Origin: an uncultured Anaerolineae bacterium | Lineage (GTDB): Bacteria > Chloroflexota > Anaerolineae > Aggregatilineales > Phototrophicaceae | Direction: 5' to 3' | Assembly: GCA_938022205.1 (NCBI GenBank) | Contig: CALIEB010000003.1 | Span: 1 to 64,000 of the forward strand | Length of the DNA stretch: 64,000 nt | Part shown: piece by piece, positions 1 through 64,000 of the stretch | Layout of the letters: every line of letters starts with the position of its first letter | Numbering within the stretch: the stretch's first letter is position 1 | The notes under the pieces: generated by a model | What the model was told of the DNA's origin: nothing | Seen by the model: only the letters and a program-made list of their open reading frames with translations | Databases searched by the model: none | Position numbers and translations under genes: made by a program

Positions 1-936
1 ATTAAGCACCCAACTTATTAACGTGTGTTTGTCAGGATACCAAACGCTATAGAATAGGTTGTTGCTGATTGAGCGCAGCATATGCTGCCAGTCTAATAAG
101 TAATTATCAGGCTCATAGGCATCGCGAAAATCGGCTGCCCAGCCCTGTAACAACGGGTGATGGCTTAGCTTTGCAGCACTCTGTGCTATTTCTAGGGCTT
201 GATTGCTGTTGAATTCAAGCGGTGGTGGTGGTGTGCGCAGCAATACTATGTTGGCAACATAGCCTACGCTAACCACTAATGTCGTTAGTAAGGTAACAAG
301 TATACGTTGCTTGAATGTGCCACGCCAAGATAAGAAAACTGCGATGATGAAGATGGGTAAATACGGTAGCATGCTTACACGCAGTGCGTAAGTAACGGTT
401 GCTAAAAGAGCAGCTGCTGTGATAAATGCATAATTGCTCTTTTTAATACCCAGCAAAAATAAGCCTATACTGCACAACATTGCGAAAATGGCAACGGTTT
501 CAGAATGTAAAACATCAGCGTGGATAACAAACATGGGATGCAATGCGAACAAAATCCCCGCGATGATAGCAGCACGACGACTGTGAAGAGTGTGTGTAAT
601 GGTGTAGATAAGCGCACTCGAGATAGCACTCAGAAGCATCTGTGTAGGAATGATTGCCTCTTCGTCAAACAGTTTGATAACACCAGCCAGAAAAAAGCCG
701 TATCCCCCGCTAAGTTGAAGCATTACCCTATGACGCTGCCAAAACTCAATGTTTTCGCGCCAATCTGGCGTTGAGGCGATGTCACGGGCTAGACTAAGGT
801 AAATTCTACTATCAAACTCTACAGGCGAAGTGGCATCGGTGTGCAAGTACAAACTGCGCACGCCCCAAGCCAAGAAAAAAATCAGCAGAGCGGGCAGATA
901 CGTGCGTAGCAAGCGTTGCGATATATGGGAGTTCAT
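1..936 (-). CDS. GT-C/GT39-like membrane glycosyltransferase, 3' end cut by window edge
   Basis: I read an open frame of 312 codons from an ATG at 936 down to base 1 with no stop, so the gene is partial. The start codes for MNSHISQRLL, followed by a hydrophobic segment and then DSRIYLSLARDI, which resembles the acidic first-loop motif of GT-C enzymes of the PMT_2/ArnT type. Several further hydrophobic segments follow at about residues 100-190. Such enzymes move a sugar from a polyprenyl-phosphate donor onto lipid or protein on the outer membrane face; the substrate here cannot be told. The gene follows the HAD gene on the same strand after 38 bp. Its composition is poorer in G+C than its neighbours (22 of the first 60 bases are G or C, against 38 of 60 at 2581-2640), which may mean recent acquisition. 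Confidence 0.75.
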   Translation of the reverse strand, partial: MNSHISQRLLRTYLPALLIFFLAWGVRSLYLHTDATSPVEFDSRIYLSLARDIASTPDWRENIEFWQRHRVMLQLSGGYGFFLAGVIKLFDEEAIIPTQMLLSAISSALIYTITHTLHSRRAAIIAGILFALHPMFVIHADVLHSETVAIFAMLCSIGLFLLGIKKSNYAFITAAALLATVTYALRVSMLPYLPIFIIAVFLSWRGTFKQRILVTLLTTLVVSVGYVANIVLLRTPPPPLEFNSNQALEIAQSAAKLSHHPLLQGWAADFRDAYEPDNYLLDWQHMLRSISNNLFYSVWYPDKHTLISWVLN

Positions 937-974
937 GAATGCCTTTGTTTGGGTAATTAAAAGCGTTGACAAAA

Positions 975-1736
975 CTAAAGCAGTTGCTCGATGAGAGCTG
1001 GTACTTCTTCTAGCGAGATGACAATCGCATGTGGCAGTGCGTTGCACTCTGGGCGAAAGCCTGTGATGCTGCTGCTATAGCGTGTAAGATACTGTGGGCG
1101 TGCCAGTGCGTCAATATCGGCGAGTTCGGCAATAGGTGCGCGCAAAATGCTCTTGAAGCCGTTGCGCAGCGGGCAAATCACATCATCGTAGTGGTGGTCA
1201 CCCACTTGAATGAACTGTGCGTTAGGATAGGCGCGGCGCACACGGTCAAAGTAAGCGGGCGACGTTTTTAGATAGCCTGTGTTGTCGGGCGTGAGAATGT
1301 CGTCAAAGTACGTTGCAAGGCCCGTCACGCGCAGCACGGGGTCTTGATACTTGCTTAAACCTTTGGTGGCGATAACCAACCGATAACCCGCTTGCTTTAG
1401 CGTGTCTAGAACGGCGTGCGCGTTGTCGTAGACAATAACGTCTTCAGCGTTAGCGGCTTCTTGCCAAAGGTCGACACCTTTGCGCGAGAGTGTCACGCCA
1501 TGTTGGCACGCTAGTGTCTCGAGGATGTCGTCCCAATCCATCGTCAGCACGTTGTCGGGGTCTTGCTGTTGACGGCGTTCGTTCTCTTCGCCCATTAACT
1601 TTGCTAGCTCGCTGATGCTCTTTCCACTTGCTACGGCAATTTCAGCGAGCAGCTGCCCAAGTGCTTTGCGGCTAAAGCGATTGTCCACTAGCGTGCCGTC
1701 CATATCAAACAGCAGCACCACATTGTTTGAAGTCAT
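975..1736 (-). CDS. HAD-superfamily hydrolase (phosphatase-like)
   Basis: The 253-residue product opens with the HAD motif I, LLFDMDGTLVDN, which holds the nucleophile Asp and the acid/base Asp two residues on. A cap region follows, then motif II-like IATKG, a conserved Lys in YLKTSP, and motif III/IV-like VGDHHYDD that supplies the magnesium ligands. This is the full layout of a phosphoaspartyl phosphatase such as the phosphoglycolate phosphatase group, but the substrate cannot be named. I chose the ATG at 1736; an in-frame GTG at 1751 would add five residues but has no purine-rich site in front. A promoter (TAGACA, 18 bp, TACGAT) lies upstream. It may be co-transcribed with the glycosyltransferase that follows. 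Confidence 0.85.
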   Translation of the reverse strand: MTSNNVVLLFDMDGTLVDNRFSRKALGQLLAEIAVASGKSISELAKLMGEENERRQQQDPDNVLTMDWDDILETLACQHGVTLSRKGVDLWQEAANAEDVIVYDNAHAVLDTLKQAGYRLVIATKGLSKYQDPVLRVTGLATYFDDILTPDNTGYLKTSPAYFDRVRRAYPNAQFIQVGDHHYDDVICPLRNGFKSILRAPIAELADIDALARPQYLTRYSSSITGFRPECNALPHAIVISLEEVPALIEQLL

Positions 1737-1789
1737 GGGCGATTTTCTCACGGTGTGGGTGGTCTAGGCTCGTCTTTTCCTGTAGAATA

Positions 1790-1819
1790 ATCGTAACATC
1801 ACCAACTGACAAGTGTCTA
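1790..1819 (-). promoter_or_regulatory. Sigma-70-type promoter for the HAD gene
   Basis: Reading the minus strand, TAGACA (1819-1814) and TACGAT (1795-1790) are 18 bp apart. The same -35 hexamer and spacing occur in front of the HTH gene at 37743. The -35 overlaps the start of elp3, whose own weaker -10-like TAGAAT lies at 1783-1788 on the plus strand, so the two genes share one compact divergent promoter region. Confidence 0.5.
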
Positions 1820-3699
1820 TGAGCGAAAAGTATACCCTGGATTTAACCTTTCATCGTGATGCGCTTCTTGGGTTGCTGCGTGCTGTGATTGCTCACGAGG
1901 GTCAGCTGACGCATGACGATTTCACGCGCTTGACTCGTGCGCACCCTCGCCCAGACGGTTCAGGTTTGTACAGTCGCCCGCAGCTTGTTGAGGCATACCG
2001 CGCGTTCGCTGGTCAAGACGGGCTACCGCCGCTTGATGAGGCTGTGCTAGTCAAACTGCGTCGCAAGCCCATGCGCACTATGAGCGGCGTGACCCCTGTT
2101 ACCGTGCTAACCAAGCCTTTTCCGTGTCCGGGCGAATGTATCTTTTGTCCCAATGACATTCGCATGCCTAAGAGCTACCTAGCGGACGAACCGGGCGCGC
2201 AACGCGCCGAACAAAACAGCTTTGACCCGTACCTGCAAACCTACACGCGCCTGCTGACCTACCAAAGCATGGCGCATCCTACTGACAAAATCGAAGTGAT
2301 TATCTTGGGTGGTACGTGGTCGTTTTACCCCGAGACTTACCAAATTTGGTTTGTCAAGCGCATTTTCGACGCGCTGCACGACTTCGGCAGGGGTATCGAC
2401 CGACGTGCGGAGGTGTGGCAGCACATCAAAGCACAATCGCAGTTTCATCCCGACGCGCCAAAACCCAACGTGACTGTGCAAGGCTTAACGCTTGAGCGGA
2501 CGTATAACCAAGTTGTGCAGCAGATTTATGCCGAAGAACTGCGCCGCAGCCGCGAGCTAGCGCGTGAAGTGGCGCGTGGCGATGTGCCGCGCTCGCCTGT
2601 TGACGAGTATGCGACGTGGGAGGAATTGGAAGCCGCGCACCGTGAAAACGAAACTGCCGCCTGTCGTGTGGTGGGGCTGGTGATTGAAACGCGCCCTGAC
2701 CACATCAGTGCGGAGGAAGTGCTGCGCGTGCGGCGATTGGGCTGTACCAAAGTGCAAATAGGCTTTCAAAGCCTGAACGAGGTCGTGCTGCGCAAAAATC
2801 GGCGCGGGCATACCGTGCAAAAAACTGCCGAAGCGGTCGCGCTGCTGCGGCGCGCTGGCTTCAAAATTCATGCGCATTGGATGCCTAATCTCTATGGCTC
2901 TGACCCTGAGCAAGATGTACAAGACTATCTTAAGCTGTTTAACGACCCGCGCTTTTGTCCCGATGAACTCAAGGTGTACCCTTGCTCGCTTATCGAAAGC
3001 GCGGAGCTGATGCAGTACTACGAAAAAGGCTTGTGGCGACCCTACACCCATGATGAGCTGCTAGAAGTGCTAGTGCGTGCGTTTACGCATACGCCCGAAT
3101 ACTGTCGCCTCACGCGGGTTATTCGCGATATTCCATCAACAGATATTGTCGTAGGCAACCAGCTCACGAACTTCAGGCAGATTGTTGACGACACCATGCG
3201 CAAGCGCGGGCTGCGCAGCGGCGACATTCGCGCTCGTGAAATACGCCACGACCGCGTGGGCATCGAAGAGCTTAAGCAAGATATTGTGTGGTATTCGACA
3301 AGCACAAGCGAAGAAGCCTTTATACAATACATTACAGAGGATAGGCGAATTGCGGCGTTTTTGCGGCTTAGCTTGCCGCACGAGCCGCACTCGCCTATTA
3401 CGCCAGAACTTGCGGGCTGCGCGATAATCCGCGAGGTGCATGTCTATGGGCAGTCGCTGGGCATTGGCGAAGTGCGTGAAGGCAAAGCGCAGCACGCAGG
3501 CTTGGGCAAGCAGCTCATCGAGCGTGCCGCAGACCTAGCACAATCGCGCGGCTACGCGCGCCTTGCCGTGATTAGTGCCATTGGCACGCGCGAGTACTAT
3601 CGCAAGCGCGGCTTTTACGAAGATGGTTTGTATCAGGTGCGCCCGTTGGGCAACAGCGACATGCTGATAAGCACAGCTGCAAAGGATGTAAACGCATGA
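1819..3699 (+). CDS. elp3: tRNA U34 carboxymethyl synthase Elp3 (radical SAM + GNAT)
   Basis: The protein of about 626 residues has a radical-SAM half followed by a GNAT acetyltransferase half, the Elp3 arrangement. The cluster ligands are the three Cys of CPGECIFCP at about residues 103-110. The middle holds VIETRPDHIS and VQIGFQS, typical of the radical-SAM barrel. The C-terminus carries HAGLGKQLIERA, the acetyl-CoA loop, and YYRKRGFYEDGLY. Elp3 puts a carboxymethyl group on wobble uridine 34 of tRNAs using acetyl-CoA and SAM. In eukaryotes it works inside Elongator; in bacteria such as Dehalococcoides it acts alone, and no other Elongator subunit is seen here. The start is uncertain between ATG 1819 and GTG 1813, neither with a clear ribosome site. 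The next gene overlaps its stop as ATGA. Confidence 0.93.
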   Translation: MSEKYTLDLTFHRDALLGLLRAVIAHEGQLTHDDFTRLTRAHPRPDGSGLYSRPQLVEAYRAFAGQDGLPPLDEAVLVKLRRKPMRTMSGVTPVTVLTKPFPCPGECIFCPNDIRMPKSYLADEPGAQRAEQNSFDPYLQTYTRLLTYQSMAHPTDKIEVIILGGTWSFYPETYQIWFVKRIFDALHDFGRGIDRRAEVWQHIKAQSQFHPDAPKPNVTVQGLTLERTYNQVVQQIYAEELRRSRELAREVARGDVPRSPVDEYATWEELEAAHRENETAACRVVGLVIETRPDHISAEEVLRVRRLGCTKVQIGFQSLNEVVLRKNRRGHTVQKTAEAVALLRRAGFKIHAHWMPNLYGSDPEQDVQDYLKLFNDPRFCPDELKVYPCSLIESAELMQYYEKGLWRPYTHDELLEVLVRAFTHTPEYCRLTRVIRDIPSTDIVVGNQLTNFRQIVDDTMRKRGLRSGDIRAREIRHDRVGIEELKQDIVWYSTSTSEEAFIQYITEDRRIAAFLRLSLPHEPHSPITPELAGCAIIREVHVYGQSLGIGEVREGKAQHAGLGKQLIERAADLAQSRGYARLAVISAIGTREYYRKRGFYEDGLYQVRPLGNSDMLISTAAKDVNA

Positions 3700-4490
3700 C
3701 CTCTCCCTATCGACCCGACCGCTCAAAGCGTACAGTGCTGCGGGGTGTGCTGTTCTTCATTATCTTGGCGACACTGCCGCTTTATGTTATTGGCATTGTG
3801 CTGTGGGCAACTGCGCCCTATGACGGCAGCGGTGGCGCGCGCGCAAATCCCACTGCAACTGAAAACAGTGCGCGCCCCACGTGGACTCCGCTTGGCTTAG
3901 ACGACAACACTGCCACGCCGACGCAATCCCCCACGCCACGCGCTACGGCGACGCTGTTTATCCCCTTGCAGAACACGCCTTTGCAGTTTGTGCCGCCGCC
4001 GCGCGCCACGAACACGCCTATCATCCCACCCACAGATACTCCTGTACCCGACCGCGACGGCGATGGCATTCCCGACGCGCTCGACCGTTGCCCCGACTTA
4101 GTCGGGCTGCAGATGTTTCAAGGTTGCCCAGACACAGACAATGACGGTATTCCTGACCCTGATGACGCTTGCCCATCGCAAGGTGGACCCGCTAGCAACA
4201 GCGGTTGTCCGTTGCCTGATAGCGACGGCGACGGTATCCCCGACGCACAAGACCAATGCCCTAATCAAGCGGGAGTTGCCGCCAACAATGGTTGTCCGCC
4301 GGTTGTTGACAGCGACAACGACGGTGTGTTAGACAACATAGACCAATGCCCCAATCAACCGGGACCTGCGAGCAACAACGGCTGCCCGCTGCCTGATAGC
4401 GACGGTGACGGTATCCCCGACGCACAAGACGAATGCCCCAACCAATTCGGGCTGCCGATGTTGAATGGCTGTCCTGAACCAACCCCTTGA
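3696..4490 (+). CDS. Membrane-anchored thrombospondin type-3 repeat protein
   Basis: The start overlaps the elp3 stop as ATGA, so the two genes are probably translationally coupled. The 264-residue product has a basic N-terminus, one hydrophobic segment at about residues 15-36, and then a Thr/Pro-rich linker to about residue 110. The rest consists of five repeats of the form DxDxDGxxDxxDxCP, each followed by a short Gly/Asn-rich turn ending in GCP. These are thrombospondin type-3 calcium-binding repeats with paired cysteines, which in bacteria stiffen surface proteins in the presence of calcium. The layout predicts a type II or signal-anchored protein with a calcium-loaded rod outside the cell. 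There is no catalytic domain. Its link with elp3 is positional only. Confidence 0.8.
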   Translation: MTSPYRPDRSKRTVLRGVLFFIILATLPLYVIGIVLWATAPYDGSGGARANPTATENSARPTWTPLGLDDNTATPTQSPTPRATATLFIPLQNTPLQFVPPPRATNTPIIPPTDTPVPDRDGDGIPDALDRCPDLVGLQMFQGCPDTDNDGIPDPDDACPSQGGPASNSGCPLPDSDGDGIPDAQDQCPNQAGVAANNGCPPVVDSDNDGVLDNIDQCPNQPGPASNNGCPLPDSDGDGIPDAQDECPNQFGLPMLNGCPEPTP

Positions 4491-4508
4491 GGTGAAGGAG
4501 GGTAGAAC

Positions 4509-4904
4509 ATGGCAACAGAACAAGACTTTGAGATACAGAAAAAACGCCTAGACGAGCGGCGTATCCGCGATGCAGAAGCGCGTTGGAAGTCGTTTGACAT
4601 GCACGGTGGCGAACGTCCCGGACCCAACGAAAAGCCCATGCCGATGATTATCAGCCAATTTGGCACGTGGGCAGTCACCCCCTTTGGTGTGGAGTGCTTG
4701 GTGTATCCTTACGAAATCCAGTGGGACAGCATTACCGACGAAAAAGTCGGGGACGAATACTGGCTTAGCCACCTTACCAAGAAAGAGTGGGTCAACTTGC
4801 AAGACTTTGCCGATGCGCTTTATCATGGTCGCATGATTCATCGCTACCTACAGAGCGTCGGCAGCAACAACACGTTAGAAAACGCGCACAACAGCGGCGA
4901 TTAA
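4509..4904 (+). CDS. Conserved-looking small protein of unknown function
   Basis: This 131-residue soluble protein is not one I recognise. It starts at an ATG preceded by a very good ribosome site (GGAGG at 4497-4501), 18 bp after the repeat-protein gene, so it is probably in the same transcript. The N-terminal 30 residues are highly charged and likely helical; the middle is rich in aromatic residues (GTWAVTPFGVECLVYPYEIQWD); the end holds a helix-like stretch with EWVNLQDFADALYHGRMIHRYL. There are no membrane segments or metal motifs. The strong ribosome site and codon use like its neighbours argue that it is a real gene. Confidence 0.65.
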   Translation: MATEQDFEIQKKRLDERRIRDAEARWKSFDMHGGERPGPNEKPMPMIISQFGTWAVTPFGVECLVYPYEIQWDSITDEKVGDEYWLSHLTKKEWVNLQDFADALYHGRMIHRYLQSVGSNNTLENAHNSGD

Positions 4905-4911
4905 ACACGCC

Positions 4912-4940
4912 TTTTACTTTTTCCTTGCGCGCTTTATAAT
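4912..4940 (+). promoter_or_regulatory. Promoter for signal peptidase I gene
   Basis: A perfect TATAAT is at 4935-4940, with a weak -35-like TTTTAC at 4912-4917 and 17 bp between them. It lies just past the stop of the upstream gene and about 40 bp before the chosen lepB start. Confidence 0.55.
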
Positions 4941-4982
4941 GCACCTACGTGTTTTTCATTGGTTGTCCTCAGGAAGCCTTGC

Positions 4983-5567
4983 ATGATTGAAACCCCCGAT
5001 AACCGCCAAGACCGCCTGCGCCCACGCCTACACCGTGACACTTGGCTGGTAGAGTTATTGCGCACGGTAGTCTTTGTGGTTGCCGTAACGATTTTGTTTG
5101 ACATGGCTATCCCGCGTTCTTTAGTTGAAGGGCGCAGTATGCAGCCGACGTTTGAAACAGGCGACCGCTTGATTGTTAGTCGCCTGAATTACATGCTGGG
5201 CGTGCCGCAGCGCGGTGATATTGTGGTGTTTAATTCAATCAATCCCAACGAACCGCAAGTCATGCTCATCAAGCGCGTGATTGGGCTGCCATACGACATC
5301 GTTGCCTTTCGTAACGGGCTGCTGTATATCAATGGCGAGCTGGTCGACGAACCCTATATTGCCGAGCAGTGTCGTGCTTTTAGCTGTCCTGATAACGTGT
5401 GGCAGCTCGGCGGTGATGAGTATTTTGTGATGGGGGATAATCGTAACAACAGCCAAGATTCACGGCGTTTTGGCACAATTACCACGCATGACATCGTTGG
5501 CGAAGCCCTTTTCCGCTATTGGCCTCCGCACAAAATCGGCATCATTCAGGGGCATCGCTATGAGTGA
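4983..5567 (+). CDS. lepB: Signal peptidase I
   Basis: The 194-residue product is a type I signal peptidase, which cuts the signal peptide from exported pre-proteins on the outer membrane face. One membrane segment lies at about residues 22-43. The nucleophile Ser52 sits in EGRSMQPTF, the general base Lys97 in LIKRVIGLPYD, and the conserved box GDNRNNSQDSR is intact. The domain order matches Gram-positive-type SipS enzymes with one anchor. I chose ATG 4983, which has AGGA about ten bases upstream, over a TTG at 4959. It is probably read from its own promoter at 4935. The many exported glycosyltransferases and lipoproteins nearby are plausible clients of the general secretion route, but nothing ties it to one substrate. 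Confidence 0.93.
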   Translation: MIETPDNRQDRLRPRLHRDTWLVELLRTVVFVVAVTILFDMAIPRSLVEGRSMQPTFETGDRLIVSRLNYMLGVPQRGDIVVFNSINPNEPQVMLIKRVIGLPYDIVAFRNGLLYINGELVDEPYIAEQCRAFSCPDNVWQLGGDEYFVMGDNRNNSQDSRRFGTITTHDIVGEALFRYWPPHKIGIIQGHRYE

Positions 5568-5604
5568 CACCACATTGACCAAATAAGATTAAGGAATTAA
5601 ACCG

Positions 5605-5874
5605 ATGACAAACGAAAGATGGCACGACGACGCTTGTCCGCGCTGCTTTATCGGGCGGCTCGACGTGAAGCGTGCCGCGTTTATTAGCGTTCACCAGCAG
5701 CAGCTGGTGGTGCTGCCTAACGCGATAGCCTATATCTGCGACATTTGCGGCTACCAAGAGTTTGACGATAGTGCTGTCAAAGCCCTTAGCGACTGGCTGC
5801 TAGACAACCAAGTTAGCGACCCTTTGCCTCTCAAGCGCAAGCCGCGTGGCAAGGCACATAAATCCCAGTCTTAA
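5605..5874 (+). CDS. YgiT-type zinc finger protein (orphan, no toxin partner)
   Basis: The 89-residue protein begins with WHDDACPRCFIGRL and later has AYICDICGYQEF, giving two Cys-x2-Cys pairs about 35 residues apart. This is the zinc-binding fold of the N-terminal half of MqsA/YgiT antitoxins, where VVLPNAIAYICDICGY is a typical stretch. The C-terminal helix-turn-helix half of MqsA is missing; only a short helix and a basic tail (KRKPRGKAHK) follow. No MqsR-like toxin gene lies on either side, so it is either a solitary regulator or a small zinc protein of another role. The start has AAGGA upstream. The downstream gene has its own extended -10 promoter. Confidence 0.7.
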   Translation: MTNERWHDDACPRCFIGRLDVKRAAFISVHQQQLVVLPNAIAYICDICGYQEFDDSAVKALSDWLLDNQVSDPLPLKRKPRGKAHKSQS

Positions 5875-5898
5875 AGTTCGGACGAGTTTCTGTTCTTG

Positions 5899-5907
5899 TG
5901 CTACGAT
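5899..5907 (+). promoter_or_regulatory. Extended -10 promoter of the cyclase pair
   Basis: TGC directly before TACGAT (5902-5907) forms an extended -10 element about 36 bp before the first cyclase start. No -35 match is present at the usual distance. Confidence 0.4.
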
Positions 5908-5942
5908 TAAAGCTAAGTTCGTGCATAGTCCTTTTGTGAGAG

Positions 5943-7004
5943 ATGGGTAGTCGTGCAATGAAAATCATGGTGATTGACGACAACATCGACAACATCGAAC
6001 TCGTCACCGACATCTTACGCTCATCTAAATATGAAGTGGTCACTGTGCAAGAAAGCACAACGGCTGTTGATGTTGCGCTCGCCGAGCTACCTGACTTAAT
6101 ACTGTTGGATGTTAACATGCCCGTGCTTTCAGGCTTTGATGTCATCGAGCAGTTTAAGCAGCATGCCCAGCTGCGCGATGTTCCTGTGATTATGCTGACG
6201 GCTATGGCAGACATTGACAGTCGTGTGCATGGGCTAGCACTAGGTGCTGAAGACTATCTCACCAAGCCGTTCAGCGCGCGCGAGTTGTTAGCGCGCGTGC
6301 AGCGCAGCTTGAAAGCAAAACAGACCCGCGATGAGCTACACCAGACGCAAGACAAAATTCGCCTGACCTTCGAACGGTTCGTTGCTCCGAGCATCGTGCA
6401 AAACCTGCTGAATGACCCTAACCGTCTTCAGCTTGGCGGGCATTTGCAAGAGGTCACGGTTTTGTTTGCTGACCTTGAAGGCTTCACGAGTTTGTCAGAA
6501 AACGTTGAACCCGACGTGCTGCTGCAGGTGTTAAACGCTTACCACGAGTTCATCGTCGCGATTATTTTGCGTTATGGCGGCACGGTCGACAAGTTTCTGG
6601 GCGATGGCGTGATGGCGTTGTATAACACGCCAATACACCAAGATGACCACATCGCTCGCGCGGTTAAAACCGCTTTACACATTCAAGATGAAATATACTG
6701 GTTTCACGAGTCTCTGCCGCCAGAATATCGCCTGAAAGTTAACTTTGGCATACATTCGGGTGTGGCGGTCGTGGGCAACGTTGGCACTGCCCAACTCATG
6801 AACTTTACCGCCGTTGGCGACACTGTCAACGTCGCGTCACGGTTGCAAAGCATGGCAACCAATGGACGCATCCTTGTGTCTAAAGTGGTCTATGATGCCA
6901 CAGAGTCGTTTGTGATTGGACTTTCACGCGGTGCACTCATTGTGAAAGGGCGTAAGCTACCTGTTGAAACCTACCAAATTTCTAACTCACCTATAGAAGA
7001 CTGA
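5943..7004 (+). CDS. Response regulator-class III adenylate cyclase (REC-CHD)
   Basis: A receiver domain fills residues 7-125, with acidic pocket Asp12/Asp13, phosphorylation site Asp56 in LILLDVNMP, and the Lys of LTKPF. A short helical linker follows, then a class III nucleotidyl cyclase domain at about 165-345. Cyclase metal ligands are in LFADLEGFT and FLGDGVMA; the base-selecting Lys is in DKFLGDG (K-x-x-GD); and NVASRL holds the transition-state Asn and Arg. The usual second selector Asp is replaced by Thr in NFTAVGDTVN, the class IIIb pattern, which in studied members goes with bicarbonate stimulation. It should make cAMP under control of a phosphorelay. No histidine kinase is adjacent. 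The next gene is a larger relative 17 bp downstream. ATG 5958 is a possible later start. Confidence 0.88.
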   Translation: MGSRAMKIMVIDDNIDNIELVTDILRSSKYEVVTVQESTTAVDVALAELPDLILLDVNMPVLSGFDVIEQFKQHAQLRDVPVIMLTAMADIDSRVHGLALGAEDYLTKPFSARELLARVQRSLKAKQTRDELHQTQDKIRLTFERFVAPSIVQNLLNDPNRLQLGGHLQEVTVLFADLEGFTSLSENVEPDVLLQVLNAYHEFIVAIILRYGGTVDKFLGDGVMALYNTPIHQDDHIARAVKTALHIQDEIYWFHESLPPEYRLKVNFGIHSGVAVVGNVGTAQLMNFTAVGDTVNVASRLQSMATNGRILVSKVVYDATESFVIGLSRGALIVKGRKLPVETYQISNSPIED

Positions 7005-7021
7005 CACACGGGGCGTTAACA

Positions 7022-8596
7022 ATGCAAAATGAGCTGATTTTGGTGGTTGACGACGGCAAAGATAACCGCGAATTCCTCATTGAGTACGTTTTAACGCCAA
7101 ACGGGTTTCGCTATTTAGAAGCATCAGATGGCTATGAGGGGCTGCAGCTCGCCTTAGAGCATCGCCCTGACCTCATTTTGCTTGATTTGCAAATGCCGCG
7201 CATGAACGGCATTCAAGTTTTAGAGCAGCTGCAAGCCAACGGCTTAGACATCCCTGTCATTTTGATGACGTTTCACGGCTCTGAAGACATCGCCGTAGAA
7301 GTTTATCGTCTAGGCGTGCGCGATTACATCAAGAAGCCCTATTACGCCGAAGAAATGCTCGCCGCTATTGAGCGCGGGCTAACGGAAACGCGCTTGCGCC
7401 GTGAAAAAGAGGCACTCACCGAACGCTTGCTGCACGCCAATCGCGAGCTACAGCGGCGGCTTAAAGAGCTGAACACCCTTTATCAAGTGGGCAAAAGCGT
7501 GACCTCTCTGTCGGACATGCAGGTGTTGCTGCCGCGCATCGTCGATTATGCGGTTCAGATGACCCGTGCTGAAGAGGCGAAGCTGATGTTGCTTGAACAG
7601 AAGCAACTTTTTTGTAAGGCAATCAAAAATCAACTGCTGACGCAAGCCAAAGCGGTTAATGAAGTGGTGCAAGACGCGCTGGCACTGCATGTGCTTAAAG
7701 AGCGTCAGCTGGTCTTGTTGACAGGCGATGAGGTGAGCGCGGCGGCGGACGGACGCACTGCGCTGTCGCTGGGGTACGTGCCTTTGCTTATCCAAGACCG
7801 CGTGCTAGGCGTGTTGTGCGTGGCGAATCACACGCCTAACGCGGCAGTATTCACGCAAAATGATATGAATATGCTGAGTGCGCTTAGCGACTATGCTGCC
7901 ATTGCTATAGAAAACTCGCGCAATTACAGCATCCTTCGCCGCTCAAAAGACCGCTTGCGCGAGATTTTCGAGCGATTTGTCGCACCTTCTGTCGTTGAGC
8001 AGGTGATTAACGCGCCCGAGAGCGTGCGGCTAGGCGGCAATCGCCAAGAAATTAGCGTGCTGTTTGCTGACATTCGCGGCTATACAACGTGGAGCGAGAG
8101 TGTCTCGCCGGAGCAAGTTATTGAGACGCTCAATCATTACCTGAGCGTGGCGGCGGAGGTCATTTTAAGTTGGGAAGGCACGCTGGATAAGTTCTTGGGT
8201 GATGGACTGATGGCTATTTTTAACGCGCCGCTGCGGCAAGATGACCATGTCTATCGCGTGGCAGACGCAGCGTTAGCCATGCTGCGTGCCATCGAAGAAG
8301 TCAACGCGCAGTATGGACACCAGCTCAGCTACAGCATTGGGCTGACGGTGGGCGAGGCGGTCGTTGGCTACATTGGCACAGAGCGCGCCGTGAACTACAC
8401 CGCCATTGGCGACACGGTGAACCTTGCCAAGCGTTTGCAAGAGAATGCCGCTCCCAACCAAATCCTCATCGACGAACAAATTGTCCAGCGGCTTGGCAAG
8501 CGCGTGCGCGCGCGTCCCTTAGGCGAACTGCGCGTCAAGGGACGCAAAACGCCTGCCAAAGTCTTTGAGCTGCTGGGGCTTGATGACGCGAACTAG
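7022..8596 (+). CDS. Response regulator-GAF-class III adenylate cyclase
   Basis: The 524-residue product has a receiver at residues 4-120 (Asp10/Asp11, phospho-acceptor Asp55, Lys in YIKKPY), a coiled-coil linker, a GAF-like sensor domain at about 160-300, and a class III cyclase at about 320-520. The cyclase carries LFADIRGYT, the Lys and Asp of DKFLGDGLMA, and NYTAIGDTVNLAKRL, again with Thr in place of the usual Asp. It is therefore a class IIIb-type adenylate cyclase with one more sensor than its upstream neighbour. The two genes are 17 bp apart and surely co-transcribed; they look like a duplication followed by GAF gain or loss. Its TAG stop overlaps the stop of der on the other strand in one CTAG. 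Confidence 0.88.
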   Translation: MQNELILVVDDGKDNREFLIEYVLTPNGFRYLEASDGYEGLQLALEHRPDLILLDLQMPRMNGIQVLEQLQANGLDIPVILMTFHGSEDIAVEVYRLGVRDYIKKPYYAEEMLAAIERGLTETRLRREKEALTERLLHANRELQRRLKELNTLYQVGKSVTSLSDMQVLLPRIVDYAVQMTRAEEAKLMLLEQKQLFCKAIKNQLLTQAKAVNEVVQDALALHVLKERQLVLLTGDEVSAAADGRTALSLGYVPLLIQDRVLGVLCVANHTPNAAVFTQNDMNMLSALSDYAAIAIENSRNYSILRRSKDRLREIFERFVAPSVVEQVINAPESVRLGGNRQEISVLFADIRGYTTWSESVSPEQVIETLNHYLSVAAEVILSWEGTLDKFLGDGLMAIFNAPLRQDDHVYRVADAALAMLRAIEEVNAQYGHQLSYSIGLTVGEAVVGYIGTERAVNYTAIGDTVNLAKRLQENAAPNQILIDEQIVQRLGKRVRARPLGELRVKGRKTPAKVFELLGLDDAN

Positions 8597-9990
8597 CTCT
8601 CTTTTTTACGCTCGCGCTCACGAAAGCTAATGCGGATTGGTGTGCCTTCAAACGGATAGTGCGCGCGAATTTGGTTTTCCAAGTAACGTTCATAGGTGAA
8701 ATGCACCAAGTCTTTCTCGTTGACATGGAACAAGAAGACGGGGGGATTGGTGCGCACTTGTGTGCCGTAGAAAATCTTGAGCCGCTTCGTGCCTTTGGTA
8801 GGCGGCGCGTGACGTTCAAGCGCGCTGCGCACAATCTGGTTGAGGTCAGCGGTCTGGATGCGCCAAAACCGCTGCTCAAAAACGCGGTACGCCGTCTCTA
8901 ACACGGTGTGGATGCGCTGCCCTTGCAACGCGCTGATGAAAATAATCGGCGCGTAGGGGATAAAGTGTAAGCGTTTGCGCAGCGTTTCGGTGAACGCATT
9001 CATCGTGTAGGCATCTTTTTGGATAGCATCCCACTTGTTGACGACAACCACGATGCTCTTGAACTCTTGGATAACGTACCCGGCGATGTGTTCATCTTGC
9101 TCGGTGATGCCCTCTTCCGCGTCAATCATTAGCAACGCTACGTGGCAGCGTTCGATAGCCTTCATCGCCCGCACGACGCTAAACTGCTCTACGCCCGTCT
9201 CTACTTTGCCGCGTCGCCGAATGCCCGCCGTGTCAATCAGCGTGATTTTATGCCCGTGCCATTGGATGGTGCTGTCGATAGCGTCGCGCGTCGTGCCAGC
9301 TAGCGGGCTGACGATGGCGCGCTCTTCGCCGGTGAGCTTGTTTAGCAGCGTGCTTTTGCCGGCATTCGGTCGCCCGACAATGGCAATGCGCAAATCAAGG
9401 TCGGCTTGGCTCTGTTCTTCGTCTGCTTCGTCTCGAATGTTGTTGGCAAATGCGCTTAAGTGGCTAGTGACGCTGTCCAACAGGTCGCCTACGCCCAAGC
9501 CGTGAATTGCGCTCACGGCATGCACCTCGCCCAAGCCTAGCCCGTAGAACTCGACGCTGGCAGGCACGTGCCGCTCGTCGTCGGCTTTGTTGGCGGCGAT
9601 GACGATGGGCTTGTTTGTGCGTCGCAGCGTCTCGGCGATGGTCTCATCGGCGGCTGTAATGCCGTGTGTGATGTCCACCACAAAAACAATGACATCCGCC
9701 TCCTCAACGGCAAGCATGGCTTGTGCCTTAATTTGCGGCACAAAGTCCGCGCTGCCTTCCGCAAGGGGGGCTTCGTTGCGGCTACCTTTGGGCTGATAAA
9801 TCTCAATGCCGCCCGTGTCAATCACGTTGAACACAACGCCGTTCCAATAGCCAACCGCCTGCAAGCGGTCGCGGGTTGTGCCGGGGATATCGTGCGTCAC
9901 CGCCATGCGTTCGCCAACGATGCGGTTGAAAAGACTGCTCTTGCCCACATTGGGTCTGCCCACCAATGCGACAATGGGTTTGCGTGCCAT
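8593..9990 (-). CDS. der: Ribosome assembly GTPase Der (EngA)
   Basis: Two GTPase domains in tandem followed by a KH-like C-terminus identify Der, needed for 50S subunit assembly. The first domain has GRPNVGKSS, DIPGTTRDR, DTGG and NKAD; the second has GRPNAGKST, LAGTTRDAID, DTAGIRRRGK and NKWD. The length of 465 residues is usual. An acidic stretch (about residues 185-195, DEADEEQS) links the domains. The start has little ribosome-site signal. It is probably transcribed from an extended -10 promoter (10039-10031) that overlaps the terminator hairpin of the upstream cdaR gene. Its stop shares a CTAG with the convergent cyclase gene, so the 3' ends overlap by three to four bases. Confidence 0.96.
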   Translation of the reverse strand: MARKPIVALVGRPNVGKSSLFNRIVGERMAVTHDIPGTTRDRLQAVGYWNGVVFNVIDTGGIEIYQPKGSRNEAPLAEGSADFVPQIKAQAMLAVEEADVIVFVVDITHGITAADETIAETLRRTNKPIVIAANKADDERHVPASVEFYGLGLGEVHAVSAIHGLGVGDLLDSVTSHLSAFANNIRDEADEEQSQADLDLRIAIVGRPNAGKSTLLNKLTGEERAIVSPLAGTTRDAIDSTIQWHGHKITLIDTAGIRRRGKVETGVEQFSVVRAMKAIERCHVALLMIDAEEGITEQDEHIAGYVIQEFKSIVVVVNKWDAIQKDAYTMNAFTETLRKRLHFIPYAPIIFISALQGQRIHTVLETAYRVFEQRFWRIQTADLNQIVRSALERHAPPTKGTKRLKIFYGTQVRTNPPVFLFHVNEKDLVHFTYERYLENQIRAHYPFEGTPIRISFRERERKKES

Positions 9991-10010
9991 GTTGTTGACC
10001 TCTGGGACTT

Positions 10011-10031
10011 AAAAATGGGGTTTCTACCCCA
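10011..10031 (-). terminator. Rho-independent terminator after cdaR
   Basis: On the minus strand the sequence forms a stem TGGGGT / ACCCCA with loop AGAA, followed at once by five T (10015-10011). It lies 25 bp after the cdaR stop and would end the polA-to-cdaR transcript. Confidence 0.6.
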
Positions 10032-10039
10032 GTATAGCA
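10031..10039 (-). promoter_or_regulatory. Extended -10 promoter of der, overlapping the terminator
   Basis: The minus strand reads TGCTATACT, an extended -10 identical to those at 15451-15443 and 32064-32056. Transcription would begin near 10024, inside the hairpin, so the der RNA would carry only half of the stem and escape termination. Confidence 0.45.
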
Positions 10040-10055
10040 GAAAACACGCGCCGCG

Positions 10056-11318
10056 TTAAGGTGTGCTTGTCGGCGCAACAGTGGGCGAGCTGGGTGGGCT
10101 GATGCTGACGTTAATCACCGCAGGCAGCGGCGTGATGTTGTCTGGCACAATTTCGCCTTGCTGAATCACAATGCGCGGCTCTATTTCTTTGTTGCCTGGG
10201 CTAACGTTATTCAGGTCGATAATCGCGTGAATGTCCTCGCTCGTAATGCTGTTGATTTGCGTGATGGGACCGCTTAACACCACCGAAATTTTGTCGGGCG
10301 TGAACGTAACGCTGTAGCCCGCTGTGAGACCAATGTACTCGACAGGGATGTTATCAAACTGGCGTACGGTGGTTTGTGCTGCGATGCCAATGTTGACCGT
10401 TACCGTGTTGTTCGCACCAATGAGCAGCACACCTTCAGGCAGCGCAAGTGGCACGTCTACGCTAAAATCGCGGGTAGCATCGCTCAGGCTTATTGGCAAC
10501 GTTTCGAGCGTCGCGCCTATCGTGCTTAGCTCACTTAGTGCGCCGCTGACAAACACGCTTTGCGGCTCGTAGCTGATTTTTGTCAGCACATAGCCCTCGC
10601 GCAGCGTCTCGATGCTGATGTTGGGACGCACAGACAGCTGGCGCACGTCGTCGCGCGGGTAGATGCGCGCTTGCACGCGCGTTGTGCGTGGCTCAACCGT
10701 CACGTCGTTCACACGTTTGCCTTGAATGTCTACCGCGTAAAGCGGCACGTCAAGGCTCAGTGGGTTGCGCTGATTGCTTAAATCCACCTCGCCACGCAGC
10801 TCAACGACCTCTAAAACGCGGTTGAGCGCACCGCTTACTTGCGCTTGCAGCACGTCGCTGCTTGGCTCTTCGTAGGTGTAGTCAATCGGCGGTGGGTTGG
10901 TGACCACGAGCGTGACGGGCTTTTGTTCGGTCTTAATTGGCTCTAGGACTAACGTGATTTGTGTGGGCTGGGTGTCTAAAGAGAACGCGCCGCTGCGGTT
11001 AACGGTCACGCTTAACGGCACGGTGTGCGTGCCTTCGCGGCGGTCGCCAAGTTCGGCGCGCACGACAATATCCTCGCTCGCCAACAAATCGAGCGTGCTT
11101 TGCTGCGCTCGCACGAACACCCGCGCCGTCGCCCGCGTCGGCGACGTGAGGATAAGCCCGCTTGGTACTTCGATTTGCACAGGGATGTTGTTAAAACTGC
11201 GCTGGTTGATAGGGTTCGATTGCAAGGTGGCGGTTGCCCACACCAACAACGCCAGCAGCAGCGACACCAAGAACCATCCCACGTTTTGCCAAAACTCGGA
11301 AGACGTGCGCTGCGTCAT
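10056..11318 (-). CDS. cdaR: YbbR-domain protein, regulator of c-di-AMP synthase
   Basis: One membrane segment near the N-terminus (about residues 12-28) is followed by about four YbbR-type repeats of 80-90 residues, each with the pattern of a short beta-rich unit such as VPVQIEVPSGL and VSVSGALSELSTIG. A Pro/Ser/Thr-rich tail ends the protein. CdaR proteins of this form sit outside the membrane and adjust the activity of CdaA. The gene starts only 3 bp after the cdaA stop, so the two are co-translated in the usual cdaA-cdaR order. In Firmicutes glmM often comes next; here der follows instead, after a terminator. Confidence 0.88.
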   Translation of the reverse strand: MTQRTSSEFWQNVGWFLVSLLLALLVWATATLQSNPINQRSFNNIPVQIEVPSGLILTSPTRATARVFVRAQQSTLDLLASEDIVVRAELGDRREGTHTVPLSVTVNRSGAFSLDTQPTQITLVLEPIKTEQKPVTLVVTNPPPIDYTYEEPSSDVLQAQVSGALNRVLEVVELRGEVDLSNQRNPLSLDVPLYAVDIQGKRVNDVTVEPRTTRVQARIYPRDDVRQLSVRPNISIETLREGYVLTKISYEPQSVFVSGALSELSTIGATLETLPISLSDATRDFSVDVPLALPEGVLLIGANNTVTVNIGIAAQTTVRQFDNIPVEYIGLTAGYSVTFTPDKISVVLSGPITQINSITSEDIHAIIDLNNVSPGNKEIEPRIVIQQGEIVPDNITPLPAVINVSISPPSSPTVAPTSTP

Positions 11319-11321
11319 GGC

Positions 11322-12191
11322 TTATCCTTGTTTCTGCGCCACTTTGCTCGGCTTTGCCCATAAGCGCAGCCGCTCTAGCACGCTGCGCCAGCGCGCTTGG
11401 TTGCGTTGGCTGTAGATTTCGCCATAGAACGCGCCGAGAATGGTTCTCATGCGCTCGGGGTCAAGTTTGCTGACGATACGCCCGCCGTTGGCAATCGAAA
11501 TGCGCCCGCTTTCTTCCGAAACGACCACACAAATAGCATCGCTCACCTCGCTAATGCCTAACGCGGCACGGTGGCGCGTTCCCATCTTGGGGTTAGGCAG
11601 GTTGCGGCTTGCGCTCAAAGGCAACACCGCTGCCGCAGAGGCAATGCGCCCGCTGCGGTCGATAATCACCGCGCCGTCGTGCAGCTCGGTTTTGGGCCAA
11701 AAAATGGTCAGCAACAGCTCGGCTTTTACGGCACTGTTAAGCGCAACGCCGGTGTTGATGAATTCCTCTAGTCCACTGTTGCGCTGCAACACAATCAGCG
11801 CGCCGTGCCGCCGTTCCGAGAGCCGCTCACACGCCTTGACAATCTCATGGATAATTTGCTCGCGCTCGGTGTTCGAAGATTGTGCGTTGAGGAAGATGCC
11901 CGCTCGCCCCACTTGTTCCAACGCGCGCCTTAGCTCGGGCTGAAAAATCACAGGGATTGCCACCGCCAGCACGGTCAGACCGTTCGTCAGTAACCACCCC
12001 AATGCTTGCAAGCGAAAGACCAGCGTCGCACTGAACAACACCAACAGGATGACAAGGATGCCACGCATAAGCGCGGCGGCTTGTGTGCCGCGAAAGACAA
12101 ATGTCACGCCAAAGAACAGCACCGCCACGACAAAAATATCGAGTAGAGCAGTCGGCGTGAGGCTGTCAATCATCCAGCGCAGTTCTTGCAT
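11322..12191 (-). CDS. cdaA: Diadenylate cyclase (c-di-AMP synthase)
   Basis: Three membrane segments at about residues 15-90 are followed by a DisA_N catalytic domain. The substrate-binding motifs are intact: HDGAVIID carries the DGA motif and GTRHRAALG carries RHR. The enzyme joins two ATP into c-di-AMP, a second messenger that controls osmolyte and potassium transport and envelope stability. The length of 289 residues fits the family. It sits between a TPR protein gene 13 bp upstream and cdaR 3 bp downstream, as part of an operon that also holds polA and argF. No c-di-AMP phosphodiesterase is seen in the window. Confidence 0.94.
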   Translation of the reverse strand: MQELRWMIDSLTPTALLDIFVVAVLFFGVTFVFRGTQAAALMRGILVILLVLFSATLVFRLQALGWLLTNGLTVLAVAIPVIFQPELRRALEQVGRAGIFLNAQSSNTEREQIIHEIVKACERLSERRHGALIVLQRNSGLEEFINTGVALNSAVKAELLLTIFWPKTELHDGAVIIDRSGRIASAAAVLPLSASRNLPNPKMGTRHRAALGISEVSDAICVVVSEESGRISIANGGRIVSKLDPERMRTILGAFYGEIYSQRNQARWRSVLERLRLWAKPSKVAQKQG

Positions 12192-12204
12192 CGTTGTGTC
12201 TCAC

Positions 12205-14457
12205 TTAGAGGAGCTGCGAGAGCAGCTTTTGGTATTCTTCTACGCGGTCAGGCTTCAGCGCGATAATTTGGCGGATGGTGTTGGCCGCCTCTTTGTTCAA
12301 ACCCGCCTGCAGTTGCAGTTCACCGAGCGCGTCGAGATGGTGAATCGCTTTGGCGTTTTGCCCCAGCTTGCGATAGATACTGGCAACGCGCGCCCGTAGT
12401 GCCATTTCGTCAGGGTACTGGCTGATAAGGTCTTCGAGCATGCTCACCATGCTGTTGACCATGTTCTTTTGTGCGTATAAACTGAGCAGACTGTCCAAGC
12501 GTTTGACCGCTTCGGCGTTGTTACCTTGTGTGTAGTAAATGCCGACGAGGTTTTTGAGTGCCTTTTCATCGTCAGGAATGAGTTCCAAAATTTCCTCAAA
12601 TACCTTCTGGGCTTGGCGTGTGTTCAGCCGCATCATATGCACTTCGGCGGTCGCGTGTTTAATCTCTGCGAGCTTTTTGGCGGGGGCATTAATGCGGCGG
12701 GCAATGCGCTCCGCGCTGCCGAGCGTTTGATTTGACCGCTCAAAATCGCCTAGCTGCTGATAGGTGTTGGCGAGGTCAATGTACTGGTCAACCACCTCAG
12801 ACCAACGCTCCTCTTTCTCTAAAAGCTCAATCAAGTTCATGCGCACCTCGATGTCTAGCGGTGCCATGTCTAGCACTTCGCCCAAAATTGAGGCAGCGCG
12901 TTGGTTTTCATCACGCACCATATACGCGCGCGCGACCACGTTATACTTGGTGATGGCTTGGCGGATGCGCCCTTCCTTCATCATGATTTCTGCCATGCGC
13001 ACGTGAACAGGCAAATAGAACGGTGCCTGCTCAACCGCGCGGTGTGCTTCGTCCATTGCCAGCGTGTACAAGCCTTGACGGATGAAACGGTCGATGCGCG
13101 TCACGCTCTCGGCAAGCTCATCGCTACCCGCAGATGCCAAAAAGTCAACCACGCTGTTGTTGTCGCTGCCCATAAACGTTTCGCTGATGTGGCGGCGCGT
13201 GTCGGCAATGCGCTGCTTCCAATCTTTGCCGCTTAACAAGCCAATAAAACGCTCGTTCACCAACCGAAGCGTCTCTTTGTTGCGTCCTTCCAGCGCAGCA
13301 AGGATGTTCTCGTAGACAAGCTGTAACTCTTGTGCTTCGTTATCGCTTGTGCTTAGCGACGTGTCGACGGCTTGCAGGCTTTGCACGAGATAGCGCGTGG
13401 CTTTGGTCTGCTCGTCTAGCTTGTAGTAGGCTAAGCCCAGCGCGTGCATCGCCCCCGCGCTGAGTCGGGGGTGCATAATGGCATCAGCGACGTAGGTGAT
13501 GGCATCTTTAGGCTGGTCATTCAGCACCAAAAGCCCGCCCAAGCACATGCGCGCCGCTGGATGGCGCAGCCCTGCTTTGTCGGCTTCGCGGTAGGCGGCA
13601 ATGGCTTCAAGACTGCTGCCTTGCCGCTGCAGCGACATGGCTTTGAGCGCGTGTCCGGCAGAGGCATCTAAGCCAATCTCCACGACGTGTTCCGCCAGTA
13701 ACGTGAGGGCTTCTGTGAGTGCCTCGCCGATAGGTCCCAGCGGGTCAGCTTCGCCCACAACACGCCCCTTGTCGTTTTCAGGTGACCAGAAAAGGTCTTC
13801 CACCTTTTCCTCTTTGGCGGCTTTGCTGCTGCGCTTGCGGTTGAGAATTTCGTCGGGCAAAATAACCTCACCGCCTGACTTTAGCGCGCGCAAGATGTTC
13901 AGAGCCAGCGCGTTGTTTTTGTCCAGCATCAACGCTCGCTCGACGGCGCGAATGGCTTTCTCTATGTCGTTAATGCGACGGAAGTTGAACGCCAGCAGCA
14001 AATACTCTTGAATGGCGCGCTGCTTGTTGCCAAGACGCTCATATCCCTGCGCTAGCTTGGCGTGTACACCTACCAAGCCGGGCGTGAGCTGTGTGGCGCG
14101 CTCCCAATTGTCAATGGCGCGGTCAAGTTCTCGGCGTTCGAGATATAAATCCGCCACCTTGACGTAGTGCTGAGCTGCCTCACGCAGCTGCCCAATGCGC
14201 TCTAAGGCATCCGCGCTGCGTTCAATCGGCTCCGGTTCTTTAGGTGCAAGCTCAATCGCGCGCTTGTACGTCGCTAAGGCGCGTTCATACTGCCCTAAAT
14301 TGAGATAGGCTAAACCAAGATTGATGTGTCCTTCTGCCTCATCGGGCATAAGCTGGACAGCTTTCTGATAACAGTCCGCTGCGGTTTTCCAGTCATTTGT
14401 CCATGCCGCGTTGTAGCCTTTTTGGATGAGCTGCTGAAATTCGTCCCGAGTTGACAT
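12205..14457 (-). CDS. Tetratricopeptide repeat scaffold protein
   Basis: The protein of about 750 residues is almost all helical repeats. At least four clear TPRs cover residues 15-190 (for example AEGHINLGLAYLNLGQYERALATYKRA, read as a pattern), and further degenerate repeats run to the end, including a final block at about 560-745. A charged, non-repeat stretch lies at about 200-240. There is no signal peptide or membrane segment, so it should be cytoplasmic. TPR arrays bind other proteins; no partner can be named. I chose ATG 14457, which has AGAGG at a good distance, over a GTG at 14466. It lies between argF and cdaA with short gaps and is probably in their transcript. Confidence 0.8.
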   Translation of the reverse strand: MSTRDEFQQLIQKGYNAAWTNDWKTAADCYQKAVQLMPDEAEGHINLGLAYLNLGQYERALATYKRAIELAPKEPEPIERSADALERIGQLREAAQHYVKVADLYLERRELDRAIDNWERATQLTPGLVGVHAKLAQGYERLGNKQRAIQEYLLLAFNFRRINDIEKAIRAVERALMLDKNNALALNILRALKSGGEVILPDEILNRKRSSKAAKEEKVEDLFWSPENDKGRVVGEADPLGPIGEALTEALTLLAEHVVEIGLDASAGHALKAMSLQRQGSSLEAIAAYREADKAGLRHPAARMCLGGLLVLNDQPKDAITYVADAIMHPRLSAGAMHALGLAYYKLDEQTKATRYLVQSLQAVDTSLSTSDNEAQELQLVYENILAALEGRNKETLRLVNERFIGLLSGKDWKQRIADTRRHISETFMGSDNNSVVDFLASAGSDELAESVTRIDRFIRQGLYTLAMDEAHRAVEQAPFYLPVHVRMAEIMMKEGRIRQAITKYNVVARAYMVRDENQRAASILGEVLDMAPLDIEVRMNLIELLEKEERWSEVVDQYIDLANTYQQLGDFERSNQTLGSAERIARRINAPAKKLAEIKHATAEVHMMRLNTRQAQKVFEEILELIPDDEKALKNLVGIYYTQGNNAEAVKRLDSLLSLYAQKNMVNSMVSMLEDLISQYPDEMALRARVASIYRKLGQNAKAIHHLDALGELQLQAGLNKEAANTIRQIIALKPDRVEEYQKLLSQLL

Positions 14458-14488
14458 AGTGAACACATCCTCTTAAAAGTTCTTGACG

Positions 14489-15412
14489 TTAGTTCGCCAT
14501 CAAATGCACAAGGATGGCTTTTTGCGCGTGTAAGCGATTTTCCGCTTGTTGGAAAATGGCGGAATGCGCGCCGTCTGCGACCTCGTCAGTAATCTCTTCG
14601 CCGCGATGCGCCGGCAAGCAGTGCATGACAATGCTGTTTGCGTCCGCAACCTTGAGCAGGTTAGCGTTGATTTGGTAGTCCTTGAAGACTTTGCGGCGTG
14701 CCTCTGCTTCCGCCTCTTGCCCCATGCTCGTCCATGTGTCTGTGTAAAGCACGTGCGCGCCCTGCGCTGCCTCTTCCACGCTTTCGGTCGTGATTATGCG
14801 GATGCCGCTGGCTTGCGCTAGCTCTCTGCCTTTCGCCAAAACGGCCTCCGGCAGCGCGTAGCCTTGCGGCGTGGCGATGGCAAAGTCAAAGCCAAACTTC
14901 GTTGCCGCGAACAACAGCGAGGTCGCCACGTTGTTGCCGTCGCCAATGTAAGCTAATTTCAAACCCTCAAGCCGCCCGAACCGCTCTTTGATGGTCAGCA
15001 CGTCTGCCATCGCTTGGCAAGGGTGCGAATAGTCGCTCAAGCCGTTAATCACCGGCACTTTTGACCAAGCCGCCAGCTGCTCAACATGGGCGTGGTCGAA
15101 CACGCGCGCCATAATGCCCTGCACCATGCTGGCAAGCACTCGCGCTACATCGGGGATGCTCTCGCGCTGCCCTAAGCCAATCTCCTGCGGGCTGAGCATG
15201 AGCGCATGTCCACCCAAATGAAACATCGCCACGTCAAAGCTCACGCGGGTGCGCAGCGAGGGCTTTTGAAAAATCATGCCGAGTGTTTTGCCCGCCAACA
15301 CAGGGCGATTGCCGCCGTTTTGCCACTCTTTCTTGAGGTCTTCGGCGAGGCTGATAACGTGCTTAAGCGCGTCGCTTGACCAGTCAGCAATCGTCAGAAA
15401 ATCTTTATGCAT
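14489..15412 (-). CDS. argF: Ornithine carbamoyltransferase
   Basis: The 307-residue enzyme makes citrulline from ornithine and carbamoyl phosphate in arginine synthesis. The carbamoyl-phosphate loop is [22 protein letters not shown] is intact, and [12 protein letters not shown] near the C-terminus is the ornithine-specific HCLP motif that separates it from aspartate carbamoyltransferase. Length and order are normal. No other arginine genes are in the window, so it stands apart from the pathway between polA and the TPR gene. An extended -10 element (TGCTATACT, 15451-15443) in the 40-bp gap after polA gives it a likely promoter of its own. Confidence 0.95.
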
Positions 15413-15442
15413 GTCCGTCTCTCTTGTGTGTGACCTATAAAA

Positions 15443-15451
15443 AGTATAGCA
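15443..15451 (-). promoter_or_regulatory. Extended -10 promoter of argF
   Basis: The minus strand reads TGCTATACT in the polA-argF gap, about 31 bp before the argF start. No good -35 is present, as expected for an extended -10 element. Confidence 0.45.
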
Positions 15452-15452
15452 C

Positions 15453-18212
15453 CTAATTCAAGGCTTGCATATCAAGCCAGTTTGGTCCGTATTCTGCGTT
15501 GGCGACCAATGGCACGTCAAGGCTATAAGCGTTCTGCATGACCTCGATGACCCACGCTGCGACCTCTTCAAGCTGTTCTTTTGGCACTTCAAACACCAGC
15601 TCATCATGCACTTGCAGCGTCATTTTGACCTGTGGGAAGCGTGGCAGCTCGTCGTAAAGCTGTATCATCGCCAGCTTGAGAATGTCCGCCGCTGTGCCTT
15701 GAATAGGCGCGTTGATGGCGGCGCGCAGGTCTGCTTGTGCCTCTTGGCTGGTGGTGCCGCGCTGTAGACGCGGAAAGTAGCGTTTGCGCCCCAACAGCGT
15801 CTCGACATAGCCTTTGCTAATGGCTTGCTGCTTGGTTGTTTCAATGTAGCGTTCGACGTTAGGCATCTGCTGAAAATAGCGTTGAATGAAGGCGTTGGCT
15901 TCTGCTAGCGTGAGGTCGCTGTCGCGGGCAAGGCGAAACGCGCCCATGCCGTACATCAACCCGAAGTTGATGCGCTTGGCAAAGCTGCGCTGCTCAGGCG
16001 TAACTTCTGCCAGCGGCACGCCGTACACGGCGGCGGCGGTTGCCTTGTGAATGTCTTGTCCCTCGTGGAAGGCGCGTTTAAGCGTCGCGTCGCCGCTGAT
16101 GTGCGCCATCACGCGCAGCTCGATTTGGCTGTAATCTACCGCCAGCAGCCAACAATCGTTCGGGGCAATAAAGGCGCGGCGCACCTCACGCCCCATCTCG
16201 GTGCGTATAGGGATGTTCTGAAGGTTAGGGTTGCTGCTGCTAAAACGTCCGGTGGACGTGCCAGTCTGGTTGTAGCTGGTGTGGACACGCCCCGTCTCGG
16301 GGTTCACCAGCTGCGGCAGCGCGTCGATGTAGGTGCTTTTCAACTTCGTTAGTTCGCGGTACTCGATGAGCAGCGCGATGATTGGGTGCGCGCCCTTGAG
16401 TGCTTCGAGCGTCACGATGTCTGTGGAAAAACCGTGCTGCTTACGCTTGAGCCCGGTTGTCGACAGCTTAAGATGGTTAAACAGCACCTCGTTGAGCTGT
16501 TTAGGGCTGCTGATGTTAAAGCTCATGCCGCTTAGCTCAAAAATGCGCGCTTCTAAGTCGCGCACCAGCTCGGCAAACTGCGCGCTCATTTGCTTTAAGT
16601 AGGGCAGGTCAAGCAACGCGCCCCAACGTTCCATCTGCGAAATGATAGGCACAAGCGGCATCTCTACGCGCTCGAACAGCTCGAGCAGCCCTCTCTCGCT
16701 TAGCTTTGGCTTGAGATAGTGCATCGCGCGCAGCGTGACAGTCGCATCAGCAGCGGCGTAGGGCGCAACATCGCTGATAGCAAGCTCCGCCATGCTGCGC
16801 TGCTGCTTGCCGCTGCCGATAAGCTCGCCGATTTCTTGCATGCGAATGCCCAGCTCTTGCAGTGCAAAATGCTTCAATCCCAAGAAGCGGCTGACGGGGT
16901 CGCGCACCCACTCGGCTAGCATCGTGTCGAAGACAATTGGCGTTACGTCAAGTCCATGCCGCTGCATGATGGTGAGGTCGTAAGTGGCGTTATGCGCGAC
17001 CTTGCCAATGTCGGCACGAGTCAGCGGCTCACGCAGCGCGTCGATAACTTGTGCAAGCGGCAGCTGCTGCGCAACGGGTTGCTCGAACAACGTGCCTTTG
17101 CCTTCGGCGATATGCCCAACGGGGATGTAATAACCAATCTCGGTATCTACCGCCAGCGCAATACCTACTAGCGCGGCGCGCATGGCATCCACCCCTGTCG
17201 TTTCGGTGTCAAAAGCGATAATGTCCGCGTTGTTCAGGCGCGCTGCTAACGCAGCGAGAGCTTCAGGCGTGTCGACGATAACCGTTTGTGTAACAGCCTC
17301 CAACACGGTGGGTGTGGTGCCGGTGCCGCTGGTCTTAACGTTCAGGAGCCGCTGCCGCAGACTGCGAAACTGCAGCGTTTCAAACAGCGCGTCCACGACA
17401 CCCACGTCAAAATCTTGGGTAACGCAGGCGTTAAGGTCGAGCGTAATAGGCAAATCGCGCTGAATAGTGGCGAGTTTTTGGCTCAAAAACGCCATTTCGC
17501 GCCCTTGTTTGAGCTTTTGCTGTACCGCGCCCTTCACAGCGTCGAGGTTGGCGTAGATATTTTCTAGCGTGCCGAACTGTTGCAAGAGCTGGGTGGCGGT
17601 TTTTTCGCCGATGCCTGCCACACCCGGAATGTTGTCCGAGCTATCGCCCATGAGGGCTTTGAGGTCAATCAGCTGCTGTGGCTGCAAGCCGTACTTTTCG
17701 ACAAACTTGGGTGTGTCGTAGAGGACATCGTCGCCTTTTGTGCTGGCAAGCTGGATGCGCACATGTGGGCTAAGCAGCTGCAGCATGTCGCGGTCGCCGG
17801 TGATGACGCGCACGTCAATCGCCTGCTCATCTGCTTGGCGCGTGACCGTGCCAATCACGTCGTCCGCTTCACAGCCTTCTAACTCGAGCAATGGGATGTT
17901 GAAGGCGCGGACGAGTTGATAAAGGCGCGGTATTTGCTGCGCAAGTTCTTCGGGCATGGCACTGCGATTTTGCTTGTAGCTGGGGTAAAGTGCCTCGCGT
18001 CCACTCAAGCCTTTGTCAAACGTCACCGCAAGATAGCGCGGCTGCTCTTTCTCTAAAATGTCGAGCAGTACCCGCGCGAAGCCGTACACCGCGCCTGTTG
18101 GCTCACCGTCACGGGTGCTGAAGCTCGCGCCGCGCGCCGCGTTGAAGGCGTAGAACTGGCGGTATGCCATCGCGTGACCATCAATTAAGTACAGCGTTGG
18201 GTTTTCGGCCAT
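15453..18212 (-). CDS. polA: DNA polymerase I
   Basis: The 919-residue protein has all three PolA domains. A 5'-nuclease domain fills about residues 1-300, with acidic sites such as [12 protein letters not shown] and EADDVIG. A 3'-5' exonuclease domain follows at about 310-500; [10 protein letters not shown] keeps the DxE metal ligands and DLTIMQRHG the later Asp, so proofreading is probably active. The polymerase domain has motif [11 protein letters not shown], the helix around [16 protein letters not shown], and motif [11 protein letters not shown]. It fills gaps and removes RNA primers. It starts 22 bp after the pseudo-receiver gene and is likely co-transcribed with it. Confidence 0.97.
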
Positions 18213-18234
18213 GCGGCGACTTCCTCACAGGGCG

Positions 18235-20007
18235 TTATTGACGGACAAAGTTGATAAAGGCTTGCAAGTCGTCGACAGGCAGCGCATGACCGGGCGTGAC
18301 CATCAGGTAAGCATCCGCCCAAAGCGTGCTGGCGTTTGTTTGTGGCAGCGCATCGGCGATGTGTTGCGCACTTTCTTGCATGAGCATGTGCAGGTGCGCT
18401 TGTGCCGATTGGGCTAGCGGCGCGTCCGCCCACAAATAAACGTAGTCTTCAGCAACCGTTAGCTCATGCAGCAGCCAGCCGCGCTGAGTCAAGGCGCGCG
18501 TGAGTTTTTCCTCAAGCTGGCGCGTGACCGACTTGGGCAAGCTGGCCTGTGGGTCGCGCAGCAACCACGCAAAGCTCAGCGGGCTGGTTGGTACGTTGGG
18601 GCGCACGATAGGCTCTTCGTCTGCGGCGGTAGCTTCTTCCACCACGTCAGGAATGGCCATGAGAGCTTCGACAAGGCGATTGCCTTGTCGACGAATGACA
18701 CTCAAAGGTAGCGTGCCAAGAAACAACAGCGACAAGATAAAGCCTTCAGGCGTGCGCTGCGAATAGAGCAGGTAGTCCGTGCCGTTGCTAGGCAGATTGA
18801 CGTACTTCATGCGCGCCTGCTGCTGCGGGTCGTCCCAACCCTCGACAATTAGCGGGTGCAATAGGGCAATGTCACTTTCGTGCAGCTCGCCTTGTTGCGC
18901 TATGATTGTTTGCCCTTGTGTTAACACAAGGGCTTCGGCGGTCATCTCGAGCGATAGCTGCGTTAGTACCAGCACCATTTGTGCTACGCGCGGGTTAACG
19001 GGTGGCTGCTCGGCAGACGGTGCTGGCTCGCTTGTAGCTTCTTCGGTCGGCGTGTCGAACGGAGGGCGCGTGCGCGTTGTTGGTGCGAGTTTGTCCGTCT
19101 CTAGCTCCGCAGAGTTTAGCATGCTGCTGTGTGAAGGGCTGGTTGTGGTCGCGGTGTATTCTAACTGCTCGGGAAGCTGAGGCAAATTGACCAAGAACGA
19201 CGGCTCTTTTAGCATGGGCTGCTCTTCGCTGGCAACGTTGGCTAAGAGCGCGTCTGCCCACTCGCGGATGTTGTCCGCCGCAATGGGGGTTGACGTGTCT
19301 TGCGCTGCCTCGAGAATTTGCGCTGCGAGGATTTGCCGTGATGCGCTGGTGACAACCACCTGCGCGGCGGATGCTGTTTCATCTGCTTCTTGGCTGCTGG
19401 CAATCCATTCGCCATCATGTGCTAGAATAAAATCGCGCACTGTGCCGCTCTCCTCAAAGTCCGGCATAGGCGGTTCTTCAGCAGCGAGCTTGGCGAAGCG
19501 TTTGAGCGATTCCTCGTAGTTGCGCTGTGCGTCGGAGACAGGCGTATCGCCTTCAACCAATGGTGGCTCCTCGTGCAAGCTGCGCGTCTCGTCGACGTTG
19601 TCCAAACGCGGCATGGCAGCAGTGTCGGGTTGGGCGGCGTGCATCGCTTCAATGGCTTGTTCGATTGTTTTGGTCAGCGCACGGATAGGGCTGGGCAGCG
19701 TGACATAGGCTTGGACGTTTAGGCTTGCTGTGGCTTCGCGAACCTGCGGGGTGTCGGGCGCAAGAACTAGCGCGATGTCGGGCTGGTGAGTCCGCAGCTG
19801 GCGCAGTATTTGTTCAGGTGGCAAGTCGTTTACCGTCACATCAACAATAGCGACCGCGTGGGGCAGGTGCTGCTGTAGCGCGAGCGCGTTGTTGTGCGAC
19901 GCGAATGCCGACACGATGAACTTGCCGTCACGCTCCAATGACTCGCGCAGTTTGATGGAAAAATCGATGTGGCGTGTGACCAGCAAAACCCGCTTAGGGA
20001 CGAACAC
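18235..20007 (-). CDS. Pseudo-receiver / Roadblock-like / degenerate IS200-like (HUH) three-part protein
   Basis: The chosen GTG start at 20007 has GGAGAGGAAG upstream and gives 590 residues beginning MFVPKRVLLVTR; a longer reading frame up to 20163 would run over the divergent promoter and is rejected. Residues 5-120 look like a receiver domain that kept the phospho-site Asp (AIVDVTV) but lost the acidic pair (TRH instead). A long Pro/Glu/Ser-rich linker follows. A region near 385-475 (VLTQGQTIIAQQGEL) resembles Roadblock/LC7 or GAF-type folds. The last ~115 residues follow the IS200 transposase pattern: GW-LHELTV-ED-V-LWADAP, then LWADAYLMV and a final FVRQ. Both His of the HUH motif are Tyr (YVY) and no catalytic Tyr is left, so it cannot transpose. 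Role unknown; it lies before polA and divergent from a receiver-kinase. Confidence 0.7.
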   Translation of the reverse strand: MFVPKRVLLVTRHIDFSIKLRESLERDGKFIVSAFASHNNALALQQHLPHAVAIVDVTVNDLPPEQILRQLRTHQPDIALVLAPDTPQVREATASLNVQAYVTLPSPIRALTKTIEQAIEAMHAAQPDTAAMPRLDNVDETRSLHEEPPLVEGDTPVSDAQRNYEESLKRFAKLAAEEPPMPDFEESGTVRDFILAHDGEWIASSQEADETASAAQVVVTSASRQILAAQILEAAQDTSTPIAADNIREWADALLANVASEEQPMLKEPSFLVNLPQLPEQLEYTATTTSPSHSSMLNSAELETDKLAPTTRTRPPFDTPTEEATSEPAPSAEQPPVNPRVAQMVLVLTQLSLEMTAEALVLTQGQTIIAQQGELHESDIALLHPLIVEGWDDPQQQARMKYVNLPSNGTDYLLYSQRTPEGFILSLLFLGTLPLSVIRRQGNRLVEALMAIPDVVEEATAADEEPIVRPNVPTSPLSFAWLLRDPQASLPKSVTRQLEEKLTRALTQRGWLLHELTVAEDYVYLWADAPLAQSAQAHLHMLMQESAQHIADALPQTNASTLWADAYLMVTPGHALPVDDLQAFINFVRQ

Positions 20008-20043
20008 AGCGCGCTTCCTCTCCAAGACGTTCTCATAGCTACC

Positions 20044-20049
20044 ATTGTA
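20044..20049 (-). promoter_or_regulatory. -10 element for the pseudo-receiver gene
   Basis: The minus strand reads TGTACAAT, with TG directly before the hexamer TACAAT. It is about 37 bp ahead of the GTG start at 20007 and supports that start over the longer frame. Confidence 0.4.
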
Positions 20050-20117
20050 CAGAAAAATCCCAAAGCCGAAAACGCAGTAATAAAGTTTCTTTAGCCCCTT
20101 AACGCGATAGGATGCGC

Positions 20118-20123
20118 TATAAT
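20118..20123 (+). promoter_or_regulatory. -10 element for the receiver-histidine kinase gene
   Basis: A perfect TATAAT lies 34 bp before the ATG at 20157. No -35 match is seen at 16-18 bp. With the minus-strand element at 20049-20044 it forms a divergent promoter pair. Confidence 0.5.
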
Positions 20124-20156
20124 ATCGAAGTGAATTGACGTTGCTTGGGGTGTTTG

Positions 20157-21269
20157 ATGACAACTGCTAAAAAAATCCTTATCATTGAAGATGGAAAAGA
20201 CTTGCGCGATGACGTGATTGAGATGTTGTCTTTGGAAGGTTACGAGGCGTTTGGCGCAGAAAATGGCTTGGTTGGGCTTAACATGGCAATCCAAGAAACC
20301 CCCGACCTCATCATCTGTGATGTGATGATGCCTGAGCTTGATGGCTACGAAGTGCTAGAACGTTTGCGCAAAAACCCAAAAACTGCCACAATTCCCTTCG
20401 TGTTTCTCACGTCGCGTACGGAGCGCGTCAACATGCGGCAGGGCATGGTCTTAGGGGCTGATGACTATTTGACGAAGCCGTTTCACGTGAGTGAGCTGCT
20501 TGACACCATCCAATCGCAGTTGGGCAAGCGCGCCGAACTCAACGCGGTGGCACAGCGTCGCCTTGACGAGCTGCGCGAGAGCATTACTATTTCTCTGCCG
20601 CATGAAATGCGCACGCCGCTTAATACCATCATCGGCTTTTCAGATATGCTCATTGCCGAAGCGCAGCGGCTTAAGCCTGACCAAGTCATTGAGTGGGCGA
20701 CACATATCAACAAAGCGGCCAATCGCCTCTTCCGCATCGTGGAAAACTATCTTATCTATGCTCGCGTTGCGCTAATTAACAGTGACCCGCAAGACCTAGA
20801 GGACTACCGCCAGCACACGATGCGCGATTTGGGCATGCTGCTGCGTTTGGTCGGGGAGCGCGTTGCCGAACGCTACGAGCGCATGCAAGATCTGCACATT
20901 GTTATCGCGGAGGATGCTGCCGAATGCGAGGTGTGTGCCAGCTACATTGATGTCCAGAAAGCTGTGGACGAGGTGCTAGACAATGCCTTTAAGTTTAGTG
21001 AAGCTGGTCAACCGGTCAACGTGCGCATGAGCTTGCGCGATGGGCGGTGCGTGATTAGCGTGCAAGACGAAGGGCGCGGCATCACACCCGAGCAAATCGC
21101 TGAAATTGGCGCGTATCGGCAGTTCGACCGTGACTTCTATGAGCAGCAAGGGCTTGGCTTGGGGTTGACCATTGCGATGCAGCTGCTCAAGCTATATGAC
21201 GCTGAACTAAGTTTTGTGAAAGGCACGTCGTGTGGTACGACTGTGGAGATGAGTTTTCGCACCGTTTGA
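20157..21269 (+). CDS. Hybrid receiver-histidine kinase (REC-HisKA-HATPase)
   Basis: The 370-residue soluble protein has a receiver at residues 5-122 (Glu11/Asp12, phospho-acceptor Asp55 in LIICDVMMP, Lys in YLTKPF). It is followed by a HisKA domain whose His is in LPHEMRTPLN at about 148, and an HATPase with N box DEVLDNAFKF, DEGRGI, and GLGLGL. A receiver in front of a kinase suggests control by an upstream phosphorelay. I chose ATG 20157 over a TTG at 20145. The neighbouring pseudo-receiver protein across the divergent promoter is a possible partner, though this is only positional. Confidence 0.9.
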   Translation: MTTAKKILIIEDGKDLRDDVIEMLSLEGYEAFGAENGLVGLNMAIQETPDLIICDVMMPELDGYEVLERLRKNPKTATIPFVFLTSRTERVNMRQGMVLGADDYLTKPFHVSELLDTIQSQLGKRAELNAVAQRRLDELRESITISLPHEMRTPLNTIIGFSDMLIAEAQRLKPDQVIEWATHINKAANRLFRIVENYLIYARVALINSDPQDLEDYRQHTMRDLGMLLRLVGERVAERYERMQDLHIVIAEDAAECEVCASYIDVQKAVDEVLDNAFKFSEAGQPVNVRMSLRDGRCVISVQDEGRGITPEQIAEIGAYRQFDRDFYEQQGLGLGLTIAMQLLKLYDAELSFVKGTSCGTTVEMSFRTV

Positions 21270-21271
21270 CT

Positions 21272-21300
21272 TTGTGCAATCGCGGGCAATCGCGTATAAT
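21272..21300 (+). promoter_or_regulatory. Promoter of the LysM lipoprotein gene
   Basis: A perfect TATAAT (21295-21300) lies 17 bp after TTGTGC (21272-21277), right behind the stop of the kinase gene. Confidence 0.55.
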
Positions 21301-21343
21301 CTAGGCAAGAGCTTTGTATAGTGCTTGCCCTAAAGGATTTCGC

Positions 21344-22285
21344 ATGACGACAACAAGACATTCTGGGCGTATGTTTATTCTCGTGCTGTTTGCTGTGCTG
21401 GTTTTAAGCGCGTGCTATCAGAACATTGGCGACGAGTCACAGCCTACTGCTATTTCGCAAGGGTTGCCCACAGCCACGTTTACTCCCTTTCCAACGGAAA
21501 CACCCACGCCCACAGCAACACCAACGTTAGAGCCGACCGAAGTTGTCACTGAGGAGGTGTTTCTGCCAACAGAGACTGAACCTGCAGTGATGGCAGCAAC
21601 TGAAGAAGATACAAGCACGGTGTTGTTGATGGCGGAGTCTGTTAGTCAGAGTGACACGGTGCAGCAGCAAGACCCGTTTATCCTGACTGCCACGCAGTAT
21701 GTGCTTGACGTGACGCAAACCGCTGAGGTGTCACTGACGCAAACCGCGTTTGCGCTGGGTCTTGGTGCTACGCCGACACCGACCGAGACCCCTACGCCGA
21801 ATTTGTTCGCTCCAGCCGCGACCCAGCCTTTTACGACAACCGGCGGCACAAGCGGATTTGTGGGTGGTAACTGCGTGCATGAAATACGGCAGGGCGAGAA
21901 CTTGTTCCGCCTGTCTTTGCGCTACGGCGTGTCGGTGGCTGACCTCGCTGCCGCTAGCGGCATCACCAATTACAATCTGGTGTTGATTGGGCAAAAAATC
22001 AACGTGCCGGGCTGCGGCACGACGGGCGTGCTGCCGCCGCCCACAAGCATCCCTACGCAGCCGCCGGTGAGCGCGGGCGGTACGGGTGGCGCGTTTGCGC
22101 AGGGCGCAACAGGCGGTCCCGCAGCGGGCGGCGTGAGCCGCGTACATGTCGTTCAGCAGTATGAGAGCCTTTTCCAAATCTCATTGATGTACGGAGTGTC
22201 GGTGCAAAGTATCGCCAATGCCAACGGCATCACGAACATCAACTACATCGTGATGGGGCAGGAGCTTATTATCCCGCCGCGTTAA
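21344..22285 (+). CDS. Lipoprotein with two LysM domains
   Basis: The 313-residue product begins with a lipoprotein signal: basic MTTTRHSGR, a hydrophobic core, and the lipobox LSAC, so it should be lipid-anchored on the outer membrane face. A long Thr/Pro/Glu-rich linker reaches about residue 175. Two LysM domains follow: one with HEIRQGENLFRLSLRYGVS and one at the C-terminus with HVVQQYESLFQISLMYGVS, joined by a Gly/Ala-rich spacer. LysM domains bind N-acetylglucosamine polymers such as peptidoglycan or related glycans. No hydrolase domain is fused, so it probably acts as an anchor or sensor. ATG 21344 has AAAGGA upstream; a TTG at 21314 is less likely. A clear terminator follows. Confidence 0.85.
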   Translation: MTTTRHSGRMFILVLFAVLVLSACYQNIGDESQPTAISQGLPTATFTPFPTETPTPTATPTLEPTEVVTEEVFLPTETEPAVMAATEEDTSTVLLMAESVSQSDTVQQQDPFILTATQYVLDVTQTAEVSLTQTAFALGLGATPTPTETPTPNLFAPAATQPFTTTGGTSGFVGGNCVHEIRQGENLFRLSLRYGVSVADLAAASGITNYNLVLIGQKINVPGCGTTGVLPPPTSIPTQPPVSAGGTGGAFAQGATGGPAAGGVSRVHVVQQYESLFQISLMYGVSVQSIANANGITNINYIVMGQELIIPPR

Positions 22286-22309
22286 CATCACCAAAACGAA
22301 CGGCGTACA

Positions 22310-22338
22310 AGAGGCGGCAGCGTGTCCGCCTCTTTTTT
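22310..22338 (+). terminator. Rho-independent terminator after the LysM gene
   Basis: A perfect 8-bp stem AGAGGCGG / CCGCCTCT (22310-22317 and 22326-22333) with an 8-base loop is followed by a run of T. It is 24 bp after the stop. Confidence 0.85.
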
Positions 22339-22360
22339 GGTTTAGCAAAAGGAGCGTGAC

Positions 22361-22891
22361 GTGGAAGAACGAAGCGTGAACATTACGCCAATCTATCAAG
22401 GGCGCGTGATACGTGTCGAGCAGCATGACGTGATTTTGCCCAACGGCACGCCAAGCAAGCGCGACCTCGTGGTACATCCGGGCGCGGTGGCGATTGTGGC
22501 GTTGGACGATGAGGCGCGCGTGCTGCTTGTCGAGCAGTATCGCTTTGCGGCGCGGCGCACGCTGTACGAGATTCCCGCTGGCACGCTCGACCCCGACGAA
22601 ACGCCTTTGGTCTGCGCTCGCCGCGAGCTGCGCGAAGAAACGGGCTACGAGCCGCTTGAATTGCAAAGCATCGGCGGCATTTACATGGCACCGGGCTACA
22701 CGACCGAATATCTGCACCTGTTCTTTGCGCCGCGTGTCGCCTATGCGCCGCTTCGTCCCGATGAGGACGAGTTTATTCAGCTGCACCGCGTCACGCTCTC
22801 GCAAGCGTTGGCAATGATTGCCGACGGCACGATTGAGGACAGCAAAAGCATCGTAGGATTGCTCAAGGTTGCCCGCCTGCGCGGCGTATGA
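22361..22891 (+). CDS. NUDIX hydrolase, ADP-ribose pyrophosphatase-like
   Basis: The 176-residue enzyme has an intact Nudix box: G-x5-E-x7-REL-x-EE-x-G from PAGTLDPDETP through RELREETGY. This loop binds the metals used to split nucleoside diphosphate-X bonds. The sequence around it (VLLVEQYRFAARRTLYEIPAG) is typical of ADP-ribose and related sugar-nucleotide pyrophosphatases. The start is GTG at 22361 with AAAGGAG seven bases upstream. It stands alone between a terminator and the rplS promoter. Substrate within the family is uncertain. Confidence 0.88.
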   Translation: MEERSVNITPIYQGRVIRVEQHDVILPNGTPSKRDLVVHPGAVAIVALDDEARVLLVEQYRFAARRTLYEIPAGTLDPDETPLVCARRELREETGYEPLELQSIGGIYMAPGYTTEYLHLFFAPRVAYAPLRPDEDEFIQLHRVTLSQALAMIADGTIEDSKSIVGLLKVARLRGV

Positions 22892-22896
22892 TGCCC

Positions 22897-22925
22897 TTGT
22901 GAAGTGCGCGTTGTGACGCTATAAT
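22897..22925 (+). promoter_or_regulatory. Promoter of rplS
   Basis: TTGTGA (22897-22902) and a perfect TATAAT (22920-22925) are exactly 17 bp apart. It is among the best vegetative promoters in the window, and transcription should start near 22932. Confidence 0.7.
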
Positions 22926-22955
22926 GCTTTTTCGTTTTGTGAGCAAACATCGAGG

Positions 22956-22978
22956 ATACGCCGCGCGGCGTATTTTTT
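22956..22978 (+). promoter_or_regulatory. Attenuator-like hairpin in the rplS leader
   Basis: ATACGCCGCGCGGCGTAT (22956-22973) is a perfect palindrome that can form a 7-bp stem with a GCGC loop, followed by six T. It lies between the promoter and the rplS ribosome site (AGGAAGG), so it has the form of an intrinsic terminator inside the 5' leader. Confidence 0.6.
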
Positions 22979-22999
22979 AGGTCAGGAAGGTAAACCCTC

Positions 23000-23365
23000 A
23001 TGAATGAATTTGAAATGTTGAAGGCATTGGAAGCCCCTAGCCGCGAGCATCCGCAAGTGGAAGCGGGCGATACCGTTAAGGTGCATGTGCGCATTGTCGA
23101 AGGTGACCGTGAGCGCGTGCAAATCTTTCAGGGGCTGGTCATTCGCGTGCGCGGCGGGGGCAACAACGCCAATTTTACCGTGCGCCGTATTGCTAGCCAC
23201 AGCGTGGGCGTGGAACGTACCTTTCTCATGAAAAGCCCTCGTATCGAAAAAATTGAAATCTTGCGCCGTGCCAAAGTCCGCCGGGCGCAGCTTTACTACA
23301 TGCGCGACCTGCGCGGTAAAGCCGCACGCCTTAAGGAAAGACGCGACACGCCCAAGCAGTCTTAA
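23000..23365 (+). CDS. rplS: Ribosomal protein L19
   Basis: The 121-residue product matches bL19 of the large subunit, at the 30S-50S interface. Recognisable stretches are [22 protein letters not shown] (read as a pattern), [27 protein letters not shown] and the [20 protein letters not shown] end. The length is normal. AGGAAGG precedes the ATG. The usual rpsP-rimM-trmD neighbours are absent, so the gene stands alone with its own promoter and a hairpin leader that could adjust its output. Confidence 0.97.
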
Positions 23366-23382
23366 CCTAAAAGGGAGCAGTC

Positions 23383-24135
23383 ATGCAGCGACCACTCATC
23401 GGTATTACAGCCTACCCTGTGGCTAACCCCGACTACGGTTGGCAGTACGACGCATCTTACGCTGGCAATGCCCGCGCGATTGAACGTGCGGGCGGCTTGC
23501 CTGTGCTAATTCCGGCCACTGTGGCGGAAAGTACGCTGCGTGCCATCTATGAACGCCTCGACGGCGTGATGCTGCCCGGCGGTGGCGACGTTGACCCCGC
23601 GCTGTATACGACAGAAGAACGCCATCCAACCGTTCACAAAGTGAGCGATGAGCGCGACCGCGCCGAAATGGCTTTGACGCGCTGGGCGTATGAGGACAAC
23701 TTGCCTGCCTTTGGCATTTGCCGCGGCATCCAAGTGATGAACGTTGCGCTCGGCGGCACGCTTGTGCAAGACATTCCCTCGCAAGTCAACACCGAACTGC
23801 TGCACGACCTTCCCAATGACCAGCCGCGCAGCACGCTGCTACACGACGTGCAAATTGAACAAGACAGCCAGCTCGGCAGCATTTTGGGCGATATACAGGT
23901 GCGCGTCAATAGCTTGCACCACCAAGCGGTGGGGGCGATTGCGCCGCTGGTTAAGCTCGCCGCTCGCGCCACAGACGGGGTTATCGAAGCCTTTGAAGTG
24001 CCGAACAAGGACTTCATCATGGCAGTGCAATGGCATCCTGAAGACCTTATCGACAACGACCCGCGCATGCTCAAACTCTTCGAAGCGTTTGTTGCCGCCG
24101 CTCGTGAGCGCATGTTAGCCAAAGCTAGCCGCTAG
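23383..24135 (+). CDS. Class I glutamine amidotransferase-like hydrolase (PuuD/peptidase C26 group)
   Basis: The 250-residue protein has the glutamine-amidotransferase triad of the peptidase C26 group: nucleophile Cys in FGICRGIQVMN, and His and Glu in VQWHPED. The N-terminal PLIGITAYPV and the oxyanion region MLPGGGDVDPALY are typical of gamma-glutamyl-GABA hydrolase relatives. Members split gamma-glutamyl bonds in polyamine breakdown, but no other putrescine-pathway gene is near, so the substrate is open. It begins 17 bp after rplS with GGGAG in front and may be read through from it. It is convergent with the following kinase gene. Confidence 0.85.
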   Translation: MQRPLIGITAYPVANPDYGWQYDASYAGNARAIERAGGLPVLIPATVAESTLRAIYERLDGVMLPGGGDVDPALYTTEERHPTVHKVSDERDRAEMALTRWAYEDNLPAFGICRGIQVMNVALGGTLVQDIPSQVNTELLHDLPNDQPRSTLLHDVQIEQDSQLGSILGDIQVRVNSLHHQAVGAIAPLVKLAARATDGVIEAFEVPNKDFIMAVQWHPEDLIDNDPRMLKLFEAFVAAARERMLAKASR

Positions 24136-24158
24136 ACCAGCGTGCTGAACTCAAGAAA

Positions 24159-26615
24159 TTAATCGTTAGGCGCGTCTTCTGTGGCAGTTGGCGCGCCTTT
24201 TTCTTGTGATGTGGACGTTGCGGTAGGCATGTCGGCGGGCTTAAAACTTATCAGTGTGTTTTTGTCTTTCGTGTCGTCGAGTGTCTCACCCAATTTTTCT
24301 GAAGCCACCGTGATCACTGGCACCGTAGAGGTCTTGCGTTTTTCAATAGGAATGGCCTCTTCATCGAACGGTAGCGCAAGTCGTTGTCCTTCGCGCGGTG
24401 AGATAGGCAAGCGCACGTAGAAGGTGCTGCCCGGAAACTTCTCAAAGTCTTGTCCAGGGCTTTCTACCCAAATCTCGCCGCCATGACCTTCGATAATGCC
24501 TTGCGCAATCGTTAACCCCAAGCCGGGACCCGCACCCAAAAATTTCGTGATACCGCTGGAGTGCAGCTGCGTGTCAAAGCCGCGATAGAACTTCTTGAAA
24601 ATTAGCTCGCGGTCTTTGGCGGCTACGCCGATGCCAGTGTCCTTGAATTTGAAGAGAATTTTGCCCTGTGTTTCTTCGTCACGGCTCGGCTCAAGCTGCG
24701 CGCTAATCGTGATTGTGCCGCCGTCGGGCGTGTACTTAATCGCGTTGAGAATGATGTTGCGGAAGGCTTGCACAATGCGCTGTAGGTCGGCTTGGATGTG
24801 TGGTAAGCCCGCCAACCCCTCGCGAATGAGCGTTTGCTTGCGCTGTTCCAGCGCGTCCTTAAGCGGTTCAATCGCCATCTTGACCACCGCTTCGGGTGAC
24901 GTGCGCACAAAGCGCAAGTCCATTGAGTTGACATCAAGCTGGCTCACGTCGAGCATCGCGCCAATAAGCTCCTCCATGCGCTCGGTTGACTTGCGCAGAT
25001 TGCCGACGAGTTGCTTGGTTTGCTCTTTGGTGAGCGCGGACTGCTGATTAAGGCTGTCGATGATGTCCGTATACCCGCGAATTTGTGCCAGCGGCGTGCG
25101 CAACTCATGGCTAGCAATGGTCACGAAGTCCGTCTTGATGCTGTCCATGTTCTCGAGTTCTTGTTTGGCTTTTTCAAGGCGGCGATTAAGCTCGCGCATG
25201 CTGCGGTTGAGATGCTGCAGGTCGTCAATTAAGCGGGTAGTGCGCAACGCGCTGCCCACTTGTTGACCAATCACGCTTAGCAAGGGCAGCTCCTCGCGGG
25301 TGTACGCTGTGCCGTTTTGCTTGTCGCCGCAAGCCAAAATGCCAATCAAACGCCCTTCGGTGACAATCGGCACGTAAATTTGCACCTGCAGCGCGTTGAA
25401 AAAGGCGCGTTCACTGCTGGTGATGCGACGATACGCGCCGCCATGTACAAGGTCATACTGCCCTAGCGGTACTTTCTGCACGGCAAGCGTGTGATAAATC
25501 GGGCTGTGCTTATGCAAAAAGCCACGATAGCTGGGTTTTTCCGGCGTGCTGTCATTGTCCAGCACGATAAGCTCCACAGAATCTGCCTGACGGAACGTGT
25601 TGTTGATGAGAATCAGCAGCACGCGCTGAATGCCTAAGGTCTTGTTCAGCGTCGTGTTGGTGGCACTGACAACGTCGCTTAGCGTCGTGGCTAGCGCGAT
25701 GTTGTGGCTGTACTCGGCGGTGGCTTTGGGGATGTTGGGCTTAATCGGCTTGAGAAAATAGCTCACAACAGCGCGCACGTACTGCCGTATGGGGATGATG
25801 AGCAGCGCAACTAGCAACGCCAGCAGCGCGATGCCAATTAAGTTGGGCAGCGTGTTTTCGAGCCGCAGCCGTGTGAGCAAAGAAAATACGACAAACAGCA
25901 TACCCCAGATAAACAGCGTAAGCGTGCTGTTCTGGATGCTGGCGATAAGCTCGGCACGAATGTCGGGCATGCGGTGATGATAAATCGCGTATAGCACACC
26001 GATTGCTGATGCTGTCAGCAGCAGCGCGCCGACGCTCTCTAAAACCACCGCTCCGCTGCTCAACAGCAGGGTGCTTGTTAGTGTGAAGACCGTCACGACC
26101 ATCCAAAATGCGCAGCGATTTGTCCATTCAGGCAAATGGGCGCGGTAAAACGCATAGCTCGCTAGGGTAATCAGGCTGCCGCCCGCCAAAAACCACCCGA
26201 CGATGCTTAACCATGCCGCCAGCGGTAGCTCGGTATCGCCCCACACGCGCCAGCCGACGTACTCACCGCCTAACAGCGCGCTAATCAGGAACGCGCTTGC
26301 CCAAATGACCATTGCCACGCCCCATGCCCACTTGAGCATAGGCGTAAGACGGGCAAGGTCTTGGATAATGATGAACCCTAGCACAGCCGTTGTCGTTATC
26401 AGTAGCAGCACGGTCAGCATCGGCTGAGTGAACGGCGCGAGCGTGGCGAAATCTAACGGCAGCGCGACTGACGCGAGCGTCAGCATGCTCATCACCAAAA
26501 GCCAACGCCCCCAGTGAATGCCAAACGGTTTTGGCTCGCGCAGCGTGTAGAGCAGCGCGCTGAGCAGGGCAATCACCAAAACAAAAAACCATGCGTCTAC
26601 AAAGGCTGCCGTCAT
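24159..26615 (-). CDS. Membrane histidine kinase (multi-TM, GAF, HisKA, HATPase)
   Basis: The 818-residue protein begins with about nine hydrophobic segments over residues 8-300, a membrane sensor of unclear type. A GAF-like domain follows at about 320-460, then a short coiled coil and a HisKA domain with His in ASHELRTPLAQ at about 505. The HATPase at about 610-745 has the N box FRNIILNAIKYTPDGG, FKDTGIGV and GPGLGLTIAQG. The C-terminal 75 residues are low-complexity and Thr-rich. It should autophosphorylate on a membrane-sensed cue. No response regulator is adjacent; it begins 19 bp after the AlbA_2/HATPase gene and the two are probably co-transcribed. Confidence 0.88.
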   Translation of the reverse strand: MTAAFVDAWFFVLVIALLSALLYTLREPKPFGIHWGRWLLVMSMLTLASVALPLDFATLAPFTQPMLTVLLLITTTAVLGFIIIQDLARLTPMLKWAWGVAMVIWASAFLISALLGGEYVGWRVWGDTELPLAAWLSIVGWFLAGGSLITLASYAFYRAHLPEWTNRCAFWMVVTVFTLTSTLLLSSGAVVLESVGALLLTASAIGVLYAIYHHRMPDIRAELIASIQNSTLTLFIWGMLFVVFSLLTRLRLENTLPNLIGIALLALLVALLIIPIRQYVRAVVSYFLKPIKPNIPKATAEYSHNIALATTLSDVVSATNTTLNKTLGIQRVLLILINNTFRQADSVELIVLDNDSTPEKPSYRGFLHKHSPIYHTLAVQKVPLGQYDLVHGGAYRRITSSERAFFNALQVQIYVPIVTEGRLIGILACGDKQNGTAYTREELPLLSVIGQQVGSALRTTRLIDDLQHLNRSMRELNRRLEKAKQELENMDSIKTDFVTIASHELRTPLAQIRGYTDIIDSLNQQSALTKEQTKQLVGNLRKSTERMEELIGAMLDVSQLDVNSMDLRFVRTSPEAVVKMAIEPLKDALEQRKQTLIREGLAGLPHIQADLQRIVQAFRNIILNAIKYTPDGGTITISAQLEPSRDEETQGKILFKFKDTGIGVAAKDRELIFKKFYRGFDTQLHSSGITKFLGAGPGLGLTIAQGIIEGHGGEIWVESPGQDFEKFPGSTFYVRLPISPREGQRLALPFDEEAIPIEKRKTSTVPVITVASEKLGETLDDTKDKNTLISFKPADMPTATSTSQEKGAPTATEDAPND

Positions 26616-26634
26616 GGGAAACCTTTCTTTCTTA

Positions 26635-28164
26635 TCACTTCAGAATGTAATGGGTGCCTTTCTTAGACCCCACCTTGATCAGAATGCCTTTGTCTACCAT
26701 ATCCGCAAGGTCAAGCCGCAGCGTCTCCGCTGAGATGCCTTGACATAGCTCACGGTACTCGCGGTTGGTGATAGACCCGCGCTCACGAATGTATTGCAGC
26801 GCGCGCGCTTGACGATGATTCGTGTCGCGCATCCAATCGGGAATGGGCGGTTTTTTGCGCGCGTTGAACAGCGTCACCGCAAAGCTGTAAGGGCGCGCGT
26901 CGAAGCTCGGTGGGGGGTGTCCCGCTTGCTCCATCACCTCAATCATGCGGTCAATGCCCAAGCCAAGCTCTTCGATGTAGCCCCATTGGAACAAGGCGTT
27001 GACGATGCGTGGATTGCGGCTGTAGTGTTCGTCCTTGATGTTCTCGATGGTGATGAAGCCGGGCAGCCCACCCGAAGAGATAACCTCGAGACGGTCGGAA
27101 TACATGCGAATTTCAATGCGCCGCCCGCGCAGCCGATAGTCACGGTGGCAAACGCTGTTGACGATAGCTTCGCGCACGGCAAACTGCGGGTACTCAATGG
27201 TTTCCTCGCGCTCCAAGCCTTTGACCACCGCGCTAACGGCCATCTCGCTCCAAATTAAGTTCCAAGCCTGCTCAATCAGGCGCGGCAGCGGACCCGTCAG
27301 CTCCTCGCGCCGCGTGTAACCCGCCAAGCCGCTTTCGCCGCGTGGTGTCGTGCCGATGAACTTGGCGAACACGATGCTACTCTGTGGCAGCCATTGCTGT
27401 GGGTACTCGGTAAACAGCAGCACGCCCATCACCGTAGGCTTGCCGTCTAACGTTAGCGCGCCAATCTCTTGCAGCAAGTCGTCTACTTTGCCGTTGTAGG
27501 GGCGTTTGCTGCGCTCGGCGCGTTTCTCTAAGTATTCGTCTATCAGGCGGCGGCTAAAATCTTCGCGCAGTGCGCCCGGAACCACTTCAGCCTCAAAGTC
27601 ACCGGTACTTTTTGCGCTCGCCAGCCGCAAAATTTCCTGCCCACCGAGTGGGCGGTTCTTGGTGCCGCTGCGGATAAGCACGCGCCCGTCAGACAGCGCG
27701 TGCAACTCGAGGCTGCGTGGGATGCGCACCGCGTACACGCGAAACGTAGGCTTTGGCGTAGGCACGGCGGGAGCGGGTGGCGTGTCGTTGCCTTGCGCTT
27801 CCTCCGCTTCGTTCTCCTCGTCTTCGGGCAGCTTGTCGTTTAAGATGGGGTTGGTGCTAGGAACATTGTCCGCGTTGTCCTCGTCATCTTTGTCATCTTC
27901 TTCGCTGATTTCCCACTCTTCCCACTGGTTCATGACGATGGGGGGATTGTAGAGTTCCTCAGCGGCTTTTAACGACTTTTGCACAGCCTCAGCGTCGACT
28001 TTGGCGGTGGAGCGGCTGCCATCATCGTTTAAGCCAATGACAAGCACGCCGCCTTCCGTGTTGGCAAACGCAACTGCTGTTTCGGCAAGGAGCTTGGCAT
28101 CAGCTTTTGCCAGAAACGCGAGGCGCGGATTTTGACCGCTCTTGATGATGTCTGAGCTTACCAT
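26635..28164 (-). CDS. AlbA_2 / HATPase_c_4 / winged-helix putative transcription regulator
   Basis: The 509-residue protein follows the plan often annotated as RecG-like or Schlafen AAA_4: an N-terminal AlbA_2 domain (VAFANTEGGVLVIGLNDDG), then an ATPase-like domain with REAIVNSVCHRDYRLRGR, RLEVISSGGLPG and EELGLGIDRMIEVM, and a C-terminal winged helix (about 450-509). It lacks helicase motifs, so it is not RecG. The unusual part is an insert at about residues 80-145 inside the AlbA_2 region, a run of Asp/Glu (SEEDDKDDEDNAD, then PEDEENEAEEAQ) ending in a Pro-rich stretch. It likely binds DNA and ATP to regulate transcription; the target may include the kinase gene 19 bp downstream. Confidence 0.78.
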   Translation of the reverse strand: MVSSDIIKSGQNPRLAFLAKADAKLLAETAVAFANTEGGVLVIGLNDDGSRSTAKVDAEAVQKSLKAAEELYNPPIVMNQWEEWEISEEDDKDDEDNADNVPSTNPILNDKLPEDEENEAEEAQGNDTPPAPAVPTPKPTFRVYAVRIPRSLELHALSDGRVLIRSGTKNRPLGGQEILRLASAKSTGDFEAEVVPGALREDFSRRLIDEYLEKRAERSKRPYNGKVDDLLQEIGALTLDGKPTVMGVLLFTEYPQQWLPQSSIVFAKFIGTTPRGESGLAGYTRREELTGPLPRLIEQAWNLIWSEMAVSAVVKGLEREETIEYPQFAVREAIVNSVCHRDYRLRGRRIEIRMYSDRLEVISSGGLPGFITIENIKDEHYSRNPRIVNALFQWGYIEELGLGIDRMIEVMEQAGHPPPSFDARPYSFAVTLFNARKKPPIPDWMRDTNHRQARALQYIRERGSITNREYRELCQGISAETLRLDLADMVDKGILIKVGSKKGTHYILK

Positions 28165-28199
28165 AGGCTTTCGTCATGCCGTGTCCTAAACTTGTTATC

Positions 28200-28208
28200 A
28201 TTGTAGCA
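28200..28208 (-). promoter_or_regulatory. Extended -10 promoter of the AlbA_2/kinase operon
   Basis: The minus strand reads TGCTACAAT, an extended -10 element 36 bp before the ATG at 28164. Confidence 0.45.
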
Positions 28209-28244
28209 AGACTTTGCAAATCGCGCATGTTCTAAGGTGAAGTT

Positions 28245-28889
28245 ATGGCAAACTGGTGGCAGCGGCTGCTTAAGCGTCGGGTACGCGTGCTGCCCAGCCA
28301 AGCGGCGTACGCGCTCTGGGCGCAGCACTATCCGCCGCACGCGCATAATGCGTTTATGGCGATAGAAGAGCAGGCGATGCGCGCATTGCTCCCTGACCTT
28401 GCGGGCAAGCGCGTACTGGATTGGGCGTGCGGCAGTGGACGTTACAGCGTGTTGGCGGCACAGCAAGGCGCACAAGTCGTCGGTATTGACAACAGCTTGC
28501 CGATGCTGCGACGAGGCACGCAGGCGCGCCTGTGCGCCGAAGGCCTGCGTTTACCCTTTGCAGCGGGCGCGTTTGACGTGGTGATTGGTGGCTTAGCAGT
28601 GGGTCACGTGGCGGCGTTAGATGCGCTGTTGCAAGAGCTGGCAAGGGTGCTTACGTCGAGCGGCGTGCTGGTCTTGAGTGACTTGCACCCTTTTCAGCAT
28701 GTGATGGGCGCGCAGCGCACGTTTGCTGCGGCCGACGGTCGCGTCTATGCGGTGGAGCATTATCCGCACTTTTACGCGGACTATGTGCGTGCCGCTGCGC
28801 ATGCGGGGCTGCGCGTCGAAGCGGTTGTTGAGCCGCAGCACGCCGCCAAGCCGGTGGTGTTGGCGATTAGGATGAAGCGGGAGGTTTGA
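28245..28889 (+). CDS. Class I SAM-dependent methyltransferase
   Basis: The 214-residue protein has the SAM-binding motif I, VLDWACGSGRYS, then VVGIDNSLPML with the acidic residue that holds the ribose, and FDVVIGGLAVGHV and ASGVLVLSDLHPF in the later strands. This is the Methyltransf_11/UbiE-like fold. The substrate is unknown. It reads away from the AlbA_2 gene and its last 23 bases overlap the 3' end of the convergent small membrane gene. Confidence 0.85.
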   Translation: MANWWQRLLKRRVRVLPSQAAYALWAQHYPPHAHNAFMAIEEQAMRALLPDLAGKRVLDWACGSGRYSVLAAQQGAQVVGIDNSLPMLRRGTQARLCAEGLRLPFAAGAFDVVIGGLAVGHVAALDALLQELARVLTSSGVLVLSDLHPFQHVMGAQRTFAAADGRVYAVEHYPHFYADYVRAAAHAGLRVEAVVEPQHAAKPVVLAIRMKREV

Positions 28890-29085
28890 AATTGCCGCGC
28901 ACTAGCACAAACGCGCCAACCAGCACACCCAAAACCAGCGGTGGCACGCACAGCGCGGTAAACAGGCGCGTTGTGGTGGGTTGATTTGCCATCAGCGCAT
29001 AAAGCAGGACAAAAAGCCCGACAGCAACGCCCACCAGCACGACAACAATGCCTTGCGCCTTGAGCAAATCGCGTGGATGAAGCAT
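28867..29085 (-). CDS. Small two-helix membrane protein
   Basis: The 72-residue product has hydrophobic segments at about residues 11-32 and 41-62 with short polar ends, so it should be a small integral membrane protein. It begins at an ATG with AAAGGG upstream. I do not recognise a family. Its 3' end overlaps the methyltransferase gene by 23 bp tail to tail. Confidence 0.5.
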   Translation of the reverse strand: MLHPRDLLKAQGIVVVLVGVAVGLFVLLYALMANQPTTTRLFTALCVPPLVLGVLVGAFVLVRGNFKPPASS

Positions 29086-29153
29086 AAAAATGCCCTTTGT
29101 GGCTGTGAATTCACGCCGCTCATTGTAAACAAGGCGCGCTCACCTGAACAGCA

Positions 29154-29489
29154 TCAACCCGCACGATAGCGTGAGATAGGCTGGTGGTTGATGACCGTGA
29201 CGCGCTTTGTGCCTTGCCCTAGCTCGTCAGCGTAGAGCAGCGTTTGATGGGGTAGCAGCGGCGGGCTTAGCGGCACGCCGCTTAGGGTGTCGTCGTCAAG
29301 ATGCCAGTCCATATGCTGGCTGTTGTCGGGCAGCAGCGACAAGTGTTTGAGGATGCTTTGGGTTTGCAGCGTCACTAAGACGTGTCGCATGCGCGCACGG
29401 CGCACGGCAAGCAGCAGCATCGTGAGCAGCGTCGCCGCAAACACAACCCCCAATCCACCTAGCACCACTAACGTAATATCCTCGAACAC
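29154..29489 (-). CDS. Small single-span membrane protein, MFEDI N-terminus
   Basis: The 111-residue protein starts at GTG 29489 with MFEDITLVVLG, and has one membrane segment at about residues 6-29, then a basic stop-transfer patch (RRARMRH) and a polar tail. A -10-like TATAAA lies at 29531-29526. The first residues match those of the 331-residue protein at 34860 (MFEDIALMIG), which has the same layout of one anchor and then a basic patch. They are probably distant relatives. Function unknown. Confidence 0.55.
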   Translation of the reverse strand: MFEDITLVVLGGLGVVFAATLLTMLLLAVRRARMRHVLVTLQTQSILKHLSLLPDNSQHMDWHLDDDTLSGVPLSPPLLPHQTLLYADELGQGTKRVTVINHQPISRYRAG

Positions 29490-29534
29490 AGCAGCCTGCT
29501 TTCTTGACGTTGCGATTTTCTTACCTTTATAGAT

Positions 29535-29584
29535 TACGCCTTCAAGACCTCACTAAACAAGCAAAAAACCGCTTGAATGGCGTA
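29535..29584. repeat. Imperfect 12-bp inverted repeat in intergenic space
   Basis: TACGCCTTCAAG (29535-29546) and CTTGAA-T-GGCGTA (29572-29584) are complementary apart from one extra T, with a 25-base loop that includes a smaller stem (CAAGC/GCTTG). It lies just past the stop of the MDR oxidoreductase and may act as a terminator or operator; no T-run follows directly on either strand. Confidence 0.5.
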
Positions 29585-29593
29585 TGAAAAGCG

Positions 29594-30616
29594 TTATTGG
29601 CTATCGCTGTGTGGCACAATCAACACCTTGCCGCCGCTCATGTTTGCCGCGTAGTCGGCAATGGCTTCGTGAAGGCGCGCTAGCGGGTAGCGCGCTCGCA
29701 CGTTGCTTTGCAGCTCGTCGCGCAAAAACTTCTGAATGTTGGTAAATGCCATGAACACCTGCAGCAAGTTGCGTTCTTTCACCCAATCCGACATCCAAAA
29801 GCCGTCCACCGACTTGCGCTGAAAGATAAGGTCGTTAGGGTTGATGTGACAATCTTCGAGCGAAAGCGTGCCGTACACGCGCACGCGCCCTCCATGCTGC
29901 AGCGCGCTGAGAACGCGACCGGTCAGCGCGCCTGTGACCGCCTCAAACGCCAGCGTAACGTTATACTGCTGGCAGAGGTTGCTGAGCTGTGCGTCGAAGT
30001 TGCTGTCGTTGCTGTTTAGCACGTGCTTTGCGCCGAGCTTGCGCAGCTCCTCAACCTGTGTCTCGCGGCGCACGACGTTGATAACGTCTACGCCAAAGCG
30101 CGCTTGCAAGCGAATGAGCATTTTACCCAGCGCGCTAGCGGCGGCGGTATGGACAATGGCGCGATGCCTACCACGTTTCGCCATGTCCATAATCGCCCAC
30201 GCCGTGAGCGGGTTCACGAGGGCGGTGGCGGCTTGGTCAAGCGTGATGCCGTTTTGAACAGGCACCGCCAGCATGGCGGTTGTGACGAAATACTCCGCCC
30301 AAATGCCATCGCCTTCAGCTTGATTGGCGCAAATGACCGCCTTGCCCAACAAGCGATTGGCGAGCAAGCCGCCGCCCGAAGCCACGACAACCCCCGACCC
30401 CTCGAAGCCCGGCGTGACGGGTGTGGGTTTCTTAAAGCCGTATTTGCCTTGTATGAACAGCATGTCCGACGGGTTAATCGGCGAGGCATGCACTTTGACT
30501 AGCACTTGCCCACGCTTGAGCTGGGGCACGGGGCGTTCCTCGACGTACAGTCCGCTCGTGCCTGTGTAGTCTCGTAGTACCGCCGCTTTCATCGTTTTAG
30601 GTAACGTTGTTGTCAT
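29594..30616 (-). CDS. MDR-family oxidoreductase (enoyl reductase / quinone oxidoreductase-like)
   Basis: From ATG 30616 (AAGGGG upstream) the product has 340 residues. The N-terminal catalytic fold has KVHASPINPSDMLFIQGKYG, the form found in 2-enoyl thioester reductases and quinone oxidoreductases, and it lacks the Cys/His zinc ligands of alcohol dehydrogenases. The nucleotide-binding part holds HTAAASALGKMLIRLQ and VRRETQVEELRKLGAKHV. It most likely uses NADPH to reduce an activated double bond. An in-frame start at 30679 would add 21 residues without similarity. It follows the glycosyltransferase gene after 63 bp. Confidence 0.82.
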   Translation of the reverse strand: MTTTLPKTMKAAVLRDYTGTSGLYVEERPVPQLKRGQVLVKVHASPINPSDMLFIQGKYGFKKPTPVTPGFEGSGVVVASGGGLLANRLLGKAVICANQAEGDGIWAEYFVTTAMLAVPVQNGITLDQAATALVNPLTAWAIMDMAKRGRHRAIVHTAAASALGKMLIRLQARFGVDVINVVRRETQVEELRKLGAKHVLNSNDSNFDAQLSNLCQQYNVTLAFEAVTGALTGRVLSALQHGGRVRVYGTLSLEDCHINPNDLIFQRKSVDGFWMSDWVKERNLLQVFMAFTNIQKFLRDELQSNVRARYPLARLHEAIADYAANMSGGKVLIVPHSDSQ

Positions 30617-30679
30617 AGCAGCCCCTTGCGAACATGAACGTGAGTAAAACGGTTTGTATTGCGGCGCAAACTCGCGCAA

Positions 30680-32026
30680 TTATTTGGCAGTGTACAGCAC
30701 GGCGCGCACGCCATCGCCCACGAGTTCTTGCCTGGGCGCGGCAAAGCTGTCGAGATGCGCGTGCAGCGGGCGCGTGTACGGCTCAAAATATACGCCGCGC
30801 GTCACAAACAGCACCCATGACGGCAGCGCGTCGGCTGTTAATGTCTCGGCGGGTTGTGCAATGCCCTCAACATAGTAGTTGGCAATTGGCAGCACGAACA
30901 GGTCAGCGTAAAGCGGTGTGTCGTTGGGCAGTTTTGCCAAGAAGTCACGCACCTCTTGCTTGGTCATCACGTAGGGCGTGCGCACTAGCATGACCGCAAC
31001 AAATGCCAGCGTTATCGCTTGTGCGGCGCGTTTGCTCGCGCTGCCAACGCGCGCCGCTACGCTGGCACAGCCTAACGCCGTTGTTAGCACGTAGGCGGGC
31101 TGCAAGAACAAAATCAGCCGCTCGCTGAAGGGGTAAAGCTGCAGCAATGACGCGCCGACCGTCACCAACACAGGCAGCAGCAGCAAGGCGCGGTAGGCGG
31201 AGCGCATGTGCCAAACGCCCAAGACGAATGCGACAAATGCGAACCCGGCTAACCCAAGCTGCCCAACGTTGGCAAGGTAGAAAAACGGCTCAAAGATCGC
31301 TAACGCCCATGTAATGGGCGTGTCTAAGCGAATAAAGCCGCCTGACCAAAAGGCGTTTAAGTGTTGGTGCTGCGAGAGCGGGCGGTAGAACGCAAGGTAG
31401 ACGACGGCGAAGCTGGTAACCCACGCGCTGACCATCGCCCAAACGGCGCGTCGCACGGGCTGCGCGCACGTTTGCCAGAGCAGCGCAAGCCCAACTCCCG
31501 CTAAGACAAACACCGCCGGGTGTGAGAACCACACCGCTACCACGCCCAACAGCGCAAGGCGGCGGAGATGGTACACATCAGGTGTATGGTATGCTGCCAG
31601 CGCGGCGTGGGTGATAAGCAGCGCGGCACATACGTCGAGCGCATACTGCTTGAATTCGGCAGCGTAGTAGATGAGCGCGCTCGACGTGGCGAACATTAGC
31701 AGCGCGGCAAACGCAGTTTGTGGCGAAAACCAGCGCGTTGCCATCCGCCATAGCAGCAGCACGCTCGCCAGCGAAGCCAGCAACGGCAGCAAACGCAGTA
31801 CCCATTCGCTGTCGCCCCAAAGAAGGGTAAGACTCTTAGTTGCCCACAAGAAACCGATAGGCGCGCCTTGCCCGTTGTCAAGCGGTTGCGCTAAACCAAT
31901 AAAGTCACGCAAGCGCACGTTCCACGCGAGCAGTACTTCGTCATACCACAGCGAACGGTTGGAAGCGTATTGCAGCAAGCGCGTGACTAAGGCGAATGTC
32001 GCCGCCGCTGCTACCCATCGATTCAC
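30680..32026 (-). CDS. GT39-like membrane glycosyltransferase
   Basis: The GTG start at 32026 has AAGGGG upstream and gives 448 residues; the frame can be opened to 32065 but without a ribosome site. The first membrane segment is followed by SNRSLWYDEVLLAWN, the DE-containing first-loop motif of GT39/ArnT-type GT-C enzymes. About ten more hydrophobic segments follow, with a polar outer domain at the C-terminus. It should transfer a sugar from a polyprenyl-phosphate carrier outside the membrane. It is divergent from a secreted GH99-like enzyme that would cut mannose-type glycans, a suggestive pairing. Confidence 0.82.
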   Translation of the reverse strand: MNRWVAAAATFALVTRLLQYASNRSLWYDEVLLAWNVRLRDFIGLAQPLDNGQGAPIGFLWATKSLTLLWGDSEWVLRLLPLLASLASVLLLWRMATRWFSPQTAFAALLMFATSSALIYYAAEFKQYALDVCAALLITHAALAAYHTPDVYHLRRLALLGVVAVWFSHPAVFVLAGVGLALLWQTCAQPVRRAVWAMVSAWVTSFAVVYLAFYRPLSQHQHLNAFWSGGFIRLDTPITWALAIFEPFFYLANVGQLGLAGFAFVAFVLGVWHMRSAYRALLLLPVLVTVGASLLQLYPFSERLILFLQPAYVLTTALGCASVAARVGSASKRAAQAITLAFVAVMLVRTPYVMTKQEVRDFLAKLPNDTPLYADLFVLPIANYYVEGIAQPAETLTADALPSWVLFVTRGVYFEPYTRPLHAHLDSFAAPRQELVGDGVRAVLYTAK

Positions 32027-32055
32027 CGTAAGCCCCTTTCGTTGTGTGCGCGGAA

Positions 32056-32064
32056 AGTATAGCA
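32056..32064 (-). promoter_or_regulatory. Extended -10 promoter of the GT39-like gene
   Basis: The minus strand reads TGCTATACT about 30 bp before the GTG start at 32026, identical to the elements ahead of der and argF. Confidence 0.45.
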
Positions 32065-32091
32065 TAGGTCAGCACAGAAAGGGGAAGGTGT

Positions 32092-33255
32092 ATGAAGCAC
32101 ATCTTGTTCGTGGCATTGCTTTGGCTGGTTGTGCATGGCATGGCGCAACCGCTTGAACGCCAAGTGTGGGTGTTTTACTTGAGTTTTTGGACGGGCGAGG
32201 CATCATGGGACGGTGCGGCGCGCTTTCTTGACGACTTGCCGCTGCTCGGCAAATACAACAGCAAACTGCCAGAAGTTGCCGCGCAGCACATTGCCCAAGC
32301 CCAAAGTGCCGGCATTGATGCCTTCTTGGTGAGCTGGTTCGGCGCAGACGAGCGCGTAACGACCACGCCTGCGCTGCTTAACTTACTACACCGCGCTGGC
32401 GAGATGGGGTTTTCGGTTGGCGCGGTCGTCGATGTCTACAATCCGAACTTTAATCGCGACTACACCAAGCTGGAAGCCTCGCTGCGCTATCTAGTCGACC
32501 ACCTCGCACAGCATCCCGCGTACTTGCGCTACGAGGGCAAGCCCGTGATTGCCTTTGCGTTTCAGAACAAGGCGGGGTTCAGCGCGCAACAGTGGCAAGC
32601 TCTACGCGCGGCGGTTGACCCCGAGCGTGCTACGTGGTGGCTAGCAGAGGGCTTGAGTGCGTGTTGTTTGTATGGCGGCGCGATGGACGGCATGTATGCG
32701 TTTAATATGGCGTGGGCAAGCGGCAACGCGGACTACTACCTTGCCGAGCGCAACCTGCTGTTTGAGCGCGGCGGCATGCTTTATGTGCCAAGCATTTCGG
32801 CGGGATGGGACGAGCGAAAAATCGCCCGCGCCGAAAATCGCCCGCGTCCAACTTCACCTCGTGACCGCGCCGACGGGCAGTTTTTGCGCAAAGCGTGGCA
32901 AGCGGCACTCGCCACAGACAGCCCGATTGTGTTGATCACCACTTGGAATGAGTTCATGGAGAACTCGCATATTGAACCGAGCGAACGCTACGGCACGTTG
33001 ATGCTCGACACGCTGCGTACGCTTATCGGCGCACCAGAGCGCGAAATCGCTCCTTTTGCCACTTGCTACGCGGTTGTCGGTGACGGCGCAACCGTTGTTG
33101 ACCGCCCGCAAGGCACGCGTTCACTCGGCGTGCTGCTACCTGAAGTGCGCTATGCGCTGCTGGGTGAGGACTACGGTTACTACGCGATTGAGTGGCAAGG
33201 TGGTGTGGGCTGGGTGTCTTATGCTGACATTGCCTTTGTGCCGTGTGAAGCGTGA
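32092..33255 (+). CDS. Secreted GH99-like endo-mannosidase family protein
   Basis: The 387-residue protein has a signal peptide (about residues 1-19) and then a barrel like that of glycoside hydrolase family 99. The opening YLSFWTGEASWDGAARF, the loop AGIDAFLVSWFG and the end TTWNEFMENSHIEP match the family. In GH99 the two catalytic Glu lie three apart in a WNEWxE motif; here they are kept as NEFME. The family cuts alpha-1,2-mannoside bonds inside glycans through an epoxide mechanism. A C-terminal SH3-like piece (about 325-387) follows. It has a strong ribosome site (GGGGAAGG) and sits divergent from the GT39-like gene, so it may trim a glycan made nearby. Confidence 0.72.
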   Translation: MKHILFVALLWLVVHGMAQPLERQVWVFYLSFWTGEASWDGAARFLDDLPLLGKYNSKLPEVAAQHIAQAQSAGIDAFLVSWFGADERVTTTPALLNLLHRAGEMGFSVGAVVDVYNPNFNRDYTKLEASLRYLVDHLAQHPAYLRYEGKPVIAFAFQNKAGFSAQQWQALRAAVDPERATWWLAEGLSACCLYGGAMDGMYAFNMAWASGNADYYLAERNLLFERGGMLYVPSISAGWDERKIARAENRPRPTSPRDRADGQFLRKAWQAALATDSPIVLITTWNEFMENSHIEPSERYGTLMLDTLRTLIGAPEREIAPFATCYAVVGDGATVVDRPQGTRSLGVLLPEVRYALLGEDYGYYAIEWQGGVGWVSYADIAFVPCEA

Positions 33256-33311
33256 CCAAAGGCAAGGCTTTGCGTGACGAATATCAGTGAAACGCGCTGC
33301 ACGGTCTGTGC

Positions 33312-33317
33312 GATAAT
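33312..33317 (+). promoter_or_regulatory. Possible -10 element for the pyruvate kinase-like gene
   Basis: GATAAT lies 36 bp before the ATG at 33354; no good -35 is seen. Confidence 0.3.
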
Positions 33318-33353
33318 AAGTACAGTGTAACCTATTGAGAGGTAAAAGTTTCA

Positions 33354-34823
33354 ATGAGCGCGTCTGAACTGCTGCAGCGGCTTGAGACTTTGCGTGACAA
33401 TGTGATAAAGCAAGGTGAAAGGCGGTTTAAGCGTTGGCAAAAGCAAGCAAGCGACCCCGATTTTGCCTTTAGCTTGCGCAATCTAGCGTATTACTTGGCG
33501 ATGCGCCAGTACGACCTGCGCGACTTGCAGCGCGAGCTGATGCCTTGGGGCGTGTCATCGCTGGGACGTTGCGAAGCACGGGTGCTTGAGACGCTTGATG
33601 CGGTGATTGCCAACTTTAAGCTGATTTGCCAGCAAGTGCCACGCGCCGAGCCAGACGCGCAAGCCTTCTCACGCGGCAGTGAGCTGCTCAACCTGCGCGC
33701 CAACGCTGCAATGGGCGCGTCGCCTGCACATCGCCGCGTGCGCGTCATGGTTACGTTTCCGACCGAAGCCGCTACCGATTATGAGCTGGTGCATGAGCTA
33801 ATGGTGCGCGGCATGAACATCGCCCGCATTAACTGTGCGCACGACGACGAAAGCGTCTGGGCAGCGATGATTGCCAACGTGCGCCGCGCCGAAGCCGAAC
33901 TAAAGCGCACGTGTAAGATTCATATGGATTTAGGCGGACCTAAAATCCGCGTGATAGACACTTCGTTCAAGAAGAAGCGGCTGTTTTACACAGGCGACAA
34001 GGTGTTGCTTGTGCGCGATGTCAAACGCAAAGCCAGCGCACCCCAAATTACTATTGCCTACCCGGAAATCCTCGACCAACTGCAGCTTGGGCATCACGTC
34101 TGGTTTGATGATGGCAAAATAGGCACGCAGGTTGAGGCTATCACGTCGGAGGGCGTGCTGCTGCGCATTGCCCAAGCCAGCGTAGACGGCGACAAGATAC
34201 GCCCCGAAAAAGGCGTGAACTTTCCCGACACCCCCTTACAACTGAGTGCGCTGACCGAGAAAGACCTACAAGACCTGCCGTTCGTGGCACAAAACGCCGA
34301 CATGATAGGCTACTCTTTTGTGCAGACAGCGCAGGACGTGCAGATGTTGCAGGACGCGCTGCGCCAGCACGTTACCCCAGAGCGTTTCGCGCAATTGGCG
34401 TTAATCGCCAAGATTGAAACGGTGCTAGCGGTGCGCAACTTGCCTGACATCATCGCGCAAATCGGGCAAGCGCAGCCCGTTGGCGTGATGATTGCGCGCG
34501 GCGATTTGGCGGTGGAGCTGGGGTTTCAGCGGCTGGCGGAAATTCAGGAAGAAATCCTATGGGTGTGCGAAGCGGCGCACGTCCCTGTCATTTGGGCGAC
34601 GCAGGTCTTTGAAAACTACGTGAAACATGGCATGCCAACCCGCGCAGAAATTACGGATGCCGCCATGTCCCAGCGTGCCGAATGTGTCATGCTCAATAAG
34701 GGCGCGCAGGTGCTGTACGCACTTAGTGCCTTAGACGATGTCTTAGTGCGCATGAGCAGCCATCAGTTCAAGAAGACGGCAGGCTTGCGCGCCTTGCGCA
34801 GCTGGGCTATAGACGATGAATAA
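33354..34823 (+). CDS. Atypical pyruvate kinase
   Basis: The barrel and B domain of pyruvate kinase are recognisable: VMVTFPTEAATDYELVHELM, MNIARINCAHDD, HMDLGGPKIRV, LIAKIETVLAV with the proton-relay Lys and the metal Glu, and MIARGDLAVELG. The later signature is altered: ATQVFENYVKHGMPTRAEITDAAMSQ and then CVMLNKG, where usual enzymes have VMLSGET. An extra domain of about 120 helical residues precedes the barrel. The usual C-terminal regulatory domain is missing; the protein ends some 35 residues after the barrel. It may be an unregulated pyruvate kinase or a relative of changed specificity. It is probably co-transcribed with the next gene, 36 bp on. Confidence 0.78.
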   Translation: MSASELLQRLETLRDNVIKQGERRFKRWQKQASDPDFAFSLRNLAYYLAMRQYDLRDLQRELMPWGVSSLGRCEARVLETLDAVIANFKLICQQVPRAEPDAQAFSRGSELLNLRANAAMGASPAHRRVRVMVTFPTEAATDYELVHELMVRGMNIARINCAHDDESVWAAMIANVRRAEAELKRTCKIHMDLGGPKIRVIDTSFKKKRLFYTGDKVLLVRDVKRKASAPQITIAYPEILDQLQLGHHVWFDDGKIGTQVEAITSEGVLLRIAQASVDGDKIRPEKGVNFPDTPLQLSALTEKDLQDLPFVAQNADMIGYSFVQTAQDVQMLQDALRQHVTPERFAQLALIAKIETVLAVRNLPDIIAQIGQAQPVGVMIARGDLAVELGFQRLAEIQEEILWVCEAAHVPVIWATQVFENYVKHGMPTRAEITDAAMSQRAECVMLNKGAQVLYALSALDDVLVRMSSHQFKKTAGLRALRSWAIDDE

Positions 34824-34859
34824 CCTTCATCACGACATAGTATACACAAAGGCACGCTA

Positions 34860-35855
34860 ATGTTCGAAGATATTGCTCTGATGATAGGCATCTTGATTAT
34901 GCTTAGTGTGCCTGTGATGGGATTCATCAGCACGCGGCATCGCGCGGCTTTAGAAGCGCGTTTGGCACGTCTGCGCCCGCCACATCTGCTCTTTGCCGAC
35001 AGCTTGTATGACGTTAGCCGCGTCAGTGTCAGCAGTCCGCACGATAGAGCTGCGCGCTGGCAAAAGGCATATGTGTTCGTTGCCAACAAGCGCATTGTTG
35101 GGTATTCGCACAAATTGGGTGACGACACGCCCCTTTTTGACTTCGCGCCCCACCAGCTCGAGGGTTTTTGGCGACCCAAGAAATATAGCAGCGGCGATAA
35201 CGTGATTGAGCTTCACGTCAACGCAGACGGCAAGTGGCAAATTGTGCGCCTGCTGTTGAGCAAGACGCGCATGCTGAGTTTGGTGCGTGCGCTTAAACAA
35301 TTGGTCGACGCGGACATGGTGCGCGCCTATCGTCAGCGTCGACCGTATAGCTATCGCGGACCCACGTCGGCGCAGCTTGCTACGCAGAACTTACAAGGGG
35401 CGTGGGAGCTAGACGCGCCTTTTAAGGTGTATCTGATGCCCTCTGCGTTGGTGTTTTTAGATGACCGCGACAACGTTCTGCGCATGATACCCCTGCGCGA
35501 CATACAGGGCTTGGCGGCATTACGGCGGCTGGATGCCCCTAAAGGTGGTCTGGTGCGCTTTACGCTGCTTTCAACAGGGGAGACACTGGCAATTGCGTTA
35601 GACGATTACGAGGCGTGGGGGCGCGCCATTGCTGTGGCGGCAAGGCGCACGCTGGAAGAGCCGTTGGCGCAGAAGCAGAAAAAACGCCAAGATGACGATA
35701 TGGACGATGACCTTTACGATGAAGGTGGCGAAGAGCTGGTGCTGCCTGAACTGAGTGGTTTTCTGGTGATTGACGATTGGCACGATGGCGAAATTATCGC
35801 GTGGCAGCCCGACGCGCTTACTCGTCAAGCTGGTGATGCATTCCCGCGCTCATAA
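34860..35855 (+). CDS. Membrane-anchored protein with two PH-like repeats, unknown function
   Basis: The 331-residue protein begins MFEDIALMIG, has one membrane segment at about residues 5-24 and then a basic patch. Two stretches share a layout: residues 70-150 (YVFVANKRIVGYS, PHQLEGF) and 190-265 (VYLMPSALVFLDD, IPLRDIQGL), each a set of short beta strands and then a helix, as in bacterial PH domains. An acidic tail with DDDMDDDLYDE follows. The first residues match the small protein at 29154-29489. Its 3' end overlaps the TROVE gene on the other strand by 38 bp, an unusually long convergent overlap. Confidence 0.6.
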   Translation: MFEDIALMIGILIMLSVPVMGFISTRHRAALEARLARLRPPHLLFADSLYDVSRVSVSSPHDRAARWQKAYVFVANKRIVGYSHKLGDDTPLFDFAPHQLEGFWRPKKYSSGDNVIELHVNADGKWQIVRLLLSKTRMLSLVRALKQLVDADMVRAYRQRRPYSYRGPTSAQLATQNLQGAWELDAPFKVYLMPSALVFLDDRDNVLRMIPLRDIQGLAALRRLDAPKGGLVRFTLLSTGETLAIALDDYEAWGRAIAVAARRTLEEPLAQKQKKRQDDDMDDDLYDEGGEELVLPELSGFLVIDDWHDGEIIAWQPDALTRQAGDAFPRS

Positions 35856-37347
35856 GGCTGATGTAGCTCAGCACTTGCTCGCTCCAACCGTAGATAAAGT
35901 ACACGTCTTGCGCTTTTGCCGGCGCGACAGCGTGGTTATAGGGCGCGAGCGTGAGCAAGAAGGCTTTGGCGTGCGGCGCGACTTGCTTCTTGTAGGTTTG
36001 CCACGTTTGCCAAAAGCCATGATTACCGTAGCTGTCTACCCCCCACTCTTCGTTGTCGGTGATGCCGATAAACGTGTCTACAACCTGCCGCGCTGCTATC
36101 AACGCGCTGATGGGCGCGCTGAGTGCTGTGCCGCCGTTGCAGTGTGCTGCGATGGCTTCGGTGTTGTAAAGCACGCTGGCATGACGGTCAAGCGTAATCT
36201 TTGCGACGGCATGGTTAAACGGCAACACGAGCGCGTCCGAAGAGAGGCGTAGCAGCGCGGCGGCAAACAAGCCCGCAATGTCAATATAGCGCGTCATGCT
36301 GCCCTGCGCAGACCCGAGCATGCTGCCGCTGATGTCGGGGGCGATGCACACGCGCCCTGCTAGCGGCGGCAGGTTATCGCATGCGCTGTCGATGACACTT
36401 TCCAGCGCACTATAGATGACTTCTTGGCGCGTATTTTCGGCGCGAAAGGCGCGGTATGCTTGCAAAATCTGAAAGGGCAGCACGCGCGCTTTGTGCATAG
36501 CTTCTACGTCGCTGAGACGGTTGGCGATAAAGCGCGCACGGGTGTTAAGCACCTCCACGCGCTGTAGCGTGTTGAGGTGACGCAGCAGCGCAAGGTAAGG
36601 CAAGTTGTTCAACAGCGCGTGCCACACTGCTGTGCTAGGCGGCAGCGCACCTGTTACAACGTCGTGTGGCAGTTTGCCCTCGCGTATAGCGGCAATCATA
36701 CGCGCTTCGTCACGTGCTTTTGCCGCCGCTTTGAACGTTTCAAAAGCGGCAATTTGTGGTGTAAGCTCGTCATGACACGCGTTGCGCCACGCTTGAGGGT
36801 CATCAATCCACGTGAACAATGCGCTTTGGCGTGCGCTGTTCGGCTTGGGATGGGTTTGCCTTAGCACCTCGCACAGCTTTTTGCTGTACTTAATGGCATG
36901 GTACTCGCTTAGCGTCTGCAGCCATGCGGTTGCTGCGCGCTTGGCGCGTCGCGTGTATCCACGCGGCAGCTTGCCGCTGCGTAAGGTCGTTACCACGTCG
37001 TACAAATCGTTTGGCGTTAGCACGACCTGCGCGAAGATGCGCTCAAATGCTTTGGGGTCTGCGGCATTCAGGTAGGCTAAGCCGAGCAGCGGTTGTGCGC
37101 GCATCAAGCCTTTTTGCCGGGCATACACCAGCGCACGAGCGGTATAGTCGGGATCATGTTGGCTCATGGTTAAATGTAGGTTATGCGCGTCGCGCAACAG
37201 GCTTTGTGATGACGCATAGAACGTGTTGCTTAGCGTGTTGGTCAGCAGCATCTGCAGGTACTGCTCTTTGAGCGGGCGTTGGTAGCTTGCGAAACCCTCG
37301 TAATTGGACGTTTGGCGATAGGAAATGAAAACGTGTAGGCGCGTCAT
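35818..37347 (-). CDS. TROVE-domain Ro60-like RNA-binding protein
   Basis: The 509-residue protein (ATG 37347) has a TROVE domain of helical repeats over about residues 15-330, including AIKYSKKLCEVLRQTHPKP, and then a von Willebrand A-like domain with a full metal site: DISGSM, GGTALSAP and ITDNEEW. This is the plan of Ro60/Rsr, a ring that binds Y RNAs and misfolded RNA and, in Deinococcus, tethers polynucleotide phosphorylase. Y RNA genes often lie next to rsr genes. The frame is open to 37554, but the extra residues are low-complexity and the leader is better seen as noncoding. A good promoter (TTGACG, 16 bp, TATGTT) about 310 bp upstream implies a long structured leader. No rtcB is near. 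Confidence 0.85.
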   Translation of the reverse strand: MTRLHVFISYRQTSNYEGFASYQRPLKEQYLQMLLTNTLSNTFYASSQSLLRDAHNLHLTMSQHDPDYTARALVYARQKGLMRAQPLLGLAYLNAADPKAFERIFAQVVLTPNDLYDVVTTLRSGKLPRGYTRRAKRAATAWLQTLSEYHAIKYSKKLCEVLRQTHPKPNSARQSALFTWIDDPQAWRNACHDELTPQIAAFETFKAAAKARDEARMIAAIREGKLPHDVVTGALPPSTAVWHALLNNLPYLALLRHLNTLQRVEVLNTRARFIANRLSDVEAMHKARVLPFQILQAYRAFRAENTRQEVIYSALESVIDSACDNLPPLAGRVCIAPDISGSMLGSAQGSMTRYIDIAGLFAAALLRLSSDALVLPFNHAVAKITLDRHASVLYNTEAIAAHCNGGTALSAPISALIAARQVVDTFIGITDNEEWGVDSYGNHGFWQTWQTYKKQVAPHAKAFLLTLAPYNHAVAPAKAQDVYFIYGWSEQVLSYISLMSAGMHHQLDE

Positions 37348-37655
37348 GCTCAACCTGCCTTCTTCATGATAATTAAACAAGTCAGGGGCGGGGGCGAGGG
37401 CGTGTCTTGCCCTCGCACGCTTCCGCCGGGCTATCTGCACGCTTTTGCACCGCGCACAGAGGGCGATGGGTCTCGCCACAAAAGTAGGGTGATGGAACGT
37501 TTTGGTGTATGTTGGTCGAAGTAGCCCTCGTGCGTGCCTCTGAACGCCGCGCACGGCGCAGAAAAAAGTGCCGAAAGAATCGTGTTTCTCTTAAGGGCTA
37601 ATTCAAGGCGGGAAGACCATATTGCCTTTTTATCCTCAACTTGTTAAGCTGCTTT
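37348..37655 (-). other. Long structured 5' leader of the TROVE gene
   Basis: From the predicted transcription start near 37655 to the ATG there are about 308 noncoding bases. They contain stems GCGAGGGC/GCCCTCGC (37394-37401 and 37409-37416), GGCGA/TCGCC (37462-37466 and 37473-37477) and a long-range stem joining 37516-37528 with 37594-37605. I see no convincing small gene in it. Confidence 0.45.
37510..37631 (+). ncRNA. Candidate Y-like RNA beside the Ro60 gene (strand uncertain)
   Basis: Bases 37516-37528 and 37594-37605 can form an 11-bp stem with one mismatch and one bulged C, closing a 65-base loop. The plus-strand arm TTGGTCGAAGTAG resembles the Ro-binding arm of animal Y RNAs, which also has a bulged C. 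A weak stem AAGGC/GCCTT with a T-run ends at 37631 on the plus strand. No plus-strand promoter is clear, and the minus-strand leader would fold the same way, so this is only a lead. Confidence 0.2.
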
Positions 37656-37661
37656 GATAAG

Positions 37662-37689
37662 AACATAGCACAACGAGAAAGCTCGTCAA
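37662..37689 (-). promoter_or_regulatory. Promoter reading toward the TROVE gene
   Basis: The minus strand has TTGACG (37689-37684), a 16-bp spacer and TATGTT (37667-37662), the latter preceded by TGC to form an extended -10. Confidence 0.55.
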
Positions 37690-37715
37690 AATCCACTTAA
37701 CACGCCGCTGCGGAT

Positions 37716-37742
37716 TGTCCAGAAAAAGCACGTTTCTGGACA
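37716..37742. repeat. Perfect 10-bp inverted repeat between divergent promoters
   Basis: TGTCCAGAAA (37716-37725) and TTTCTGGACA (37733-37742) are perfect inverted copies 7 bases apart. They lie between the -35 of the TROVE promoter and directly against the -35 of the HTH promoter, the expected place for an operator serving both genes. Confidence 0.6.
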
Positions 37743-37772
37743 TAGACACGCGCACAAAATTTGTGCTATGAT
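37743..37772 (+). promoter_or_regulatory. Promoter of the HTH-like gene
   Basis: TAGACA (37743-37748) and TATGAT (37767-37772) are 18 bp apart, with TGC before the -10. Confidence 0.6.
37752..37766. promoter_or_regulatory. 15-bp palindromic operator inside the HTH promoter spacer
   Basis: GCACAAA-A-TTTGTGC is a perfect palindrome around one base and fills the space between -35 and -10. A repressor bound here would block RNA polymerase. A half site (GCACAA) also lies at the extended -10 of the opposite promoter (37668-37673). Confidence 0.5.
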
Positions 37773-37778
37773 AGAAAG

Positions 37779-37802
37779 CGTGATTAATCCAATCTAATCA
37801 CG
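37779..37802 (+). repeat. Inverted repeat at the 5' end of the HTH transcript
   Basis: CGTGATTA (37779-37786) and TAATCACG (37795-37802) are perfect inverted copies with an 8-base loop. They fall at the predicted transcription start, so they may be an operator in DNA or a 5' hairpin in the RNA. The rest of the leader, to 37924, holds a seven-codon ATG frame (37823-37846) and nothing else I can support. Confidence 0.5.
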
Positions 37803-37924
37803 TTGAAAGGATTCGCAGCTCTATGAGAAGTAGGTGGCACGCATAAGCTCCTTTAAATAAGTGGCCATGACTCAATGTCCGATAGGTTTATTGTGCCTGT
37901 TGAGTGAGCCAAAGGAGCGAAGCC

Positions 37925-38230
37925 ATGTTCACCACCAACCTTCTCAACGCTGTGTCTGTTATTCAACAAACCCCTTTTTCTGTCTTCCTGCAAGACCTTC
38001 TAATAGAGCGTGGTGGCAGTAAAAGCGGCCTCTACGCCTATCTAGTTGCCCAAGACTATTATATCGAAAAAACGTCGCTGTATCGCTATTTTAACGCGAG
38101 CAAGGGCGTGAACCGCATCCCTGACGCGCTGTTTTTGTGCTGGTTTGCTCGTTATCTCAACCTTAGCGAGCAAGAGGAACGCGCGTTGCTAATGCTATGG
38201 CAGATGAAACGTCGTCGCAAGAAAGTCTAG
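37925..38230 (+). CDS. Small HTH (XRE-like) DNA-binding protein
   Basis: From ATG 37925, with AAAGGAG eight bases upstream, the product has 101 residues; a GTG at 37904 is a weaker start. The helical stretch FLQDLLIERGGSKSGLYAYL, then EKTSLYRYFNASKG and IPDALFLCWFARYLNLSEQE follows the order of an XRE-type helix-turn-helix protein, with the recognition helix probably at TSLYRYF. The end is very basic (KRRRKKV). The promoter region carries three inverted repeats, so self-regulation is likely, along with control of the divergent TROVE gene. The family call rests on pattern only. Confidence 0.6.
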   Translation: MFTTNLLNAVSVIQQTPFSVFLQDLLIERGGSKSGLYAYLVAQDYYIEKTSLYRYFNASKGVNRIPDALFLCWFARYLNLSEQEERALLMLWQMKRRRKKV

Positions 38231-38242
38231 TGTTTGTCTCAT

Positions 38243-38258
38243 GGGGCTGCAAAGCCCC
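38243..38258 (+). terminator. Hairpin after the HTH gene
   Basis: GGGGCT / AGCCCC with loop GCAA, 12 bp after the stop, followed by a pyrimidine-rich stretch rather than a pure T-run. Confidence 0.4.
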
Positions 38259-38263
38259 CTCTC

Positions 38264-38291
38264 TTGACATTTTTTAGGCGCGCATTACTCT
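38264..38291 (+). promoter_or_regulatory. Promoter of birA
   Basis: A perfect TTGACA (38264-38269) lies 16 bp before TACTCT (38286-38291), about 30 bp ahead of the birA start. Confidence 0.45.
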
Positions 38292-38319
38292 AAAGCAAAA
38301 TCCGAGCAAAGGATACGCC

Positions 38320-39060
38320 ATGACCTTAACGCAAGCGGCACTCGCTGACGCGCTAAAAGACCGTCCCTTCCAATTTTATCCAAGCATTACTAGCACGAAT
38401 GACGCTGCTGTGGCTTGGGCGCGGACGGGCGCACCGCAAGGTGCCGTCGTCATTGCTGATGAACAAACGCAAGGGCGCGGGCGCATGGGGCGCGTGTGGT
38501 ACACCCCGCCCAATGTCGCGCTTGCGGTTTCAGTCGTGCTAACACCGCCGTCAGCTTTTGCCACGCGCGTCGGCTTGCTTGGCGCGTTGGCTGTCGCTGA
38601 GCTTTGCGAAGGCTTGGGCATTGGTGGCGTAGGTATCAAATGGCCCAACGACGTGCAGATTGACGGCTTGAAGGTTTGCGGTGTGCTGCCTGAAGCGGTG
38701 TGGGAAGGAACAACGCTGCTGGCGGTCGTGCTAGGCATGGGAATCAACGTGCGCGTGGTGTTAGAAGGCGAGCTGGCGCGCACCGCCACCAACTTAGAGG
38801 CGCATGCCGTCGCACCGCTCGACCGCACTCAGCTCATCGCTGCGCTCTTGGCGCGCGTGGACGCATGGGCGACGCGCATCAGTGAGGACGCGCTTATCGC
38901 GGCGTGGCGGTCGCGCCTGACCACGCTGGGCAAGCGTGTCGAAAGTGAGGGCATCGCGGGCGTGGCGATTGACGTGTTGTCCGATGGCGCGCTGCTCATC
39001 GTAACCGACGACGGACGGCACGAACGCCTTGTAGCGGGCGACATTCACTTGACAGGGTAA
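38320..39060 (+). CDS. birA: Biotin-protein ligase, catalytic type
   Basis: The 246-residue enzyme joins biotin to the carrier protein of acetyl-CoA carboxylase and similar enzymes. The biotinyl-AMP loop is GRGRMGRVW, with STNDAA before it and IKWPNDVQIDGLKVCGVL after it, all as in the family. The small C-terminal SH3-like domain ends in LIVTDDGRHERLVAGDI. There is no N-terminal DNA-binding domain, so it is a ligase only and not a repressor of biotin genes. The next gene starts 4 bp on. Confidence 0.94.
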   Translation: MTLTQAALADALKDRPFQFYPSITSTNDAAVAWARTGAPQGAVVIADEQTQGRGRMGRVWYTPPNVALAVSVVLTPPSAFATRVGLLGALAVAELCEGLGIGGVGIKWPNDVQIDGLKVCGVLPEAVWEGTTLLAVVLGMGINVRVVLEGELARTATNLEAHAVAPLDRTQLIAALLARVDAWATRISEDALIAAWRSRLTTLGKRVESEGIAGVAIDVLSDGALLIVTDDGRHERLVAGDIHLTG

Positions 39061-39064
39061 GCGT

Positions 39065-40459
39065 ATGGTACAGCTTGAATGGCAGACAGACGGCAAACGC
39101 GGCACACAGCGCGTTTACCAAGAAGACCCGCAAGAAAAGCAGCAGCGGCGGCGTGGACGTTGGCGGCTATTTTTTGTCCTCTTGATATTTCTTGGGATTA
39201 TCGCTGGCGCACTCTGGCTTGTGTCGCAGCGGCTCAATCAGGTGCAGCAGCGGTACGAACAGCTGTTGGTCGAGACGGCACAAGCTGAAGTGGCATCCCT
39301 GCGCATTGGCGATTTAGAGGGATTTCTCAAACTGCAGCGCAGCGCGACCGCCGATTGGGCGCGCACGCAGGAGCGGGTGTTTGCCGACTATCAAGCGCGC
39401 AAAGCACAAACCGACATCCTGCTCACGGGGCGTGTGCTGAGCGTACGCATTGACGGACAGCGCGGGCGCGTGCAAATCGAAGAAATTGAAAGCGGCGTGC
39501 CATACGTGCAAACGTGGTTTTATTGGCGTTACGAGGACGTGGTGGTCGACGAGCAAGTGATAGAGGCAGGCGGCTGGCATCACGTGCCGCCGGATTACAC
39601 GTTCTGGGATGAAGCGGCGCAGCGACAAAGCACCGAAGGGCGTTTTGTCGTGCGCTATCGCGGCGTGGACACGCTGTTTGCGACACAAGTGCAGCAGGCA
39701 CTCGACGCATGGTTGGCGCAGGCATGCGACTTGGTGGCATGCGCCAATTTACCCTTTATGACTGTTGACGTGTTGCCCGCGCCCTCGCTTAAAGTTGGCT
39801 GGCAGCAGGGTGAGGCTTGGCAGCTGGTCTTGCCCTCGCCCTACGTTGGGCGTGCGCGCGCCGACCAACCGTTTGACCAAGCCTATCAGCTCGAAGTGTC
39901 CGTGCTGCTAGCCGAACGCCTTGCAACGTTTTTCTTGCCACCTGTGCCGCCGCAAAGCGACGCGGCGTTCCTGCGCGATGCGCTGCTGCGCTGGTGGGTG
40001 GGAACGTGGGTACAGCTGGACAGCCACGCCTATCTGCTGGGTAGCGTGGTTGGTCTGTATGGCACAGAGCCGCTGCGTCAGCTCTTTGCTACGCTGCAAC
40101 CCACCGACGGTTTGGAAAGGCTGGCGCAGGTGCTGCCCGCCGACCTCGCGCAAGCACCGTTAGATTGGCGCGATTTTCTTACGTGGCGGCTGCGTGCTGA
40201 GAACGCTTTTATCGCGCAACGTGACGAAACGCGCTGGGTGCAGTTGGTCGACACGCGCAGCGAAGCGGCGCGCCTTGTTGCTTATGCGCGCTACCAAAGC
40301 GGACAGGCAAACCACCTGCAAGAGGTGGTGAGCGTGACGCGCGCGCAAGCTCCGGACGGCGCGCCACAGCTGCGTGCGTTGGTACAGGACGGCGTGAGCG
40401 CGCCGCGCGAAATCGTGTTTAATTGGGTGAATGGCACGTGGCTGCGTGCCGATGCATGA
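39065..40459 (+). CDS. Membrane-anchored protein with large outer domain, unknown
   Basis: The 464-residue protein has a charged N-terminus (KQQRRRGRWR), one membrane segment at about residues 35-53 and then about 400 residues predicted outside the cell. A coiled stretch follows the anchor (QRLNQVQQRYEQLLVETAQAE, as a pattern). Later parts are rich in Trp and aromatic residues (WFYWRYEDVVV, LRWWVGTWVQLD). I recognise no domain; the layout of a regular beta region and then a helical LAERLATFF region recalls peptidase-MA-like proteins without a zinc motif, but I do not claim this. It starts 4 bp after birA and is likely co-transcribed. Confidence 0.65.
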   Translation: MVQLEWQTDGKRGTQRVYQEDPQEKQQRRRGRWRLFFVLLIFLGIIAGALWLVSQRLNQVQQRYEQLLVETAQAEVASLRIGDLEGFLKLQRSATADWARTQERVFADYQARKAQTDILLTGRVLSVRIDGQRGRVQIEEIESGVPYVQTWFYWRYEDVVVDEQVIEAGGWHHVPPDYTFWDEAAQRQSTEGRFVVRYRGVDTLFATQVQQALDAWLAQACDLVACANLPFMTVDVLPAPSLKVGWQQGEAWQLVLPSPYVGRARADQPFDQAYQLEVSVLLAERLATFFLPPVPPQSDAAFLRDALLRWWVGTWVQLDSHAYLLGSVVGLYGTEPLRQLFATLQPTDGLERLAQVLPADLAQAPLDWRDFLTWRLRAENAFIAQRDETRWVQLVDTRSEAARLVAYARYQSGQANHLQEVVSVTRAQAPDGAPQLRALVQDGVSAPREIVFNWVNGTWLRADA

Positions 40460-40474
40460 GCAAAGGAGTTTACG

Positions 40475-40711
40475 ATGAACCGTGATGATTTGCGCAGCAC
40501 TTTGTTGGAAGAAGGTGACGATGAGAACGTGCTAGCAACGGGTGATTTGCCTGCTAGTGTGGTCATTGACAAGCCTGCCCAACAAGCTAACAATGGCAAA
40601 TTCTTAGGCATGACGGCGGGCGAGCGCGCTTTCTTGTCGGTCATGCTTTTCTTGTGCGTGAGCGTGCTAGGGCTGGGGCTGCTGATTGCCACCGGGCGCA
40701 TCGTGTTTTAA
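40475..40711 (+). CDS. Small C-terminally anchored membrane protein
   Basis: The 78-residue protein has an acidic, polar N-terminal half (LLEEGDDENV) and one membrane segment at about residues 54-75 (SVMLFLCVSVLGLGLLIA). The start has AAAGGAG upstream and lies 15 bp after the previous gene, so it belongs to the birA transcript. No family is recognised. A strong hairpin follows. Confidence 0.6.
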   Translation: MNRDDLRSTLLEEGDDENVLATGDLPASVVIDKPAQQANNGKFLGMTAGERAFLSVMLFLCVSVLGLGLLIATGRIVF

Positions 40712-40741
40712 GGGTGCGAAGGCTTAGATGCCTTCGCACCC
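40712..40741. terminator. Hairpin between convergent genes
   Basis: GGGTGCGAAGGC / GCCTTCGCACCC is a perfect 12-bp stem with a 6-base loop (40724-40729), right after the stop of the small membrane gene and 15 bp from the stop of the acylase gene. No long T-run is present, so it may slow transcription from both sides rather than be a classical terminator. Confidence 0.6.
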
Positions 40742-40755
40742 CAACCATCTTTCAC

Positions 40756-43314
40756 TTAGGGCTTGAGGATAAGCGTGGCAGCTTTATTCGCTTCTACCTG
40801 CTCGCGCGTCCAAAGCATGGGGTAGTAGCGGATGTGCCGCCAATCTTCTATGTAGTCGGCGTAGTTGGGGCTTGCTGGGTGTCCGCTTTGCCCTGTGCTG
40901 TGGATGCCTTTGTTCTGTGTGAAGTCGGCAAAGTCAATCACCATGCGCAGTGATGGCAAGGCGCGCACCTCCAGCGTGCTGATGTACCAGCCTGTGGCGT
41001 TGACGATCTCCGCGCCGCCGCTAGTGGGGTATTTGCCGCGATTGACCACGTTCTCAATAAGATCAATACCGCTCTCGCCTAATGGGCTGCTGATAAACGT
41101 CGCGGTGTGAATGTCGCCCCACTTCCACTTACTGCGATCGGAGCCTAGCCGCGCGACCGTCGCCTCATAAGCTGCCTTGAAAGCAGCGCGCAGGATGTCA
41201 TCGCGCCGTTCGGTCGTGCCTTCGGTGGTGATGTTGTCCCACCAGGCACTTTCGGGCTTCTCTACGAGTAGCTCAATGGAACGCATGTTGATGCCGCTGC
41301 CGAAGGCGAAGCTGTCGAATACGGCTAACTCATCGTTAAACGTTTTGTCGAGCAAGTGCTTGAAGAACATGCCGAACAGTGCCGCCTGCGGGCTGTTCAT
41401 GTGCATCTGATAGTCCCAGTTTAGCATCCACGTGCGCGCCTCGTTCAGCGTCTCGCTGCCCATATCGACCGCGCTCAGCGTCGGCGCAATCGCGCGTGCA
41501 AACATGAATTCATTGTCACCTTGAATGGCTTGGAACGTTTCAAACGTGTGCTTGTCTGTTGCCTCGAGCATGTCAACAATGCGCTGTCCACGATAGCCAT
41601 TCGCCCATTCATAGCCGAAAATGTAGCTCGCGTCCTCGCCAAATTGGTCAGCTAGCGCAAGCCGCAGCTGCTCGTAGTACGAACGCGGCACGGGAGCTTG
41701 GTTCGCGCTGGCAATGTAGCCGCGTTCAGGGTTGAACACGCTGGGCAGATACTCAAACGGTATATAGCCTCGCCAGTCGTACTTGTCTGTTGTGCCGTCG
41801 ACAGGGAACAGACCCAAGTGACCGGCGGTACGCACGGGCATGCGTCCGGGCACTTGATAGCCAATGTTGCCGTCCACGTCAGCATAGACGAAGTTTTGCG
41901 AAGGCGTGTCCCAATAAGACAGGGCAGTGCGGAACTCTTCCCAGTTTTGCGCGCGGTTCAGCAGCAGCACTGATTCGAACAGCGTGCCGGGCTCGTTTGC
42001 TGTCCAACGTAAAGCTAGTGGGTTCTCGTTGTTGAAGCCCAGCACGTTGCCATCGTCGTCAAGCTGGTTGTCGTTGATGATGGGACCAAAGCGCGTCTCA
42101 CGCACGGTAATCGTCAGCGTTTCGTCTTTACGGTTGCCAAAGCGGATGACCTCTTCGCGGGTGGTCATATCCAGCCATTCGCCATTGAACTTGTACTGCA
42201 GTGGGTTGTCAGGGTTTACCTCAATGGCGTAGAGGTCTTGCGTGTCCCAGCCGTAGTTGGTCACGCCCCACGCGATGCGCTCGTTATGTCCGACGACAAT
42301 GCCCGGCGTGAGCGAGAAAGTGAAGCCGCGCACGTTATAGGGGCATGCTTCGTTTACTGGTTGGCAGTGCAAGCCAATCTCGTACCAAATCGAAGGCATA
42401 CGAATGCCTAAGTGCGGGTCGTTCGCCAAAAGGGGCATGCCGCTAGCGGTCTTGCTGCCGCTCACCACCCAGTTGTTGCTGCCAATGCCTTCGCCGCGCC
42501 CGAAGGCAAAGCTCACGTGGTCGTCAAAGTTGCCGGCAAGGTTGCCGCTGGCGTTGATGCGCGCGCTGGTGAGTGGCTTTGCAGGCAGCGGTTCACCCTC
42601 AGCCGGGAAATCTTCGGCGGGCAGCACGGTAATTTTGCTGTCGTAGTCATAGTCCGGTGCAAACTCCGCTAGCATCTCCTCACCAAAGTTTTTGACGAGG
42701 TTCGTGCGGAAACGCTCGCCTGATTGGTTGCCGCTTAAGTCCCATGCCATGACCTTTCCCCATACCAACGTGTCGGCAATTGTCCACGCTTGGATGGGTA
42801 TGGTCACGCCCGTTAGCCCCAGTACGTTGTATTCAAACGCCAGCTGCGCGGCGGGGCGGCCAGTGATGTAAGCGTTTACGCCATCGGCGAACGCTTGCAA
42901 AATGCTGCGCGCCTCGTCTGACAAGAGGGCGACATCGGTCTCAGCCGCTTTACGCCAGCCCACTTGGCGAATAAAGATATCTGTGCCAATGAGTGCCTTG
43001 CTCTTGCCGGTCAGTTCTTGAATTTCGCCGCGTCCGATGCGCCGCGAAAACTCCATCTGCCACCAGCGGTCTTGAGCTTGTGTGTAGCCCTGTGCGAAGA
43101 ACAAATCATAGCTGTTGCTTGCGTAAATATGCGGCACGCCGCGCTTGTCACGGATAATCTCGACGCGGTCTTTTAAGCCTTTGACTTGCAACTCGCCGCT
43201 GTGCTGCGGCAGCACGCCGTTTGTCCAGCTGTTATAAACGATGGCTAGCGCGACCCCTGCAGCCACCAGCAGCACGAGCAAAAATCCTGCCGCATAAAGC
43301 AAAATCTTCTTCAT
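40756..43314 (-). CDS. Penicillin acylase-family Ntn hydrolase, membrane-anchored or secreted
   Basis: The 852-residue precursor has an N-terminal hydrophobic segment (about residues 4-26), an alpha-chain region with FFAQGYTQAQDRWWQMEF, and the cleavage site before Ser279 in GIGSNNWVVSG, where self-cutting frees the Ser nucleophile. KTASGMPLLANDPHLG and the later FSLTPGIVVGHNERIAWGVTN also fit. The family splits amide bonds of beta-lactams, acyl-homoserine lactones or other acylated molecules on the outer side; the substrate cannot be read from sequence. AGGAG precedes the ATG. It stands alone on its transcript as far as I can see. Confidence 0.9.
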   Translation of the reverse strand: MKKILLYAAGFLLVLLVAAGVALAIVYNSWTNGVLPQHSGELQVKGLKDRVEIIRDKRGVPHIYASNSYDLFFAQGYTQAQDRWWQMEFSRRIGRGEIQELTGKSKALIGTDIFIRQVGWRKAAETDVALLSDEARSILQAFADGVNAYITGRPAAQLAFEYNVLGLTGVTIPIQAWTIADTLVWGKVMAWDLSGNQSGERFRTNLVKNFGEEMLAEFAPDYDYDSKITVLPAEDFPAEGEPLPAKPLTSARINASGNLAGNFDDHVSFAFGRGEGIGSNNWVVSGSKTASGMPLLANDPHLGIRMPSIWYEIGLHCQPVNEACPYNVRGFTFSLTPGIVVGHNERIAWGVTNYGWDTQDLYAIEVNPDNPLQYKFNGEWLDMTTREEVIRFGNRKDETLTITVRETRFGPIINDNQLDDDGNVLGFNNENPLALRWTANEPGTLFESVLLLNRAQNWEEFRTALSYWDTPSQNFVYADVDGNIGYQVPGRMPVRTAGHLGLFPVDGTTDKYDWRGYIPFEYLPSVFNPERGYIASANQAPVPRSYYEQLRLALADQFGEDASYIFGYEWANGYRGQRIVDMLEATDKHTFETFQAIQGDNEFMFARAIAPTLSAVDMGSETLNEARTWMLNWDYQMHMNSPQAALFGMFFKHLLDKTFNDELAVFDSFAFGSGINMRSIELLVEKPESAWWDNITTEGTTERRDDILRAAFKAAYEATVARLGSDRSKWKWGDIHTATFISSPLGESGIDLIENVVNRGKYPTSGGAEIVNATGWYISTLEVRALPSLRMVIDFADFTQNKGIHSTGQSGHPASPNYADYIEDWRHIRYYPMLWTREQVEANKAATLILKP

Positions 43315-43420
43315 AAGTAGCTCCTAAAGAAGGGTTATAGCTAATAAACTTTTTCGATGTGACTAGAAGCGTATCATCAAACGCCACATAGAGCAAATGC
43401 GATGGTCTACATGGACAGAG

Positions 43421-44377
43421 TTACTGCCCAGCAAACCACGCAAACGTGCGCGCTAGTCCCTCTTCAAACGGCACGATAATGCTGTAACCTAGCTGCTGCT
43501 GTGCCTTGCTAATGTCTGCGCAGGATTCTTTGACATCGCCCACTCGCGCCGGCTCGAAGCGCGGCGCGACAGGCTTGCCCGCCAGACGCGCAAGGTTCTC
43601 GAGCAGCTCGAGCAGGTTCATTTGGCTGCCTGTGGCGATGTTGAACACCTGTCCACCCACGTCAGGAGCTTGTGAGGCGAGCAAGTTGCCATGCACGATG
43701 TTGGCGACGTGCGTGAAGTCGCGCGTTTGCCTGCCGTCGCCATAAATCACAGGTTGTTCGTCGCGTTGGATGGCGGCAATAAAGCGTGGAATGACTGCAG
43801 AGTAGAGCGACATGGGGTCTTGCCGCTCACCGAACACGTTGAAATAGCGCAAAATCACCGTCTCCAGCCCGTAGGTGTGGTAAAACACTTGGCAGTAGTA
43901 TTCGCCCGCCAGCTTGGCGGCAGCGTAGGGCGAGAGTGGTGCGGGCAAGAGCCGCTCGTGCTTGTAGGGCGTGGGGTCATCGCCATAGGCGGACGTTGAC
44001 CCAGCATAGACGACGCGCTTCACGCCGCTGCGCTGGGCGGCGGTTAGCACGTTGACTGTGCCGGTCACACAGTGATGGTGTGCTTCAATGGGATTGTCCA
44101 CGCTGCGTGGCACGGATGGCAACGCGGCGTGATGTAGCACGTAGTCTACCCCTTGCATAACACGATAGAGCGCGTCATAGTCGGTAATGTCTAGCTCGTA
44201 AAAGCGCAGGTCACCGTCAAGACCTTGCAAGTAGGCGACGTTTTCGCGCTTGCCGGTCAGCATGTTGTCGACCATAACCACTGTTTGCCCAAGCTCAAGT
44301 AGACGCGCTGTCAGGTGCGACCCGATGAAACCCGCGCCGCCTGTCACCATGTAGGTTTGTTTGGGAAGAGAGGTCAT
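43421..44377 (-). CDS. NAD-dependent sugar-nucleotide epimerase/dehydratase
   Basis: The 318-residue protein is an extended short-chain dehydrogenase. TGGAGFIGSH binds NAD, SPYAAAKLAGE holds the catalytic Tyr and Lys, and STSAYGD the Ser/Thr. The C-terminal part (IYGDGRQTRDFTHVANIVHG) is typical of UDP-glucose or UDP-GlcNAc 4-epimerases. It should interconvert sugar nucleotides for the glycan genes nearby. It begins 12 bp after the LysM gene and is likely in one transcript with it. Confidence 0.88.
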   Translation of the reverse strand: MTSLPKQTYMVTGGAGFIGSHLTARLLELGQTVVMVDNMLTGKRENVAYLQGLDGDLRFYELDITDYDALYRVMQGVDYVLHHAALPSVPRSVDNPIEAHHHCVTGTVNVLTAAQRSGVKRVVYAGSTSAYGDDPTPYKHERLLPAPLSPYAAAKLAGEYYCQVFYHTYGLETVILRYFNVFGERQDPMSLYSAVIPRFIAAIQRDEQPVIYGDGRQTRDFTHVANIVHGNLLASQAPDVGGQVFNIATGSQMNLLELLENLARLAGKPVAPRFEPARVGDVKESCADISKAQQQLGYSIIVPFEEGLARTFAWFAGQ

Positions 44378-44389
44378 GGAGCTGCTCCA

Positions 44390-44746
44390 TTAGGGGGTGG
44401 CGGTGCCTGTGGGTGGCACGTAAATGGTCTGCCCCGCGCGCACGCGGTCAGGATTTTCGATGCAGTTGGCGGCTGTGAGCGCGGCAAGCGTTGTGCCGTA
44501 ACGGCGTGCAATCACGCTCAGCGTATCACCGCGCTGAATGCTGTAGAGCATCCAGCCTTGCGGTGCAGCACAGCCTCCGCGCGGCGTGTTTGGCGCGCTA
44601 AGTTCGCTGCTGGCATCGACAGGCGGTGGCGTGCCGGCTAGCGTCTTGGTCGGCGCGGGCTGCGGCGGCACAGCTGTAATCGCCGCCGTGCCTAAGTGAC
44701 ACGCGCACAGCAGCAACACGCCGCCCAAAAGCCATAACCGTCCCAC
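44390..44746 (-). CDS. Small LysM lipoprotein
   Basis: The 118-residue product starts at GTG 44746 and has a short signal with lipobox LLCAC, so it should be a lipoprotein. A Pro/Thr-rich linker is followed by one LysM domain (YSIQRGDTLSVIARRYGTT, ending QTIYVPP), which binds peptidoglycan-like glycans. It has the same plan as the larger LysM lipoprotein at 21344. The epimerase gene follows 12 bp on. Confidence 0.8.
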   Translation of the reverse strand: MGRLWLLGGVLLLCACHLGTAAITAVPPQPAPTKTLAGTPPPVDASSELSAPNTPRGGCAAPQGWMLYSIQRGDTLSVIARRYGTTLAALTAANCIENPDRVRAGQTIYVPPTGTATP

Positions 44747-44761
44747 GCGCTATCCTCAATC

Positions 44762-44790
44762 TTGCATAATCGCCTTAGATTGCACATGAT
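44762..44790 (+). promoter_or_regulatory. Promoter of the glycan cluster
   Basis: TTGCAT (44762-44767) and CATGAT (44785-44790) are 17 bp apart, about 38 bp before the first gene of the cluster. Confidence 0.4.
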
Positions 44791-44827
44791 AGAGCAATGT
44801 GTTTCGCTTTGTAAGGGTTAACAGATT

Positions 44828-45829
44828 GTGGCGTGGAAAAAGCTGCGCTGGGGCGTGCTTAGCATCAGCGTCAGCCTCATAGCGATTTATTTGGTGCTGT
44901 CACAAATCCATCTCTCAGAGCTAAGAGCCGCTTTGGCGGGCGCACGCTACGCCTACCTATTGCCGTGCGTGCTGTTCTTGCTGCTTGGTCTGGTCACGCG
45001 CGGGCTGCGCTGGCAGGCTCTGCTCAACTATCAGTTGCCACTGTGGCGTGCCTTTAGCATTATGAACATCGCTTACTTGGTCAACGGCGTGCTGCCGCTG
45101 CGCTTGGGCGAAGTCGCGCGCGTGTACTTAGCATCACAGGTGCAGCCGCGTCCGGTTGCCGTGCCGCAAACGCTCGGCTCTATCCTCATCGAACGCCTGT
45201 TAGACCTGATGGCGGTCGTGCTAATGGTGTTTATCAGCTTGGCGTTTGCGTCCGTGCCGTTAGAGCTGCGCGCGGCAGGCGCGCTGGGCTTCGGCGCAGT
45301 CGTGGTTGGACTGGTTGGGCTGCTCGTGCTTGCCAAACAGCGCACACTGGCAAATTATCTGTTGGTACGCCTGCCCGAAAATCTACGTCCCATAGTGACG
45401 CGCTGGGCAAGCCAGTTCCTCGACGGGTTGATGCCCTTAACGCGCTTGAGCCTTTTTGTCAGCGTGGTAGGGTGGACGGTGATAAGCTGGGTGCTGTCGG
45501 TGATTGCTGGCTATTGGCTGATGTTCGCCTTTTTCCCAGCAGGCGATTGGGTGGCGACCATGCTTTATATCGCCAGCGCGGCGTTTGTGATTGCGGTGCC
45601 GGCTGTGCCGGGCAACTTAGGCACTTACGAAGCCTCGATTTGGCTAGTGCTGACCGTGCTGGGTTATGTGCCGTCTGAAAGCGTGGTAGCGTTCGCGCTG
45701 GTAGTCCACGCGGTCAATGTGCTCGTTCATGCCGCCACAGGCGTGTTGGGCTTTATTCAGGAGGGCTTGTCCTTAGGGCAGCTCACGCAGGGCGTGCAAG
45801 CACTGCGCGACCCGTTAGAAGTCAGGTAA
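44828..45829 (+). CDS. AglD/UPF0104-type flippase-like membrane protein
   Basis: The 333-residue protein has about eight membrane segments and follows the lysylphosphatidylglycerol synthase TM-region family (UPF0104, AglD C-terminal type). The typical motifs are seen: RGLRWQALLNYQLPLWRAF, LVNGVLPLRLGEVARVYL, ERLLDLMAVV and VPAVPGNLGTYEAS. These proteins help move or process lipid-linked sugars or lipids at the membrane; no lysyl-transferase domain is fused. The start is GTG. The glycosyltransferase gene follows 2 bp later, so it opens a tight operon. Confidence 0.85.
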   Translation: MAWKKLRWGVLSISVSLIAIYLVLSQIHLSELRAALAGARYAYLLPCVLFLLLGLVTRGLRWQALLNYQLPLWRAFSIMNIAYLVNGVLPLRLGEVARVYLASQVQPRPVAVPQTLGSILIERLLDLMAVVLMVFISLAFASVPLELRAAGALGFGAVVVGLVGLLVLAKQRTLANYLLVRLPENLRPIVTRWASQFLDGLMPLTRLSLFVSVVGWTVISWVLSVIAGYWLMFAFFPAGDWVATMLYIASAAFVIAVPAVPGNLGTYEASIWLVLTVLGYVPSESVVAFALVVHAVNVLVHAATGVLGFIQEGLSLGQLTQGVQALRDPLEVR

Positions 45830-45831
45830 GT

Positions 45832-47019
45832 ATGGCAGAGCAGCGTAAACTTAAAATCCTTATCAGCCTTTTGTATTACTATCCACATCGCACGGGGTTA
45901 ACCATCCACGTGCAGAGCATTGCCGAAGAGCTGGCGCGGCGTGGGCATGAGGTGACGGTGCTAACCGCGCGCTATCATCCTTCGCTGCCGCGCGATGAGG
46001 TGGTGCATAACGGCGTGCGCGTCATTCGCCTCTGGGCTCCCATCCACATCAGTCGCGGCATGATTATGCCTGCTTTCCCTTTAGCGGCGTATTTGGCGAT
46101 GCGACAAGCGGACATCGTCAGCATTCACACGCCCATGCTAGAGACAGCGTTGATGGCGATATTGGCGAAGTTGGCGGGAGTGAACATTGTTGCCACCCAT
46201 CACGGCGATTTGGTGCTGCCTGACAAACCATTTAATCGTTTCATTCGTGATATTATGTTTATCATGTATCGCTTTATGGCGAAGCACGCTGCCCAGCTTA
46301 TCGGCTACAGCCAAGACTACGCCGAGAACTCGTACTACTTACGCCCGTTTCTCAACAAGACCACGATTATCTATCCGCCTATCTTTATGCCCCAGCCGCG
46401 TCGGGAACGCGCCCAAGCCTTGCGGGCGCAGTGGCAGGTTGGCGACGGTCCTGTGATTGGCTATGCCGGGCGTTTTGTCGAGGAAAAACGCCCTGACCTT
46501 GCGATTAAATCGCTGGCGGTGGTTAACCAGCATTTCCCCAACGCCAAGCTGGTGTTCGCGGGGGAATACGATATTCCCTACGAGAACACGTGGCAAAAGC
46601 ACCAAGACCTCGTGGCGCAGTATCGCCAGCAGCTGCACTTTATTGGGCTGCTGACCGACCCGCAAGATATGGCGGACTTCTTCGCGGCGTGTGATGTGAT
46701 CGTGCTGCCGAGCGACACGGAGTGCTTTGCGTTGGTGCAGGTGGAGGCAATGCTGTGCGGCACGCCGATGGTGATGACGGACATCCCCGGTGGGCGCGTG
46801 CCTGTGCAAGTCACCGGCATGGGCAAGCTCGCCAAGCCGGGCGACGCGGACGCTATCGGGCGCGCGCTTGTCGAGGTGCTGCAAAATCGCGAGGCGTATC
46901 TCAAGCCCCGCGAATACATTGAGCAGTGTTTTTCGTTTGAAGAGACGGTCAATCGCTACGAAGAGGTGTTTCGCCGTTTTGCGCGTAAGCCACGTACGCA
47001 GAAAGGTGGCGCGTCATGA
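45832..47019 (+). CDS. GT4-family glycosyltransferase (GT-B)
   Basis: The 395-residue enzyme has the two-domain GT-B fold. The N-terminal acceptor part has HRTGLTIHVQSIAEELARRGH (as a pattern) and VTVLTARY; the C-terminal donor part has YAGRFVEEKRPDLAI and the EX7E-type site in PSDTECFALVQVEAMLCGTPMV, which binds a sugar nucleotide. It should add a sugar to a lipid carrier or glycan on the inner membrane face. The methyltransferase gene overlaps its stop as ATGA. Confidence 0.9.
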   Translation: MAEQRKLKILISLLYYYPHRTGLTIHVQSIAEELARRGHEVTVLTARYHPSLPRDEVVHNGVRVIRLWAPIHISRGMIMPAFPLAAYLAMRQADIVSIHTPMLETALMAILAKLAGVNIVATHHGDLVLPDKPFNRFIRDIMFIMYRFMAKHAAQLIGYSQDYAENSYYLRPFLNKTTIIYPPIFMPQPRRERAQALRAQWQVGDGPVIGYAGRFVEEKRPDLAIKSLAVVNQHFPNAKLVFAGEYDIPYENTWQKHQDLVAQYRQQLHFIGLLTDPQDMADFFAACDVIVLPSDTECFALVQVEAMLCGTPMVMTDIPGGRVPVQVTGMGKLAKPGDADAIGRALVEVLQNREAYLKPREYIEQCFSFEETVNRYEEVFRRFARKPRTQKGGAS

Positions 47020-47870
47020 CAGCCGTATCGCCCGAGCAAATCGCGTTTATGACGCGCAACGAAGCCGACATGGCGTTTAAGAAGCGCGTGGCGACAATTT
47101 TTGAGTGGACAGACCCGCAGGAGGGCAGCCTTATCTTAGACTTTCCCTGTGGGCGTGGCTTTTATCTCAACATGTTCCGCTATGCCACAAAAGCGCGCGT
47201 CATCGGCGCGGAGCTAGATTGGGAGGTCATCCAAAAAGCAAAGGCGAACGTAGGGCATTTGGGCGTGCCGCTGCACAACGCCAACATCTACCACATGCCT
47301 TATCCCGACAACACGTTTGACGCGGTGATTTTGTCGGAAGTCCTAGAGCATCTTGAAGATGACCGCGCCGCCTTGCGCGAGGCACTGCGCGTGCTAAAGC
47401 CCAACGGGGTAGTGGCGGTTACTGTGCCACACGCCAATTACCCGTTTTGGTGGGACCCTATCAACAAGACGCTTGAGACGTTGTTCAAAACGCACATTCA
47501 GCACGGCATGTTTGCAGGCATTTGGGCAAATCACGTGCGCTTGTACACCATGCCGCAGCTTGAGCAAGCACTGCTTGACAGCGGCTTTATTGTTGAAGAG
47601 AAACGGTCGTTCACGCACCACTGTTTTCCGTTTATCCACAACCTTGTCTACGGCATCGGCAAGCCACTGTTAGAGCGCGGTGCGCTGCCGAAAGGCATGG
47701 CAAAGGCGGCTAACCGCATCACGTTTGACCAGAACGACGGCAGCTTGCTCAATCCGATTAACTTGGGGCTAAAGCTCTTCAATTTCTTCGACCGCAAGAA
47801 TACAATGAACGAACCCCCCGACCGTTCTACCGTCAACTTAGCCATCAAAGGGCGCAAACCGCATGGTTGA
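47016..47870 (+). CDS. Class I SAM-dependent methyltransferase of the glycan cluster
   Basis: The 284-residue protein has motif I in LDFPCGRGFYLNMF, the acidic ribose-binding site in VIGAELDWEVIQKAK, and FDAVILSEVLEHLEDD and VLKPNGVVAVTVPH after it. It overlaps the glycosyltransferase gene by four bases and the next membrane gene by eight, so all three are translationally coupled. Its substrate is probably a sugar or lipid-linked sugar, which rests on context alone. Confidence 0.85.
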   Translation: MTAVSPEQIAFMTRNEADMAFKKRVATIFEWTDPQEGSLILDFPCGRGFYLNMFRYATKARVIGAELDWEVIQKAKANVGHLGVPLHNANIYHMPYPDNTFDAVILSEVLEHLEDDRAALREALRVLKPNGVVAVTVPHANYPFWWDPINKTLETLFKTHIQHGMFAGIWANHVRLYTMPQLEQALLDSGFIVEEKRSFTHHCFPFIHNLVYGIGKPLLERGALPKGMAKAANRITFDQNDGSLLNPINLGLKLFNFFDRKNTMNEPPDRSTVNLAIKGRKPHG

Positions 47871-50481
47871 ACAAGAACATGACGCACTGCCTCACGCTGG
47901 CCCTGACCTTGAAACAAGCGAATCCGTCGAAGCGTCACAAGGGCTTAGCCTTGCCGAGTTCGAGGCGTTGAGTCTATATGACTTTCTGGGACAGCTGTAC
48001 CGCGCGCCACGCACGGCTTGGGCGGCGTTTTGGGCGGTGGCACGTCCCAACGCGCCGCTGGTGACGGGACAAACGCGCCTTGAATTGCCTTTGTCGCCTA
48101 CATTGCCCGCAACAACATCAAGCGATATAGAAGGCGAGGACGTGCCGTCGTTGTCATTGCAAGACCGCTTGCGCGCCTTTGTCGGCGACAAAGCAGCGGC
48201 TAGCCTTGCGCTGCAAGTGTCGGCGTTTGTCGTGGGTTGGTGGGGAGCTGCCACGCTGGTGATGAATGCGCCCGAACGCAGCGAGGCGCGTGACCTTGCG
48301 ATGGGGCTGCCGCTGCTTGTGCTTGCGCTGCTGCTTTGGTTAACGAGCGAAGTCGTGGGGCATGCGGACGCGCTGCGAGCGTGGTGGGGGCGCAGGCGCA
48401 CGCCTCCCGAACTTGTGCCAGCATCAACGGCTGAGGATGCCGAGATTACGCCCAGCAGCGACGCGAGCGCATGGTACATGCGCGTTCACCCGCTGCGCCT
48501 GTTCCTTGCGCTCGGTGGCTCGGTGGCGATGGCGGTGACATGGCTCGGCACAAGCGGCAATCAAATGCCAACCCCGATTTTTTACGCATGGCTGGTGAGC
48601 GTCGCTTGCTGGTCATTGGCGTTTGCGCCGCGCGTCAACGTGCGCGCGTGGGCGGCTGGCTGGTGGGCGCGCCTGACGGGCTTTCAACCTTCGCAGCATG
48701 TGTTTGTGTTGACAGCATTGGTGCTCATCATGGCGTTGGGCGCGTCTTTTCGCTTGACCAATTTGCATGGCGACCCTGCACAAGGCACATCTATCCCGCA
48801 AGAAATGACCAGCGACCACGTCGAAAAGCTGCTAGACAGTCAGCGTGTCAAAGAGGGCAGCCGCAACATCTTCTTCGCTAACAACGGCGGGCGCGAACCG
48901 TTCCAAATGTACGCGATGGCGTTGTTCTCGATGCTGCCTAATCAGGGCATCAACCATGATTCTTTGAAGCTGTTGGCGGTGCTGGAAAGCCTTGTTACGC
49001 TGCCTGTGCTGTTCTGGCTAGGCTTGGAGCTGTTCGGTCGTCACGACCGCCGTATGGGCGTGCTGGTCGGCTTGGCGTTGATGGCACTGGTGGCGGTCAG
49101 CTATTGGCACGTGTCGATAACGCGCCTCGCACTGCGCATCGTGCTAACCCCGCTTGTGACCGCGCTCTTGACGATTTATTTGGTGCGAGCGATGCGCGGC
49201 AACCATCGCGCGGACTTTATCAAGGCGGGCTTAGTGCTTGGCTTTGGACTGTATACCTATCAAGCCGCGCGCATGCTGCCGTTGGTTGTTATCGTAGCGG
49301 TGCTGCTGATGTTGGTGTGGGGGGTGCGCCGCTGGCGTGAGCGCGCCGCCGTGATGGTCAACTTTGGTGTGTTGATTGCCGTGTCGTTTGTCGTGTTCTT
49401 GCCACTGTTTCACTATTCGATTGAGCAACCAGAGCAGTTTTGGCGGCGCACGGCAGGACGGCTTTTGGGCGATGACGTGATTGAAGAACGCTTGCCCGAT
49501 GGGCGCGTTGTCATGCGCAACGCCACGCTCGAAGAACGTTTCGCGGCGTTTCAAAAAAACTTGCCCGTGCTGCTCAACAACGTGCGTAACGTGCTGCTGA
49601 TGTTCCACTGGAAAGGCGATGTGGCGTGGATTAACGGCGCGCCCAATTACCCGGCAATGGACGTGTTCAGCGGCGCGCTGCTCTTTATCGGCTTGGGTGC
49701 TTGGGGCGTGTGGACGGTGCGACAACGTGACGCAAGCTATGCCCTGTTTCCGCTGGCGGCGTTCATTATGCTGATGCCATCCGCGCTTTCGATTGCCTTT
49801 CCTGTCGAGAACCCCTCGCACACGCGCACTAGCGGCGCACTGCCCTATGTCTATGCCATTGCTGCGCTGCCGCTGGCACTGCTGGTCACCGGCGCGTGGC
49901 ATACGCTTAAGCCGCGTGTCTTGCGCGTAGGCGTGACCGCTAGCCTTGCCGGCTTAGTTGTGTTAGGGGGCTATGCGCAAAACAGCGCGCTCTACTTCGG
50001 CGAGTTCGCGCGCTCTTACGCCATCTCTTCGCTGCCGTACAGCGATGCCGGGCGTGTGCTGCGCGGCTTCGCTATGAGCGACGGCGCATGGGGCAACGCC
50101 TATATGATTGCCTACCCTTACTGGTGGGACCATCGCGCGGTGGGATTGGCAGCGGGTCTTGAGGGCTTTTGGATTAACGGCGTGTACGATCGCGATCCCA
50201 ACGATGCCTTGTCTGACGATGTCGATTACATTAGCCTCTTCATGAGCGAAGCGTACCAACGTACCGACCGCTTCCGCTACTTGCCTGACCGCGACCTGTT
50301 GTTTTTCTACAACGTCAACGACGCGACGACCAGCAGCAAGCTCAAAGCGTGGTTTCCCAACGGGCGCGAGCTGCGCTATCCGAGCTACCAAGTTGGCGAT
50401 GACTTTATGCTGTATCGCGTGCCTGCTTTGGGGTTACAGGGCTTTTTAGACTTTCTAACGTCGCGACAGGGCGCACGTTAG
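47863..50481 (+). CDS. GT39-like membrane protein with long N-terminal region
   Basis: The 872-residue protein has a polar N-terminus of about 110 residues, then three or four membrane segments to about residue 260, and then a GT39-like core: SFRLTNLHGDPA, EPFQMYAMALFSMLPN, LFWLGLELFGRHDRRMG, ITRLALRIVLTPL and GLYTYQAARMLPLVVI. The end (about 700-872) is a soluble outer region rich in aromatic residues. It likely uses a polyprenyl-phosphate sugar. The N-terminal membrane block is not part of the usual GT39 plan. A 7-bp hairpin (50484-50500) comes right after the stop. Confidence 0.8.
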   Translation: MVEQEHDALPHAGPDLETSESVEASQGLSLAEFEALSLYDFLGQLYRAPRTAWAAFWAVARPNAPLVTGQTRLELPLSPTLPATTSSDIEGEDVPSLSLQDRLRAFVGDKAAASLALQVSAFVVGWWGAATLVMNAPERSEARDLAMGLPLLVLALLLWLTSEVVGHADALRAWWGRRRTPPELVPASTAEDAEITPSSDASAWYMRVHPLRLFLALGGSVAMAVTWLGTSGNQMPTPIFYAWLVSVACWSLAFAPRVNVRAWAAGWWARLTGFQPSQHVFVLTALVLIMALGASFRLTNLHGDPAQGTSIPQEMTSDHVEKLLDSQRVKEGSRNIFFANNGGREPFQMYAMALFSMLPNQGINHDSLKLLAVLESLVTLPVLFWLGLELFGRHDRRMGVLVGLALMALVAVSYWHVSITRLALRIVLTPLVTALLTIYLVRAMRGNHRADFIKAGLVLGFGLYTYQAARMLPLVVIVAVLLMLVWGVRRWRERAAVMVNFGVLIAVSFVVFLPLFHYSIEQPEQFWRRTAGRLLGDDVIEERLPDGRVVMRNATLEERFAAFQKNLPVLLNNVRNVLLMFHWKGDVAWINGAPNYPAMDVFSGALLFIGLGAWGVWTVRQRDASYALFPLAAFIMLMPSALSIAFPVENPSHTRTSGALPYVYAIAALPLALLVTGAWHTLKPRVLRVGVTASLAGLVVLGGYAQNSALYFGEFARSYAISSLPYSDAGRVLRGFAMSDGAWGNAYMIAYPYWWDHRAVGLAAGLEGFWINGVYDRDPNDALSDDVDYISLFMSEAYQRTDRFRYLPDRDLLFFYNVNDATTSSKLKAWFPNGRELRYPSYQVGDDFMLYRVPALGLQGFLDFLTSRQGAR

Positions 50482-50544
50482 GCGCGTTTGCTCCAAACGC
50501 CAAGAGGAAAAAAACGCCGCGCTGTGTAAAATAGTCAGCGTTTG

Positions 50545-50553
50545 TGCTATGCT
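50545..50553 (+). promoter_or_regulatory. Extended -10 promoter inside the glycan cluster
   Basis: TGCTATGCT, with TTTG before it, lies 44 bp before the ATG of the giant fusion gene. With the hairpin at 50484-50500 it suggests a new transcript starts here. The gap 50482-50596 holds nothing else I can see. Confidence 0.4.
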
Positions 50554-50596
50554 TTTCGCCTGTGTCTTTCGCGAAGATTGCTGATAAAGGTTGTTC

Positions 50597-53500
50597 ATGC
50601 TGGAACCAAACGTGCCAACAGAGACTGAAGCCTTGCCACCACATCCCAGCGAGATGCCGCGTACTGTGGCGTGGTTGCTGCTGGCGGCAATTGTGCTTAT
50701 TGGCGGCTACTTTCGCTTTGTCGGGCTAAACTGGGATGACTTCACCGGGCTGCATCCCGACGAGCGTTTCTTGACGATGAACTTGCTGCCCAACGTTGGC
50801 GGTTTGCTGGAGTTCACGCCCGACGAGAATAACTTTCCGTCACTTGTGTTGCTGGTTGCGGCTAACGAAACGCGCTTCTTCAACCGCGTCGATGTTCAAG
50901 CGGATGTCAGCGCGTTGATAGGCGTGACGCAAGGCAGCCGTGAGGCTGAGTACGTCGCATGGTGGGCGGGTGCGTCGCGCTTGCGCGCTTACCCGTCACC
51001 GACAGTGGCGATTGCGCGTATGATAGAGGGCGAAGTGCAGGCGGTAGTGCTGCGTCATGCCGACCTCAACCAAGCTAATGCCGCGTTAGGAGCATCGCTA
51101 AAGACGCTTGAGATTGTCAAGTCCGAAGACGTGCAAAGGACGCGCTGCCTCGCGCTCTATCCCGACACGGCGGGCGTGGGTGGCTATTTTGACGCGCGCT
51201 GCTCGAGCCTCAATCCACACAACAGCGGCGCGGGCTTTTACGCCTACGGCACGTTGCCGCTCTTTGCGGCACATTTCTTGGCGGGGTTTGTGCGCGGACA
51301 AGCGTTGGCAGGGTCGCCGCTCTTTCAGTTTGAGGGCTATCCGCTGATATGGCGGTTCTTGAGCGCGTTCTTTGACGCAGGCGCAATCGTGCTGGTTTAT
51401 CTCATCGGGGCGCGCTTGTACGGGCGCAGGGTGGGCTTGCTGGCGGCATTGCTTTACGCTTGCGCCCCGCTTGCCATCCAAAAGGCACACTATGGCACGG
51501 TAAACGCGATGACCGCCTTCTTTGTCACGCTGGCGTTGTGGGCGGTCGTAGGTGTGCAAGAGCGCGGGCGTTGGTTCTACTACGCGGTGTTTGGCGTGGC
51601 GTTGGGCTGCGCGCTAGCGGGACGCATTAACGTCGCACCACTAGCCGGCATTGTCGTGGTCGCCGCGCTGGTCTATGTGCTGCCACAGCTCAGCACGCTC
51701 ACGTGGCAGGCGCGTCAGCGGTTGTTTGCTCAGCAGTTTGGTGGGCTAGTGCTGGCAGGCGCGTTGACTATTTTGGTGTTTCGCATTGCCAACCCCTATG
51801 CGTTTGTCGGCGCGGGTTTTTTCGGCGTGATGCCTAACGACCGTTTTCTTGCCGACCTCGCCAGCAGTCGCTTTGGCGTGAGCGGCGAGATGGACTCCCC
51901 GCCGAACTGGCAGTGGGTCGGGCGCGCCGCTTATCTCTATCCGCTGAAGGACATGGTGCTGTGGGGAATGGGGCTGGTCAGCGGCGTGCTGGCTTGGGTT
52001 GGCATCGGTTGGGCGAGCTATCAACTAGTGCGCGGGCAGCCGCTGGCTCTGCGTCACGCGCCGCTGTTGGTGTGGGCGGTCGGTTACTTTGGGTATATGG
52101 GCAACCTATGGGTGATGACCATGCGCTACTACCTGCCGCTTTACAGTACGTTCGCGTTGTTTGCGGCGTGGGCGGTCATCACGCTCTGGCAGCACGCTCG
52201 ACAAGGCGCAAGCCTGGCGTTGCTGCGCGCGGTGCTTGGTGGTTTTGCGCTGGTCTTCGGTTTAATTCCCGTATATTACGCTGTGAACGGCGAACCGCTG
52301 ACACAGACCGCATGGCTGGGTGCGTTTGCGGCGGTCTGGCTGGGCAGCAGCGCGCTCTTGCCGCGCACCCATCGCCTCAAGAGCTGGAGCCTCGTTGCTG
52401 TTACGTTGCTGTTCGCGCTGCTTTGGGCAATGATGTTTACCAACATCTACCGCAACCAGCTCACCCGCGTGCAAGCTAGTCGCTGGCTTTGGGAGAACAT
52501 CAGCGGCGATTTTTCGCTGCGCGTGGAAGGCGCGCCCGAAGGCACGCCGCTGGTTAACATCGCCATCGCGAACTTTCGCCCTGAATCCAGCACGTCGCCG
52601 GAGGCACTTGCCACCAGTCCCACGCGCTACATTGAGGGTCAGCCGCACGTGCATGAGTTCACCGCGCCGGCGGATGGGGTTATCCGCGAGATTTACGCGC
52701 CCCATCTTGGCGACCCGCTCGACACGCCCGATGAAAAGACACTCTACGTGTCGCTGGGCTATCGTGACGAGCAGGGGATTACCCAGCTGCTGGCAGAGCA
52801 AACGCTCAAAGGCACGTTTGCGCGCGATAACCACGTGCTGGGCGACGCTTATGCTATTACCCTAGACACGCCAATTGCTGTCGAGCGCGGCAAACGTTAT
52901 CTCTTTAAGGTAGAAGTACTGGAAGGCACGTTGATAGGCGGCGGCAGCGTCGTGGTCACCGAAGGCGACTGGGATGACCGCCTGACGACGACGATGATTT
53001 GCACGCTGCCCGACGGCATGACGCTCAAAGACCGCCCACCTTCGGGGTTGGTCAGCTTTAACGACTGCAAAGGCACGCACTCTTGGTATGCGTTGATTCA
53101 CTCTTATGACATGGCGATGTCGTACCCGGTGGATGAGACGCTTAAGCTCAACAGCATCCGCAGCGCGCTGCATGTGGGCGATTACGTCGCTATCAGCAGC
53201 AACCGCTTTTACGACACGCTGCCGCGCAATCGCCAGCGTTTCCCGCTCTCGTCCGCCTACTATGACATGCTGTTCGCCGAACAACTGGGCTACGAGCTGG
53301 TGGCGGTCTTTGACGAGCATTTCGCGTGGGGTGGCTTCAGCGTTGCTGACCAGCATTTGCCCGTTTATCGCTCGCCGCAGTGGTTTAACGAATTTGAAGC
53401 AGACGAAGCGTTCCACGTTTATGACCATCCCGCCGTCTTTATCTTCAAAAAGCGCGCGGATTACAGCGCAAAGCGCGTCGATTTTGCGCTGAACAGCATC

Positions 53501-56281
53501 TCGCTGATGCGACCGGAGTTCATGACAAACGACGGTGAGCTTGGCTCGCAAATCGCCAACGTGGTCTACTGGACATCCTTGCAAGCCTCCGCCGCGCCCA
53601 ATGGGTTAATGCTTGCGCCTGACACGTACGCTATCAACCGAGACGGTGGTACGTGGTCGGAACGTTTCGCCAGCACGAGCTTGCTCAACACCAACGAACC
53701 GATAGGTGCGGTGGTGTGGTGGCTTGCGCTGCTGGTCTTCGGCTGGCTTGCCTTCCCGCTGCTGTACGTGCTGTTTCCTTTTCTTGCGGATAGGGGGTAC
53801 GGCTTTGCTAAGCTCATCGGCTTGTTCTTGGTGAGCTATTTGGCGTGGTTTTTTGCGGGCATTAAAGTGCCGCTGTGGTCGCAAGTGGGCGTGCTGCTGT
53901 GCATGATAGCCGTAGCAGCGGGCAGCTTGCTCTTGGTCTGGCGGGTGCGCGCTGAGTTCTTTGCACACGTGCGGGCGCACGCGCGTCAGCTGCTTACATG
54001 GGAAGCGATTGCGCTGCTGTTGTACGTGGCGTTTATCGGTGTGCGCTTGACTAACCCCGACCTGTGGCATGATTTCAAGGGCGGAGAAAAACCGATGGAC
54101 TTCGCCTATTTCAACGCGGTGCTGCGCACAACCGCCTTTCCGCCGCCTGATCCTTGGTATGCGGGCGGCTACATCAACTACTACTATTGGGGCTATGTGC
54201 TGTTTGGCGCGCCTGTGCTGCTGCTGCAAATTGTGCCGGCGTTTGCTTATAATCTGCTGATTCCCACCGTCTTCGCCATCACAGGGCTGGGGGCATACAG
54301 TGCAGCCTACAACATCGCGCACAGCTTGCTGTACAGGGCGCGCAAGTCCGACGAGAACAAGCCGCGTCGGCGCGGTGATGCCCACGTGGCGGGAACGTTC
54401 GCGCTGCTGCTGTGTGTGGTGCTGGGCAATCTTGACACGATACGCGTGTTTGTCAACGGTGTGGCGGTTTTGGGGGGCTATGAGCAGCCGCAAGGCATCG
54501 AGATTTTCTTGCTCGCCCAATATCCCCAGCCCGCTAGCCCTGAAGTGACGTTGGAAGTGGCGCAGCGCGTGCAGGCGGGCTACCTCACCGACCGCCTCGC
54601 TTACGAGTGGCACAACGCCATGTCGCTGGTCGGTGGCTTTATTAGCGGATTTGGGCGCATGCTGCAAGGTGTGCCGCTGCCGATTGGCACTGACCGTTGG
54701 TATTGGGCCCCTTCGCGGGTGCTGGCGGAAACGCCGGGTGTCGGCGGCAATGCCATCACCGAAATGCCTTACTTTACGTTCTTATACGGCGATTTGCACG
54801 CGCACATGCTCAACTTGCCCGTCTTGCTCTTTGCGGTGGCGTTTGTGTTCCACGAAGTGCTGGCGGCGGCGCGCGGCGACAGCCGTTCCCACCGCGTGCT
54901 TGCGCTGGCGATTGGCTTGGGCGCGGGGGCGATTGGCATGATACGTGCCATCAACACGTGGGATTTTCCCGCCTTCATGCTGTTCGGCGTGCTTGGCTTA
55001 GGATATGCTTGGTGGCTGCGCTATGCCTCGTTCTCGCTGGCTTCGTTGCGCTTTATGCTCGTGTCGATAAGCGGCTTTGTTGTGGCGGCTTTCGCGTGGG
55101 CGTTGCCTTACACGACGTGGTATGCGGCAACCTACGGCAGCGTACAGGCTTGGACAGGTGGCAAAACTCCGCTTTGGGCGTACTTTGACATTCACGGCTT
55201 GTTCTTGTTCTTGCTGGTGTCGCTGCTGGTGCTAGATACCGTGCGTGCCTTGCAACAGACAACGGTTGGCGCGCTGCGTGGGCGTGGCTATTGGGTGATT
55301 GCAGGCGCGCTGCTGACGGTGGCGGTGCTGTGTTTCAGCTTGGCGTTGGCGATGGTTGAGTACCAAGTTGCCTTAATTGCGTTGCCGCTGGTGCTTTGGA
55401 TTGGCTTCTTGTTCTTCCGCCCGCACCAGACGGTTGAGATGCAGTATGTCTTGGTGCTGATGGGCTTCGCGCTGGCGATGACGTTTGGGGTAGAGGTGAT
55501 TGTTATTGCCGGCGACATCGGACGGCAGAACACGGTCTTCAAGTTTTACATGCAAGTTTGGATTCTGTTCAGCGTGGCAGCGGGCGTGGCAGCGGCGTGG
55601 CTGTTGCGCACGCCTGCCCTGTGGCGGACGCGCTGGGGCAGCGTGTGGTTGGCTGTGCTGGCTCTGCTGGTTTTCTTGGCGGCGTTGTTCCCGATTATGG
55701 CAACACGTGGGCGTTCGTTTGACCGCATGTCCCCCAACACGCCGCTGACGCTGAACGGCTTGGCGTACATGCGCGACGCGCGCCACGCGCTCACCTACGC
55801 CAACCCTTTCACAATTGTGAGCCTGAGCGATGACTACGCTATCATTCGCTGGATGCAAGAGAACGTACAAGGCATGCCCACCATTATCGAGGGACGCAAC
55901 GTCGCTAGCGAGTACACGTGGACGGCGCGGGTGGCAATTAACACAGGGCTGCCGTCGGTGCTAGGCTGGCGTTTCCACCAAACGCAGCAGCGCACGTTTG
56001 ACTATCAAACGCGCCTGATTGACCAGCGCGAACTCAACGTGAAGTATTTTTACAACACGGCGGATATTGGCGGTGCAGTGCGCATCCTGCGCCATTACAA
56101 CGTGAGTTATATCGTCGTGAGCGGCTTAGAGCGCACGTTTGGCACGCCTGAGGGCATCGCTAAGTTTGAAGCGATGGAGCGGCTGGGCTTGATAACCCTT
56201 GTGCATCAGCAAGGCGAGGGGCGGGTGTATCAGGTCAACCGCGAGGCAATAGACGACTACGCCTTCATCAACCAACGCTAA
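50597..56281 (+). CDS. Giant fusion: GT-C glycosyltransferase half + DUF2298/YYY half
   Basis: The ATG at 50597 has AAAGG upstream (a TTG at 50591 is the alternative) and gives 1,894 residues. Residues 1-620 are a GT39/ArnT-like membrane protein with FTGLHPDERFLTMNLL as the DE first-loop motif. Residues 620-1030 are a mostly soluble, beta-rich outer domain. Membrane segments return at about 1035, and residues 1140-1894 are a DUF2298 (YYY) protein, with EKPMDFAYFNAVLRT, GGYINYYYWGYVLFG, FLYGDLHAHM, INTWDFPAF and NTVFKFYMQVWILF. The YYY half is a clear paralogue of the next gene. The whole chain probably joins a sugar transferase to a partner enzyme of the same lipid-linked glycan pathway. No frameshift is seen at the junction. 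Confidence 0.85.
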   Translation: MLEPNVPTETEALPPHPSEMPRTVAWLLLAAIVLIGGYFRFVGLNWDDFTGLHPDERFLTMNLLPNVGGLLEFTPDENNFPSLVLLVAANETRFFNRVDVQADVSALIGVTQGSREAEYVAWWAGASRLRAYPSPTVAIARMIEGEVQAVVLRHADLNQANAALGASLKTLEIVKSEDVQRTRCLALYPDTAGVGGYFDARCSSLNPHNSGAGFYAYGTLPLFAAHFLAGFVRGQALAGSPLFQFEGYPLIWRFLSAFFDAGAIVLVYLIGARLYGRRVGLLAALLYACAPLAIQKAHYGTVNAMTAFFVTLALWAVVGVQERGRWFYYAVFGVALGCALAGRINVAPLAGIVVVAALVYVLPQLSTLTWQARQRLFAQQFGGLVLAGALTILVFRIANPYAFVGAGFFGVMPNDRFLADLASSRFGVSGEMDSPPNWQWVGRAAYLYPLKDMVLWGMGLVSGVLAWVGIGWASYQLVRGQPLALRHAPLLVWAVGYFGYMGNLWVMTMRYYLPLYSTFALFAAWAVITLWQHARQGASLALLRAVLGGFALVFGLIPVYYAVNGEPLTQTAWLGAFAAVWLGSSALLPRTHRLKSWSLVAVTLLFALLWAMMFTNIYRNQLTRVQASRWLWENISGDFSLRVEGAPEGTPLVNIAIANFRPESSTSPEALATSPTRYIEGQPHVHEFTAPADGVIREIYAPHLGDPLDTPDEKTLYVSLGYRDEQGITQLLAEQTLKGTFARDNHVLGDAYAITLDTPIAVERGKRYLFKVEVLEGTLIGGGSVVVTEGDWDDRLTTTMICTLPDGMTLKDRPPSGLVSFNDCKGTHSWYALIHSYDMAMSYPVDETLKLNSIRSALHVGDYVAISSNRFYDTLPRNRQRFPLSSAYYDMLFAEQLGYELVAVFDEHFAWGGFSVADQHLPVYRSPQWFNEFEADEAFHVYDHPAVFIFKKRADYSAKRVDFALNSISLMRPEFMTNDGELGSQIANVVYWTSLQASAAPNGLMLAPDTYAINRDGGTWSERFASTSLLNTNEPIGAVVWWLALLVFGWLAFPLLYVLFPFLADRGYGFAKLIGLFLVSYLAWFFAGIKVPLWSQVGVLLCMIAVAAGSLLLVWRVRAEFFAHVRAHARQLLTWEAIALLLYVAFIGVRLTNPDLWHDFKGGEKPMDFAYFNAVLRTTAFPPPDPWYAGGYINYYYWGYVLFGAPVLLLQIVPAFAYNLLIPTVFAITGLGAYSAAYNIAHSLLYRARKSDENKPRRRGDAHVAGTFALLLCVVLGNLDTIRVFVNGVAVLGGYEQPQGIEIFLLAQYPQPASPEVTLEVAQRVQAGYLTDRLAYEWHNAMSLVGGFISGFGRMLQGVPLPIGTDRWYWAPSRVLAETPGVGGNAITEMPYFTFLYGDLHAHMLNLPVLLFAVAFVFHEVLAAARGDSRSHRVLALAIGLGAGAIGMIRAINTWDFPAFMLFGVLGLGYAWWLRYASFSLASLRFMLVSISGFVVAAFAWALPYTTWYAATYGSVQAWTGGKTPLWAYFDIHGLFLFLLVSLLVLDTVRALQQTTVGALRGRGYWVIAGALLTVAVLCFSLALAMVEYQVALIALPLVLWIGFLFFRPHQTVEMQYVLVLMGFALAMTFGVEVIVIAGDIGRQNTVFKFYMQVWILFSVAAGVAAAWLLRTPALWRTRWGSVWLAVLALLVFLAALFPIMATRGRSFDRMSPNTPLTLNGLAYMRDARHALTYANPFTIVSLSDDYAIIRWMQENVQGMPTIIEGRNVASEYTWTARVAINTGLPSVLGWRFHQTQQRTFDYQTRLIDQRELNVKYFYNTADIGGAVRILRHYNVSYIVVSGLERTFGTPEGIAKFEAMERLGLITLVHQQGEGRVYQVNREAIDDYAFINQR

Positions 56282-56293
56282 CAGGAGCGGGTC

Positions 56294-58762
56294 ATGCTGA
56301 TGGAATGGTTTGCCCGTGAAGGGCATTGGGTGCTAAGCTGGTGGCTGGTAGCGACGCTTGCGGGCGCGGCGGTGCTGCCGTTGTGCTTGCGCTTGCTCAA
56401 CGGCTTGGCAGATAGAGGGGTGCTGCTGGCGCGCCCGTTGGGCATTGTCCTGATTGCGTTTGTTTACTGGCTGCTCAACATGTTAGGCTTTTTGCAGAAC
56501 AACGCGGGCGGCGTACTGTTGGCGTGGGGTATCGTGGCGGCGATAAGCAGCTATCTGTTCTTCACGCTTCCACGTCCGCTGGCGTGGCGGCAGTATTGGC
56601 GCGAAAACCGTCTGCTGCTCATTGCTGGTGAGCTGCTTTTCATTGCGCTCTTTGTCGGTTGGGCGATCTTTCGGGCGCATCAGCACGACACCGCCAGCAC
56701 TGAAAAGCCGATGGACTTGATGTTCATCAGCAGCATCATGCGCAGCCAGACCTTTCCGCCGCACGACGCATGGCTGGCAGGCTACACGATAAGCTATTAC
56801 TATTTCGGCTATCTGATGGCGGCGATGTTCGCGCTGGTCACACACGTGAGCAGCACGGTGGCGTTTAGTCTGACGCTGGCGATGTGGTTTGCGCTGGCAG
56901 GCTTGGGCGCGTTTGCGGTGGTCATCAACCTTGTGCGTGCGCAGGTGAACAATGCGCGTTGGGGCGCGATAGGTGCGGGCGTGCTGGCAACTGTGTTTGT
57001 CGTGCTTTTGAGTAACTTCCAGTTTCCGTTGGTGGAAGTGCCCTATCAAACGGGCATAGGTGACACCGCTTATTACGACTTTTGGCGCACACAACAGCGC
57101 GTCGAGCCGCGCGCGCAAGGCAGCAGCGACCCGCATCGTTGGGACTACTGGTGGTGGTTTCGCGCCAGCCGCGTGCTGACCGACTTTGAGCTGAACGGCA
57201 GCATCAAGCCCTCGTGGTATGCCCAGCCGATTGACGAATTCCCCCAGTTTAGCTTCCTGCTAGGCGACGTGCATCCGCATGTGATGGCACTGCCGTTTGG
57301 CATCTTGGCAATGGGTTTGGCGTTAAATCTGCTGCTAGCAGGGCGCAAGCCCGACCGCTATGACCTTGTGCTATATGCGGCAGCGGTAGGTGCGCTAATT
57401 TTTCTCAACACTTGGGACATTCTTGCCTACTGGACGGTGCTGATTGGCGCGGAGGGACTGCGTCGACTTGTGGTGCGTGGGCGTGGTACGCTTGCATGGG
57501 AGGACATTGGGGGGACGGCTGCCTTTGCCGTTGTGTTTGCGCTGTTGTCGTTTGCGTTCTACAGCCTGTTCTTGTATAGCTTTCGTTCGCAAGCGGCGGG
57601 GCTCGTGCCGAACATTGACCAGCCGACGTACTTTCCCCACTTCTTTTTGATGTTCGCGCCGTTTTTGCTGTTGCTTGGTGGCTATCTTGTGCTTAAGCTG
57701 CAAGTTGTGCGTCGTAATGCGGACTTGAATTGGCTGGTTGGCGGCACAATCATAGCGTTGGTCTTGGGCTTGGGACTGTTTTCTCTGTTGGTGTTGGTCT
57801 TGCGCAGCGCGCTCGACCCTAGCATCGCTACCGCCGCCGAAGCGGCTGTTAATGAGCTTGGTGGCTGGGGACAGGCACTGCCGCTGCTGCTCGCGCGCCG
57901 CCTTAGCCACGCGCCTACGACAGTGCTGCTGGCACTATGTCTGTTGGTGGTGCTGGCGATGGTCTTCGCGCGCCCGCGCCAAATGCCGCCTGGGCCTGTG
58001 CAGGGCTTTGCACTGCTGGTCGTTGGCGTGGGCGCGTTGATTGCGCTTATTCCTGAGTTTGTTTATCTTGCCGATGTTTTCCGCACGCGCATCAACACCA
58101 TCTTCAAGTTTTACTACATGGTGTGGGTGCTGTGGGCGTTAGCGAGCGCGTATGGCGTGTATTGGGTGCTGTCACACGCGCGTAGTGCTGCTACCCGTGC
58201 TGTCTACGCCATAGTTGTGGTCGTCGTGTTGGCGTTAGGCTTGCCGTATGCGGTCTTTGGCGTTTACGCGCGGGTTGTTGTGGAGGCGCGCCAAACTGAA
58301 GTGACGCTTGATGGCGGCGTGAGCATGCTGTTCTCGCGCGAGGATTATTTGATGGCGCGGTGCTTGCAAGCGCACGTCGGCAGCCGCCAAGCTGTGATTG
58401 TCGAAGCCACACGCGACGCTTATAACCCACAGTACGGGCGCGTGGCAACGCTCACGGGCATTCCTACGCTGTTGGGTTGGGAAAATCATCAGCGACAATG
58501 GCGCGGTGTGCTGTATAATGCTTTTGCTGGCGGTCGCGCCCAAGATGTCGAACGCCTCTACAGCGATGCGCGTTGGGAGACTGCCGCTGACATTTTGCAG
58601 CGTTACGGCGTAGATTATGTCGTGTACGGGTGGACGGAACGCAACCAATATCCCCCCACAGGTGAGACCAAGTTCTTAGATAACTTGGAGGCTTTATGCG
58701 AGTTTGGCGGCTCGCGCGTTTATCGTGTCACAGCGGATGCACTGGCGCGTTTAGCACGTTAA
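56294..58762 (+). CDS. DUF2298/YYY membrane protein
   Basis: The 822-residue protein has more than a dozen membrane segments and the marks of the DUF2298 (chlor_Arch_YYY) family: EKPMDLMFISSIMRSQTFPP, AGYTISYYYFGYLM, FLLGDVHPHVMALPFG, LNTWDILAYWT and INTIFKFYYMVWVLW, in the same order as in the second half of the gene before it. The end has LTGIPTLLGWENHQRQWR and VDYVVYGWTERN, also shared. The family is not assigned a reaction; conserved Asp, His and Tyr facing outside suggest an enzyme rather than a pore. AGGAG lies before the ATG, 12 bp after the fusion gene. Confidence 0.88.
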   Translation: MLMEWFAREGHWVLSWWLVATLAGAAVLPLCLRLLNGLADRGVLLARPLGIVLIAFVYWLLNMLGFLQNNAGGVLLAWGIVAAISSYLFFTLPRPLAWRQYWRENRLLLIAGELLFIALFVGWAIFRAHQHDTASTEKPMDLMFISSIMRSQTFPPHDAWLAGYTISYYYFGYLMAAMFALVTHVSSTVAFSLTLAMWFALAGLGAFAVVINLVRAQVNNARWGAIGAGVLATVFVVLLSNFQFPLVEVPYQTGIGDTAYYDFWRTQQRVEPRAQGSSDPHRWDYWWWFRASRVLTDFELNGSIKPSWYAQPIDEFPQFSFLLGDVHPHVMALPFGILAMGLALNLLLAGRKPDRYDLVLYAAAVGALIFLNTWDILAYWTVLIGAEGLRRLVVRGRGTLAWEDIGGTAAFAVVFALLSFAFYSLFLYSFRSQAAGLVPNIDQPTYFPHFFLMFAPFLLLLGGYLVLKLQVVRRNADLNWLVGGTIIALVLGLGLFSLLVLVLRSALDPSIATAAEAAVNELGGWGQALPLLLARRLSHAPTTVLLALCLLVVLAMVFARPRQMPPGPVQGFALLVVGVGALIALIPEFVYLADVFRTRINTIFKFYYMVWVLWALASAYGVYWVLSHARSAATRAVYAIVVVVVLALGLPYAVFGVYARVVVEARQTEVTLDGGVSMLFSREDYLMARCLQAHVGSRQAVIVEATRDAYNPQYGRVATLTGIPTLLGWENHQRQWRGVLYNAFAGGRAQDVERLYSDARWETAADILQRYGVDYVVYGWTERNQYPPTGETKFLDNLEALCEFGGSRVYRVTADALARLAR

Positions 58763-58814
58763 GTGAGGAATTCACGGCAAAGTGGTGTATCTTTAGCGAA
58801 CACAACCCAGAAAA

Positions 58815-60782
58815 ATGCTCATGAACCCTGTTTCCGTATCGCAATTACCCTCTGACAACTCGTCCCTGCCCGTGCTTTTTGCGGTGCGTGCTGAAGCGAT
58901 GGCGTATGTGTTGCTGTTCGTGCTGGCATTGCTCCTGCGCGTGGCGATGATAGACGTTGTGCCGCTTAGCGAGGCAGAAGCGACCCGTGCCTACAGCGCA
59001 TGGCACAGCTTACATCCCAACAGTCCCGGCGTACCCGCACCTGCAGATAGCGCGCTGACGTTTTGGGCGCAGCGTTTGGCGTTCGTCACGCTTGGCGGCA
59101 GCGAGTTCACGGCACGGCTCGGTGGTGTCGTGGCGGGGCTGCTGCTCGGCGCGCTTGCCTTGCTGTTTCGCGGGCGGCTTGGTGTGACGCGCACCCTGTT
59201 TTTTAGCGTGCTCTTGCTGTTTAACCCGATTACGTTGGCGGCAAGTCGCACACATGACCCTGCGCTGTGGGGGGCTTGCTGCGCCCTGCTGGCAGCATGG
59301 TCAGCGTGGCAGCTTTGGGATACTGCTACCCGTGCGCATGCCGTGTGGCTAGGCATTGCGCTGGGCGGCTTGGCATTCTTGAGCGGTGGTGCGGGCTTGG
59401 TTTACTTGCTTGTGCTGCTGTTGGCGAGCGGCATGCTGTTGTGGTGGAGCATGCGCAAAGCTCCGCTGGCGTGGGATATACCCGCCTCGCGGCTGTTGGC
59501 TCTTGCCCACGAGCGTGCGCGCGCTGTCTCTTGGCGCGCGGTGGTGCTGGCGACGGTGGGCGTGACGCTGTTTGTTAGCACAGGCATGATGTTCTATCCC
59601 ACCGGCTTGACGATAGTGGCGCAAAGCCTTGCTAGCGCGTTAACAGGCTGGTGGCAACCCGCTAGTCCGACTGCACCCGCGTTCTATCCGTTCTGGATTC
59701 TCGCCACGTATCACTTGGCATTTGTGCTGATGGGTGTTGTGGGCTATGTGTTTTTGGCGCGGCGCAGCGTAACGCAAACATCTGACCGTTTTGCGGTGTT
59801 GGTTGCGCTGGTTAGCGGTGGCGTATTGGCGGTTTATCAAGGGGCGACGGCGGGTATGACGCTGTGGGTGGCTGTGCCGCTAGCATGGATAGCTGCGCAC
59901 TGGCTGACGGAACTGCTGGTTGACCGCGCTGACTCTTTGTACTGGCTCATCACCAACGATGACCGCCGCCGCTATCTTGCGGCACATGGCTGGGTGAAAT
60001 GGCTGATTGCGCTGGTGGCACTCGTGCTGCTTGCCGTGATGAGCTTCCACTGGCAAGCTATAGGACGCGGCGTTTTGCTCGTCAACACTGCTGACTACGC
60101 GCTGTTGGCAGAACGCTTGATAGGCGAACCCGCCTTAGCGAGCTTTCGCTACAGTGCGGTGTGGTTTGTCGTGATGGCCATCTTCAGCGTGCTGTTAGGG
60201 CTGCTTGCGGCAAGCGTTTGGGGCAGCGATGCGATGTGGCAAGGCTTAGGTTGGGGTTTCTTCGCCTTCGCGTTTGTCTCGGGCTTGGGTGGCGGCTGGA
60301 ATGCCACGCAAACCCAAGCCTATTCGGAAATTTGGGACTTGGCGACCACGCACCAAGACACGCAAATGCTGCGGCGCACGCTTTATGAGGTGAGCATGCG
60401 CGACACGCGCGGCAACCCCGACCTGCCTGTGGTCGTTTTGCTGTCTGAGGAGGATGGTATTACCGCGCATGGGCTAGTGGCATGGCTGCTGCGCGATTAT
60501 CCTAACGCGCGCTTTGTTAGCACGCTGGCAGATGCCCGCCGTCAGCAAGTAGTGCTGCTGCCGCGCCCGCAAGCGCAAGGCTTGGATTTGGGCGGCAGCT
60601 ACGTGGGACAGTCGTTCCGCTTGCGCTCGCATTATCGCATCGACGCGCTTGACCCGCTGCGGGTCATGGGGTGGCTGGCACAGCGTCGCACGCTACGCGA
60701 ATACTTCACCCATGATGACAGCATCTTGTGGCTGCGCATGGACGTTTACGACGGCGTGCCTGTGTCACAGCGGCTTCCTTAG
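58815..60782 (+). CDS. GT39-like membrane protein
   Basis: The 655-residue protein has an N-terminal membrane segment followed by VPLSEAEATRAYSAW, where the acidic first-loop motif of GT-C enzymes is kept as E-x-E. About eleven further membrane segments run to residue 490. The last 160 residues are a soluble outer domain (SMRDTRGNPDLPVVVL). It is probably another polyprenyl-phosphate sugar transferase. There are two possible starts, ATG 58815 and ATG 58821, with no good ribosome site for either. The sigma factor gene follows after 27 bp. Confidence 0.75.
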   Translation: MLMNPVSVSQLPSDNSSLPVLFAVRAEAMAYVLLFVLALLLRVAMIDVVPLSEAEATRAYSAWHSLHPNSPGVPAPADSALTFWAQRLAFVTLGGSEFTARLGGVVAGLLLGALALLFRGRLGVTRTLFFSVLLLFNPITLAASRTHDPALWGACCALLAAWSAWQLWDTATRAHAVWLGIALGGLAFLSGGAGLVYLLVLLLASGMLLWWSMRKAPLAWDIPASRLLALAHERARAVSWRAVVLATVGVTLFVSTGMMFYPTGLTIVAQSLASALTGWWQPASPTAPAFYPFWILATYHLAFVLMGVVGYVFLARRSVTQTSDRFAVLVALVSGGVLAVYQGATAGMTLWVAVPLAWIAAHWLTELLVDRADSLYWLITNDDRRRYLAAHGWVKWLIALVALVLLAVMSFHWQAIGRGVLLVNTADYALLAERLIGEPALASFRYSAVWFVVMAIFSVLLGLLAASVWGSDAMWQGLGWGFFAFAFVSGLGGGWNATQTQAYSEIWDLATTHQDTQMLRRTLYEVSMRDTRGNPDLPVVVLLSEEDGITAHGLVAWLLRDYPNARFVSTLADARRQQVVLLPRPQAQGLDLGGSYVGQSFRLRSHYRIDALDPLRVMGWLAQRRTLREYFTHDDSILWLRMDVYDGVPVSQRLP

Positions 60783-60809
60783 GGCATAAGGGCAGAAAGC
60801 GACAAGACG

Positions 60810-61415
60810 ATGACCTTGTTTCCAGAAGTTCCTGACGACAACGCCACGGCTCAACTCATCGCGCAGGCGGTTGCAGGCGAGCAACAAGCCTACGCTGAGC
60901 TGTACGAGCAGTTTGCCAGCGGCGTGTACCGCTTGTGCTACAGTCTGCTGCTCAACACGCACGATGCTGAGGACGTGGTGCAAGAGACGTTTGTCTACGC
61001 CTTTCGCAATTTGGCGCGCTACGACGCGAACAAGTCGGCGTTTAAGACGTGGCTGTACACGATTGCTGTGAGCCGCTGCCGCAACCTTTACCGTCGCCAG
61101 CGCATGCTGACGTTAGACATCAGTCAGCTGCTGCACGCCAACCTCGCTGCGCCTAAGCAAGAAACACCCGAAGCCGTATTCACCCAGCGCAGCGTGCAAG
61201 AAGCACTGCGCGACGCGCTCGCCAAGCTCTCGCCGACGCTGCGCGAGGCGGTGGTGCTACGCTATGGACATGGCTTGGCTTATCGTGAAATCGCGGAGGT
61301 GATGAACTGTCCGCAGAAGACCGCCGAAAGCCGCGTGCGCCTTGCGCACAAACAACTGCATCATCTGCTGCTGCCGCTTGGTCAGGGATTGCTTGAAGAA
61401 TTGTTACAGTTTTAG
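60810..61415 (+). CDS. ECF-type RNA polymerase sigma factor
   Basis: The 201-residue protein has sigma region 2 (HDAEDVVQETFVYAFRNLARY and AFKTWLYTIAVSRCRN, read as patterns) and region 4 with the helix-turn-helix HGLAYREIAEVMNCPQKTAESRVRLAHKQL, and lacks regions 1 and 3, as ECF factors do. It redirects RNA polymerase to a small set of promoters, usually envelope-related. The next gene, 12 bp on, codes for its likely anti-sigma factor. Both lie inside the glycan cluster. Confidence 0.92.
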   Translation: MTLFPEVPDDNATAQLIAQAVAGEQQAYAELYEQFASGVYRLCYSLLLNTHDAEDVVQETFVYAFRNLARYDANKSAFKTWLYTIAVSRCRNLYRRQRMLTLDISQLLHANLAAPKQETPEAVFTQRSVQEALRDALAKLSPTLREAVVLRYGHGLAYREIAEVMNCPQKTAESRVRLAHKQLHHLLLPLGQGLLEELLQF

Positions 61416-61427
61416 GTGTGAGACGCG

Positions 61428-61952
61428 ATGAATTGGGATTGTCATTACACACGCACACGCCTGCACGGCTATCTCAACCGTGAGCTGCCCGTGCAGGAAC
61501 GTCGTCTTGTAGGACAGCACTTGGACAACTGTCCGCAGTGCCAAGCCTTTTATCAACGTCAGCGGTTGCTTTCCCGCGATTTAGAGCGCGAGCTACCGCG
61601 CTTTGGTATGCCGCAGCCCTATCAGCTACAGCAGGTTTGGGCAAACGTACAGGCACAGCTTGCGCTTGGTGCGCTGCCGAACAGCGCACCGATGCCTAGT
61701 CGTTGGTGGTATAGTGTAGCGGTGGTCGTGTTGATGCTCTTTTTGGCGTTGCCTGTGGTTTCTGGACGTTCGAGGGCGCATATGCTGCCACCGCTGCCCC
61801 CTTCACCCATGCTGCAGTATAAGACCGCCACACCTACGGCACTTAAGCCGCCCGTGCAGGTGGCGTTGTTCTCGCAAACTGCTGCCGTGCAGCGTGCTGT
61901 GACCAGCGCGAAATTGTATAATACGCCTGTGCCGCTGCCTTCGCAGCCATAA
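61428..61952 (+). CDS. Zinc-finger anti-sigma factor, membrane-bound
   Basis: The 174-residue protein has the zinc-binding anti-sigma motif His31-x3-Cys35-x2-Cys38 in QHLDNCPQC at the N-terminus, then a linker and one membrane segment at about residues 90-110 (WWYSVAVVVLMLFLALPVV). A Pro/Ser/Thr-rich outer tail of about 60 residues follows. It should hold the sigma factor encoded just upstream at the membrane until an outer signal releases it. The outer part is too short for a known sensor domain. Confidence 0.85.
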   Translation: MNWDCHYTRTRLHGYLNRELPVQERRLVGQHLDNCPQCQAFYQRQRLLSRDLERELPRFGMPQPYQLQQVWANVQAQLALGALPNSAPMPSRWWYSVAVVVLMLFLALPVVSGRSRAHMLPPLPPSPMLQYKTATPTALKPPVQVALFSQTAAVQRAVTSAKLYNTPVPLPSQP

Positions 61953-61981
61953 GGTCTTTTCATCTTGGGAATTGAGGAAAC

Positions 61982-64000
61982 ATGACACAGTCAGAACGAA
62001 ACACGCCGCAATCGACCTCTTGGCTAGAACAACGCTGGCGTATTAACTGGGAAGTGTTGGCGTATGTGGTGATTTTTGTGCTAGCGGTGTTCACGCGCTT
62101 CTATATCTTGGGTGAGCGCGTCATGAGCCATGACGAGAGCCTGCACACGCGCTTCTCCTACAACCTTTACAACGAGGGCAACTTCCAGCATACCCCCCTT
62201 ATGCACGGTCCCATCCTGTTTCATATGGTGGCATTGTCTTACGCGCTCTTTGGCGACAATGACTTTACCGCGCGCATTTATACCTCTGTGGTAGGCGTGA
62301 TGATGGTGCTGTCGCCGCTGCTCTTCCGCTTTTGGTTGGGACGATGGGGTGCGTTGATTGCTAGCGTGTTGCTGCTGATTTCGCCGCTCATCATGTACTA
62401 CAACCGCTACATTCGCGAGGACACCCCTGCGATTATGGCGGGCATTCTCATGATATGGGCAATCCTCATGTACCTTTCGGGACCCGAAGGACAGCGGCGG
62501 CGCGCACATTGGCTCTACGTGCTGGCGTTTGGCATGATTTGGAACTTGGGGACGAAAGAGACCGCGTTTATTTATATTGCTATCTTTGGTATCTTCCTTG
62601 CCATCTATTGGTTCGTGCGCTTGGCGCAGCACTTTTGGCGCAACAACGGGCGCGACGTGTTCAACATCATCATGCTTGGCATGCTGCTGGGCGGGTTCTT
62701 CTCGCTGGGCATGTATATCGTGTTAGACATTATCCAGTTTGATTTGATTGGCGGCACGCGCCCGTTCGCCACGCTCGCGCCCAGCTTACAGCAAACCTTT
62801 TTTATTTGGACATTCTTGGCACTTGGCGTAATTGTGCTGCTGCTGTTCGGCACCTGGGCATGGGTCTATCGCTCGCGCATGGCGAACCTCTTCACGCCCA
62901 ACCAATTTGGCGTGATGGCGTTGGTATTTGGCATTGCGATGCTCACGGCGTTGGCGTTTGTAGTGCTAGAGGAAGTCTCGCACACAGGCAATGAGCTAAC
63001 CACAGACGAAGGCACGCCCAGCACCACCGCGCTGCGCTGGCTGCCGATGCTGCTTACGTGGGCGGCTTGCGTCGCCATGAGCGCGTTCTTCATCGTGTTC
63101 CGCCGCAAGCCTGACGACATTCCAGCTGACACGCAAAATAACATCGCGGGCAGCCGCGTGTGGGGCGTGCTGGACTTGTTTCCTGAATTTGACGTGATGG
63201 TCGTGATTGGTTCGCTTATCTTGCCTTGGGCGACCGCACTTATTCCCTATTTGATGAAAGGCACGGCGGAAGATTTCACGCTGATTGGTGAGTCGCTTCC
63301 TGTGTTCTTGTCTTCGCTCATTCGTAATCTGCCTGAAGTCGGCACGACCGCGCAAGTGGGACAGTTTGTAATTGGTTTCTTGGCGTGGCTGCCGCTTATG
63401 GTCACGTCGCTTGTCGTGGGCTTGTCGTGGAATTGGCGGCGTTACTTGCTGGTTTGTGCTGTCTTCTACAGCGTGTTCGTGTTCTTCTTCACGACAGTGT
63501 TTACTAACATGTCGGGCTTGGGCAGTGGTATGATTTACTCGCTTGGCTACTGGCTTGAGCAGCAGGGCGTGCGGCGCGGCAGCCAACCCCAGTATTACTA
63601 CTTGCTGGTGATTATGCCGTTCTACGAGTTCCTGCCCGTGATTGGCGGCGGGCTGGCGATGCTAGCGGGCATGCTACACTTTTGGCGTGTGCGCCGCGCC
63701 GACGAAGAACGCGAACAGCTAGAGGCGTTTGCAGCCGAAGCGCAAACAACCATAGAGGACATCGCTGTTGCCCACGAAGATGCGCTTGACGACAGCCACG
63801 CACAAGTTCGCCGTGAGGAGTCGTTTGATGAGCCGCGCAAAAAGCGCAAACGTGAAGAAATGCTGGCGTGGGCGAACAGCGCGCAAAGCCGCTGGCTGGA
63901 CAGCGTGCCGTTTCTTTGGTTTTGGGCGTGGCTAGCTGTTTGGAACTTGCTCGCGTTCAGCCTTGCGGGCGAAAAAATGCCTTGGCTTGGCACGCATCTT
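61982..64000 (+). CDS. TIGR03663/Agl23-type membrane protein, 3' end cut by window edge
   Basis: The reading frame is open from ATG 61982 (GAGGAAAC upstream) to the last base, 673 codons. The opening AYVVIFVLAVFTRFYILGERVMSHDESLHTRFSYNLY (as a pattern) with its DES site, then HTPLMHGPILFHMVALSYALFGDNDFTAR, is typical of the TIGR03663 family, whose archaeal members are called Agl23. More than ten membrane segments are seen. A highly charged cytoplasmic loop lies at about residues 565-640 (EEREQLEAFAAEAQTT, then DEPRKKRKREE). It is probably a GT-C-like enzyme or partner of the same glycan pathway. Confidence 0.82.
   Translation, partial: MTQSERNTPQSTSWLEQRWRINWEVLAYVVIFVLAVFTRFYILGERVMSHDESLHTRFSYNLYNEGNFQHTPLMHGPILFHMVALSYALFGDNDFTARIYTSVVGVMMVLSPLLFRFWLGRWGALIASVLLLISPLIMYYNRYIREDTPAIMAGILMIWAILMYLSGPEGQRRRAHWLYVLAFGMIWNLGTKETAFIYIAIFGIFLAIYWFVRLAQHFWRNNGRDVFNIIMLGMLLGGFFSLGMYIVLDIIQFDLIGGTRPFATLAPSLQQTFFIWTFLALGVIVLLLFGTWAWVYRSRMANLFTPNQFGVMALVFGIAMLTALAFVVLEEVSHTGNELTTDEGTPSTTALRWLPMLLTWAACVAMSAFFIVFRRKPDDIPADTQNNIAGSRVWGVLDLFPEFDVMVVIGSLILPWATALIPYLMKGTAEDFTLIGESLPVFLSSLIRNLPEVGTTAQVGQFVIGFLAWLPLMVTSLVVGLSWNWRRYLLVCAVFYSVFVFFFTTVFTNMSGLGSGMIYSLGYWLEQQGVRRGSQPQYYYLLVIMPFYEFLPVIGGGLAMLAGMLHFWRVRRADEEREQLEAFAAEAQTTIEDIAVAHEDALDDSHAQVRREESFDEPRKKRKREEMLAWANSAQSRWLDSVPFLWFWAWLAVWNLLAFSLAGEKMPWLGTHL

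Follow-up and report, generated by a model that had tools for sequence, protein, structure and literature searches.

The window, a stretch of 64,000 nucleotides from an uncultured Anaerolineae bacterium, carries next to polA a gene for a protein that joins a degenerate receiver domain, a Roadblock-like domain and a catalytically dead relative of the IS200-type (Y1) transposases. The account of this gene that we consider moderately probable is that an IS200 transposase was fused once to a polA-linked receiver-Roadblock gene, that different lineages then lost its active site in parallel and by different routes, and that its fold has become a dimerising or contact module under strong selection. 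An earlier note, made from the sequence alone, had described a dead IS200-like domain at the end of this gene and had interpreted it as transposase recruitment; the observation is confirmed, and the interpretation is supported by the comparisons below. If true, this account lets the states before and after a transposase capture be compared in bacteria. The gene also points to a polA-linked regulator, so far uncharacterised, in a phylum that is large and little studied.

Architecture and neighbourhood of the gene

The gene occupies positions 18235-20007 on the reverse strand and is an open reading frame of 590 amino acids with a GTG start. In the homologue alignment, the homology of the relatives sets in near the GTG at 20007, which was therefore taken as the start. 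A longer frame opening with a TTG at 20163 was rejected because the homologues give no support for that start. A Pfam search with the full-length protein returned a C-terminal Y1_Tnp match above the curated cut-off, a weak N-terminal receiver match and nothing notable between the two, and Rfam gave no match. Taken with profile and fold searches, Pfam bears out the three-part plan proposed earlier, namely a receiver, a Roadblock/MglB-like part and an IS200-type Y1 domain.

The N-terminal domain (19636-20004, reverse strand) is a true receiver relative, as PF00072 matched 29 of 29 homologues. Phosphorylatable response regulators carry an acidic pair, a phospho-accepting Asp, a Thr or Ser and a Lys. 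In the window the residue table gives T,R / D / P / L at these positions, and of the five residues the phospho-Asp alone remains. The earlier description of a receiver-like domain without its acidic pair is thus correct, with the amendment that the phosphorylatable Asp has been retained. In this order, the Aggregatilineales, the receiver probably no longer answers phosphorylation in the usual way. A poorly conserved linker (19021-19635, reverse strand), highly variable in length among the relatives in the homologue alignment, leads to a Roadblock/LC7 (MglB-like) domain at 18634-19020 on the same strand. Pfam alone did not recognise this region, and profile and fold searches were needed. The profile search of PDB matched MglB at E 5e-4, the AlphaFold model was confident (pLDDT 85), and Foldseek placed MglB on top, followed by other Roadblock proteins. 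The middle domain, already suspected to be Roadblock-like, therefore has its fold and profile in common with MglB and other Roadblock/LC7 proteins, and differs from them in its fusion with a receiver and a transposase domain and in being missed by Pfam.

Directly downstream, at a distance of 22 nt, lies the conserved neighbour polA, which encodes DNA polymerase I (15453-18212, reverse strand; Pfam). Beyond polA follows a run of argF, a TPR protein, the diadenylate cyclase gene cdaA and a YbbR protein (10056-15412, reverse strand; Pfam and relatives' loci), and this run is largely conserved in the relatives. A divergent receiver-histidine kinase gene lies next door at 20145-21269 on the forward strand. 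Its receiver is intact (PF00072, 88.9 bits), and a relative of the gene was seen at only eight of the relatives' loci. The window also contains a gene for a receiver-GAF-adenylate/guanylate cyclase protein at 7022-8596 on the forward strand.

The transposase-like domain and its active site

The C-terminal domain (18238-18630, reverse strand) was assigned to the IS200/Y1 transposases (TnpA) on the basis of PF01797, PDB profiles, AlphaFold, Foldseek and VIA. Searched alone, the last ~120 residues scored 34.7 bits with PF01797 (Y1_Tnp), for which the gathering cut-off is 23, and the same family matched 38 of 39 members of the order (E up to 1). Searching PDB with the single sequence was enough to find the IS200 transposase 2f4f (E 2e-4), and a profile of 39 order homologues retrieved eight distinct TnpA sequences first, with a best E of 9e-17. 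An HMM built as a control from 25 Chloroflexota IS200 transposases only, with no dead domain included, gave the window domain 36.3 bits, while the best of 5,000 shuffles reached 11.2. A chance or composition artefact is ruled out by these shuffle scores, which lie far below the real score, contrary to the outcome by which the earlier note would have been overturned. An AlphaFold model of the domain, made with 36 homologues in the alignment, had a pLDDT of 86 and the order strand-helix-strand-strand-helix-strand-helix. Foldseek hits 1-29 in PDB were IS200-type TnpA chains and the 30th was a RAYT, after which the E-value jumped more than 10-fold. VIA-align scored the 15 TnpA entries at Z 11-14; the entry after them, an unrelated one, reached 8.6. 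The structure comparison that the earlier note had proposed thus recovered the TnpA-type fold. Ferredoxin-like folds are common, and S6-type entries reach a Z of about 7 in VIA, which is the basis on which the domain might be taken for a chance ferredoxin-like fold with no transposase kinship. This alternative is already refuted for practical purposes, given that sequence profiles alone reach TnpA at 9e-17, nearly all order members match PF01797 and shuffled sequences score far lower.

With the IS200/IS605 TnpA proteins (PF01797; IS608, ISDra2, PDB 2f4f) the domain shares the fold, the sequence profile and the order of the core motifs, that is VW, a D-x-U-x block, LWxxSY and a terminal helix. 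It differs from them in the absence of the HUH motif and of the catalytic Tyr, in its fusion to receiver and Roadblock domains, in the lack of visible element ends and, within the order, in its acidic character. Functional HUH endonucleases and transposases carry the HUH motif and a Tyr on the last helix. Alignment to IS200 transposases showed that in the window the former is Tyr-Val-Tyr (18436-18444, reverse strand) and the latter is Phe (18256-18258, reverse strand), so the reported replacement of HUH by YVY and loss of the catalytic Tyr hold. In 74 rows from the order, Y or F predominates at the first HUH position and Y at the second, and 69 of the 74 have Phe in place of the catalytic Tyr. 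None of these 74 rows or of 10 class rows has both His. Families f34 and f58 have Y-x-Q at this site, with both His lost and the Tyr often kept. All 15 sampled fused rows of family f42 keep the second His, with the first mostly Leu and the Tyr gone, and one f42 genus keeps HVH and has lost the Tyr. The survey of homologues that had been proposed therefore found a broken active site in every fused homologue sampled; no complete site with both His and the Tyr occurred among the 74 order, 10 class and 15 f42 rows. This mosaic of residual active-site residues points to the capture of an intact or almost intact domain, which then decayed separately in each branch. Aggregatilineales would have lost nearly all catalytic residues, f34 both His but often not the Tyr, and f42 the Tyr but not the second His.

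The dead domain has nevertheless been maintained. Its dN/dS was 0.04-0.15 in 14 close pairs and did not exceed the whole-protein value in any of the 14, several of which share members and are therefore not independent; these ratios indicate strong purifying selection. Conservation across families and the dN/dS values rule out a local degenerate IS insertion or pseudogene. A viral origin was also considered and rejected, with no relative found among viral contigs with the patterns used.

Distribution and origin of the fusion

A match to the protein was found in 53 of 61 near relatives, in many of them across all three parts. The named records belong to Anaerolineae and Aggregatilineales, and nearly all are MAGs. 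Fused forms occur throughout the order Aggregatilineales and, within the class, also in families f34, f58, f62, f41 and f42. The three-part plan, a search for which in other Chloroflexota genomes had been recommended, is thus present in several other Anaerolineae families. Elsewhere in the phylum the matches are almost all stand-alone and of transposase size. The IS200/IS605 mobile elements have a stand-alone tnpA and subterminal hairpin ends, whereas the window has a fused gene without obvious ends and in vertical synteny with polA. The repeat scan revealed no obvious transposon ends, and the genome of the window contains no second Y1_Tnp match, in agreement with the earlier statement that transposon ends, repeats and accessory transposase genes are absent nearby.

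The gene usually precedes polA directly. In the order, polA lies directly downstream on the same strand at 49 loci, where the projected gap is 2-217 nt apart from a single case of 631 nt, while 17 loci have room for it but no downstream polA, four are truncated and four have polA at 1.4-4.3 kb; in these counts some loci represent one genome fetched twice. The adjacency is missing in the order families f3, f6, f7 and f8, so that the linkage need not mean a functional tie to PolA. Outside the order, polA is the downstream neighbour in f34 and f58 too, and in an f42 genome. The gene upstream of polA in family f17 is a receiver-Roadblock gene without a transposase domain, and in families f16 and f35 it is a receiver gene of similar size, likewise without one. 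The receiver-Roadblock relative without Y1 was present in 13 of 13 f17 genomes; polA was right behind it in six fetched loci, and at others it was not visible from the flank or the search. For comparison, 11 Chloroflexota genomes from outside the class were examined, and none had a receiver, Roadblock or Y1 domain within the 1.5-kb flanks of polA. As the sister lineage has the polA-linked gene without the transposase domain, the recruitment of a transposase, as first proposed, is supported.

Two trees bear on the number of captures. The PolA tree took its root from 11 genomes outside the class, had SH-aLRT as its sole support measure and left f41 out. It placed every tested fusion carrier in one clade (SH-aLRT 99), with f17 as its sister (99) and f16 and f35 deeper. 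In the domain tree, based on 127 columns and with IS200 rows from Chloroflexota only, a 99/99 branch divides all dead domains from the IS200 transposases, among which fall two HUH-altered relatives. The simplest reading is a single capture, in which a resident polA-linked gene gained Y1 once and the site then decayed piecemeal in separate lineages. That Aggregatilineales and f34/f58 captured IS200 domains independently might be suspected because the domains of the order and of the class are distant from each other and unlike in charge and in leftover active-site residues. This is very unlikely, since the domain order and the polA neighbour are identical in both, the dead domains stand together across the 99/99 branch from IS200 and their carriers form one PolA clade. 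It is also quite unlikely, if somewhat less so, that the ancestor of the class already had Y1 and that f17, f16 and f35 have since lost it. Loss does happen, as in one f42 genus the gene upstream of polA consists of the Roadblock part only (L244:7941-8423, L249:7021-7593). This is a secondary reduction, since the genus lies inside the fusion clade. With f17 as sister and f16/f35 deeper, however, ancestral presence would require repeated loss, and one gain is preferred. According to the single-capture reading, an IS200 element probably inserted between the 3' end of the receiver-Roadblock gene and polA and was the source of the domain, and this would have occurred once, in the ancestor of Aggregatilineales, f34/f58/f62 and f42. 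No ends of the element survive at the capture site. The unfused, ancestor-like state in the sister family and the intermediate active sites of side branches make the steps of bacterial transposase exaptation directly testable.

Two further groups of Y1-like proteins were observed. The f34 genomes have stand-alone dead Y1-like proteins of 144-231 aa (L199-L205) that fall near the fused f34 domains. These are paralogues of the domesticated domain that lack the receiver and Roadblock parts, sometimes with several per genome (G692). A small family from other Chloroflexota (L186, L187; 136-172 aa) has an altered HUH (DRVYVA, DRVYLA), groups at 100/100 inside the IS200 tree and is possibly a separate domestication.

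Putative function and relation to known systems

The charge of the domain has changed along with its active site. IS200 transposases have a median net charge of +7, the fused domains at class level one of +3, and those of the window's order one of -7; nearly all members of the order are acidic (net -15 to +1). The dead domains of the order keep core positions of IS200, namely the W of VW, LW, the following Y and the Ile after the lost Tyr, and the IS200 Pro-Lys-x-Arg and Lys-Gly positions are mostly changed. DNA binding is disfavoured in Aggregatilineales because the domain has turned acidic there, and the sequences favour a structural or contact role. Of the two roles named in the earlier note, DNA-binding or dimerising, the latter is thus the one that the comparison favours, and the former appears doubtful in this order. 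That cleavage alone was lost, and that the domain continues to tether the signalling protein to DNA by binding hairpins or single strands, we regard as unlikely, though less so than the other alternatives. TnpA is a hairpin-binding fold, the f34 members are still basic and often keep the Tyr, and the gene adjoins a DNA polymerase gene in distant families. Such a tether is opposed by the acidity of the order and by its replaced basic motifs. The f34 domain, being still basic, could bind nucleic acid.

TnpA and Roadblock families form homodimers. The joint explanation of capture, branch-wise decay and function that we hold to be moderately probable is that the protein acts as a dimeric signalling scaffold, in which the Roadblock and TnpA-like domains would hold the protein together and offer surfaces to partners. 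The TnpA fold would be a dimerising or protein-contact module and not a nuclease, and in Aggregatilineales it probably no longer binds DNA.

A survey of TnpA Y1 proteins has classified those sharing the HuH/Y core and has described RAYTs with REP sequences (PMC6006769). The same survey discarded unexpectedly long proteins as gene fusions or annotation errors (PMC6006769). TnpA_REP/RAYT (PDB 4er8) is, like the window domain, a relative of IS200 TnpA kept by its host. RAYTs are described as having a conserved HuH/Y core (PMC6006769), whereas the site in the window is dead and the domain lies inside a signalling protein. In addition, 4er8 ranks well below the IS200 TnpAs in VIA as a fold match to the window domain. 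Within 16000-23000, the stretch covered by the repeat scan, no REP palindrome family was seen. RAYTs are the known bacterial domestication in this transposase family, with proteins described as keeping the core; the Anaerolineae families show another path, in which the fold is retained and catalysis given up inside a signalling protein. The annotation "IS200 transposase" in Anaerolineae should be read with caution, as it includes host genes. A literature search, with incomplete coverage of domesticated bacterial transposases, found no description of a receiver-Roadblock-Y1 fusion, and the earlier note likewise knew of none.

In the RomR-MglA-MglB polarity module of Myxococcus xanthus, a receiver protein shares one pathway with a Roadblock protein and a Ras-like GTPase (PMC3441718). 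These are separate proteins there, whereas the receiver and Roadblock parts in the window form one chain with a transposase domain. The Roadblock part of the scaffold possibly meets a Ras-like GTPase. The genome of the window encodes a Ras/Arf-like small GTPase of 183 aa (L298:1486-2034), which is a candidate partner of the Roadblock domain, and the gene ahead of it looks DUF4388-like.
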